Part shown: in pieces, positions 1 through 40,248 of the stretch
How positions within the stretch are numbered: position 1 is the first letter of the stretch
Layout: each line of letters opens with the position of its first letter
From: Verrucomicrobiota bacterium
GTDB lineage: Bacteria; Verrucomicrobiota; Verrucomicrobiia; Opitutales; Opitutaceae
DNA: 40,248 bases
Direction of reading: 5' to 3'
NCBI GenBank assembly: GCA_016209255.1
Contig: JACQWL010000591.1
Span: 1 to 40,248, forward strand
Made by a program: the position numbers and the translations under genes
Notes under the pieces: generated by a model
The model's input: only the letters and a program-made list of their open reading frames with translations
What the model was told of the DNA's origin: nothing
Database searches by the model: none

Positions 1-3000
1 AATCTCGGGAAACCGGTACGACGAGACGATTGTACCCGACGCGCTGGCGCTCCTCCTCGTCGCAGGTGATACGCTGGGCGAGCTTGAGGCTGACGTTTTG
101 CAGTTGAACGAGGTTCTCGATCCGGGCGGGGCCGTCGAGCGCGGTGCCGCAGCGGTCGCACACCTCGGCGAGGTTATTCCCCTGTTCGAGGTGCGCATAG
201 CCACATTTCGGGCAGCGTTTCATCGTCGCGGTCACCAGGTCGTGCGTGGATTCGATATCGTCGGAACCAAAGTCGAGGTTGACCTTGTAAACGCGGTAGC
301 GCGCCCCCTCGTGGTAAATCAGGGCACGTGGACCGAATTCAGAGATGGCGAGGAAACGCGGGCGGGAGACGAATTCGTCGCGTCCTTTGCGCTGGCGGCG
401 CCCCGGCACATAAGCCGAGAGCGGCAGCCGCGGGAAATTGTAACCGGGCAGGAAGCCTTCGGCGGCGAAGTAACGGTACGAGTAAAAGTCGCCTTCGAAG
501 ATCCCCTCCGCCTCCGTGAGGAGGCGGATCTGGCTCTCGGCCTGCGCGCGCAACCGGCGGGAGTGGTTGCGTTCGATCTCCGGGCGCGAGTGATCGCCAA
601 TGATTCTGTGGTGAAGTTCCCGTTGGCGGACAGCAGAGCGGTACAAGCTGCGCCAACGCTCGCAGGCGGCATCGAAGGCGCGTTCGATCTGGTCGAGAAT
701 CTCGCCAGTCCAGTTCTCGTGAAACCACCCCGCGGTGGAGAGTTCCTGGCGGATGCTGGCGACGAGCAGATTGGATTTCGCCAGCGCCGCTGCGCGGTGG
801 GCTGGGTTCCTCAGCTCGCGGGCCACCGCATCCTTGACCGCAAGCGGAATCTTTGCGTCCACGACTCCCAGATCGAGCACAGTGGCGAGGGTTTTTCCCA
901 GATCGGGCTTCGCCACTTCCATCCAGATCGCATGAAGGTGAGACCGCACGAGATCGCGGTTGCGGATGTCAATGCGGGGTGGGGAGACAACACCGGCGAC
1001 CATCTTGATGGGCTCGCGGAAGTAGTATTGGTCGTGTGGGCTGCGGCCGGCGCAGTAGGTGTAGACCAAGGCCGGCTGGCCGCCGCGACCGGCGCGGCCG
1101 CTGCGCTGCGCATAGTTGGCCGGGGTCGGCGGGACGTTGCGCAGATTGACGAGGTTTAATTGGGCGATGTCGACGCCCAGCTCCATCGTCGGCGAACAGA
1201 AAAGCAGCGGCAGATCGCCGTCGCGGAAGCGATCTTCGCGTCCCTCGCGATCTTCGGATGTGACTTGCGCTGTGTGCTCCCGCGCTTCGAGCACGCATTT
1301 GAGATCCACGAATCGGCGGTAGCACTCCACGAAGTAGCGGTTGACCTCGGGGGGAACCTCGCCGGCCTCGAGGAGGCGCGTGCGATCCACCGGGCGAATC
1401 TCGCCATCGGCTGGCAGCCAACGGAGTGCGTCGGCGTTGATCTGGTAGCCCGCGACATCCCCGCTGCGCACCTGCTCGACAATGCCGTAGCGCTTCAGCG
1501 CGAGGAGCAGGAAGCCGATAGCCTGGTCCACCTCGGCACGACCGAAATTCTGCCCTTTCGGCGCAAAGGACGCCAGCGCGCGCTTCACGTAGCGTCCGAA
1601 TGCCCCGTAGGAAGAGACAAAAAAACCGGTGCGGTCCGGTTGCTGCTTCGGGCGCGCGTAGGCGACGACGGACTTGGCGAGATCGCGCGCATCATCGAGA
1701 TACCAGACGGTGTTTTCGAGCAGGCGGGGTTTGGTTTGTTCTACCAGATCGAGCTGCTTCAGTGGATCGAGCACATCCACCTTGACCGCGAGGGCACGGC
1801 GCAAAACGTCGAGCAAGGTGCGGAGAATCTCTTCACGCAGCGCAGCCGGACAGGCGCGCAGGGATGCTGGGGTTGCGACAAATTGTTCGGCGTCGCGGTC
1901 GGCCTGGACTGAGAAACCGGAATTCCACAGTTCCGATTCGCCGAGCAGCCCGTCCGTCCCCTTCAAACCCTCGTAATCAAACGTCAACAGTCCGCAATCT
2001 TCGAGGTTCGGCGCGGTCACACGCCAACCGCGCTGCAAGTCGCGATAGAGGTAGTAGTCGATCACGCGGCGCAGGGCGTCGTGGGTGGCGTTCTTTGCCG
2101 GGCCACGCACCTCGGAATCGGCGGCGTATTCATCGAAGCGAAGTTGCATCGCGGCGAAGACGGAGCGGGACAGTTCGCCGTGATTCAGGCCGATGGTGCC
2201 CTTGTCGTGAGTTGCCTTGTGCAGCGCCGAACGCAGGAGGGCGACTTGGGCGAAATCATTGAAATGCCCGGCTTGGAGCGATGCGTCCTGGCGATTGTCC
2301 GTAAAACTCAGGAGCTTGCGGGCCTTTTTGTCGAGGGTCCGATCCCCCTGCAATTCGATGAGGGAGCGGACCGCCAGGATGGTCGTGGCCGTGCTGCGGT
2401 TGTCCACGCCGAGAGTTGCGAGCTTCGGGCGCTCGGAGTGCTGACTCTTGGTGTAGGCCACCCCGCAGGAGGGCTCCAGGCAGAACAAGAAGTTGCGGCG
2501 AATCAGCGCCGCGGGAGTGCCTTCGTCCTCGGAAACGAACCACCCGCGAGCATCGACGAAGACCGGTTCGGGGAGATCGGCCTTTGAGTCGGGACGAACG
2601 CGCTCTGCGCCTTGGGGCGTAGTCTCCTTCATGAAGGCAGGCAGTCGATCCAGCAATTCAGGGCCTTCGGCGCGGGGCCAGGGGGCGGATGCCGACACAC
2701 AAAGATACGCATCGGAGCTGCCATCGTCGTTTTCTTCGCGGCGATCCTCCCTGGGCAACAGATACCTGCCGTGCTCGTCGGCGACATCCTTCACCCGATA
2801 GTAGGCGGCTCCGCATTGGCGGCAGAAAACCAAGGGAAAGAGCGGCTTGTCCGGCTCGCCGGGTTTCGCGCCCTTCTTGGACATTTCCAGGTGACGCGCG
2901 GCCTCTGGTTCGATCGTCGCCCAGACCGTGTCGCCACGCGTGAAGAATTGGTGCAGCCGGAAGGCAAAGATCGGAAACCGGCTCGACGAACTCCGGCGCA

Positions 3001-4239
3001 TGCTTTCATCGGCACCCTGAAGAAGGAATTTGCGCAGCACTTCCGCACAACGCGTGGCACTGGTTGACGTGAGCGCGGCGAGGCCCTCCGCCGCGCTGAT
3101 TTGGTCCTGAAGCTTCTCGCCCTGCAGTCTCCGCGGTACCTGGCGAACGTAACGGCCGGTGCCGGCCTCCCCTGCACCTCAATCGTTGACTCAATCCACG
3201 ATGCCAGCGGATGGACGCAAAAGTCGTCGTAGACCACGGGTGGAGGTGTGTCCGCCTCGATGGTCATCCGGAGAGCCTGGACGACACCGGGGCCGGCACA
3301 GTCGACTTCGGGAGTGGCGCGCTCCAGGGTTTCGCCGATGACCTGTGAGGAATCGAATGGCACGCCGAAGAGCGTCTGGGCGACGGCGGCGACATCGCGC
3401 TTTTGCTCATCGGTGGTGCCGCCGCTGGCCATGGTGGCCGAAGTGCCGACACAAATGATGTCGTGTCCGCCGAATGCCTGTCGACAGCGCCGGATCAGCA
3501 GCGCCACGTCGGCACCCTGGCGTCCGCGGTAGGTGTGCAATTCGTCAAAGACGAGATAGCGCAACCCTTGCGCGGCCCGGATCAACTCGCGGTCTTCGCT
3601 GCGGGTCAGCAGCAACTCCAACATCATGTAGTTGGTGAGAAGGATGTCGGGCGGGTTGCTCCGGATGGCGTCTTTCTCAAGGCCTTTTTCCTGACCGGTG
3701 TAGCGTGCGAATCGGACGGGCGACTTTCCGTCGAGATAGCCGGATTCGAGAAACTTCTTGAGCTCTTCGTCCTGGCTGTTCGCCAGAGCGTTCATCGGGT
3801 ACACGACGATCGCCTGGATGCCGCGCCCAGAACCGTTGTGCAGCACGTGATCAACGATCGGCACGATGTAGGCCAGGCTCTTCCCTGACCCGGTGCCGCT
3901 GGTAAGCACATATGACTTGCCGGCTTTCGCCTTGAGGATCGCTTCGCGCTGGTGGGTGTGAAGCAGGAGGGGCTTCCCTGAATGGTCCGTTGCGGATTTT
4001 CCGATCCGAAACGCCCTCGCGCATTCCGCGTGCAGGACGCCCGCGGCCACCAGTTCGTCGATCGTGCCCCCGGGGAGAAAAGTCGGGTTGAGCTGAAGCA
4101 GCGGTTCCGGCCAGAAGGCCCCATTGCCGAGCGCGGATTCGACGGTGTTCAGAATGCGTTCGTCCGCGATCTTGATGAAGCTGCGAGTATAGCTGGCGTA
4201 ATCGCCGACGAGCCGATCGCGAAGGTCGAAGACATTCAT
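1..4239 (-). CDS. Large DEAD/DEAH-box helicase (YprA/Lhr-like, DUF1998-type architecture), truncated by the left window edge and containing a 1-nt frameshift near 3169-3172
   Basis: N-terminal part in ORF 2791..4299 has TSGTGSGKS, LVFDELHTYRGRQGADV and VGTSATM. After the shift the frame continues to the edge (EAGTGRYVRQVPRRLQGEK...KPLFPLVFCRQCGAAYY...SFTDNRQDASLQAGHF...NYAQRSGRAGRGGQPALVYTY...CPKCGYAHLEQGNNLAEVCDRCGTAL). No closed ORF is listed in that frame, as expected for a frame running off the edge. Confidence 0.85.
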
Positions 4240-4443
4240 AACGTCTGGTCTAAAGGCGGACAGAAAGCCGGCTGCCGCTCGATAAGCGTGCCCCGGCAAG
4301 GACGACCGGCGAGACTATTCGCTCACAGGCAGCCACGAGCACGGACGGGCGTACGGGGTCAGCGCGATTCCCCGGAGTCGTTCGACCTCGGCGACCGCTC
4401 CTCAGCGCATTTTTTCACGATGCCATCATCCATTTCGGATCGT

Positions 4444-4507
4444 GGGCCGAACTCCGTCGAGGCCACTTCGTTGACGGTGCTATTTCGGCCTCGGCGGAGC
4501 TCGGCCC
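4444..4507. repeat. Imperfect inverted repeat (21-bp arms, 19/21 paired)
   Basis: gggccgaactccgtcgaggcc / ggcctcggcggagctcggccc, downstream of the FAD oxidoreductase gene. Confidence 0.75.
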
Positions 4508-4523
4508 TTTTGATCTGCACAAT

Positions 4524-6428
4524 TTAATGAATCCGCTTTTCGTAGCACCGCTGGCACGCGGTACCGCGGGTGAGACCGGCGAGCGTGTCGGCCGGGACAC
4601 CGGCGGCGCGGGCCCACGCGGTGGCCGTCACCGGGTCCAGCACCTCCCCCGGCCGGGCAGCGTAGGACGGGAAGAATCCGCGCGCGCCAAAATATTGCAC
4701 GGCCCGCACCCACGGCTCGCGCCCGCCCATGTCGAAATCGTTGAAAAACGAAATCATCACGCCGCGCGCGACGAGCGTGCGCTGCAGGCGGTCGATGTTC
4801 ACCGCGGCCGGGGCGATTTTCTGGCGGGCCGCGAGTACGACGGCCCACGCGGCGGATTCCGCCAGGTGCATCAGCGTAGGCGTCTGGCGGATCGTGCCCC
4901 ACGCCACATGTGTCGCCGCCACGGTCGTGACCACGAGCAGGTTGTCGATGTCGCGCGGCAGCAGGGCGCCGAACGGGACCTGACCGGGGCGCGAGACCTC
5001 CATTTGAAATAGCTGCCCGTCGCACAACGCGCCGGCGCCCGGCAACCGTTCCGTCGTGCACGCCAGGGAATCGAGCGAGAACTCCGTGATCCCAACCGAG
5101 TCGGCGTGGACCGGCGCCCGCCCGTTGTCATCCATTGAATGACAAACGAGTTTGTCATCTAATGGATGACAATGGACGGCGCGCGCCGCGGCCGCGGGGA
5201 CCGGCGGGGTGGCGGACAGGGCGTCGAGCTCGGTGAAGATGGCGCGGCCGACCAGCCGCCGCGCCTCCCGTACGTAGAGCTGCGGCGGAAGGTTTTCCGT
5301 CTCCACAAACTCGTCGCGCGCCAGTCCCCACGCCCGTGCCAGCTCGCGCAAATCGCGCGGCATCTCCGGGTCGTTCTGCAGGAACCACATCAAACCGAGC
5401 GCGTGCTCGCGGTGCGCCCGCTCGATGGTGCGGCGTCCGGCGGCAGCGGCCAGCGCGTAGCCTTTCCCCGCGCCGGTGAAGTTCGTGGCGTTCCAGCTCC
5501 GCTTGCGGTTGGGCAGCGCGTGACCGTGGAAAATATGGTCGCGCTCCACCATTTCGCGCAGCGAATAAATCAGGAACCGGTGGTGAAACGGCAGCGGGAG
5601 CTTCTCCTTTTCCGCGGGCGAAAGCAGAATAGGCGCGTACGTCGCCCGCTCGTAGCCGGGCGGCGGCGCGGCCAGCAGCCGCCGGTTGGCGGGATCGTCG
5701 GTCAGGCAAAGCCGGTAGCTGTAGGACTGGATGTTGTCGTCGCCCTCGCCCGTGCTGCCGGGCAGCGGCTCCGAGGTGGTCGCCCCGGCGGTGATTAGGT
5801 TCAGCCGACCCTCGGCCGCGGCGCGTGGATGCACGCCGGTGAGCCATTGCGTGAACACCCGGCCGGCGCGCGGCTCGCCGAATTCACCACGCGCCTCGCG
5901 ACCGATCCGATGCGCCGCACCAGCCCGGGCCATCAGGTCGCCTTCGTAACCCGCCTCGATGAAAGCTTGCGCCGCCAATCGCAGCGTTTGGCCGCTTTCG
6001 TCGTTACGAAAAAGCACGGCTCGCACCAATGCCCCGTCCCGGTCCACCACCGCCGGCGTAAACCCGCGCCACACCCGGATGTTCTTCTCCGCGGCCACCA
6101 TTCCCTCGAGCACGGCCTCAGCCACCTGCGGCTCAAACGTCAGCATCTTGCCGCCGGTGCAGGCGTGGTATTGCGCCGAGTCCGGCCCGTAACGATTACG
6201 GTAGTGGGCCCGCACATCGTCGATGAACTCCTGCAACAGCGGCGCCCGGTTGCCGCCGTAGTGCGTCTCGACCGCTCCGAGCGATGGCAGGCTCCCGCCG
6301 AGCTTCGGGCCGGCGGCGATCAGCGCGACCTTCAATCCCTCGCGCGCAGCGCGGATCGCGGCGACGATTCCCGGGGCGGTCGAGCCACAGACCACCAGGT
6401 CAAATGCCGGGCGGTGTGCTGTCATCAT
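4524..6428 (-). CDS. FAD-dependent oxidoreductase (FAD_oxidored-like)
   Basis: 634 aa, N-terminal Rossmann segment FDLVVCGSTAPGIVAAIRAAREGLKVALIAAGPKLGG, ATG start. Confidence 0.85.
   Translation of the reverse strand: MMTAHRPAFDLVVCGSTAPGIVAAIRAAREGLKVALIAAGPKLGGSLPSLGAVETHYGGNRAPLLQEFIDDVRAHYRNRYGPDSAQYHACTGGKMLTFEPQVAEAVLEGMVAAEKNIRVWRGFTPAVVDRDGALVRAVLFRNDESGQTLRLAAQAFIEAGYEGDLMARAGAAHRIGREARGEFGEPRAGRVFTQWLTGVHPRAAAEGRLNLITAGATTSEPLPGSTGEGDDNIQSYSYRLCLTDDPANRRLLAAPPPGYERATYAPILLSPAEKEKLPLPFHHRFLIYSLREMVERDHIFHGHALPNRKRSWNATNFTGAGKGYALAAAAGRRTIERAHREHALGLMWFLQNDPEMPRDLRELARAWGLARDEFVETENLPPQLYVREARRLVGRAIFTELDALSATPPVPAAAARAVHCHPLDDKLVCHSMDDNGRAPVHADSVGITEFSLDSLACTTERLPGAGALCDGQLFQMEVSRPGQVPFGALLPRDIDNLLVVTTVAATHVAWGTIRQTPTLMHLAESAAWAVVLAARQKIAPAAVNIDRLQRTLVARGVMISFFNDFDMGGREPWVRAVQYFGARGFFPSYAARPGEVLDPVTATAWARAAGVPADTLAGLTRGTACQRCYEKRIH
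5125..5172. repeat. 48-bp near-perfect palindrome inside the FAD oxidoreductase CDS
   Basis: TTGTCATCCATTgaATGACAAACgaGTTTGTCATctAATGGATGACAA. Confidence 0.9.
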
Positions 6429-6485
6429 AGTGGGCCGGCAGGCATGTATCTGCGTTGCGTTTATCCGGAGTCACGCAGCCGGAGA

Positions 6486-6558
6486 GGTGGGCCGTGCGCT
6501 CCGCGCGCAGTGGACCGACGGGCGCGCATGCAACCGCGCGCGGAGCATTCGTCCCACC
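6486..6558. repeat. Inverted repeat, GGTGGGCCGTGCGCTCCGCGCGC family
   Basis: Left arm 6486-6508, right arm GCGCGCGGAGCATTCGTCCCACC 6536-6558, in a divergent intergenic region. Confidence 0.75.
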
Positions 6559-6695
6559 AACTTTTTTTCGCCGACCACACGAGGTTGGAAACCGACCGCA
6601 TGGACCCGGATTGGGCCAGCCGAAACCAAAGGTGCAGGCATGGGACCAGTCCGTCCGTCTTGCCGCCGCCGCCGCGAGTCCCATCCTCGGCCGCG

Positions 6696-7928
6696 ATGAA
6701 ATACCCCGTTGCCACTCTTTTCGCAGCGACGCTGCTGACGTCAACCGCCGGTGCCGCCTGGGACGAAGCGCTGCCCAAGCTGCGCGAAATCCCCGGCATT
6801 GAAAAACAGATCGTCGTCGTCGCCACGCCCGAGGCGCCCAAGCACGGCGAACAAACCGTCATCCGGCTCAAAGACGGCCGGCTGCTGTTGCTTTGGTCGG
6901 AATTCGTCCGCGAAGACCTGATGCCCGCAGGCGAGCGCCCGCCGCCCTCGCCCCTCCGCCGCGACCCGACGGGCGACGATGGCTATGCCCGGATCAGCGG
7001 CAAGACCTCGGCCGACGGGGGCAGGACTTGGTCCAAGCCCAACGTTGTCGTCGACGACAAGGATGCCCTGGTCAACTGCATCTCGCCCGGCCTCACCCGC
7101 ATGAAAGACGGCCGGCTGTTGCTCGCGTACAGTTGGCGCAGCGGCGGCAATGGGGCGGAGAATTATGGCAACTGCGCGAAAATGGTCCGCATCTCGGCCG
7201 ATGAGGGAAAGACCTGGTCGGAACGCACCCGCATCACACCTGACAACAGCGAGTATCACACCGGCTGTCACGATCGCGCCTACACCCTCGATAACGGTCG
7301 CGTGATCGTCCAGTGCCATACGATTTTTCCCCCCGGCCGGGCGCAGCCCGGCCCGGGTGCCCGCCGAACTTGCATGGGAACCTACTTCGCGTATTCCGAT
7401 GACAATGGCAAAACCTGGCAGCGCACCGAAGTGTCGTTGGATCCGATCGCCGGCGTGGCCGGGCGCTTCGAGGAGGCCTCGCTCGCGCAGCGGGTCGATG
7501 GCTCATTGATCCAGTTCATTCGCAACTGGCACGGCCAGTCCTTCGTTTCGGAATCCGCCGACCGCGGCACCAGGTGGAGTGTACCCCGACCGTCCGGCGT
7601 GTTCAGCTCGCTCGCGCCGACGTACATCACCCGCATCCCCAACCGCGGCGACCTGCTGATGATTTGGAACCCGGTTTGGAACCCCGATGCTCAGATTGCG
7701 GGTGTCCGCTCCGTGCTCGCCTGTGCCATCAGCAAGGACGGTGGCAAAACCTGGGGGCTGCCGAAAGCGCTCGAGACGAACCCGAACAACTGGTCCGAGT
7801 ATCCCGGCGTGACCTTCGACGGGGACCACGCCCTGGTTCACTACCGGGTGTTCCCGCTCGGTCGTAAGCGCTGCGATCTGGTGCAGGCCCGCGTGCCGAT
7901 CGGCTGGTTCTATAACGACAAGGATTGA
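6696..7928 (+). CDS. Sialidase/BNR-repeat family exo-glycosidase-like secreted protein
   Basis: Signal peptide MKYPVATLFAATLLTSTAGA; Asp-box-like motifs SADGGRTWS, SADEGKTWS, SDDNGKTWQ, SKDGGKTWG. Confidence 0.85.
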   Translation: MKYPVATLFAATLLTSTAGAAWDEALPKLREIPGIEKQIVVVATPEAPKHGEQTVIRLKDGRLLLLWSEFVREDLMPAGERPPPSPLRRDPTGDDGYARISGKTSADGGRTWSKPNVVVDDKDALVNCISPGLTRMKDGRLLLAYSWRSGGNGAENYGNCAKMVRISADEGKTWSERTRITPDNSEYHTGCHDRAYTLDNGRVIVQCHTIFPPGRAQPGPGARRTCMGTYFAYSDDNGKTWQRTEVSLDPIAGVAGRFEEASLAQRVDGSLIQFIRNWHGQSFVSESADRGTRWSVPRPSGVFSSLAPTYITRIPNRGDLLMIWNPVWNPDAQIAGVRSVLACAISKDGGKTWGLPKALETNPNNWSEYPGVTFDGDHALVHYRVFPLGRKRCDLVQARVPIGWFYNDKD

Positions 7929-7945
7929 AATCGAAACCATGCAGT

Positions 7946-8048
7946 TGAGAGCTGAGAGTCCCGGGCTGAGAGCCGGTACCCCAGCAGGTCGCCTTTCCGA
8001 CAAGGGCATTTCGATGGATCGCTAGATTTGCTCCAGACTCTCAGCTCC
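7946..8048. repeat. Heptamer (TTGAGAG/CTGAGAG) repeat with inverted partner arm between convergent genes
   Basis: ttgagag-ctgagag-tcccggg-ctgagag at 7946-7973; GAGCTGAGAGTC (7950-7961) pairs with GACTCTCAGCTC (8037-8048). Confidence 0.7.
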
Positions 8049-8840
8049 CGGCTTTGACGGCGCATCGCCGGCTTTTATCCGCAGCCCCCGGACATCCTCG
8101 CCCAGCTTCGCGTGCATGGCCGTGATGTCGGCGCTGCAGATGATGAGATTCAGACCGGCTTCCATCCAGACGCCCAATCGGACGGGCGAACCCCACCAGT
8201 GGATGCCGGCCGCCACGCCCGCCGCGCGAGCCTTGCGAATGATGGCAAGGACCGCCGCCTCAAAACGCGGATCGTCGTAACGTTCCGGGATGCCGAGGCT
8301 GCATGACAGGTCGTGCGGTCCGATGAGCACCGCGTCGAGCTCCGGCACCGCCAGCAACTCGTCCAGCCGGCTCAGCGCCGGCGTGCTCTCCACGTTGATG
8401 ATGAACAGCAAATCCCGGTTCCTTCCCTCGATATACGCGCGCAGTTCCGGTTCGAGTTTTCCGCCATCGCGCAAGGCCGCCGCGAGCCGTTCACCCTTGA
8501 GCGGGCGCAGCCTGACCGCACCGCGCAACGCCTGCGCCTGCTCCACCGTCTCGACATAGGGCGCGATGACGCCGCCCGCCCCGCCATCGAGCGCCATGCA
8601 CGCCTGGTACGGATCGGGCGACGGGATGCGCACGATGGGCGCGAGGCCAAGCGCCTTGTAGGTCTGACACATCCATGAAAGCTGCGCGCGGTCGATCGCG
8701 ATGTGCTCGGTGTCGATAAAGACAAAGTCCAGGCCCACCTTCGCCACGGTGTCCGGCCAGCGCGGCGAAGGCGATACGATCAGTGTGCCAAAAACCCGAC
8801 CGCCGGACCTGAGCGCGCTGCTGAGTTCGGATGGATTCAT
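8022..8840 (-). CDS. HpcH/HpaI aldolase/citrate lyase family protein
   Basis: FVFIDTEHIAIDRAQL, VRIPSPDPYQ, LDGGAGGVIAPYVETVEQA, AVLIGPHDLSCSLG; ATG at 8840. Confidence 0.9.
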   Translation of the reverse strand: MNPSELSSALRSGGRVFGTLIVSPSPRWPDTVAKVGLDFVFIDTEHIAIDRAQLSWMCQTYKALGLAPIVRIPSPDPYQACMALDGGAGGVIAPYVETVEQAQALRGAVRLRPLKGERLAAALRDGGKLEPELRAYIEGRNRDLLFIINVESTPALSRLDELLAVPELDAVLIGPHDLSCSLGIPERYDDPRFEAAVLAIIRKARAAGVAAGIHWWGSPVRLGVWMEAGLNLIICSADITAMHAKLGEDVRGLRIKAGDAPSKPGAESLEQI

Positions 8841-8921
8841 CGCTGGATGTCGGAAGGAACCGACCGACAAATAAAAGCGCAAGCCTGCGCTTCCGGGCCT
8901 GGGGGCGAACCACCTGCGATT

Positions 8922-11096
8922 TCAAAAATTCCGGGTGTAGGTGAGACGGAAATTGCGGTGCTCACCCGGGTCAGCCAGACGTGCCTGGCCGTTCATGATA
9001 TACCGCTCGTCCGTGAGATTCTCCACGTTCAACGAGAACTTGTTTTCCCCGCGACTGTAGGAAATCAGCGCGTTGCCGATCGTGTAACCCGGCACTGCGA
9101 ACGAGCGGGGCACGCTGTCGCGCACGCCGGCGCGATCGCCGACGTAGGTGACACCGAAACCGAGGTTCAGGCCCTTCATGCCGCCGGTCGAGAAGCCGTA
9201 CTTCGTCCAGAGAGACCCCGACTGGTTCGGAACATTGGGTTGCTCAAGGCCAATGTTAGCGGGGACGTTGTCCTTGGTGGTGGTGGCCTTCTGGAAGCCG
9301 ACCGCGAGGATGACCTGCCAGTCTTTCGTCACGCTGACGCCCAAGTCGAGCTCGCCGCCCTTGGACGTGACCTCACCCGTTGCGACGGAGAAGCCGGGGT
9401 TCAGCACGTCGACGGTCGTGAGGTTCCGGCGGCTGTTCTCGAACACCGCGATGCCGCCGAACAGCCGCTTGTTGAACAGCTCGAACTTCGTGCCGACCTC
9501 GGTCTGCTCGGCCGTGGGCGAAGGGAACGGGATCCCCTGCACGGAGCCGGCGCCCGTGGCAGGCGTGAACGACTCGTTGTAGGAGGCATAGACCGAGAAT
9601 TCCTGGTTCACCCGCCACAGGACACCATAGCGCGGCGAGACCTTGTGCTGGTTGTTCGGCGTGGTCACACCCGTCACGAAACTCTTGACGCTCTGCTTCA
9701 AGTCGTCCCGCCGGACGCCAACGATGAACTGCAGCTTGTCATCCCAGATCCCGAACTGATCCTGGATGAAAGGACTCCGCCACTTGCTCGAGGTGAAGGC
9801 AACGCGCCGCGTGGTGGTCACCTCGGAGCCCACCGTGGTGCTCCCGTACACCGGATTGAAGATATCGAACAAACTCGGACTGACGTTGTAGCGAAGGTTG
9901 CTGTCGTTGATTTCCTGGTCGTAGAAGTTGACGCCCGCCAGCAACTGGTGGGAGGTGGGGCCGAGCTTGAACTTCCCCAAGAGGTCCACTTCCCCGACCC
10001 ACTGTTGCTCATCCCGGGGAATGTATTGGGTAAAGCGCGGGAAGAGATTGATGACGGCCCCCTGCGCGCTGATGAACACCTCGGTGCGGCTGCTGAAGGC
10101 ATCGCCATAAGCCAGCGAGGCGCGAGCGGTCCAACTGTCGCTAAAACGGTGCTGCAACGTCGTGTCCCAGATGAAACGGGCGACCCGCTTCTTGTCGATG
10201 CTTGGGTCGCCGCGGAAAAACTCATCCGGAATATTCAACAGGGTGCCCACGTTCGCCGGGCTGAACCAGATGTAGGGCTTGCCGTAACTGTCCTTCAGTT
10301 TGTCCCTCTGATATTCGATGCGGGACAGGAGGTTTGTGTCCTTGGTAAGCCGGAACTCGAGCGCGCCGTTCAGGTAGCTGCGTTTGCGGAAGGCAAACGT
10401 GCGCCAGCTCTCGCTGTCTTCGTAGGCGGCGATGGCCCGGTAGTTGATTTCAACATTGCCCAGCTTGGTCGCGGGTCCGGTGGTATCGAGGAGTGCCTTG
10501 TAAAAGGAATAGCTGCCCGCCATCAGGCTCAGCGATGTCTGCTGTTTCGGCAGCGGCCGCTTGTCCACCAGGTTGATGAGGCCGCCGGGCGAGGCGGAGC
10601 CGTAGAGCACCGCCGAGGCACCCTTGATGACCTCGACCCGGTCGAACGCCGCCATCTCATCGAAGGTAAACGCGTTCTGCTGCGCATAAGGCTGGCCGTT
10701 GCGCAGGCGGGTGACGGCAAAGCCGCGGATGAGGAGCGCATCGTCGCCGCGCTGGCTGCCACCGGCGACGTTGCTGGCGTAGCGCGCGGCCTGGAAGACC
10801 GTGGCGGAGCCCGTGTCGGCGATGAACTCGCTGTTCAGGACCTGGATCGAGTGCGGCAGCTCGATCATCGGGGTATTGATCTTTGTCGCTCCACTTGCGC
10901 GGGTGGCAATGTAGCCTCGGTCGGTCGTATCGCTCACAACGAACGGCGACAGGTTCACCAAATCGTCTTTGTCCTTATTGGGTTCCGCCGGTCGGGCGGC
11001 GGGAGTTGTCTGGGCCCTTAGGCCGGCGGCGGAGAGCAAACCGGCGACCAGCATCGCGGTCGCGAAGTTCCATGCAGGGAATATGCGCTGTTTCAT
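8922..11096 (-). CDS. TonB-dependent (siderophore-type) outer membrane receptor
   Basis: 724 aa; signal peptide, plug motifs (ELPHSIQVLNSEFI, VEVIKGASAVLYGSASPGGLINLVDKRP), C-terminal RLTYTRNF. Confidence 0.93.
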   Translation of the reverse strand: MKQRIFPAWNFATAMLVAGLLSAAGLRAQTTPAARPAEPNKDKDDLVNLSPFVVSDTTDRGYIATRASGATKINTPMIELPHSIQVLNSEFIADTGSATVFQAARYASNVAGGSQRGDDALLIRGFAVTRLRNGQPYAQQNAFTFDEMAAFDRVEVIKGASAVLYGSASPGGLINLVDKRPLPKQQTSLSLMAGSYSFYKALLDTTGPATKLGNVEINYRAIAAYEDSESWRTFAFRKRSYLNGALEFRLTKDTNLLSRIEYQRDKLKDSYGKPYIWFSPANVGTLLNIPDEFFRGDPSIDKKRVARFIWDTTLQHRFSDSWTARASLAYGDAFSSRTEVFISAQGAVINLFPRFTQYIPRDEQQWVGEVDLLGKFKLGPTSHQLLAGVNFYDQEINDSNLRYNVSPSLFDIFNPVYGSTTVGSEVTTTRRVAFTSSKWRSPFIQDQFGIWDDKLQFIVGVRRDDLKQSVKSFVTGVTTPNNQHKVSPRYGVLWRVNQEFSVYASYNESFTPATGAGSVQGIPFPSPTAEQTEVGTKFELFNKRLFGGIAVFENSRRNLTTVDVLNPGFSVATGEVTSKGGELDLGVSVTKDWQVILAVGFQKATTTKDNVPANIGLEQPNVPNQSGSLWTKYGFSTGGMKGLNLGFGVTYVGDRAGVRDSVPRSFAVPGYTIGNALISYSRGENKFSLNVENLTDERYIMNGQARLADPGEHRNFRLTYTRNF

Positions 11097-11157
11097 ACTT
11101 TTGGGGCGTTATGGGTTTGAGAAGGCGGTCAACGTGCTGCGGCTTGGGACGCACACG

Positions 11158-11428
11158 CCTAGCCCGCATATTTCACACTCTCAGCGGTTATTGCGGCCGT
11201 TCGACGATGTTCGGGCGGCGTGGAATCGAGAGCGTGCGGGGAATGCGGGCTAAAAGCAAAACCGCGGCGGTTTACCCGCCTCCGGCGGCGCCAAAGGCGA
11301 CCAGGGTTTTGCCAATAGCCGGCTTGCCCGCCTCTGGTGGGATGCTCCAGACGGTCGCGACCGCGGCCAAAATCTTCGAACACGGTGTGGCTGCGCATGA
11401 GAGAAGAGTGTGAAATATGCGGGCTAGG
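11158..11428. mobile_element. ~271-bp element bounded by perfect 24-bp terminal inverted repeats (MITE-like)
   Basis: CCTAGCCCGCATATTTCACACTCT (11158-11181) and AGAGTGTGAAATATGCGGGCTAGG (11405-11428); no convincing internal gene. Confidence 0.6.
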
Positions 11429-11603
11429 GCATTACGATGGCTGGTTCCACGTTAGAACCGGGGTTTCCCGGCGAAACGATTTTGTTGTGGTGCCGTTGCG
11501 ATACCACTCGCGGCACGCGGAGCGCACGGTCCCCCCATTTCTTTCGTCACCCACCGCGATGTTCGAATGCGACGGCATCGTTCCGGTTGCGCGCCCGCCT
11601 TGC

Positions 11604-12698
11604 TCACGATGCCGCCGGCGGTCGGCTCACGGAATCGCCCCGGATGAACTCCGGCATGATGCGGCTCACCCGCTGCGTCACCACCTGGCCTTCGAGCAAC
11701 TCGATCACCGGTCGGAGCAGTGTCGTGGCCATGATGTGCGGGCTCACGATGTAGCGCGCGGGCGTCGGCACGACGAAGGACAGGAATGGATCCTCGTCGC
11801 GGGAAATGATCGACACATCCTGTGGCACACGCACGCCCATCTGCGCCAGACGGCTCGTCACCGTGAGGTAGTAATAGGGATTGACCACCAGCAAAGCGGT
11901 GGGGGGCCGCTGTTGTTCCCGCAGGCGGCGCACCACGCTGCAGACACTCGCGGGAGTCGATTCGTGATACAGCACGGCCGATTCTGCGTCGGCATGGGAA
12001 GATTGCGCCACGGCTTCGACGAATCCGATCTCGCTCTCCACGTCACCGGCCCGCCGGGACTTGTGGGTGACCACGGCCATTTTGCGATGCCCCAGGCCGA
12101 GCAATACGCCCGCCGCATGCCGGCACATGGCGCGGTGGTCGAGATCGCGAAACGGCAGGTCCACCCCGGGGTAAATCGAGCCCGCGACGACGCAGGGCAA
12201 TCCGGTTTCGGCGAACCATCCCTGCACGTGTTCATTCGACAACGTCAGAATCCAGCAACCGTGCGGATTGCAGGTGACCAGCTTCTGCAGCGCCGGTCGG
12301 GAATTCTTCCGGAAAAACTGGTGCCCGTGGAACAAGCGGAGCCGGCAGCCGCGCTCGCTCAGCAGCCCCCGCAGTTCGTCGATCCACAGAGTCTGGCTGG
12401 GACGCAGTTGTTCGAGCGGATCCGGCATCAATAGGGCCACATCCTGGGACCGCAGGCGTGGCCGTCCCGACGACGCAACCGCCAGAATTTGGTTGCCTGC
12501 GCCGTGCACCGACCGAATCACGCCGTCGCGCTTCAGCTGCGCCAATCCAGCCCGCAGCGTATTGCGGCTGACCTGCAGCGTGCCACACAGGCTTCGTTCG
12601 CTCGGGAGCCAATGGGTCCAGGTCCCTTTCCCGATTTCATCCCGGAGAATGTTCACCGTCTGGCTGAACAACGAATTCCGCTGTGGCAGCATGGTCAT
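11604..12698 (-). CDS. GntR-type HTH transcriptional regulator with LacI-like ligand-binding domain
   Basis: LPSERSLCGTLQVSRNTLRAGLAQLKRDGVI wHTH, then Peripla_BP_3-like region (AAGVLLGLGHRKMAVVTH, ALLVVNPYYYLTV). Confidence 0.85.
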   Translation of the reverse strand: MTMLPQRNSLFSQTVNILRDEIGKGTWTHWLPSERSLCGTLQVSRNTLRAGLAQLKRDGVIRSVHGAGNQILAVASSGRPRLRSQDVALLMPDPLEQLRPSQTLWIDELRGLLSERGCRLRLFHGHQFFRKNSRPALQKLVTCNPHGCWILTLSNEHVQGWFAETGLPCVVAGSIYPGVDLPFRDLDHRAMCRHAAGVLLGLGHRKMAVVTHKSRRAGDVESEIGFVEAVAQSSHADAESAVLYHESTPASVCSVVRRLREQQRPPTALLVVNPYYYLTVTSRLAQMGVRVPQDVSIISRDEDPFLSFVVPTPARYIVSPHIMATTLLRPVIELLEGQVVTQRVSRIMPEFIRGDSVSRPPAAS

Positions 12699-12727
12699 GG
12701 GGCGGTAAACTCGCCGGAGGCGAGTAA

Positions 12728-12837
12728 ACGCTCAACGCTTAACTTTTAACGCTCAACGCTCAAGGGGTGAATACCGAAGGGAATCGCTGGACGAAGAAGT
12801 GCTGCACTTGAGCGTTAAGCGTTAAATGTTGAGCGTT
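12728..12837. repeat. Inverted pair of degenerate 7-nt repeat arrays (pair A1)
   Basis: acgctca-acgctta-actttta-acgctca-acgctca (12728-12762) and inverted tgagcgt-taagcgt-taaatgt-tgagcgt (12809-12836). Confidence 0.9.
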
Positions 12838-12847
12838 TGCCCGGCCC

Positions 12848-13536
12848 TCATAGTGGCTTCGCCGCGGAAGGCGTCGGAACTCCAGGAACGGATGGTTTGG
12901 TTTCTGCGGCTGTTTTCTCTGGCGTCGCCTTCTGCCAAGCCTGCCAAACCGCGAGCGCCAGAATCGTGGCGAGGCCGACGCTGGCGGGCACGAGCCACGG
13001 TTCCCGCTTCCTCGTGGCACGGGCTTTCCAGCCCGTGGGCGCGGAAGACACGGGCTGGAAAGCCCGTGCCACCGTTTCGAAGCCCAGCAAGCCGCGTATA
13101 CGTTGCACAAACGCATCCGTGGCATCGCCCCCCGGCAGCCGGGTTCACTGCACGGCCAGAAACGACTCGGGCACGTCGGCCTCGGTCTCCTTGGTGGCAT
13201 CGATGCACACCGGCAGGAGAAAAGCTTTCGAGCGTTCCATCAGATGCGTGCGCCGGTCGGCCAGCCGCCACTCGAGTCGGAAGTATCCCTCCGCCGTGCC
13301 TGTGTGCTGGCCGAAATGACGGGCACGAACAGCGCGCACTCCTTGATTTGTTTGCGGATCGACGCATCCCACGCGTCCCCGCCGCGCAACTCGCTCTGAT
13401 CGAACCACACCTCCACACCGGCCGCGCGTAGCGCAGCGCAAATGCGTCGCGCCGCGTCCGCGTCCTGGGACGCGTAACTCAGGAAGACGGCGCCGCCGGC
13501 GGCGCCGGAACTCGCCGGAGGCGAGCAAGCGCTCAA
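12848..13536 (-). pseudogene. Degraded TIR-domain protein: frameshift near 13291-13296 and in-frame TGA near 13144, with former membrane segment downstream
   Basis: AVFLSYASQDADAARRICAALRAAGVEVWFDQSELRGGDAWDASIRKQIKECALFVPVISASTQA, then in another frame AEGYFRLEWRLADRRTHLMERSKAFLLPVCIDATKETEADVPESFLAVQ*, then TRLPGGDATDAFVQRIRGLL...; parallels the adjacent intact TIR gene. Confidence 0.85.
13014..13072. repeat. Perfect 24-bp inverted repeat (REP-like)
   Basis: GTGGCACGGGCTTTCCAGCCCGTG (13014-13037) / CACGGGCTGGAAAGCCCGTGCCAC (13049-13072). Confidence 0.92.
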
Positions 13537-13638
13537 CGTTTAACGCTGAACGCTCAACGCTCAAGTGGTCCTCCTTTCCGGATGGGCTGCGTGGTTCTCT
13601 CATTGAGCGTTAAAAGTTAAGCGTTGAATGTTGAGCGT
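13529..13638. repeat. Inverted pair of degenerate 7-nt repeat arrays (pair A2)
   Basis: gcgctca-acgttta-acgctga-acgctca-acgctca (13529-13563) and tgagcgt-taaaagt-taagcgt-tgaatgt-tgagcgt (13604-13638). Confidence 0.9.
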
Positions 13639-13650
13639 TTTCTTCGGCGC

Positions 13651-15756
13651 TCATTTCTTCGCCGACTGCTCCTTGAGCATCCGCGCCAGCGTCTCGCGCG
13701 CGACCTTGTATTCCTCGACGCACTTCAATTCCACCAGCATCCGCCTAAATCGCGGATCCTCGCGCACCGGATCCCATCGCACATCCCAATACACGGTTCC
13801 ATTCCATCCTCGTTGCGGCGCTTGCTTCATCGGCATAAGCGCCTCGTCGAATCGCCCGAGCGTCGCCAACAACAGCCGGCGTTTCCGGCTCTCCGGTGGC
13901 CAGGCTGCCATCAATTCCGCTGCGTATGCCGCCGCTTCATCGGCCAGATTTGCCTGCCGCAAGACTTGGATGGCGGAGGCGTCTCCGTCCCATCTCGGCA
14001 CGCGATTGAAGTCCTTTCGGATGGATCGGGCCACACTCACGGCCTCGTCCGTACGACCGAGGCCGAGGAGAATCCAAGCTTGAACTCCGCGGCCCTGGAT
14101 GAATTCCGGCCTGAGCGCCAAGGAACGTTCGATCACAGCAAGTGCCTCGCCATATCGACTTACACACGCCAGCAGCAAAGCATGGTCGCGCGTCGCGTTG
14201 AAGGAAAGCGGATCGAGGCCAATGGCACGCTCGATCGCCTTCAGGGCCAAATCCAGACGCCCGAGTTCGCTTTGCAACAGACCGTGCCAGTGATGAGTAA
14301 CGGCATCGTTGGGATTGATCTTCAAGGCTTGCTGGAAGTGCTGTTCCGCCTCCACCAGTCGGCCCTCGCGAAACGTGACATAACCCAAAACCGCATGCGC
14401 TTCCACGAGCGTCGGGTCCAAGGCATACGCACGCTGCGCGTTCCGTCGGGCCTGCCCCAAATCCTCTCCAATGTCGGCGAAACCATCCAAATTGCGATAC
14501 ACCGCCCGCGTTACGCAGACCAGCCCCAAGCCGGCGTGCGCCGGTGCAAACTCCGGATCGAGCGCGAGTGCTTTCTCAAAAGACGCCTGCGCCCGCGCAA
14601 ACCCCTCATTCCGCAAACTCCAGAAATGCCGCCCTTCGAGCACGAGCCGGTGCGCCTCGGGGTTGACCGTTTTGGCCACACGTGACGCAGCACCCAGCGT
14701 GAGCTGGAGGTTCTGGGCGATCAGTCCGACGATTTCATCCTGCACCGCCCAGACATCCTTCAACTCGCGGTCAAACGTCTCCGACGCCCAGACCTGAAAT
14801 CCATCCGCCGCGTTGATGAGTTTTGCCGTGATGCGCACGCGACCGCCCGATTTCTTCACGGTACCCTCAACGAGGTAGGCAACGCCGAGTTTTTGCGCGA
14901 TCTCCGGGATCGGCACCAGCTTGCCCTTGAACGAAAACGCCGAAGTGCTCCCGGCCACGCGCAGGCCCGGCACCCGGCCGAGGACGTTGCTCAGCTCCTC
15001 GCTGATGCCGTCAGAAAAATACTCCGCTTCCTTGTCATCGCTCAGATTCTTGAAGGCCAGCACAGCGATGGATTTCGCTATCGCGAAATCCAGAGGCGGC
15101 TTCGCCGCGGCGGGGGAAGGCGTGGCCGCGGCGGAGTTGGGGGAAATCGACGTTGCAGGCCGCAGGGCTATAAACGCTACCAGTCCCACGGCGACCATGC
15201 CGAGCGCGCCGACGACCCACATCCAGCCGGGCACGCCCCGCTTCGTAGCGGAATGCGTGCGCGTTTCGCCTTCGATCACTCGTTCCGAGTCCTCCAAACG
15301 CTCACGCGTTCGGCTACCCACGTCCGGGTCGAGCAATCTGCCCACCCGCGCTACGAATGAGGAAGGCGTTTCGCCGCCAACCAGTCGCGTCCATTGCACG
15401 CTGAGAAATGATTCCGGCACGTCGGCCTCACCTTCTTTGGTCGCGTCGATGCACACCGGCAGGAGAAACGCCTTCGATCGCCCCATCAGCCGTGTGCGCT
15501 CGGCCGCGAGCAGCCACTCGAGCCGGAAGTATCCCTCAGTGCGCGCCTGCGTCTGCGCCGAGACGATCGGTACGAACAACGCGCAGGTCTGAATCTGTTT
15601 CTTGATCTTCGCGTCCCACGCATCCCCGCCGCGCAGCTCGCTCCGATCGAACCACACCTCGATGCCGTCGGCGCGTAATGCCTCGCAAATCTTACGCGCG
15701 GCGTCCGCGCCTTGGGACGCATAGCTCAGGAAGATGGCGTTGGACGGCGCGCTCAT
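13651..15756 (-). CDS. TIR domain - transmembrane helix - TolB-like domain - TPR repeat protein
   Basis: TIR: AIFLSYASQGADAARKICEALRADGIEVWFDRSELRGGDAWD; TM: VPGWMWVVGALGMVAVGLVAFIAL; TolB-like: SIAVLAFKNLSDDKEAEYFSDGISEELSNVLGRVPGLRVAGSTSAFSFKGK; then TPRs. ATG at 15756. Confidence 0.85.
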   Translation of the reverse strand: MSAPSNAIFLSYASQGADAARKICEALRADGIEVWFDRSELRGGDAWDAKIKKQIQTCALFVPIVSAQTQARTEGYFRLEWLLAAERTRLMGRSKAFLLPVCIDATKEGEADVPESFLSVQWTRLVGGETPSSFVARVGRLLDPDVGSRTRERLEDSERVIEGETRTHSATKRGVPGWMWVVGALGMVAVGLVAFIALRPATSISPNSAAATPSPAAAKPPLDFAIAKSIAVLAFKNLSDDKEAEYFSDGISEELSNVLGRVPGLRVAGSTSAFSFKGKLVPIPEIAQKLGVAYLVEGTVKKSGGRVRITAKLINAADGFQVWASETFDRELKDVWAVQDEIVGLIAQNLQLTLGAASRVAKTVNPEAHRLVLEGRHFWSLRNEGFARAQASFEKALALDPEFAPAHAGLGLVCVTRAVYRNLDGFADIGEDLGQARRNAQRAYALDPTLVEAHAVLGYVTFREGRLVEAEQHFQQALKINPNDAVTHHWHGLLQSELGRLDLALKAIERAIGLDPLSFNATRDHALLLACVSRYGEALAVIERSLALRPEFIQGRGVQAWILLGLGRTDEAVSVARSIRKDFNRVPRWDGDASAIQVLRQANLADEAAAYAAELMAAWPPESRKRRLLLATLGRFDEALMPMKQAPQRGWNGTVYWDVRWDPVREDPRFRRMLVELKCVEEYKVARETLARMLKEQSAKK

Positions 15757-15875
15757 TGCGGATTGCGGATCGAGGATTGCGAATTTGCAAACAGCGGAAG
15801 CCCGAAACGTTTTGTGTTTTCGACATTCGTCCACTCGCGACCCAACCCTGTCACTCGTCCCTCGCGGCGCAGCCG

Positions 15876-15938
15876 CGTAGCGTAGCTGAGGAAGATGGCG
15901 CGACCGGCTGCGCCGGAACTCGCCGGAGGCGAGCAAGC
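15876..15938 (-). pseudogene. Remnant of a third TIR-gene 5' end
   Basis: ACSPPASSGAAGRAIFLSYAT matches the 5' region of the degraded TIR gene (ACSPPASSGAAGGAVFLSYAS), then unrelated sequence. Confidence 0.7.
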
Positions 15939-16204
15939 GCCAACGTTTAACTCTGAACGCTCAACGCTCAAGTGGTCCCCTTTCCGAGTTGGGCGCATTT
16001 CCGGGTTGTGGGTTCCGCTGCTCCCAAATGCCTGGCATTGCTGGCTGTGGAGGGGCTTTACGCCCCGACAGGCCGGCGCATATCGTGCGTCGGGGCATAA
16101 AGCCCCTCCCACAGTCGAACCGACAACCGGGAGATGCGCCTTTCCGAGTCCGCTGCTTGGTTCCCTCATTGAGCGTTAAATGTTAAAAGTTGAACGTTGA
16201 GCGT
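15937..16204. repeat. Inverted pair of 7-nt repeat arrays (pair A3), interrupted by a ~150-bp foldback insertion
   Basis: Arrays 15937-15970 and 16170-16204 (tgagcgt-taaatgt-taaaagt-tgaacgt-tgagcgt). Confidence 0.88.
15990..16138. mobile_element. Nested foldback element flanked by 11-bp direct repeats
   Basis: CCTTTCCGAGT at 15979-15989 and 16139-16149; outer stem ggcgcatttccgggttgtgggttc / gaaccgacaaccgggagatgcgcc; inner stem CTGTGGAGGGGCTTTACGCCCCGAC / GTCGGGGCATAAAGCCCCTCCCACAG. Confidence 0.75.
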
Positions 16205-17232
16205 TATTCAGCCGTGCGGAGCGTCGGGCCGTCGACCCAGTGGGCGGGGATCGTGGTCGTCGACGGCCACTCGGGGATCCCCGTTTCGTTGCGCTGCAAC
16301 TGCCCGATGAGCAGCTCCGTGGCGCGCGCGCCGAGCGTCCGCGGCTGGAGGTCGAGCCCGGCACACGGGCGCGTTTTCATCAGCACGTTGAGGCACACGA
16401 AACCGTGCGTCGCCGGCAGCTCCGCGCCGCAGCCTTCCATCCAGTCGATCGCCACGGTGTTGTGGCCGACCACGACGTCGGGCTTGTGACGGCGGAACCA
16501 GCGCACGAACTCCTCCTTCGCGAACGCGTCCACAATCAGCGGCGGCACCGGCTTGATCGCGGCATGGCTTTCCTGAAACGCCCGGAAGGCCGCGCCCCAG
16601 CGATACTGGAGCCGTTCGTCAGCGTGTTTTTGCAGAAACAGCCCCGGCCGCCGGTAGCCGAGGGCGGCGAGTCGCTGCAGGGCGGCGAGCAGCGAACGGT
16701 AATGGTCGGGACAGACCGAGTGGAGCGCGGGCCGCTCGATGATGTAGTCGGTGTAGATGCCGGCGAAGCGCGTCCAGTCGAGGTTCGACAGGTCGGGTTC
16801 GTCCCAGGCCGGCAGCAGAATCACGCCGTGGATGCCGCGCGCCTGCAGGATCGCGTCGAGCCGTTGGACCGATACGCCGGCGTGGCCGACGGAGAATTTC
16901 TCGATCTTGAAACCAAGCTCGACGGCGCGCGCTTCGGCGCCCACCACCAGCTCGCGGTGATACCGGGCGGCGTGGGCGGGCCGGTCGGGTTCGTTGAAAT
17001 CGATTGCGGCAAGCACGCCGTGAAACGCCGTGCCGCGCGAGCGACGCAGCTCGGACATCAGCGCGCCGGCGAGCGGATTGCGGCGGTAGCCGGCTTCGCG
17101 CGCGGCCTGGCGCACCCGCTCGGCCGTGTTGGGATCGACGCGCTGCGAGCCGCGCAGCGCATCGGAGACGGTCGTGCGCGAGAGGCCGAGGACGCGGGCA
17201 AGGGAGCGCAGGGTGGGAGCGGGGTCGGCCAT
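16204..17232 (-). CDS. LacI-family transcriptional regulator
   Basis: LRSLARVLGLSRTTVSDALRGSQRVDPNTAERVRQAAREAGYRRNPLAGALMSELRR. Confidence 0.93.
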   Translation of the reverse strand: MADPAPTLRSLARVLGLSRTTVSDALRGSQRVDPNTAERVRQAAREAGYRRNPLAGALMSELRRSRGTAFHGVLAAIDFNEPDRPAHAARYHRELVVGAEARAVELGFKIEKFSVGHAGVSVQRLDAILQARGIHGVILLPAWDEPDLSNLDWTRFAGIYTDYIIERPALHSVCPDHYRSLLAALQRLAALGYRRPGLFLQKHADERLQYRWGAAFRAFQESHAAIKPVPPLIVDAFAKEEFVRWFRRHKPDVVVGHNTVAIDWMEGCGAELPATHGFVCLNVLMKTRPCAGLDLQPRTLGARATELLIGQLQRNETGIPEWPSTTTIPAHWVDGPTLRTAE

Positions 17233-17339
17233 GGGTCGGACTGTCCGAACACTTGGTGCTCCGACGGCGAAGACAATCGTAATTTGCGGTGGGGTACGCG
17301 GAGGAGCGCATCACAGTTTCCTGCCACGCGAAGAATCTC

Positions 17340-17444
17340 CGTGGTGGGCCGTGCGCTCCGCGCGCGGCTTGTTCGCCTGCGCGGGCGGGGTTGTTTCAGT
17401 GTCCGCTCGTCATCTGCCGCCCGCGGAGCGGCCGGCCCACCACG
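17340..17444. repeat. Inverted repeat, CGTGGTGGGCCG..CGCTCCGCG family
   Basis: Arms 17340-17364 and 17418-17444. Confidence 0.8.
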
Positions 17445-17549
17445 AAACCTCCGGCCCGGAAACTGGGAAACGCCTCCGTCGGACCGCCCGCGCAACAGAA
17501 GGCTCGCCCCACACCATGGCGCCGCCCAACGTTTCCGCCGCCCCGCCCC

Positions 17550-19586
17550 ATGACGATCGGCAGCCTCCATCTCATCGATATTCTCGTGGTCGCCGGTTAC
17601 CTCGTGGTCGTGACCTACCTCGGCCACCGGGCGGCGAAGGGCAACACCAACGAGGACGACTTCTTTCTCGCCGGGCGAAAACTCGGCAAGCTCTACCAGT
17701 TTTTCCTCAACTTCGGCAACGCGACCGACGCCAACGGCGCCGTCAGCACCGCGAGCCTCGTCTACCAGCAGGGCGTCTCGGGCGTCTGGCTGTCGCTGCA
17801 GACCCTCTTCATGAATCCCTACTACTGGTTCATGAACCTCTGGTTCCGGCGGGTGCGGCTCGTGACCGTGGCGGATCTGTTCGAGGAGCGGCTGGGCAGC
17901 CGCGCGCTCGCCCGCTTCTACGCGATTTTTCAAATTGCGGCCTCGGTGGTCGTGACGATCGGTTTCGGCAATCTCGTGGCCTACAAAATCTCGGCCTCGC
18001 TGATGGTGAAACCGGAGGCGACCTGGACGGCGGCCGAACGGCAATCGGTGGAAAACTACCAGGAAATGAAACAGCTGGAGAAGCAGGCGAAGGCCGCGCC
18101 GCTGCCGCCCGGGGCGAGAACGCGGCTCGATGCGCTGCACGACGCCGATGCGCGCGGCGAGCTGCGCAGCTACGTCACGGTGCTCGAGCCGTGGACGTTT
18201 TATCTCGTCTACACGCTGATCGTCGGCGTCTACATTGTCCTCGGTGGCATGGCGGCCACGGCGCTCAACGAGGCGTTTCAGGGCATCCTGATCGTTGCTT
18301 TCTCGGCCATCTTGATTCCCGCGGGACTTTCCGCACTCGGCGGCTGGCACGCGCTCGGCGAGAAAGTCCCGGCCGCGATGTTCGAGTTGTTTGGCACCGC
18401 TTCCTCACAGGTGACCGGCTGGACCGTGCTGGCGATCCTCTTCGTCAGCGTGGTCCAGATCCACGGGATCATCGGCAACATGAGCGTGAGCGGGTCGGCG
18501 CGGAATGAATTCGCCGCGCGCTTTGGCGCGGTGTCCGGCACCTACGCCAAGCGAATCATGATTATCATGTGGGCGTTTGCCGGCCTCATCGCGATCGCGC
18601 TTTACCAGGGCGCCAACGCGTTGTCGGATCCCGACGCCGCCTGGGGCACCATGGCGCGGCAGCTCCTCGGGCCCGGTCTGCTGGGCTTGATGATGGCCGG
18701 CGTGCTGGCGGCCAACATGTCCACCGTGGCGGCGCAGACCATGGCGATCTCCGGGCTGTTTGTGCGCAACGTCTACCGCCATCTCCGGCCGGCCCTCACG
18801 GATCGCGAGGCGGTGACGGCCGGGCGATGGGCGATCGTCGGGGCGCTCGCGGTGGGCATCATCGCGGCGACGAACATGACGAACGTGTTTTCAGTCGTGC
18901 AACTGCTCCTGACCGTGAACGTGCCGTTTGGCGCGGCGGTGGTGTTGATTTTCGTCTGGCGGCGGCTGACGCCCGGGGCGGTCTGGACGGCGGTCATCGT
19001 TTCGGCGGTGGTGAACATCATCGCGCCGTTCGTCGTGCCGCTGGTGCCGGCCCTGCGGCAGCACCCGGCGCTGGTCGAGCTTGCGGCTGCCGGGGCCAGC
19101 GGCCGGCGGGAGCCGGTGTATTTCGAATCCGTCGTGCGCTCGCGTCCGGAGGATTTGTCGAGCCCGCTGGAAGGCCGCGGCCGGTTCCACCTCGAGCTTT
19201 ACCTGCTGGATCGAGCGGGCATCGACATGGCGGCGCGCTCCTCGAGCGCGCGCTTTGCCGCGCGTTTCTTGTTCGACGGTTTGTTTCCCTTTGTGCTGCT
19301 CCTGCTCGTGAGCCTGCGCACGCGCGCCCCGCCGCCGGCGCATGTCGATCAGTTCTACGGCAAGATGAAAACGCCCGTGGGCGCGACGCCCGGGCTCGAG
19401 GCCGCCGCGATGGCCGAAACGCGCCGCGACCCGCACCGCTTCGATCATGTGAAGCTGTTTCCGCGCTCGTCGTGGGAATTCACGAAGTGGGATCGCGTCG
19501 ACACGATCGGGTTTGTGGCGTGCTGCGCGGTCTCGGGCGGAATCCTCTGGGCGTTCGCGCTGCTGCTGCGCGCGGCGGCGGGCTGA
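17550..19586 (+). CDS. Sodium:solute symporter (SSS family)
   Basis: LIDILVVAGYLVVVTYLGHRAAKGNTNEDDFFLAGRKL, multiple TM segments, MMAGVLAANMSTVAAQTMAISGLFVRNVYRH. Confidence 0.93.
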   Translation: MTIGSLHLIDILVVAGYLVVVTYLGHRAAKGNTNEDDFFLAGRKLGKLYQFFLNFGNATDANGAVSTASLVYQQGVSGVWLSLQTLFMNPYYWFMNLWFRRVRLVTVADLFEERLGSRALARFYAIFQIAASVVVTIGFGNLVAYKISASLMVKPEATWTAAERQSVENYQEMKQLEKQAKAAPLPPGARTRLDALHDADARGELRSYVTVLEPWTFYLVYTLIVGVYIVLGGMAATALNEAFQGILIVAFSAILIPAGLSALGGWHALGEKVPAAMFELFGTASSQVTGWTVLAILFVSVVQIHGIIGNMSVSGSARNEFAARFGAVSGTYAKRIMIIMWAFAGLIAIALYQGANALSDPDAAWGTMARQLLGPGLLGLMMAGVLAANMSTVAAQTMAISGLFVRNVYRHLRPALTDREAVTAGRWAIVGALAVGIIAATNMTNVFSVVQLLLTVNVPFGAAVVLIFVWRRLTPGAVWTAVIVSAVVNIIAPFVVPLVPALRQHPALVELAAAGASGRREPVYFESVVRSRPEDLSSPLEGRGRFHLELYLLDRAGIDMAARSSSARFAARFLFDGLFPFVLLLLVSLRTRAPPPAHVDQFYGKMKTPVGATPGLEAAAMAETRRDPHRFDHVKLFPRSSWEFTKWDRVDTIGFVACCAVSGGILWAFALLLRAAAG

Positions 19587-19646
19587 GGTGGAACGGCGCC
19601 GCAACACCGCGTACACCGGTCGAGTCCTGCAAAGTAATCGGTGAGG

Positions 19647-19714
19647 GTAGGGGCGTCGCTCGCCGACGCCCGTTTCCAATTCGAATCGCGGGCAACGGCA
19701 AGCGACGCCCCTAC
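19647..19714. repeat. Inverted repeat, GTAGGGGCGTCGCT family
   Basis: GTAGGGGCGTCGCT (19647-19660) / AGCGACGCCCCTAC (19701-19714). Confidence 0.85.
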
Positions 19715-19819
19715 ATTTCAGATGAATCGGTTGTTTCGTGGTTCACTCCGATTTCAGGGATGCGGCCCCGGCAACTTCGGGGCTTGCGGGCCGTCTTTTG
19801 ATGCATGCTCTGTGGGGTC

Positions 19820-21628
19820 ATGTCTTCGTTTCGCCAAATCCGCTACACCCGGCTGGCGCTCGGCGTCATCGGGCTGGCGGCGGGACTCCACCGGCTTCAC
19901 GCCGAGGACAAGGCGGCCGATCCCATCATCGAACTGCCGCGATTCGTCGTCACGGAAACACGTGAGCTGCCGCGGCCGGAAGCATGGCGCTACGCGCAGA
20001 TCCCCGGTTTCGAAATCCTCACCAATGCGTCCAACCGCACGACGCAGCGCTTGATCAACGATTTCGAGCTGTTCAAGCAGGCGCTCGGGGTGGTGTGGCC
20101 GGCGGTGGATCGCATGTCGGTGCCCGTCGCGCTGATTCTGTGCGCCAAAGGGGCGAAGTTCGACGCCTTTATCCCGGCGGGGACGGGCGCCACGCCGGAA
20201 ATGGCCCGGGCGAGCCTTTTCCTCAAGGGCCGCACCCAGACCGCCATCATCATCGATCTGCAGGCGTCGGAGCTCAACATCCTGTCCACCGAGACCGACA
20301 CGGTGGAGAGCGGCACCGACTCGGGCCGGATCTCGGTCGACCACAACAAGCAGCTCTACCGCGAATACGTGCATTATCTCCTGAGCATGAGCGAGCCGCG
20401 GCTCCCGGCGTGGTTCGAGGAGGGGATGGCGCAAATCATCATGGCGATGCGGGTGGACCGGAAGCTGATCGAATTCGGCCGGCTCGAGGATCCGAACACG
20501 ATTTCCGCCCAGGCGGCCATGACCGCGCAGCTGAACGCCGCCATCGCCGCGGACGATCCCGAGGGGATGATGCTGGCGGGCGCACCGGCCGAGGACCGCG
20601 ACTTCAATGCGGCGCTGCACCGCAAGGCGCTCGTGTCGATGGAGAAATTTCTCGCGATCAAGCACGATGCCCCCGAGGCGCTCAATCCGCTCGGCAACAA
20701 CCGCTGGGCCAAGCAGGCCTACGCTTTCGTGCACATGGGGCTTTTCGGCGACAACGGCCGGTGGCAGAAACCCTTCGCGCAGTTTCTCGCCCGCGCGGCG
20801 AAAGAGCCCGTCACCGAGGAGATTTTCAAGGAGTGTTTCAAGATGACGTACAACGCCATGCTCCTGCAGTTGCGCGGTTACGTCGAATTCACCAGTTACA
20901 AGTCGCAGGAATACCGCGCCAAGGGCGAGGGCCTGCCGCGACCGCCGCCGCTGGCGCTGCGCGACGCCACGCAGGCCGAGGTGGGCCGCATCAAGGGCGA
21001 AGCGCTGCTGCTGGCCGGACGCAAGGACGCGGCGCGCGCCGAGCTCATCGCGCCCTATGTGCGAAACGAGCGCGATCCGGGCCTGCTCGCCGCACTCGGG
21101 CTTTACGAACACGCCGCGGGACAGGCCGAGCGGGCGCGCAAGTTCCTCGAGGCGGCGGTCCTCGCCAAGGTGGTGCGGCCGGACGCCTATCTGGAACTCG
21201 CCCGGTATCGCTATGCCGACGCGCTGGCCCAGCCGGCGGCGGCCGAGGGTAGGTTTTCCCCGGCGCAGGTCGCGGGCATCGTTGGTCTCCTCCTCACGGC
21301 ACGCACGCAGCCGCCGCCCACGCCGGGCGTTTACGAGCTGATGGCCGATACCTGGGTGCGCAGCGCTTCCACGCCGACGCGCGAGGATCTGATTGCGCTG
21401 GTCGACGGTGTGCGGCGATTCCCCGGCCGGCTGAAACTCGCCTTTCAGGCGGCGGCGCTCTGTGGCAACGCCGGTCTGGCCGAGGCGGCGCACTCGCTGG
21501 CCGACCACGGGATCAAGGTTGCGCCGGACGCCGCAGCGAAGGCGCGCTTCGAACAATTGAAACAGTCGCTGCCGCCCGCGCCGCTTGCGCCGGCTGCTCC
21601 GGCTGCGTCGGCTGCGCCCGCGAAATGA
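19820..21628 (+). CDS. Secreted gluzincin-like (peptidase-MA-like) protein with TPR-like C-terminus, degenerate zinc motif
   Basis: Signal peptide; QLYREYVHYLLSMSEPRLPAWFEEGMAQI (HExxH position reads REYVH); paralogous to the next ORF. Confidence 0.7.
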   Translation: MSSFRQIRYTRLALGVIGLAAGLHRLHAEDKAADPIIELPRFVVTETRELPRPEAWRYAQIPGFEILTNASNRTTQRLINDFELFKQALGVVWPAVDRMSVPVALILCAKGAKFDAFIPAGTGATPEMARASLFLKGRTQTAIIIDLQASELNILSTETDTVESGTDSGRISVDHNKQLYREYVHYLLSMSEPRLPAWFEEGMAQIIMAMRVDRKLIEFGRLEDPNTISAQAAMTAQLNAAIAADDPEGMMLAGAPAEDRDFNAALHRKALVSMEKFLAIKHDAPEALNPLGNNRWAKQAYAFVHMGLFGDNGRWQKPFAQFLARAAKEPVTEEIFKECFKMTYNAMLLQLRGYVEFTSYKSQEYRAKGEGLPRPPPLALRDATQAEVGRIKGEALLLAGRKDAARAELIAPYVRNERDPGLLAALGLYEHAAGQAERARKFLEAAVLAKVVRPDAYLELARYRYADALAQPAAAEGRFSPAQVAGIVGLLLTARTQPPPTPGVYELMADTWVRSASTPTREDLIALVDGVRRFPGRLKLAFQAAALCGNAGLAEAAHSLADHGIKVAPDAAAKARFEQLKQSLPPAPLAPAAPAASAAPAK

Positions 21629-21788
21629 CGCGGCCACGTAGAATGCCCAAACCGTGTCCATACAATTGAGTCAAACGTGCGGCAGCGTCGAAGCTGCCGA
21701 GGCTTGTCCGCCTTTGGCGGATAACGAGGCAGTCAAACCCCGGTTCATTTTGCTTCCGCCTCCTCACGTCGGCGGCAACGCCCAGATC

Positions 21789-23522
21789 ATGACTACGCGT
21801 AAGAACAGCGCCGGCCGCGTGCGTATTTTTTGGGCCGTGCTGGCCGTGGTGGTGGCGGGCCTCGGCGCGGCATCGTCCGCCGGCGCGCAGGACGCCACCC
21901 CGCTCGAGCCGCCGGTGGGCCCGGTGATCGAGCTGCCGAAGTTCGAGGTGACCGACAGCCGGTTGCTGCCGCCGCCGGAGAACTGGCGCTATGCCGCGAT
22001 CCCGGGCTTCGAGGTGTTGTCCAACATCTCGGAGCGGGAGACGAAACGTTTCATGCAGGATTTCCTGCTGCTGCAGGAGGCGGTGAACGTGATCATGCCC
22101 GCCCTGCGCGGCGGCGGCGTGTCGGTGCCGACCAGCCTGATCCTCGCCGGCCGGGGCGACGGCTTCAACCGCTTCGTGCCGGCGGACCGGGGTGACGATC
22201 GCTACCGCACCAACAGCCTGTTCTTCGACGATCCGGAGCGCGGCGCGATCGTGGTCGATTTTGCCCTGGCCGAGTTGCTCCTCGAGGACAACACGACGCA
22301 GGAGAGCGATCCCTACCGGAGTTTTTACAAGGAATATTTTCGTTTTCTGATCCGCCGCATGTCAGGACAGAAGCCGCCGGCGTGGTTCGAGGAGGGGCTG
22401 GTGCAGCTCTTTTCCTCGATCGATTTCACGAAAAAGTGGATCAACTTTGCGCAGGTGGGCGATGGCTTCGGCGGCGAGCGCACGGGCGACTTCAACACGC
22501 TGCTCGTGCAACGGGCGCTGATGTCATTTCCCGAGTTGTTTTCCGAACAGCGCGGCCAAAGCCGCAGCACGTTCTGGTCGGCGCAGGCGTACGCATTTGT
22601 CCACATGTGCCTCTACGGCCGCGGGCAGATTTACCAGAAGCCGTTCGTGCAGTTCCTGACGCGGATCGGCAACGAACCTCCAACGGAGGAGATCTTCGTG
22701 GAGTGCTTCAAGAAGGACTACAAAAAGATGCTGCTCGAACTGCGCGGGTACATCGGATTCACGGACTACAAGTCGCTCCGGTACACGGCGAAAAAGGGCC
22801 AGGCGCTGCCCGAGCCGCCGCCGGTCACGCTCCGGCCCGCCAATGAGGCCGAGGTGGGCCGGATCGTGGGCGAAACCCTGCGGCTCGGGGGCCACGGCGA
22901 GAAGGCGCACCTCGCGCTCATCGCGCCGTACATCCGGGGCGAACGGGATCCGGCGCTGCTGGCGGCGCTCGGGCTCGACGAGCGCATGGCGAAGCACGAC
23001 GAGCGCGCGCAGAAATTCCTCGAGGCCGCGGCCAAGGGCGGTGTCGTGCGCCCTCGCGCGTACCTCGAGCTCGCACGGCTGCGCCTGGCCGGCGGACCGG
23101 CCGGAAACACCGGTGACGAAAAGCGACTCGAGGCGGGCCAGGTCGCCCACGTGCTCGAGCCGTTGCTCCTGGCGCACCGCCAGCCCCCGCCCATGGCCGA
23201 GGTCTACGAACTCATCGCCACCGTCTGGATGCGCAGCGAAAAGCCGCCCACCCGCGAGGATCTCACCGTCATCAACCAAGGGGTTAACCACTTTTCCCGC
23301 CGCCCGACCCTGCTGTGGCGAGCGGCGACGCTCAACCTGCGGCACGGCGATCCCGAAATCGCGCGCGAGATCGTGACGTATGCCCTGCGCGTCTTGCCCC
23401 CGAGCGTGCCGCGGATGGCGTTCGAGCAACTGGCGGCTGAGTTGCCGCCTCCGTCGCCGGAGGCGGCGAAGGCGCCCGCGGCGAAAGCGCCGGCCGCGAA
23501 GCGGCCCGGCCGGAAATCTTAG
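21789..23522 (+). CDS. Paralogous secreted gluzincin-like protein, zinc motif further degenerated
   Basis: SFYKEYFRFLIRRMSGQKPPAWFEEGLVQLF; shares ENWRYAAIPGFEVLSN, YKSLRYTAKKGQALPEPPPVTLR and C-terminal layout with the upstream ORF. Confidence 0.7.
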   Translation: MTTRKNSAGRVRIFWAVLAVVVAGLGAASSAGAQDATPLEPPVGPVIELPKFEVTDSRLLPPPENWRYAAIPGFEVLSNISERETKRFMQDFLLLQEAVNVIMPALRGGGVSVPTSLILAGRGDGFNRFVPADRGDDRYRTNSLFFDDPERGAIVVDFALAELLLEDNTTQESDPYRSFYKEYFRFLIRRMSGQKPPAWFEEGLVQLFSSIDFTKKWINFAQVGDGFGGERTGDFNTLLVQRALMSFPELFSEQRGQSRSTFWSAQAYAFVHMCLYGRGQIYQKPFVQFLTRIGNEPPTEEIFVECFKKDYKKMLLELRGYIGFTDYKSLRYTAKKGQALPEPPPVTLRPANEAEVGRIVGETLRLGGHGEKAHLALIAPYIRGERDPALLAALGLDERMAKHDERAQKFLEAAAKGGVVRPRAYLELARLRLAGGPAGNTGDEKRLEAGQVAHVLEPLLLAHRQPPPMAEVYELIATVWMRSEKPPTREDLTVINQGVNHFSRRPTLLWRAATLNLRHGDPEIAREIVTYALRVLPPSVPRMAFEQLAAELPPPSPEAAKAPAAKAPAAKRPGRKS

Positions 23523-23559
23523 GCGCGTCGCCCGCGGCTGGCGGTCGTGAATCGGCTTC

Positions 23560-23622
23560 CTGTAGCGGCGCTCTATTAGCGCCGATCTTCCCCGGGACGG
23601 CGGTCATAGAGCGGCCCGACAG
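23560..23622. repeat. Imperfect inverted repeat (REP-like)
   Basis: CTGTAGCGGCGCTCTATTAGCGCCG / CGGCGGTCATAGAGCGGCCCGACAG. Confidence 0.65.
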
Positions 23623-23685
23623 TTTTTCGAACTGACCCGCGGCCCGCGGCTTGCGCTCCTAGCGCCGCCCTGCACACTCGGCGGC

Positions 23686-24066
23686 ATGGTCAAGAAACTC
23701 CTCCACACCCGGATGCGCGTGAACGACATCGAGCGCACCGTGAAATTCTACGAACAGGCGCTCGAGCTGAAGGTGGCGCGCCGCAGCGTCTCGCCGCGCG
23801 GGGCGCAGATCGTTTTTCTCGCCACGCCGAACAGCGACGAGGAAATCGAAATCTGCCAGCTCCCGAACAGCCCCAGCGTGCAGGTGCAGCCCGACTTGAT
23901 GCACCTCGCCTTCGAGGTCGAGGACCTGGCGGCGTTCACCTCGAAGCTGGAGAAAAAAGGCTTCAAACTCAGTGACGGCCCGACCCCGACGAGCAGCGGC
24001 TCGGTCATCGCCTTCGTCGACGCGCCCGAGGGCTACGAGGTTGAGTTGATCCAGCGGGCAAAATAA
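23686..24066 (+). CDS. gloA: VOC-family protein, lactoylglutathione lyase-like
   Basis: LLHTRMRVNDIERTVKFYEQALELKV, DLMHLAFEVEDL, GYEVELIQ. Confidence 0.88.
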   Translation: MVKKLLHTRMRVNDIERTVKFYEQALELKVARRSVSPRGAQIVFLATPNSDEEIEICQLPNSPSVQVQPDLMHLAFEVEDLAAFTSKLEKKGFKLSDGPTPTSSGSVIAFVDAPEGYEVELIQRAK

Positions 24067-24259
24067 GGGCGGCGGTTCCGTTTCAAGAACGCGCGACAGG
24101 GCGCCGACTTCGATGCCGTGATTGCAGAGCAGCGCGCAGCTGTCGCAATTGCTCGCCGCGGAACTGGAGAAAATCATACCGCCGCTCGAGATCGCGCCGA
24201 CCCCATGAGCCCTTCCACCGGCCGGGCCACACCGCAAACGTGGCAGGGCGCGTGGCCTG

Positions 24260-24592
24260 GTGGATTTCACCGTCTATGCCGAGGTCGCGGCACGTTACTG
24301 GTGGTTCATCCCGGCGGCTTTCCTGGCTGAGCGGCGGGGGTTTCAGCGCGCGACACGCACGGATGACACGGCCGTGACGCCGGAGGCGATCCGGGCGCGG
24401 CGGGCGAAGGGCGATGCGATGACGGCGCCGTATCGCAATGTCATCCGCCTGCACCTGTTGATTTTCTTCTTCGCGTTCGCGCACTTCACGCAGCTCGAGA
24501 ATTTCGCGGTCTACGCCGTCGTTTATGCGGTGTATTTCTTTCCGTGGCGGCTGGTGCGCCGGGGTTCCGCGGCGGGTCCGGTCGCAGAGTAG
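24260..24592 (+). CDS. Small hypothetical membrane protein (start uncertain)
   Basis: Hydrophobic VIRLHLLIFFFAFAHFTQLENFAVYAVVYAVYFFPWRLV; GTG start. Confidence 0.45.
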   Translation: MDFTVYAEVAARYWWFIPAAFLAERRGFQRATRTDDTAVTPEAIRARRAKGDAMTAPYRNVIRLHLLIFFFAFAHFTQLENFAVYAVVYAVYFFPWRLVRRGSAAGPVAE

Positions 24593-24634
24593 CGTGGCGC
24601 CGCCCCGCGCCCGCCGGGGTTTCGTTCCGCGGTG

Positions 24635-24714
24635 GCAGTGTCACGTAATACGTGACACTGCCGCACACACCGAGAGGAGAATCCATTCTTAGTGTCACGT
24701 AATACGTGACACTC
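24635..24714. repeat. Two copies of a perfect palindrome with 23-bp core AGTGTCACGTAATACGTGACACT
   Basis: 24635-24663 (29 bp) and 24692-24714 (23 bp), 28 bp apart, upstream of the cupin gene. Confidence 0.95.
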
Positions 24715-24786
24715 TTCTGATGCTCTTTTCCGAGGCGGATCGGGGCGATTGAGGGTGGCGCGCGCGGCCCGAAGTCGGGGCCGCCA

Positions 24787-24879
24787 TCGGTGCCTTCGCT
24801 CCGAGGCGAAAAGATGTTGCCGCGCTGGCCCTGCGAGCGGGCCGGAGTGCGCGCGGCCAGATGGCGCGAAGCTTGCCAC
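24787..24879 (-). pseudogene. Remnant of the C-terminus of an OGG-type DNA glycosylase
   Basis: VASFAPSGRAHSGPLAGPARQHLFASERRHR vs LAQFGRAHFGPLAGLAQQYLFAWERKHR at the end of ORF 26223..27266; stop lost. Confidence 0.7.
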
Positions 24880-24919
24880 GGCGCAGCCATACGCCATCGT
24901 CAACGGCACTCCGTTCCCG

Positions 24920-25597
24920 ATGCGTCGCAATTTCGTCATGCTGCTTTTCTCGATGTTCGCTACGACTCACGCCGCTGAAGCGCCGGTCCCGGTCGTCAAG
25001 GAACCCTACCACCAGGTTGTCTTCGAAAACGATTACGTGCGCGTCATCGACGTGCAGATCCCGCCCGCCATCACGACGCGGTATCACACGCACGACGTCG
25101 CCTCGGTGATCGTCTACCTGACGAAGTCGACCAACGCGTCGCAGACCTGGGGCGAATCGATCACGACTCCGCGCCAGACGACGCCCGGAGATTCGCGCTA
25201 CGCGCCGTACGACGAGAAGGCGCTCTCCCATCGCGTTACGAACACCGGCCCAAATCTGTTTCGGGTGTTCGATATCGAGCTCATCCGGCCCGTGCCGGCC
25301 GCGGGCCCGTTTCCGCTGAAGCCGACCGCGGCCATTGAGCCGCGCTGGGAACAGAAGCGGGTCCGTTCATCGCTCATCCGCCTCGATCCTGCGGCGCGTT
25401 GCGATGTGCCCGGGAGCGCATGCGCTCACCTGCTGATCAACATCGATGCCGCCGTGACCGCGACGGCGCGGGGGAACGCACGCACCGACCGGACGTTGAA
25501 ATCGCAGGAGTACGTGTTTTTCCCGGCTCAGACTGGATTTCAGATCCGAAATCCGGGATCGCAAAAGTCCCAGTCTGTGTTGCTCGAATTGAAGTAG
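24920..25597 (+). CDS. Secreted cupin-domain protein
   Basis: Signal peptide, NDYVRVIDVQIPPAITTRYHTHDVASVIVYL cupin motif, second half-domain. Confidence 0.75.
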   Translation: MRRNFVMLLFSMFATTHAAEAPVPVVKEPYHQVVFENDYVRVIDVQIPPAITTRYHTHDVASVIVYLTKSTNASQTWGESITTPRQTTPGDSRYAPYDEKALSHRVTNTGPNLFRVFDIELIRPVPAAGPFPLKPTAAIEPRWEQKRVRSSLIRLDPAARCDVPGSACAHLLINIDAAVTATARGNARTDRTLKSQEYVFFPAQTGFQIRNPGSQKSQSVLLELK

Positions 25598-25598
25598 G

Positions 25599-25634
25599 GC
25601 GCTTTTTCCCGGACCCGCCGGGAAAAAGAAGCGC
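25599..25634 (+). terminator. Hairpin immediately after the cupin stop codon
   Basis: gcgctttttcccgg acccg ccgggaaaaagaagcgc. Confidence 0.55.
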
Positions 25635-25779
25635 GCTGCGCGCGACACCGAGGATTTCAATCCTCTTGGATCCGATACGCCGGAATTTACTTCGGCTTGG
25701 TTGGCTCGACAGGTGGGCCGGGCGCTCCGCGCACTGCTTTCTGCCGGATGGTCGTTACGGCTGAGTGGGCAACCAGGGA

Positions 25780-25869
25780 GCCGGAATCATCCGCATCGAC
25801 CCCTGCTGGTCGCGGCTCGCGGATGACCCGCGCTTCGATGAAATCCTGAAGGCGGCGAAGCCGCTCTAG
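25780..25869 (+). pseudogene. C-terminal remnant of a TolB/TPR-type protein
   Basis: AGIIRIDPCWSRLADDPRFDEILKAAKPL* resembles the ending (RxDPxWxxLxxDPRF) common in TolB/TPR proteins; compare DVRWDPVREDPRFRRMLVEL in the intact gene 13651..15756. Confidence 0.55.
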
Positions 25870-25946
25870 CTGACCAGCCACAGAAAATTTAGCCGCAGAG
25901 AACCTACCGCCGCGAACCCGCAACCAAGTGAACCCAAACAGTTTTT

Positions 25947-26141
25947 AACCGCTAATCGGATTTCATCAATGGATGAAATCGACAAAGAGCGCTGCGGCTC
26001 ATCGCCTCCGCTGCAACTAAAGGGGTTCGCTCATCGCGAACCGGTCCGTCTGCGATAAGCAGGCCCCACTACCTTACGCCGGAGGCGATGAGCCGGAGGG
26101 GTGATCAAAGTTTCGCCCATTGGTGAAACTCATTAGCGGTT
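25947..26141. mobile_element. ~195-bp nested foldback element (MITE-like)
   Basis: aaccgctaat (25947-25956) / attagcggtt (26132-26141), imperfect continuation over ~33 bp, inner 16-bp IR cggctcatcgcctccg / cggaggcgatgagccg. Confidence 0.65.
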
Positions 26142-26222
26142 CCTCCCTGTCTCCCCGCTCCTTTCCTTTGGCTTGCCCGCCTCAGGCGGGTTGCCGCTAT
26201 GCCGCGGTGCGAAAACTTCGGG

Positions 26223-27197
26223 CTACCGGTGCTTTCTTTCCCACGCGAAAAGATACTGCTGGGCGAGTCCGGCGAGCGGGCCGAAGTGCGCGCGGCCAAA
26301 TTGCGCGAGTTGCGCCGGGCGCCAGCCGTCCAGGCCGTACCGCCGCGCCAGCGTTTTCAGAATCCACACGTCCACGGGAAACGCCTCCATCCGGCCCGCC
26401 CCGAAGAGCAGCACGCAGTCGGCGACCTTTTCCCCTACGCCCGGCAGCTCGCAGAGCCGCGCCTTCGCGGCGGCGTAGGGCAGCGTTTCCGTTTCCTCGA
26501 GCCAGCCGGGCCGGGCGGCGAGGAATCGGGCTGTCTCCGCGATGTAGCGCGCGCGGAAACCGAGCCGGCAGGCGCGCAATTCAGGCTCGGGAATCTCTGC
26601 GAGTTCGGGCCACGTCGGCAGCCGGTGGAGTGAAGCTGAAGGCGGAGAGCTGAGAGCTAAGGGCTGAGGGCGGAGAGCGGAGGGCGGAGGGCTGAGAGTT
26701 GAGGGCGGAGAGCGGAGAGCGGAGAGCGGGTTGAGAGTTGAGAGCGGAAGCAGCGGCGCGCCGTGCCGTTCGGCGAGGAGTGCGACGATTTGCTTGATCT
26801 GGACGATCTGCTTCGTCGCGCTGCAGAGGAAGCTGAGCAACGTCTCGCCGAACGGCTGGCGCAAAATGCGCAGCCCGCGAAACTCCGCCAGGCACCGGGC
26901 CAGGTGCGCATCGCTGCGCCACGGCAGGGCGTCGGTCAGGGCGGCGAAATCGCGGTCAACACCGAGATACGTTGTGAGCGCGCTGGCCGTGGCGATCGCG
27001 TTTGTCGCGGGAGCGCTCCATTCGATGCGTCCGTCGGCGTCGAGCCGGAGGCCTACGACAAGATGCGCCCATACCCCGGACCATGTGCCGTCAGGTTCAC
27101 GGTGCCAACGAAAGGCCTGACCGCCATCGAGCGTTTCAGCGAGCACCTCGCCACTGAGTGCCGGCACACCGGCGAGCGGTTGCCAGGAGTCGCTCAA
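26223..27197 (-). CDS. OGG1-type 8-oxoguanine DNA glycosylase / HhH-GPD protein
   Basis: GGQAFRWHREPDGTWSG..., RGLRILRQPFGETLLSFLCSATKQIVQIKQIVALLAERHG, LGFRARYIAETARFL, LCELPGVGEKVADCVLLFGAGRMEAFPVDVWI. TTG start overlapping the upstream stop is proposed. Confidence 0.85.
   Translation of the reverse strand: MSDSWQPLAGVPALSGEVLAETLDGGQAFRWHREPDGTWSGVWAHLVVGLRLDADGRIEWSAPATNAIATASALTTYLGVDRDFAALTDALPWRSDAHLARCLAEFRGLRILRQPFGETLLSFLCSATKQIVQIKQIVALLAERHGAPLLPLSTLNPLSALRSPPSTLSPPPSALRPQPLALSSPPSASLHRLPTWPELAEIPEPELRACRLGFRARYIAETARFLAARPGWLEETETLPYAAAKARLCELPGVGEKVADCVLLFGAGRMEAFPVDVWILKTLARRYGLDGWRPAQLAQFGRAHFGPLAGLAQQYLFAWERKHR
26635..26750. repeat. Degenerate 7-nt tandem array (GCTGAGA/GCGGAGA, ~16 units plus one partial) inside the glycosylase CDS
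   Basis: gctgaag-gcggaga-gctgaga-gctaagg-gctgagg-gcggaga-gcggagg-gcggagg-gctgaga-gttgagg-gcggaga-gcggaga-gcggaga-gcgg-gttgaga-gttgaga-gcggaag. Confidence 0.95.
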
Positions 27198-27415
27198 GAA
27201 ATTTTCGCGCGGGCTTGCCGACGAGAACCGTGTAGCGCATGGAGTTCGCGTTTGACTTCGACCCATGGCTTGAAGTCGCCCTCCAGCATCGCCGCGCGGT
27301 GCGCGACCAAGTCGGCCAGGTTTTCGGCGCGCTGCGCGAGCCGTCGCTGCAAGGCGCGCAGTTGGCGCGGCGTCATGGCGCCAATCGCATGATCGATTTC
27401 GACAACAGTGGGCAT
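27194..27415 (-). CDS. Small hypothetical protein directly upstream of the glycosylase
   Basis: MPTVVEIDHAIGAMTPRQLRALQRRLAQRAENLADLVAHRAAMLEGDFKPWVEVKRELHALHGSRRQARAKIS; ATG start, stop overlaps putative TTG of next gene (TTGA). Confidence 0.5.
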   Translation of the reverse strand: MPTVVEIDHAIGAMTPRQLRALQRRLAQRAENLADLVAHRAAMLEGDFKPWVEVKRELHALHGSRRQARAKIS

Positions 27416-27468
27416 CGAACGAGTCAACCGCTTCCGAGATGGAATGTCAACGGGTCGGCCGGCTTGGG

Positions 27469-27954
27469 TCACTTGGCCGGCCTCTCCCACAAAAAACTCT
27501 TCTGCTCCGCCAGCAGGCGGCCCCCGGCATCGACCAGAGTGAGTTTCCAAGCCGCCGGGTTGTCCTTTTTCCCTCCGGGCCAGGCGTCGCCAGTGAGTCC
27601 AAGTTGAAACACGCTTTGGCGGGCGGGCAGCGCCGCGGAAAAGGTGAACGTCTTCGGTTCGGGAGCGTCGGGGCGGATGACGCTCAATTCGAATCTTGCC
27701 CCGGCGACCGCCGCCGCGGCCTTCACCCGCACGAGGAAATAGTAGCCGGCGCGGACGTCCGCCTGGGTGCGGAGGAGGATCTGGCCACCGGGGTTTTCGC
27801 TGCGGCCGAAGTAGTCGCCGATCCGCTCAAAATATTCTGCGTCGCGCCAGCCCGGCCACACGCGCACGAGTTCGACCTCCGCCGCGTAGGCGAGGGAAAC
27901 CGCGCAGCACACGAAACCCACGAAAAGTAAAAGCAAGTGGCGGCGGCGGCGCAT
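27469..27954 (-). CDS. Hypothetical secreted protein
   Basis: Signal peptide LLLLFVGFVCCAVSLAYA, ATG at 27954. Confidence 0.6.
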   Translation of the reverse strand: MRRRRHLLLLFVGFVCCAVSLAYAAEVELVRVWPGWRDAEYFERIGDYFGRSENPGGQILLRTQADVRAGYYFLVRVKAAAAVAGARFELSVIRPDAPEPKTFTFSAALPARQSVFQLGLTGDAWPGGKKDNPAAWKLTLVDAGGRLLAEQKSFLWERPAK

Positions 27955-28034
27955 GGCGGGAAAGTGAGTGGACCCGCCGCACGGCGCAAGCGAAGGCTCG
28001 TGCCAAGAGATTTCCAAGCCTTTCAAACCTCTGG

Positions 28035-28128
28035 CCCACGGAACATACGGAATACACGGAAGAAGTTTTCCCGCCTCTCGCGGCGCCGACGGCGACCAGG
28101 GTTCCGTGTATTCCGTGGGTTCCGTGGG
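28035..28128. repeat. Hairpin with arms of 9-nt tandem units
   Basis: CCCACGGAACATACGGAATACACGGAA (28035-28061) / TTCCGTGTATTCCGTGGGTTCCGTGGG (28102-28128). Confidence 0.85.
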
Positions 28129-28197
28129 CAATGCGCTCTCTCCGTTCTCCGGCTGCGGGCGCGCCGGGATGTCTACGGCGTTCCGCCGCAACAGGAA

Positions 28198-29832
28198 TCA
28201 TTCCCCGAGCCGCACCGCCTGATACCGCCGCGTGCCGAGCAAGGCGGGCGGCCAGCCCTTCACCGCGGGGTGCAGGAGATACGTTTGCGCGCCGTGGAAG
28301 AGCGGCGCGATCGGCGCGGCGTCGAGCAGCAGGGCCTCCGCTTTCTGGAGGCTCTCGTGCCGTTGGACGTTGTTGGCGGTGCCGTCGGCGGCGGTGAGGA
28401 GGAGATCGAAATCGCGATTGCCCCAGCCGGTCCAGTTGTAGCCGCCGCCGGTGACGAAGAGGCCGAGGAAGTTTGCGGGATCGGGAAAATCGCCAATCCA
28501 TGAGCCGAAGCTGATCATGTAGGCGAGGGACTGCTGGTTTTGCAGCCACGTCTTCTGCTCAGTTTGCGTGATGGTGATACGCAGCCCGAGTTCACGCTGC
28601 CAGGTGGCCTGCAACACCTCGGCCACCTGCGGCTGGATCTCGTCGTTGCGGCACTGCACCTCGAACGCCGGCAGCCCGGCGCCGTTCGCATGGCCCGCCG
28701 CGGTCAGCAGCCCGCGGGCGGCGTCGAAATTTGTCCCGGTCTGCGCCTGCGCCGTGTAGCCGCCGGTGCCGGGCGGCGTGAGCGTGAACGCCGGCGCCCG
28801 GCTGCCCCGCAGCACGGTGCGGGCGATGGCCTCGCGCGGGATCGCGAGCGAGAGGGCCCGGCGCACGCGGGCGTCGTCGAGTGGCCGACGCTGCGTGTTG
28901 AAGCGCAGGAAGACCGTCTGGAGAAACGGATCGAGCCGCAGCTCCGCCATGGCCGCGGCCTCGCCCCGACTCGCGCGCTCCCGCCAGGCGGATACTTTCG
29001 TCAACGGCAGCGTGAACGTGGCGTGAACCTGGCGGGCGCGAAAGTTGCGCTCGTCGACATCCGGATTCTCGGTGGGAAAGAAAACGATCTCCCGCAGCCC
29101 CACGTTGGCCGCGTCCCGGTGGTGCGGATTCCGGGCGACGGCAATGCGCGCGTTGGGGAGCCACTCCTTCAGCAGGAACGGGCCGTTGCCGGCGAGATTG
29201 CCGGGGCGCGTCCATGCCGTGCCGCGTTTCGTGAGCGCGTCGAATTTTGCGAGGACGCGGACGTTGACCGGGTACGTGGCCGGCTGCGCCGTGAGCATCG
29301 CGAAATACGGCGTGGGCCGCGCCAACGTGACCACCAGCGTGCGGGTGTCGGGCGCGGCGACGCCGAGGGCGCCCGGCTCCGTGACCGTGCCCTTGTTGAA
29401 TGCCTCGGCGTTTTGGATCGGATAAAGGTAATAGGCGTTTTCCGCCCCCAGGGCTGGCGAGAGCAGCCGTCGCCAGGACGCGACAAAGTCGTCCGCGGTG
29501 AGCGGCTCACCGTTGGACCATTTCAATCCCGGACGCAGTTGGAATGTCCAGGTGAGGCCGTCGGCGGAAATGTCCCAGCGTTCCGCGGCGGTGGGCGCGG
29601 GCTGCGAGGTCTGCTCGTCGAGGGCCGTCAGGCCCTCGAAGAGGGCCATCATGATGTTCTGATCGGAGTAGGCGGTGAGGATCTGCGGATCGAGATCGGC
29701 GGGTTCGGCGCCGTTGCCGAGGAGGAGGGTCTGCGTGCGGATGCCGGCGTCGGCGGGGGTTTCGCGTTTCGCGCAGCCCATGAAACTGAGGGCGGACGAC
29801 AGAAGACAGAGAACCGGCGGGCGGAAACGCAT
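28198..29832 (-). CDS. Peptide/oligopeptide ABC transporter substrate-binding lipoprotein (SBP_bac_5, OppA-like)
   Basis: Lipobox LSFMGC; NGAEPADLDPQILTAYSDQNIMMALFEGL, FQLRPGLKWSNGEPLTADDFVASWRRLLSP, ARNPHHRD. Confidence 0.92.
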   Translation of the reverse strand: MRFRPPVLCLLSSALSFMGCAKRETPADAGIRTQTLLLGNGAEPADLDPQILTAYSDQNIMMALFEGLTALDEQTSQPAPTAAERWDISADGLTWTFQLRPGLKWSNGEPLTADDFVASWRRLLSPALGAENAYYLYPIQNAEAFNKGTVTEPGALGVAAPDTRTLVVTLARPTPYFAMLTAQPATYPVNVRVLAKFDALTKRGTAWTRPGNLAGNGPFLLKEWLPNARIAVARNPHHRDAANVGLREIVFFPTENPDVDERNFRARQVHATFTLPLTKVSAWRERASRGEAAAMAELRLDPFLQTVFLRFNTQRRPLDDARVRRALSLAIPREAIARTVLRGSRAPAFTLTPPGTGGYTAQAQTGTNFDAARGLLTAAGHANGAGLPAFEVQCRNDEIQPQVAEVLQATWQRELGLRITITQTEQKTWLQNQQSLAYMISFGSWIGDFPDPANFLGLFVTGGGYNWTGWGNRDFDLLLTAADGTANNVQRHESLQKAEALLLDAAPIAPLFHGAQTYLLHPAVKGWPPALLGTRRYQAVRLGE

Positions 29833-29938
29833 GGCTCAGGGATACCGCGGCTGGCGTTCGAGGCAAAAATCTTTTCGATGAAGTCGATACGGAGGGTGTT
29901 TTCGGAGTTGGGCCTGGTGAGGTTGGGTGGAAAACTTG

Positions 29939-30003
29939 CCCACGAAACACACGAAAAGACGCGAAAGCCAAACGCACTTTCGTGTTTTTGGTGTGTTTCG
30001 TGG
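29939..30003. repeat. Hairpin with short-unit arms (CACGAAA-type)
   Basis: CCCACGAAACACACGAAAAGACGCGAAAG / CTTTCGTGTTTTTGGTGTGTTTCGTGGG. Confidence 0.82.
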
Positions 30004-30205
30004 GGAAAAAATCGTCGGGGCTTGCGAGGACTCTCCAGGATAGCAGTGCAGTGTCGGGAGTCATTTCGGGCTCCGCGTTCTCCGGGCGCTCCGCGTGAAA
30101 ATCTGCCCCAATCATTGTGACAAACATATCGGTCGCCGCGCGAATAGTCAGGCGGATTGACCCCGACAATGGACCGGACGAGCCTGCGGTGTCGGCTTTA
30201 GCTCG

Positions 30206-30227
30206 ATTGGGGCCACGTGGTCCCAAT
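30206..30227. repeat. Palindrome ATTGGGGCCACGTGGTCCCAAT
   Basis: 22 bp with one mismatched pair; related to 40076-40099. Confidence 0.8.
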
Positions 30228-30445
30228 TGGCAACGGCCGGGGGAGCCTGGCCGGATTGGCCGGGTGTCGGCGAACGCGCCGACGTGAAAACCATGGAGTG
30301 GGAACGCTAATCTGCGCTAATCTCCGGGATCAAGGGCGAGGCCGGGGTGTGCGTGCGCCGCCTCATCGGCGGCGCGTGACACCGTGACGCGTAATTTCTA
30401 AGGATTCTATCAGCGGAGATGGCGCGTCTCAATCTCCTGCCTTTT

Positions 30446-30546
30446 GTAGGGCTGCCGCTCGGTCGGCAGGCCGCGCGTGGTCATCCTGCTCAAGTGGCCC
30501 GCCCCTTCGGCTGCGCTCAAGGGCAGGCTATCAGCGGCGGCCCTAC
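30446..30546. repeat. Inverted repeat (GTAGGGCTGCCGCT / AGCGGCGGCCCTAC)
   Basis: Arms 30446-30459 and 30533-30546. Confidence 0.75.
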
Positions 30547-30650
30547 GCGATTGCAGCGCTGGCTTGCAGGAGACTGGAATGGCCCGCCTGCGAACCGCTT
30601 CTTTTTTTGGTGCGGTTTCCGTCGTCGTGGGTGCTATGATGCCATCCGCC

Positions 30651-32012
30651 ATGAATGACGATTCGGAACTCCTCCACCGCTACGTTGTAGAAGGCGCGGA
30701 GGACGCCTTTGCCGAATTGGTGCGGCGGCACCTGAACCTGGTGTATTCCGCCGCGCTGCGGCAGGTGAACGGCGATGCGCCCCTCGCGGCCGACATCGCG
30801 CAGCTCGTATTCACCGATCTCGCGCGCAAGGCGGCGCTCCTCGCGAATCATCGCGTGCTGGCGGGCTGGCTGTTCACCAACACGCGGTTTGCCGCGGCCA
30901 AGGCGGTGCGCGGCGAACGGCGCCGTCACGCGCGCGAACGGAAGGCCCAAATGCGGCACGAACCCTCCACCGATCCGGCGGCGCCACTCGACTGGAGCTG
31001 CGTGCGGCCGGTGCTCGACGAGATCATCGACGAATTGAGCGACCGCGATCGCGAGGCGATCCTGCTGCGGTTTTTCGAGGGACGCGACTGCGCGGGCGTG
31101 GGCGCGAGACTCAACCTCAACGACGACACCGCGCGGATGCGCGTGGAGCGGGCGCTGGACACGCTGCGCGCGCTACTGGAGCGGCGCGGCGTCACGTCGA
31201 CCACGGCGGCGCTGGCCGCGGCGATGGCGAACCAGGCGGTGCTGGCGGCACCGGCCGGACTGGCGGCCACGGTCACGGGCGCAGCGCTGGCCGGCGCCGG
31301 CGCGGGTGCCGGCGTCGCGACGACGGCGGCGACTTTCGTGGGTGTGACGAAATCACAGATTGGGCTTGCCGCTGCCCTTGCGGTGGTGGGTGCGACCGGC
31401 TTCGTGATCCAGGAAAACACGAATGCGACGTTGCGCGGCGAACTCGCGGCGTTGGGGCGGCAAGAAATGAAGCTGGCCGCGCTCCGCGTGGAGGACGAGC
31501 AGCGGGCGAAAACCGCCGCCGAGATCGCGGAACTGCGGAGCGACGACGCCGAGTTCGCGCGGTTGCGCGATGAAACCGAGGCGTTGAAGGGCCGGCTGGA
31601 AGCCGGCGCGCAAGGGCGGCTGGCGGGCGGCGCGGTTCCGGCGGCGGACCCGAGTCGCGGGCCCACGTACGATATCGGCCAGCTTGATCGCCCGCCGCGG
31701 CCGAGTTCTCAGCCGCGGCCCGCCTATCCGGCCGAATTGCGCAAGGCGGGCCTTTCCGGCGAGGTCCAGGTGGAATTCATTGTCGACGCGCAGGGTGCGG
31801 TCCGGGAGGCGAGGGCCGTGAACTCCACCTGGCGCGAGTTTGAGTCCGCGGCGATCGAGGCGGTGAGCAAGTGGAAATTTCTGCCGGGCCAGAAGGATGG
31901 CCGGCCGGTCGGCGCGCGGTTGCGGATGCCGATCGTGTTCCGCCTGAGCGACGGAGCGGGCACCCCCGCTGCGGATCAGGGGAAGAAACCGGGGCAGCCC
32001 AACTGGTTCTAA
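30651..32012 (+). CDS. ECF-type sigma factor fused to TM helix, coiled coil and TonB C-terminal domain
   Basis: Sigma: MNDDSELLHRYVVEGAEDAFAELVRRHLNLVYSAALRQVNGD...DREAILLRFFEGRDCAGVGARLNLNDDTARMRVERALDTLRALL; TM near IGLAAALAVVGATGFVI; TonB_C: RPAYPAELRKAGLSGEVQVEFIVDAQGAVREARAVNSTWREFESAAIEAVSKWKFLPGQKDGRPV. Confidence 0.88.
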   Translation: MNDDSELLHRYVVEGAEDAFAELVRRHLNLVYSAALRQVNGDAPLAADIAQLVFTDLARKAALLANHRVLAGWLFTNTRFAAAKAVRGERRRHARERKAQMRHEPSTDPAAPLDWSCVRPVLDEIIDELSDRDREAILLRFFEGRDCAGVGARLNLNDDTARMRVERALDTLRALLERRGVTSTTAALAAAMANQAVLAAPAGLAATVTGAALAGAGAGAGVATTAATFVGVTKSQIGLAAALAVVGATGFVIQENTNATLRGELAALGRQEMKLAALRVEDEQRAKTAAEIAELRSDDAEFARLRDETEALKGRLEAGAQGRLAGGAVPAADPSRGPTYDIGQLDRPPRPSSQPRPAYPAELRKAGLSGEVQVEFIVDAQGAVREARAVNSTWREFESAAIEAVSKWKFLPGQKDGRPVGARLRMPIVFRLSDGAGTPAADQGKKPGQPNWF

Positions 32013-32013
32013 C

Positions 32014-32805
32014 ATGCGTCGTGGCACGATAGCGGGATGGCTCCTCCTGGGCGGTTTTGCCGCGGTCGGCGGAATCGTGCTGGCTTGGCAGCAGCAGGCG
32101 ACGGCGCAGTTGCGCCACGAACTCGCGCTCGCCCGGGAGGAACACCGTGAGGCGGCACGCCTGCGCGCCGAGCGGGAGCGAGCGACCGCCGCGCAGGGGT
32201 CGGCGGCCGAGTTGTCGGCGCTGCGTGCCGATCGGGCCGCGCTCGGCCGCTTGCGGTCCGAGATCGAAATGTTGAAGACGCGGATGGATGAGATTGAGCA
32301 GGCGCCCGCCGCGGACACGATCACCGTGACTTCCCCGCCAGCCACGTCGGAGCTGATCCCGGCGAGCACCTGGGAAAATGCGGGTCGCGCCACGCCGAAG
32401 GCCACCCTGGAGACCGCGCTTTGGGCGGCGGTGGGGGGCGACATCGATGTGCTGGCGGACACAATCAGCCTGGACGCCGGCGCGCGCGCGAAAGCGGAGG
32501 CGATTCTGGCCGGGTTGCCGGCGGCGGCGCGGACCCACTATGCGTCGCCAGAAAAACTCGTGGCGCTTCTCACCGCGAAGGATGTGCCGGAGGGCGCGAG
32601 CATGCGCGTGGTGGCGCAATCCGGCACGGCGACCGACGAGGCGAGATTGTACGTGGTCTTGCAGGGCGAGAAAGCGACGCGAGGCGCCGACCTCGCCCTG
32701 CGCCGGCACGCCGGCAACTGGAAGCTGGTGGTGCCGGAAAGCGCGGTGGAAAAATACGGCGCGATGTTGAAAGACGAGGCAGCGATCGCCGGCGGCGTCC
32801 GGTAG
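32014..32805 (+). CDS. Membrane-anchored coiled-coil protein coupled to the sigma gene
   Basis: N-terminal TM plus coiled coil resembling the sigma-factor tail; ATG one nt after the sigma stop (TAAcATG). Confidence 0.75.
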   Translation: MRRGTIAGWLLLGGFAAVGGIVLAWQQQATAQLRHELALAREEHREAARLRAERERATAAQGSAAELSALRADRAALGRLRSEIEMLKTRMDEIEQAPAADTITVTSPPATSELIPASTWENAGRATPKATLETALWAAVGGDIDVLADTISLDAGARAKAEAILAGLPAAARTHYASPEKLVALLTAKDVPEGASMRVVAQSGTATDEARLYVVLQGEKATRGADLALRRHAGNWKLVVPESAVEKYGAMLKDEAAIAGGVR

Positions 32806-32924
32806 GGGAGGTCCGTCCCCGGTTTGTCGTTCTGAGCGTCAGCGAGAAATCCAGCCGCGCGGCCGCAGGCGCGCAGCGGGCTGGACTCTTCGTTTCGCTG
32901 CCAATGAACTCGCGGCTCCCGGTT

Positions 32925-33001
32925 GTAGGCGCCTGCTTGCAGGCGATGCTCGGCGCGCGCCGAAGGACAGGGTCTCGAATCGCCTGCAAGCAGGCTCCTA
33001 C
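32925..33001. repeat. Inverted repeat (GTAGGCGCCTGCTTGCAGGCGAT / ATCGCCTGCAAGCAGGCTCCTAC)
   Basis: 23-bp arms, one mismatch; short related hairpin at 35971-35999. Confidence 0.88.
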
Positions 33002-33020
33002 CTCTTGGCCCCGGAATGTC

Positions 33021-33788
33021 TCACGTCTTGGAGCCGGCCCAGCGGAGTTTGATTTCGGGGTGGGTTTCCCGCAGTATATCGTAAATGCGTTGTTTCTCCT
33101 CTTTGCCAATATACGAATAGCGATCCCCCGCATCGCGGCCGCGCAACACATCGCCGAGCCGCGCGATTATCCTGGCCTTGAGCGGCTCGGGCAGGCGGCG
33201 AAACGAATCGGAATAGATCAGGTAGCTGCAGCGGTTGGCAAAAACGTGGTCGCGCAACCGGAGATCCTTCAACGCGTGGCCGGCCCGGCTGCGGGGTGCG
33301 TCTTGCGCGAAAACCCGGCGGAACGCCTCGCCGCCCGTCGCTCCGTCCGGCAATGGCGCCTCCCCACGGCAGAGCAGGCGGTCGAGCACATCCTCGACCG
33401 CGTGGGCAAAAACGCTCTTGACGCTGTCGTAGGTCGGCTCGTCCGTCACCGTTTCCTTCAGGTCGGTCTGCAGGGCCCTCTGGTACACGAGCATCTTCCG
33501 GCAGTCGAAGGCGGCGCGCGTCAGGCTGGTTTTCGAAAACACCATGATCTGGCTTTCCACGGGAACGTTCAGCTCGCGGAGCAGGGTTCGCAGCATGTGC
33601 CTGGCGGTGCCGCTGAGCTGAAGCTGTCCGGCGGCGATGCGCTGCCCAAGCTCCGCCACGGCGTCGTGCGGCGTGGTGGCGGAGTAATTTACCGGGGGCC
33701 GCTCGTAGTCCGGAACGCCCTGGGCCTGCGCTCCGGTTGCGCCAAAAACAAGGCAGCCAACGAGGCGGAGCAAGTGGCGGTGATTCAT
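33021..33788 (-). CDS. Hypothetical secreted protein
   Basis: Signal peptide; VPVESQIMVFSKTSL and RDHVFANRCSYLIYSDSFRRLPEPLKARI motifs. Confidence 0.7.
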   Translation of the reverse strand: MNHRHLLRLVGCLVFGATGAQAQGVPDYERPPVNYSATTPHDAVAELGQRIAAGQLQLSGTARHMLRTLLRELNVPVESQIMVFSKTSLTRAAFDCRKMLVYQRALQTDLKETVTDEPTYDSVKSVFAHAVEDVLDRLLCRGEAPLPDGATGGEAFRRVFAQDAPRSRAGHALKDLRLRDHVFANRCSYLIYSDSFRRLPEPLKARIIARLGDVLRGRDAGDRYSYIGKEEKQRIYDILRETHPEIKLRWAGSKT

Positions 33789-33900
33789 GGTTCGAGCGTT
33801 CGTCCTGAGTGGACGAACCTCTGCTTCTCACGTTGTCGTCGAGGGCACAACTGCTTTTCGGGTGATTTCGAGTGCGCGGCGCATCTCACTTTCTGGACAC

Positions 33901-33959
33901 TGGGGACGCGACGCCCTCGTCGCGTGGGTGGAAACCGCGACGGGGGCGTCGCGGCTCCA
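33901..33959. repeat. Inverted repeat, GCGACGCCC..GTTTCCA family
   Basis: TGGGGACGCGACGCCCTCGTCGCG / CGCGACGGGGGCGTCGCGGCTCCA. Confidence 0.82.
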
Positions 33960-34127
33960 AAAACCTCACGGCTGAAATCGGCGGCATTTCCGACTCGTCC
34001 AGAAACTGGGATGCGCCCCTCCACCGGCCGGCGTTAGATTTTCGTTTGGCTCTTGGGCCAACCGCGATTTGTCTGGATCCGCTGTACACCGAACGGTGCG
34101 TCCCACTGCTCCGATTTCCGAGAAACC

Positions 34128-35525
34128 ATGAACTTCAACCCCGCAGGTTTCCACTCCGCGACGAATTTGTTTCGAGCCGCCGCCGCCGCGGCGATCCTCA
34201 ACACTCTCGCGACCGGTCTTTGGGCCGAGATCGTCGTGTTCAACGACGATGGCTGCTGGAACTGGCTGCAGGACGAGCGCGTGATCGTGGCCGGCGGCAA
34301 GCTGATCATCGGATCCGTGGCCGCGGGGACGCACGACCCAACCCGGATGGGGGACGTCGAGGCGGTGTCCTACGACCTGAAGACTGGCAACAAGCAGAGG
34401 TTCACGCTCCATCACGCCGGGACCGTGGCTGCGCAGAAATTGTGGAAGGACGATCACAATTGCCCGGCTTTCGTCGCCCGTCCGGACGGACGCGTGCTGG
34501 CGCTCTACGCCCACCACGGGCGGGACGAGAAATTGTACCACCGCGTCGCGGCCGCCGGCCCCGATTTTTCCACGTGGGAAGAGGAGCAGGTCTTTGCCGT
34601 CACGCCCGGATCCCGGGTGGGATTCCCGAACCTGGTTTACCTCTCCGCGGAGAACGGCGGCAAAGGCCGGCTGCTGGGTTTCTTTCGCGGACTGAACAAC
34701 AAGCTCATGCCCTCTTGGGCGTTTTCGGACGACGCCGGAAGGACCTGGTCGGCGGGCAATGTATTTATCGAGGTGTCCCCGAAGACGGTTCCGTATGTCA
34801 AGTATGCCGGCAACGGCCGCGACACCGTGCATATCGCATTTACGGATGGCCACCGGGTGAATTTCAACAACGGGGTCTATCATGTTGTCTATCGCGATGG
34901 ATCGCTGCATCGCAGCGACGGCACGCCGCTTCGCAGCCTCCGGGAAGGCCTGAGATCCGCGGCCGAGGGAACGCGCATCTATCAAGCCAACGCGGAGAGC
35001 GTTGCGATGATCAGCGACCTGCATCTCGACGCGCGGGGCCATCCGCATGTCGTCTATTCGGTGCAGAAGGACACGGCGCGTTTGCGACCGCGGCCGATCG
35101 GAGCGGATCACCGCTATCGTTATGCCAGATGGACAGGGCGCGATTGGCTGGATCGCGAGATCGCGTACGCGGGAGGCGAGGTCCACCCGGTGGCGGACGA
35201 CGACTGTACCGGTTTGATCGCGCTGGATCCGCAGAACCTGAACGTCGTTTATATATCAACGGACGCCGATCCGGTCCGGGGCACGCCCCTGATCAGCGCG
35301 GCGGATGGGAAGCGACATTGGGAGATCTTCAAAGGCACGACCGCGGACGGCGGGGCGACGTGGGGATGGGCGGCGATCACGCGGGACTCGGTCCGCGACA
35401 ACATCCGGCCGGTGGTGCCGGTGGGGCTGGTGGGGCAAAGCGCCGTGATCTGGTTGCGCGGCGTGATGCGCATGCCCAACGACTACGAGTTCGAGGTGGT
35501 CGGGCTGGTTTCGGACCCGTCGTAG
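34128..35525 (+). CDS. BNR-repeat (BNR_4-like) secreted protein, putative polysaccharide-active
   Basis: Signal peptide; CWNWLQDERVIVAGGKLIIG, DDHNCPAFVARPDGRVLALYAHHGRDEKLYHR. Confidence 0.78.
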   Translation: MNFNPAGFHSATNLFRAAAAAAILNTLATGLWAEIVVFNDDGCWNWLQDERVIVAGGKLIIGSVAAGTHDPTRMGDVEAVSYDLKTGNKQRFTLHHAGTVAAQKLWKDDHNCPAFVARPDGRVLALYAHHGRDEKLYHRVAAAGPDFSTWEEEQVFAVTPGSRVGFPNLVYLSAENGGKGRLLGFFRGLNNKLMPSWAFSDDAGRTWSAGNVFIEVSPKTVPYVKYAGNGRDTVHIAFTDGHRVNFNNGVYHVVYRDGSLHRSDGTPLRSLREGLRSAAEGTRIYQANAESVAMISDLHLDARGHPHVVYSVQKDTARLRPRPIGADHRYRYARWTGRDWLDREIAYAGGEVHPVADDDCTGLIALDPQNLNVVYISTDADPVRGTPLISAADGKRHWEIFKGTTADGGATWGWAAITRDSVRDNIRPVVPVGLVGQSAVIWLRGVMRMPNDYEFEVVGLVSDPS

Positions 35526-35724
35526 CGGGAGGGTGGACAGCTCGATCCTGGGCCGCCACGTGAGCGGCGGTGTTTTGTTGGATGCCCGAGTTTTCCACCA
35601 TCTCTGCGCTCACGTGTAGGGCGATCGGCGGTATCAGATTCGTCCTCTGTATTACACTATTCGTAGTTCGTCTTGCGCCGCGAGGAATTTTCCAGGGCGG
35701 GCTGGCCGCAAGAAAGCGCAGAAC

Positions 35725-35859
35725 GATTCGTGCCTTGATTCGTGGCAATTCGTGCCATTCGTGGGAAAAAGTCCGATGGATTGGGGCAGGAGACCGCCAA
35801 GGCAGTTGGCCCACGAATGCACCTGAGGCGCACAAGTTACACGAATGGGCACGAATGCC
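35725..35859. repeat. Short-unit (ATTCGTGCC-type) repeat arms in inverted arrangement
   Basis: gattcgtgccttgattcgtggcaattcgtgccattcgtggg ... cccacgaatgcac...cacgaatgggcacgaatgcc. Confidence 0.75.
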
Positions 35860-36014
35860 GGAAAATTCGGCGGCACGCTCGAATCGGTTTCCTTTGGTTG
35901 CGGCTTTGCCGCGCTGAGCATTCGCTGTGTGTCCGATACCCCGAGGCTCGCTTCGGCTTGCATGCGTGGGAGGTAGAAGCCGGCAAGCAGGCTCCTACCC
36001 TCGGAGCAATTGCC

Positions 36015-36281
36015 TCAGGCGGACAGCGACACCGCCGGGCACGCGGCCGACACGGGGCAGGCCCGCCGGATGGGCAGGCGCACCGGCCGCGCGGCCTCGA
36101 TCGGCCCGGGCGCGTTGCGATATTGCGCGAATGTCCAGCCGGCAACGCCGGCGGCGAAGAGGATCGAGAGGAGCGCCGCGGCATCCGGCGACTGGCCGCT
36201 GGCGAGAACACCCGCCGTGATGAGGGCGGCGGTGGCGAGAGTGACGAGGAGGTTCGGGAAGAAGCTGGCGATTGTTTTCAT
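36015..36281 (-). CDS. Small hypothetical membrane protein
   Basis: MKTIASFFPNLLVTLATAALITAGVLASGQSPDAAALLSILFAAGVAGWTFAQYRNAPG. Confidence 0.55.
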   Translation of the reverse strand: MKTIASFFPNLLVTLATAALITAGVLASGQSPDAAALLSILFAAGVAGWTFAQYRNAPGPIEAARPVRLPIRRACPVSAACPAVSLSA

Positions 36282-36374
36282 GCCCCCATAAACGCACGAG
36301 TTCGCGAAAAGTTGCAGGAAATTTACGTCCTGGATGTCGAGCAGCTTTCCAAAGCGAAAACCAAATTGGTGACT

Positions 36375-36442
36375 GTACGGGCGTCGCCTGCCGACGCCCG
36401 TTTCCACCTCGTACGACGGGCGTCGGCAAGCGACGCCCCTAC
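36375..36442. repeat. Inverted repeat, same family as 19647-19714
   Basis: GTACGGGCGTCGCCTGCCGACGCCCG / CGGGCGTCGGCAAGCGACGCCCCTAC with loop containing TTTCCAC. Confidence 0.9.
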
Positions 36443-36958
36443 GCCTCGAAAGAATCGTTACGGCTCAGGATGTCGTGCCCGCTCTGAGCGAAGAGCGAAT
36501 GGCTGGAGCCGCAGCTGTCCGCGCAGCGGACATTACGGCGAGGCGCTTGCTTGCCGCGTCGAAGCGCAGCAGAGACGGGCCGCCACCCTGTTCGGGAACC
36601 CCAGACTCACGTTTGCCTGCAAGCACTGAATGGTCTGAGGCTGCGCCTCGTTAGAACGAACCTTTCACGCCGAAGGCCTACTGCGCCCCGAATTCGCTTT
36701 GGGTCAGCCAGTGCGAATAACCGAAAGTTGTGGCGGGCGGGGTGGGCGGGCAGCCCGGGGATGATGAAGCCCAATTCCAAAATGCCGATCATCAACCCAC
36801 AAAAGAAGGCCATCACGAAGCGGATCGATTCGCAAAGGTAATCTTGGTGGACATCCAGGCCCGCGTATTCATGGATCTTCACGGCATGTTTTTCGTGTGT
36901 TTCGTGGTTTTCACCGACTGTATCGTTACGGCTTAGAAACTCCGAACCTTTCAATCCC

Positions 36959-39829
36959 ATGCATGTGACGATGAGAACCGGGCAAAATGCGGCGTTGCGA
37001 TGCGTGCTGTTCCTCGGGGCGCCGGGCTTCGTTTCGGCCCAAAGCAGGATCGACTACGCGGTGTGGGAGAAGTACCGCGCCCAGGTGCAGCATCCCGCCA
37101 CGGCGATCAAGCCCGTCGATCTGGAGCGGGCGAAACGGAACACCGCGCTTTACCCCTGGGCGAAGGACTACGTCGCGGAACTTCGCGCCGGTGCCGACGC
37201 GGCGCTGGCGAAGATCACGCCCGACGACCTGGCGCGGATGATCGAGCACACGACGCCGGGCTGCGTCGGTCCCTGCCCGGCCTGCCGGACCCAGGGCCTG
37301 CCCTGGCATCCCAGCGGCCAGTGGTCGTGGTCGGACGAAAATCCGGACCAGCTCACCTGCAGCGTGTGCCGCACGGTGTTCCCGAATTCCGCTTTCCCGG
37401 AAAGCGTCGTCTTGCAGAGCACGTGGGATCTGCGGCAGACGTTTGGGTTCGTGGGGGGCGAACCGTTCAACTGTTTCGGCTACCTGGCGCGCCCCAGCCT
37501 TACCGGCATCATCCGGGCGCGGAAGCTCGCCAGTGCCACCTCGCGCCTGCAAACGCTCTCCGTCGCCTGCTCGCTGCTCGGCGACGCGAAGTACGCCCGC
37601 GGCACGAAGGCGGTGCTGCTGCGCCTGGCCGACGTGCTGCCGAAATACCTGGTTCGCGCCGGTTACGCCTACGGCGAGTACGCCGATTGCGACCCGCATA
37701 TTGCCGCCGAGCGTATCGCCAACCTCCCTACCGATGAGCTGGTGGTGCCGCCCAACCGGCCCGACCGCAAGCTTCACGCCGCGTATTGGGCGGCCAGCCG
37801 CATCGGCTCGTCCGGCATGGACGGCGGCTGGGTGAGCCGCGTCGCCCAAGCCTACGACCTCACCTGCGACGCCCGGGATCACGGCACGCCCGTTTACTCG
37901 GATGAGGAACGCCGGCGCATCGAGCGCGACGTACTCCTGGAGAGCGCCTACCTGGCCGCGTGCGACCCGGGTATCAACAACAAGTCGGTGGGCAACCGCG
38001 CCGGGGCCGCGATGGTCGGCATGTGTGTCGGCCAGCCCGACCTCGTGTCCTTCGGGCTCGATGGCTTCCGGAAAACGGTGGACGGCTGGTTCCTGCCCGA
38101 CGGCGGCACCTCGGAGTCGGCCGCCTACGCGCTGATGACGATGGGGGGCATCCGCAACTTCGGGCTGATGTTCCGCGGCTACACCGATCCTCCCGGCTAC
38201 CGCAGTCGCGACGGCAGCCGCATCGACGACTTCGACGCGAGCCGCGACACCCGCTACGGCGACTGCTGGCAGGATCTGATCTGGACCCTCCAGGGCGACC
38301 TGCGCCACCCGCCCACCGCCGACTCCTACCGGACCACAGGCATCGGCGCCGCCTTCGCCGAACTGATCACCCTGTGTTACCCGACCGACGAGCACGTGGC
38401 GCTATTGAAGGAGCTGTCCAGAAAAGACGCGCCCACATCGCCCTCCGAGGCCATCTTCTACCGCGAGCCGGGCCTGGAATCCCGCGCGGTCCCGGCGCTC
38501 TCGTTGCCGGACGCGGTCTTTCCTTTCCTGTCCCAAGGGCACCTGCGCACCGGCGCGTCGGGCCGGGGCAGCCTGGCGCTGCTCAACGCCACCGATTGGG
38601 GCGGGCACCATCACCAGGATAGTTTGGACCTCTATTACTGGAAAGACGGCCGCGAGCTCCTCTCCGATCTGGGATACCTGTGGGATCATCCTGACAAACG
38701 CCAGACGGCCCGCACCTTCGCCCACAATCTCGTCCTGCTCGATGGCCAGGAGCAGCGCACGCGGGGGCGCGGCGGCAGCTTCCACCTCTTCGCCACGACC
38801 CCGCGGGTAAAGGTGATGGAGGCCTCCTCGGGCGCCTATGCCGCGGCCTCGATCTACCGGCGCACGGTCATTCAGGTGGACCACGGGGAGGCTGGCTCGT
38901 ACCTGGTGGACATCTTCCGCGCCGAAGGCGGGGGGAGCCGCCAGTTCGTGCTTCACGGCCCGGGGAACGACTACGAGGTGAAGGGGCTGGCCCTCGCTCC
39001 GGTCGCGCCTGAATCCAATCGACCGATACCGTCAACGCTGCCGTCGGCGGCACCGCCGCTGGAGAACGCCCGCACCGCGCCCGGGTCCGGTCCCTGGCAG
39101 GCGACCTGGCGACTGGGCAATGACTACACCTTCACCGCCCTTGCGCCCGGCGATGAACGCGAGAACGTCACGATCGGCGACGGCTGGGGCCAGCGCGACC
39201 ACCGCAACACCGATCGCGGCGCGAAGCTGCCTTACGTCATCCGCGCATCTCGGGGCGAGGGCCTGGACCAGTTCGTCACCGTTTTCGCCGGTGGCCCGGC
39301 TGCGAAGCCGCTGGCGAAAAGCGTGCGCCGCCTGCCGTTGCCCACGGGCGCCCCCGCCGATGCGGTGGTCCTGGCAATGGAGACTGCCCTCGGCACCGAC
39401 ATCATCGTCTCGATGCTCACGCCCGCACCCCTCCGGATCGCGACGCCCCTCGGCGAGCTGGCGTGCGACGGGCGCGTGGCGGCCATCCTCGGCAACCGCC
39501 AGCAGCCGCGGGAAACGGCGTTGTTTGGCGGCACGCGGTTGGAACTGGCGGGCGTCGCGCTTTCGTGTCCGCGCGCCACCTGCGGGGGCAAGATATCAGA
39601 TGTCGGCAGCGCGCCGGGCGAGTCCTGGTTCGTACTCGAGGGCGGGCTGCCCAAGGACGTGAACGGCCAGACGCTTTTCGTGCAGGACGGCGAGATGCGC
39701 CGCGGCTACCCGATCCGCGAGGTGCGAGTGGTGGACGGTCGTACCCGCGTCTATACCAAGGCGAACCAGGCGGGCTTCGAGGCGCGCCCGGGACAGTCGT
39801 GGGAGCTGGTGACGGCGGTGTGGCGGTAG
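36959..39829 (+). CDS. Heparinase II/III-like polysaccharide lyase
   Basis: 956 aa; GGWVSRVAQAYDL, WGGHHHQDSLDLYYWKDGRELLSDLGYLWD, LVDIFRAEGGGSRQFVLHGPG. Confidence 0.85.
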   Translation: MHVTMRTGQNAALRCVLFLGAPGFVSAQSRIDYAVWEKYRAQVQHPATAIKPVDLERAKRNTALYPWAKDYVAELRAGADAALAKITPDDLARMIEHTTPGCVGPCPACRTQGLPWHPSGQWSWSDENPDQLTCSVCRTVFPNSAFPESVVLQSTWDLRQTFGFVGGEPFNCFGYLARPSLTGIIRARKLASATSRLQTLSVACSLLGDAKYARGTKAVLLRLADVLPKYLVRAGYAYGEYADCDPHIAAERIANLPTDELVVPPNRPDRKLHAAYWAASRIGSSGMDGGWVSRVAQAYDLTCDARDHGTPVYSDEERRRIERDVLLESAYLAACDPGINNKSVGNRAGAAMVGMCVGQPDLVSFGLDGFRKTVDGWFLPDGGTSESAAYALMTMGGIRNFGLMFRGYTDPPGYRSRDGSRIDDFDASRDTRYGDCWQDLIWTLQGDLRHPPTADSYRTTGIGAAFAELITLCYPTDEHVALLKELSRKDAPTSPSEAIFYREPGLESRAVPALSLPDAVFPFLSQGHLRTGASGRGSLALLNATDWGGHHHQDSLDLYYWKDGRELLSDLGYLWDHPDKRQTARTFAHNLVLLDGQEQRTRGRGGSFHLFATTPRVKVMEASSGAYAAASIYRRTVIQVDHGEAGSYLVDIFRAEGGGSRQFVLHGPGNDYEVKGLALAPVAPESNRPIPSTLPSAAPPLENARTAPGSGPWQATWRLGNDYTFTALAPGDERENVTIGDGWGQRDHRNTDRGAKLPYVIRASRGEGLDQFVTVFAGGPAAKPLAKSVRRLPLPTGAPADAVVLAMETALGTDIIVSMLTPAPLRIATPLGELACDGRVAAILGNRQQPRETALFGGTRLELAGVALSCPRATCGGKISDVGSAPGESWFVLEGGLPKDVNGQTLFVQDGEMRRGYPIREVRVVDGRTRVYTKANQAGFEARPGQSWELVTAVWR

Positions 39830-39880
39830 CCCGGAGGTTTCGCACCGTGGCAATCGCAGCCAAAGGCGACTCCCCGCGGC

Positions 39881-39964
39881 ATCTTTCTCTTTCCTCTTTC
39901 TCTTTCTCCCGAAATCCCATCGTCCAACCCGAGAAAGAGTAAGATAAAGAGGAAAGAGAAAGAT
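39881..39964. repeat. Hairpin with pyrimidine/purine hexamer-like arms
   Basis: ATCTTTCTCTTTCCTCTTT (39881-39899) / AAAGAGGAAAGAGAAAGAT (39946-39964), 19 bp perfect. Confidence 0.92.
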
Positions 39965-40075
39965 CAAATCGTAGCGGCGTGGGACGACCGGGGTTTCCCA
40001 ATTTTGAACCGCGGGTCAAAATCGGGCGGGTGCCGGCCCGGCCGATCGATCGCCGTCCGCGCGGGGCGCCCGGTG

Positions 40076-40099
40076 AATTGTGGCCACGTGGCCACAATT
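40076..40099. repeat. 24-bp perfect palindrome AATTGTGGCCACGTGGCCACAATT
   Basis: Direct reading; centre CACGTG. Confidence 0.95.
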
Positions 40100-40142
40100 G
40101 GTTTGGAACTCGCGCCGGCTGTCCGATCCAACCGCGGTCGCC

Positions 40143-40248
40143 TCATCCGTCCAGCGGCGACCGCACACCCAGTCCCGGCTTTACCATCACGTGGGTGTAG
40201 ATCTGCGTGGCACCAGCCGCGTGGGCGCAGCCTATACGCGGTCTCGAC
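40143..40248 (-). CDS. C-terminal end of an integron-integrase-like tyrosine recombinase, truncated by the right edge
   Basis: ATQIYTHVMVKPGLGVRSPLDG* in frame; IYTHV + GVRSPLD typical of IntI C-termini. Residues upstream (SRPRIGCAHAAG) fit less well. Confidence 0.6.
   Translation of the reverse strand, partial: SRPRIGCAHAAGATQIYTHVMVKPGLGVRSPLDG

Follow-up and report, generated by a model that had tools for sequence, protein, structure and literature searches.

Degenerate heptamers are dispersed in the genomes of Xanthomonas, where units of the type GGGAATC, or (GGGANTN)n, keep positions 1-4 and 6 fixed and have no known function (PMC4692102). These GGGANTN arrays, usually composed of 4 units (the mode), are intergenic in 89-93% of the cases, at a distance of about 28 nt from the adjacent ORF. 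Their arrangement in convergent inverted pairs, of which each genome has 70-75, was published in 2015 (PMC4692102). Units of seven nucleotides also occur in cyanobacteria, as the STRR sequences and GGGGA(C/T)T heptamers and as the heptad-repeat stem P6b of the Nostoc trnL intron (PMC4476775), while TAACTGA direct repeats have been described from Beggiatoaceae, Cyanobacteria and Bacteroidetes (PMC4679880).

A comparable organization is found in a 40,248-nucleotide stretch of DNA (the window) from a Verrucomicrobiota bacterium (GCA_016209255.1, JACQWL010000591.1:1-40248), assigned to the family Opitutaceae. Three convergent pairs of 7-bp arrays occur in this window, each at one junction of a locus containing TIR genes (Table 1). 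All three inverted pairs claimed in the original prediction, with 4-5 units per arm and one pair per junction, were thus recovered. Tandem Repeats Finder locates the period-7 arrays of the window at 12727, 12811, 13530, 13606, 15941 and 16169, and a unit-scoring scan yields 5/4, 5/5 and 4/5 units for the arms of elements 1, 2 and 3, respectively. The phasing of the units was checked against shuffled sequence, with 6 arrays in register in the window versus 0 in 100 order-1 Markov shuffles. The overlap between the lacI stop codon and a terminal unit, which had been read directly from the sequence, is also found, in the third pair. The great length of the spacer of this third pair results from the presence of another hairpin repeat nested inside it.

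Table 1. Heptamer-array elements and neighbouring genes in the window.
Feature	Position	Strand	Remarks
Element 1	12727-12837		Convergent pair; junction GntR/LacI-type gene / degraded TIR gene
Element 1, left arm	12727-12761	+	5 heptamers: AACGCTC AACGCTT AACTTTT AACGCTC AACGCTC
Element 1, spacer	12762-12809		48 nt
Element 1, right (inverted) arm	12810-12837	-	4 heptamers
Degraded TIR gene	13076-13503	-	Matched twice, in different frames, with one internal stop codon; located between elements 1 and 2
Element 2	13528-13639		Convergent pair; junction degraded TIR gene / TIR-TPR gene
Element 2, left arm	13528-13562	+	5 heptamers
Element 2, spacer	13563-13604		42 nt
Element 2, right arm	13605-13639	-	5 heptamers
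TIR_2 + TPR protein gene	13651-15756	-	701 aa; between elements 2 and 3
Element 3	15942-16205		Convergent pair; junction TIR-TPR gene / lacI
Element 3, left arm	15942-15969	+	4 heptamers
Element 3, spacer	15970-16170		201 nt, holds the nested hairpin repeat
Nested inverted repeat GGAGGGGCTTTACGCCCCGAC...GTCGGGGCATAAAGCCCCTCC	16049-16109		Inside element 3; same arrangement in L048
Element 3, right arm	16171-16205	-	5 heptamers; last unit overlaps the lacI stop
lacI gene	16204-17232	-	Stop codon TTA/TAA at 16204-16206, within the terminal unit of element 3

The heptamer unit of the window arrays reads AACNNTN, mostly AACGCTC. In 495 units taken from the fetched loci of the window's genome and its relatives, among which the congener G003 predominates, A (98%), A (97%) and C (95%) occupy positions 1-3, and T (90%) position 6. 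Positions 4, 5 and 7 are variable and mostly consist of G/T, C/T and C/T/G, respectively. The ACNNNNA pattern initially proposed for the middle units is upheld with regard to their variability, and is refined to a fixed AAC at positions 1-3 followed by a T at position 6. A typical element of 97-112 bp comprises a 5-unit arm, a spacer of 28-45 nt and an inverted 5-unit arm. Among the 29 pairs possessing at least 3 units per arm, five units represent the mode for both arms (16/29 and 17/29). In agreement with the conservation claimed for the terminal units, AACGCTC occupies the outermost position in 17/29 and 20/29 pairs and the innermost position in 17/29 and 17/29, and the middle units vary. 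Adjacent arrays at most 300 bp apart are predominantly oriented towards each other (29 convergent, 2 divergent and 2 same-strand, n=33). Spacers of similar length resemble each other more than shuffled spacers do (z=5.9), and their weakly conserved ends frequently read AAGTGATGAACC...TTCCGAACTT. Many elements consist of single arms or decayed copies.

A recurrence of the hairpin element elsewhere, which had been proposed as a check, is readily observed in the host genome (G000), where the three-unit AACNNTN pattern gives 145 matches versus 7 for the reversed control and the gapped pair pattern 45 matches versus 0. The genome contains about 40 elements, with the contigs beyond C477 sampled in part, and the relatives rich in arrays belong to the window's own genus and family. 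Copies of whole elements occur at unrelated loci, e.g., L032/L037 and L032/L038, with 80-86% identity over ~99 bp and flanks devoid of homology. A compound copy including the nested hairpin associates element 3 of the window with positions 415-686 of L048 (~78% over 268 bp), and the alignment scores of their 120-bp flanks remain at the level of shuffled sequence. In addition, the comparison of orthologous junctions disclosed sites occupied in one genome and free of the element in others. The gap between sufC and sufB measures 111 bp with an element in G000 versus 36 bp without it in G003, between flanking proteins that are 94% (SufC) and 92% (SufB) identical. Similarly, lolC and lolD are separated by a gap of 8-13 bp, or have overlapping gene ends, and lack the element in many or most relatives. 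On the basis of the copies with unrelated flanks and of these element-free orthologous junctions, the element appears to insert or spread, as had been suspected when it was described as possibly mobile. Both comparisons are made at the species level; at sufC/sufB, a loss in the relatives might still account for the difference, and the overlapping gene arrangement seen at lolC/lolD in many lineages favours a gain of the element. Since hairpin repeats of other kinds occupy lolC/lolD in the relatives G018 and G005, and sufC/sufB in G001, several repeat families seem to be accepted at these junctions. For the window locus itself, a synteny search of the LacI region among the fetched loci of relatives gave no clean empty site. 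In L113, the TonB and GntR/LacI orthologues are kept and the arrays are absent, the downstream LacI and transporter genes not being found among the fetched loci.

The three pairs of the window are probably copies of a dispersed non-coding hairpin repeat of ~100 bp, reproduced as a whole at many intergenic positions, for the most part shortly behind a stop codon. According to this scheme, the copying would proceed in a transposition-like manner, with no detectable target duplication. Within the arms, the units differ in their number and succession, presumably as a result of 7-nt slippage or of an exchange between units. As a single strand or a cruciform, the two arms would be able to pair as a long hairpin, maintained by the common unit grammar and not by arm-specific matching. 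The elements accumulate along with multi-copy genes of the TIR, SIR2-TIR, nSTAND and toxin-antitoxin types, whose edges they occupy, presumably because the modules are duplicated together with the adjoining element.

In their general organization, the Opitutaceae elements resemble the GGGANTN arrays of Xanthomonas, with degenerate 7-bp units in register, core positions that are fixed across the 495 units, and many convergent intergenic pairs (here 29/33 convergent and, with a simple gene caller, 40/42 intergenic). However, the Xanthomonas arrays are G-rich with a G-quadruplex potential, whereas the AACNNTN / NANNGTT consensus contains no GGG or CCC tract and, for this reason, the Xanthomonas family is a relative in architecture only. 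Moreover, the Xanthomonas sites are largely conserved between species and adjoin random gene classes, whereas the Opitutaceae elements are not site-stable at the two junctions compared and are strongly linked to TIR-type genes. No conserved spacer has been described in Xanthomonas, where four units is the mode, in contrast to the related spacer ends and the mode of five units encountered here. The cyanobacterial STRR and P6b also possess degenerate 7-nt units, which in P6b build both sides of the stem, but STRR are tandem arrays and P6b is restricted to one site inside a group I intron. The TAACTGA repeats form comparable short intergenic heptamer arrays of 2-6 units with related split units, but these are direct arrays (one inverted in 170) oriented upstream of start codons, without hairpin pairs. 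Finally, REP/BIME sequences associated with RAYT transposases are also short, dispersed, intergenic and palindromic, with no detected target duplication. Unlike them, the heptamer arrays are absent from the vicinity of 20 RAYT loci, several of which are flanked by GGGGTCA/TGACCCC instead. As judged from the open-licence literature, an earlier description in a subscription journal being possible, the best reading is that of a new Opitutaceae family of dispersed heptamer hairpin repeats. The real, recurrent and possibly mobile hairpin of the original prediction is therefore retained, but not its status as an undescribed class, in view of the convergent pairs already published for Xanthomonas. 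Degenerate heptamer arrays in inverted pairs, unrelated to each other in sequence, are now recognized in two or more distant phyla. The Opitutaceae family lends itself to testing by its fixed 5+5 architecture, its common spacer ends, its element-free orthologous junctions and its strong link to duplicating TIR/SIR2/nSTAND genes.

On contigs C1-C477, 10/30 elements occur at most 150 bp from one of 23 TIR genes versus 0.25 expected. These TIR-linked cases are not independent since some elements were duplicated along with the gene, e.g., in L031 and L045, which have a TIR-TPR gene end and the adjoining arm in common. The L034 cluster comprises TIR-TPR, a ParE pair, nSTAND, 23S-IVP, SIR2-TIR and a PIN pair, with most modules separated by elements, and TIR, SIR2-TIR, nSTAND1 and toxin-antitoxin genes similarly alternate with elements in L034 and L050. 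The elements might accordingly be the borders of mobile cassettes, through which site-specific or homologous recombination inserts, duplicates and swaps immune modules in an integron-like manner, without IntI. Among the SIR2-TIR paralogues of the host genome and G003, the homology begins at an arm ~40 nt before the start codon, with none beyond the arm. In L060 and L130, the 520 bp that precede the arm are 92.9% identical, the sequences on its far side being unrelated, and the homology shared by elements 2 and 3 of the window reaches the outer edge of the right arm and no further. Of 424 paralogue homology ends, 18 fall in elements on both partners, versus 0.08 after random element shifts, a control that does not take into account that the elements lie at the margins of genes, and that homology between paralogues commonly stops there in any case. 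Because of this confound, the border function is kept as a rival, possible but not shown. The mixed gene orientation of the clusters, the lack of a recombinase linked to the elements and the presence of single elements in core operons all weigh against it and make it rather unlikely. In this respect, the family is not tied to the TIR locus, since its core-gene neighbours include sufBC, lolCD, a release factor and phosphatidylserine decarboxylase. It is more doubtful still that a heptamer-acting recombinase inserts, duplicates and truncates TIR, SIR2-TIR, nSTAND and toxin-antitoxin modules at the arms, and so provides an integrase-free turnover of immune genes in Opitutaceae. If the elements were true module borders, they would explain the assembly of immune-like gene islands.

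An action of the arrays on RNA, as leader, processing, or bidirectional termination/anti-termination signals, is likewise doubtful. Compared with shuffled sequences, single elements show a much stronger folding on either strand (z from -4 to -9.7), as is expected of any inverted repeat. An element-specific selection on the hairpin, or inverted copying at each site, should result in arms that match best within their own element, which is not the case. Own-arm identity does not exceed that with the arms of other elements (p=0.17-0.43), and wobble-aware duplex energies of own versus swapped arms give z=-1.05 and -0.5. By both tests a compensatory hairpin is rejected, and the two arms of an element behave as separate arrays under one grammar. 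With the simple gene caller, the elements lie at a median distance of 28 bp from the 3' ends of genes and 93 bp from the 5' ends; a position this close to stop codons would suit a role in RNA, but the junctions are oriented like the background (25 co-directional, 7 convergent and 6 divergent versus 159, 32 and 35). Intrinsic terminators are not in excess in the region (4 found versus 4.3 expected), one marginal match overlapping the end of element 2 and none spanning a whole element. Rfam offers no plausible match, with sub-threshold miRNA-like matches that concern a different hairpin at 13014-13072. The viral contigs L339 and L338 carry three and one 5-unit half-elements (single arms), respectively, which are sense-oriented and located upstream of start codons, like the TAACTGA leaders (PMC4679880). 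In the bacterial elements, no positive evidence favours the action at RNA level contemplated in the original prediction, taking into account their background orientation and unspecific arm pairing. Its exclusion of a standard terminator was correct, and so was that of CRISPR, the 7-bp units being arranged head to tail without spacers between them.

A purely neutral origin, in which heptamer microsatellites expand at slippage-prone sites with a 7-nt period and inverted pairs arise by template switching, appears improbable. Plain tandem AACGCTY arrays are found by a GTDB genome scan in many phyla (e.g., Brasilonema, Limnohabitans, Sulfurovum and Prevotella), and both a heptamer excess and proposals of polymerase slippage have been discussed (PMC4692102). 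The fixed 5+5 architecture, the conserved spacer ends and the degenerate rather than perfect units are nevertheless at variance with such an origin. As sole cause, slippage also conflicts with the same-species copies that align across the spacer and both arms at unlinked sites with unrelated flanks.

That the elements are integron attC-like sites is highly improbable. GCTCAAC...GTTGAGC agrees with the RYYYAAC/GTTRRRY core sites in the attC orientation, toxin-antitoxin cassettes are neighbours and integrases of integrons occur frequently in the relatives (above the cut-off in 17/57 genomes). However, G000, an 85% complete MAG, has no integrase over the TIGR02249 cut-off, the integron loci of relatives lack AACGCTC pairs (that of G031 has an ordinary GCCTAAC...GTTAGGC site), the inner units repeat the outer one in direct orientation instead of forming inverted L''/L' boxes with extrahelical bases, and the association with IntI (p=0.007) is no longer seen when the comparison is restricted to genomes of 4.5 Mb or more (p=0.35).

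Other classes of mobile repeats were discarded. A RAYT-cognate REP is rejected, with arrays at 0/20 Y1_Tnp loci of G000 and G003. Like a MITE, the dispersed short element has terminal inverted repeats (its 35-bp arms) and occurs as whole-element copies, but a MITE with target duplication is not supported by the 33 elements analysed, whose exact flank match amounts to 0.12 bp versus 0.21 in shuffled pairs (p=0.84), and whose flanks show no extended palindrome. Neither a mobilising enzyme nor an autonomous partner could be identified for the elements; an autonomous transposon is rejected, a Y1_Tnp fragment (L043, 10199-10633) being the only candidate among the neighbouring proteins checked with Pfam. 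A TIR gene and a distance of over 2 kb separate this fragment from the arrays.

With respect to taxonomic range, the convergent 4-5 + 5 pairs among the matches listed in the GTDB scan come from the Opitutae records L215, L224, L239, L269, L274 and L289. The assignment of the window to Opitutaceae follows from a match in G129, a genome of the same family, which is identical to an element of L224, an Opitutaceae MAG. Across 388 genomes from the phylum, the strict pair pattern was matched in 17, in some cases by other variants of the unit. A complete element also resides in the viral contig L356, and phages are a possible vehicle because this contig, L339 and L338 carry the element or its arms.

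Single arrays of five heptamer units, near-identical to one another and each followed by AAGT, occur in two viral contigs (L338 and L339), where they lie in the sense orientation with start codons 15-85 nt downstream and are devoid of an inverted partner. These single arrays possibly correspond to a phage leader element.

In all three convergent AACNNTN array pairs of the window (elements 1, 2 and 3), a small palindrome, CTCGCCGGAGGCGAG, immediately precedes the left, plus-strand arm, and other elements are flanked or interrupted by the similar palindromes AACCCGCC/GGCGGGTT. The interval separating element 1 from the matches to the degraded TIR gene contains a perfect 24-bp inverted repeat, GTGGCACGGGCTTTCCAGCCCGTG, which probably represents a further dispersed hairpin repeat. 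What is left of the start of a second TIR gene lies in the stretch from element 3 to the intact TIR-TPR gene, and similar short TIR remnants adjoin elements at loci L050 and L034.

Coordinates of the arrays, palindromes and TIR remnant
Feature	Record	Position	Remark
Single 5-unit arrays	L339	2093, 6404, 7905	
Single 5-unit array	L338	2906	
CTCGCCGGAGGCGAG	window	12708-12724, 13509-13525, 15917-15933	palindrome
GTGGCACGGGCTTTCCAGCCCGTG	window	13014-13072	24 bp
(ATTGCGG)n	window	15755-15785	directly at TIR-TPR gene start
TIR gene start	window	15880-15940	remnant
GCTGAGA/GCGGAGA	window	26634-26745	~16 copies

Two further heptamer types occur in the window, (ATTGCGG)n being the third type and the GCTGAGA/GCGGAGA units forming another array family, for which a convergent AACGCTC partner is absent at that site. 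In the relative G006, similar GTTGAGA units make up the arms of hairpins that belong to a repeated family, but there the orientation is the opposite one (divergent).

Integron integrases scoring above the family cut-off (TIGR02249) were identified in 17 of the 57 relatives (loci including L081 and L091), and an ordinary attC site is present at the integrase locus of G031. Several Y1 transposase (RAYT-like) genes of the window's genus (among loci L192-L211) are surrounded by GGGGTCA/TGACCCC repeats.

Follow-up and report, generated by a model that had tools for sequence, protein, structure and literature searches.

The heptanucleotide STRR sequences of cyanobacteria are degenerate tandem arrays that are dispersed in a lineage. 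They differ in unit and phylum from the element described here, and the likeness is by description only. Heptanucleotides of Calothrix are also mentioned in the available part of PMC4692102. The same part describes GGGAATC arrays in Xanthomonas, which most often hold four units and form convergent pairs. Together with the GGGGAYT arrays of Nostoc these come close to our element: they are degenerate, dispersed heptamers that form convergent inverted pairs and lie for the most part between genes, a minority being within them (PMC4692102, available part). Their unit and phylum are different, however, and they are given there as G-quadruplex formers, whereas the unit reported here, GYTGAGR, has no GGG runs. 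That part of the paper does not mention a protein loop occupied again and again.

Repeats that are read in frame inside genes have been described as well. Rickettsia palindromic elements (RPEs) lie in frame within unrelated protein genes and are tolerated there (PMC10969869); in contrast to tandem heptamers they are palindromic and about 150 bp long, and they belong to another phylum. Many intragenic REPs are found in repair genes, and Opitutus terrae carries GTAG-tagged REPs inside both of its uvrA genes and its DNA ligase (PMC3733652). Single or dimeric GTAG REPs encode about 20–30 residues. They resemble our element as small, dispersed repeats that sit in frame in genes, many of them repair genes, within the same bacterial family, but they are palindromic, while the element of the window is a heptamer array without a palindrome. 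Haemophilus hmw1A has a promoter tract of 13–24 heptanucleotide repeats, and its expression varies with repeat number (PMC8262952). It shares with the present case tandem heptanucleotides in or beside a gene; the window array differs in being degenerate, in lying in a coding loop and in giving no sign of variation.

In-frame intragenic repeats (RPEs, and GTAG REPs in Opitutus uvrA) and paired heptamer arrays (Xanthomonas) are accordingly already known. What is new is the GYTGAGR heptamer family itself, and a single loop of an OGG-type glycosylase that is occupied repeatedly by several repeat families, with an empty site for comparison. Heptamers of Verrucomicrobia or Opitutaceae were the subject of no paper in the literature that we searched, although such a paper may exist.

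The window, that is, the whole stretch of 40,248 nucleotides that was analysed, is contig C544 of an Opitutaceae genome (G000) assembled to 6.78 Mb in 647 contigs and 85% complete. Its features are collected in Table 1.

Table 1. Features of the glycosylase gene and its heptamer array in the window.
Feature	Position	Strand	Basis or detail
OGG-type 8-oxoguanine DNA glycosylase gene	26223..27266	(-)	intact ORF, 347 aa; Pfam, PDB and Foldseek matches
OGG_N domain (PF07934), residues 42-143	26838..27143	(-)	Pfam
HhH-GPD domain match (PF00730), residues 216-316, immediately after the loop	26319..26621	(-)	Pfam
Hypervariable protein loop, residues 170-215 (APLLPLSTLN...SLHR)	26622..26759	(-)	homologue alignment; predicted disordered in model
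Heptamer array	26635..26750	(+)	13 units in register 26635-26725; GCGG remnant 26726-26729; 3 units 26730-26750
Peptide SPPSTLSPPPSALRPQPLALSSPPSASLHR			predicted translation product of the array
TAG stop inside the array, from unit GCTAAGG	26657..26659	(-)	ends ORF 26657-26911, one alternative frame
Lys280 codon, invariant, catalytic	26427..26429	(-)	homologue comparison
Asp299 codon, invariant, catalytic	26370..26372	(-)	homologue comparison

The units of the array follow one another as direct tandem repeats, without a palindrome. It comprises 16 seven-base units and a four-base remnant, of the form GYTGAGR/GCGGAGR or, in the sense of the gene, TCTCARC/TCTCCGC. TRF reports a period of 7 and 16.4 copies, starting at 26634/5 and ending at 26750. 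Sixty dinucleotide-preserving shuffles of the window gave longest chains of 2–3 units, against 13 in the array. Neighbouring units are mostly unlike one another, and identical units follow each other at most three times.

The array is read in frame within the 347-residue ORF of an OGG-type protein, flanked by OGG_N on one side and HhH-GPD on the other (52.2 bits at a cut-off of 23, and 27.3 bits at a cut-off of 26.2). An earlier note, made from the letters alone, had proposed just such an in-frame array of about 16 units between intact glycosylase flanks. TRF, the ORF and the shuffles bear out the first part; the Pfam domains, the alignments to PDB structures and the presence of Lys280 and Asp299 confirm the second. 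The note was wrong to see no stop in the two other minus-strand frames, as the internal TAG closes the frame of ORF 26657–26911. Its idea that the array can be used in different frames thus holds for the frame of ORF 26581–26922, the only alternative minus-strand frame open through the whole array, and fails for the other. On the plus strand TGA is met in every frame, so that the array is open to translation in one orientation only. Since 7 leaves a remainder of 1 when divided by 3, arrays of at least three units pass through all three phases in any frame, and a unit that is stop-free on one strand is therefore suited to coding insertion in that orientation.

The protein is of the OGG type, yet it is not an Ogg1 by TIGR00588: the score of 143.9 bits does not reach the curated 397.85, and the matches split around the loop. 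Alignments to solved OGG structures in the PDB likewise fall into two pieces. The best Foldseek matches are clostridial (3f0z) and mammalian (OGG1) OGG structures. In an AlphaFold2 model built with 35 sequences, pLDDT falls to about 44–55 in the loop core and, the N-terminus and the loop excepted, mostly exceeds 85; the OGG fold is intact in this model and the loop is disordered. We take Lys280 and Asp299 to be the equivalents of Lys249 and Asp268 in hOGG1. The whole family has SATKQ at what is presumably the position of the SNNN-like motif of hOGG1, and because of this replacement its base recognition may differ from that of classical OGG1. The nearest named homologues are Opitutaceae and Opitutus MAGs. 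Pairwise dN/dS of about 0.2 indicates purifying selection on the gene family; being an average, it is not specific to the branch of the window. A remnant of an OGG C-terminus, 33 residues long (FAPSGRAHSGPLAGPARQHLFASERRHR; 24787–24885, minus strand), lies 1.4 kb from the intact gene, shares 61% identity with it and is perhaps a decayed partial duplicate.

How does the loop look in other members of the family? Among 92 distinct homologues its length ranges from 4 to 60 residues, most commonly 9 (AEIAPGIHR-like), and in 44 it spans at least 15. Nine rows of the alignment have heptamer-type inserts, the short ones (for example L048, L041 and L151) being assigned to this class by eye. A tree built without the loop requires at least seven changes to explain them, with many of its branches weakly supported. 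The closest comparison is offered by one clade (L142, L139, L146, L153, L151, L152 and L154) at 79–99% nucleotide identity, in which two members have an empty loop of 9 residues, one has a palindrome there and three have a short heptamer run. The loop has been occupied in frame repeatedly, on separate branches. No target-site duplication was seen at the loop, the flanks in this closest filled and empty set being too divergent to define one. Three related genomes whose genes are 97–99% identical do not differ in their number of units, which is short.

The loop also takes up repeats of other kinds. In relative G001 it holds the palindrome pair TAGGGCGGGGTCTCC, which in a looser pattern search has 63 matches within G001 and none in G000; the strict paired pattern was too narrow and returned one place in one genome. 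Further inverted repeats fill the loop of L198, L161, L165 and L157. GTAG stands at the start of the inserts of L040, L139 and L165, which resemble REPs.

The window array belongs to a heptamer family that is dispersed through its genome. Pattern searches of G000 find arrays of at least three units at some 20 other places. At three mismatches these searches gave 51 and 46 hits against 25 and 24 in the control; weak entries of the census may be chance, and reliance is placed on arrays with at least three good units. Beyond G000, 20 of 60 relatives have the family, and these 20 belong to one family-level group. Four units are the commonest size in three of these relatives (27 of 36, 15 of 17 and 9 of 10 arrays). 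Where neighbouring arrays oppose each other, the order is always GTTGAGA and then TCTCAAC (34 versus 0). Such inverted pairs are convergent and often intergenic, with cores that differ from place to place. The dispersal and the convergent pairing are shared with the arrays of Xanthomonas and Nostoc, and the usual size of four units with those of Xanthomonas. The left arm of a complete pair contains TGA, and a complete pair can therefore not be read through. Inside genes, single arms of the family are seen, with TCTCAAC/TCTCAGC in the sense strand. The window array is such a solo arm, and its 16 units exceed every other array seen in G000.

In two relatives (G014 and G006; L089–L107) convergent pairs of four-unit arrays with variable cores of 35–90 bp lie between genes without an attached known enzyme. 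One core is common to G006 and G008 at 75–80% identity, judged by eye, which suggests vertical inheritance. Mobilization by a Y1 transposase, as for REP/REPIN elements moved by RAYT, was considered and rejected: the array is not palindromic, and no heptamer unit pair was found at 30 Y1 loci from nine genomes, each covered to about 1.5 kb on either side.

Other genes of G000 carry arrays in frame too, namely UvrA, a flavodoxin domain, an FtsJ-type methyltransferase gene, FecR, an ImuB-like gene and a small number of further genes. Repair genes seem to be over-represented among the carriers. Where an array stands at the start of an ORF, as in IlvC and some others, it may be leader DNA. Two arrays (C49 and C267) consist of units without TGA and are read in the opposite sense. 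The ImuB-like gene is broken across the ends of contigs C7 (L086) and C121 (L013), which overlap by 100 and 121 nt. Its array has 8 units on one end and 5 on the other, a difference of 21 nt that leaves both in frame, along with point differences; we infer that the two versions are alleles within the sampled population. The ImuB linker has a second repeat, GATTACGAGCACGAGTAA.

In UvrA, the array of G000 is placed between the ABC signature and Walker B. A UvrA loop has TCTCAAC arrays in G013 and G016, a palindrome in G001 and short forms in G017, G020 and G022; in G004 and G008 it holds inverted pairs of the heptamer-like GGAGTTT/AAACTCC, which are stop-free on both strands. This UvrA loop follows the same pattern as the OGG loop. 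A second site of insertion did not emerge clearly from a search of UvrA orthologues. Heptamer-like families of the AACTCCA and AGAACTC types also occur in the UvrA loop of L231, L233, L235 and L236, as inverted pairs in L233 and L236.

What brought the array into the glycosylase, and what does it do there? We regard it as very probable that dispersed repeats insert recurrently into a permissive OGG loop, and that the array is tolerated in an enzyme that is likely functional and constitutive, with no switch. The array would be one member of the Opitutaceae family GYTGAGR/GCGGAGR, of which a single arm landed in the loop in the orientation with a stop-free sense strand (TCTCARC/TCTCCGC). It would have been retained because the loop accepts extra low-complexity residues while selection keeps the frame open, and would afterwards have grown longer and decayed to 16 non-identical units, with arrays changing length in steps that keep the frame. 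The loop itself would be a recurrent landing spot at which heptamers and unrelated palindromic, REP-like repeats arrive independently across species. That the repeat tolerates coding insertion, as the earlier note put forward, is supported by the in-frame arrays in other genes of G000 and by the diverse length and origin of the loop inserts. We infer that the glycosylase is active, that the array originated by insertion rather than by slippage growth from a short seed in place, and that copies move. Growth in place, in which slippage expands short pyrimidine-rich seeds and the loop accepts any sequence, seems unlikely to us. It would account for the lack of target-site duplications at the loop and of a linked transposase at the 30 Y1 loci, and slippage is the usual proposed origin of short tandem repeats (PMC4692102, available part); yet one unit recurs across many loci and species with a mode of four and in ordered inverted pairs, and palindromes that are not tandem fill the same loop. 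It is a live rival for the heptamers, not for the palindromes.

The earlier note had further proposed that unit slippage could switch the glycosylase on or off. With slippage by single units, such a switch would produce a reversible mutator state. This is formally possible, given that 7 cannot be divided by 3: in silico, loss of one unit leaves 200 residues, gain of one 230 and loss of two 223, and a change of three keeps the frame. Phase-variable loci have long tracts of identical units, though, and the run here is three within a degenerate array that is not conserved among relatives, no second genome with this array having been found; a known variable heptanucleotide tract, that of hmw1A, has its 13–24 units in a promoter. 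The near-identical relatives agree in their short unit number, and the sole length variant found, in ImuB, preserves the frame. Switching is thus unsupported, and we rate it as highly improbable. The glycosylase with its array most likely stays functional and constitutive; the pairwise dN/dS leaves room for a loss of function that may have occurred recently on the window's own branch. A selected role for the long proline- and serine-rich loop, for instance in partner binding and with an incidental heptamer origin, would fit the many homologues with long loops; the inserts are wholly different in sequence and origin between species, however, and the shortest, most widespread form has 9 residues, which makes such a role very unlikely. 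An assembly or binning artefact could be suspected in so fragmented and incomplete an assembly, in which another array of the family sits at contig ends (C7/C121). Against this, the frame and both conserved flanks are intact across a contiguous gene, and inserts at this site recur in homologues whose records are named separately; the chance of an artefact is minimal.

The OGG family can be read as a natural insertion-scanning experiment: a single enzyme loop accepts unrelated repeats time and again while the remaining protein is conserved. This shows a route from repeat DNA to protein sequence and flags loops that tolerate insertion. It also adds a second repeat class to the REPs reported in repair genes, including those of Opitutus, so that a preference for repair genes becomes testable. 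A bolder and rather doubtful extension would be that heptamer hairpins and several palindromic families of Opitutaceae disperse with a preference for repair-gene loops (OGG, UvrA, ImuB), where a unit stop-free on one strand would make each arm an in-frame linker, and that the repair proteins of this lineage are steadily remodelled.

Other repeats lie close to the glycosylase gene. The palindrome AGTGTCACGTAATACGTGACACT occurs twice, at 24637–24659 and 24691–24713, the copies being 54 bp apart. The genome has about 80 matches to its core, which are often spaced at 54–55 bp and at C580 number as many as five in succession; a relative of the palindrome, TTTGTCACTTAATAAGTGACAAA, is found inside the OGG loop of L161. 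Two more inverted-repeat pairs, CCCACGGAACATACGGAATACACGGAA/TTCCGTGTATTCCGTGGG at 28034–28129 and TTGCCCACGAAACACACGAAAA/TTTTGGTGTGTTTCGTGGGGAA at 29936–30007, probably represent other dispersed families.
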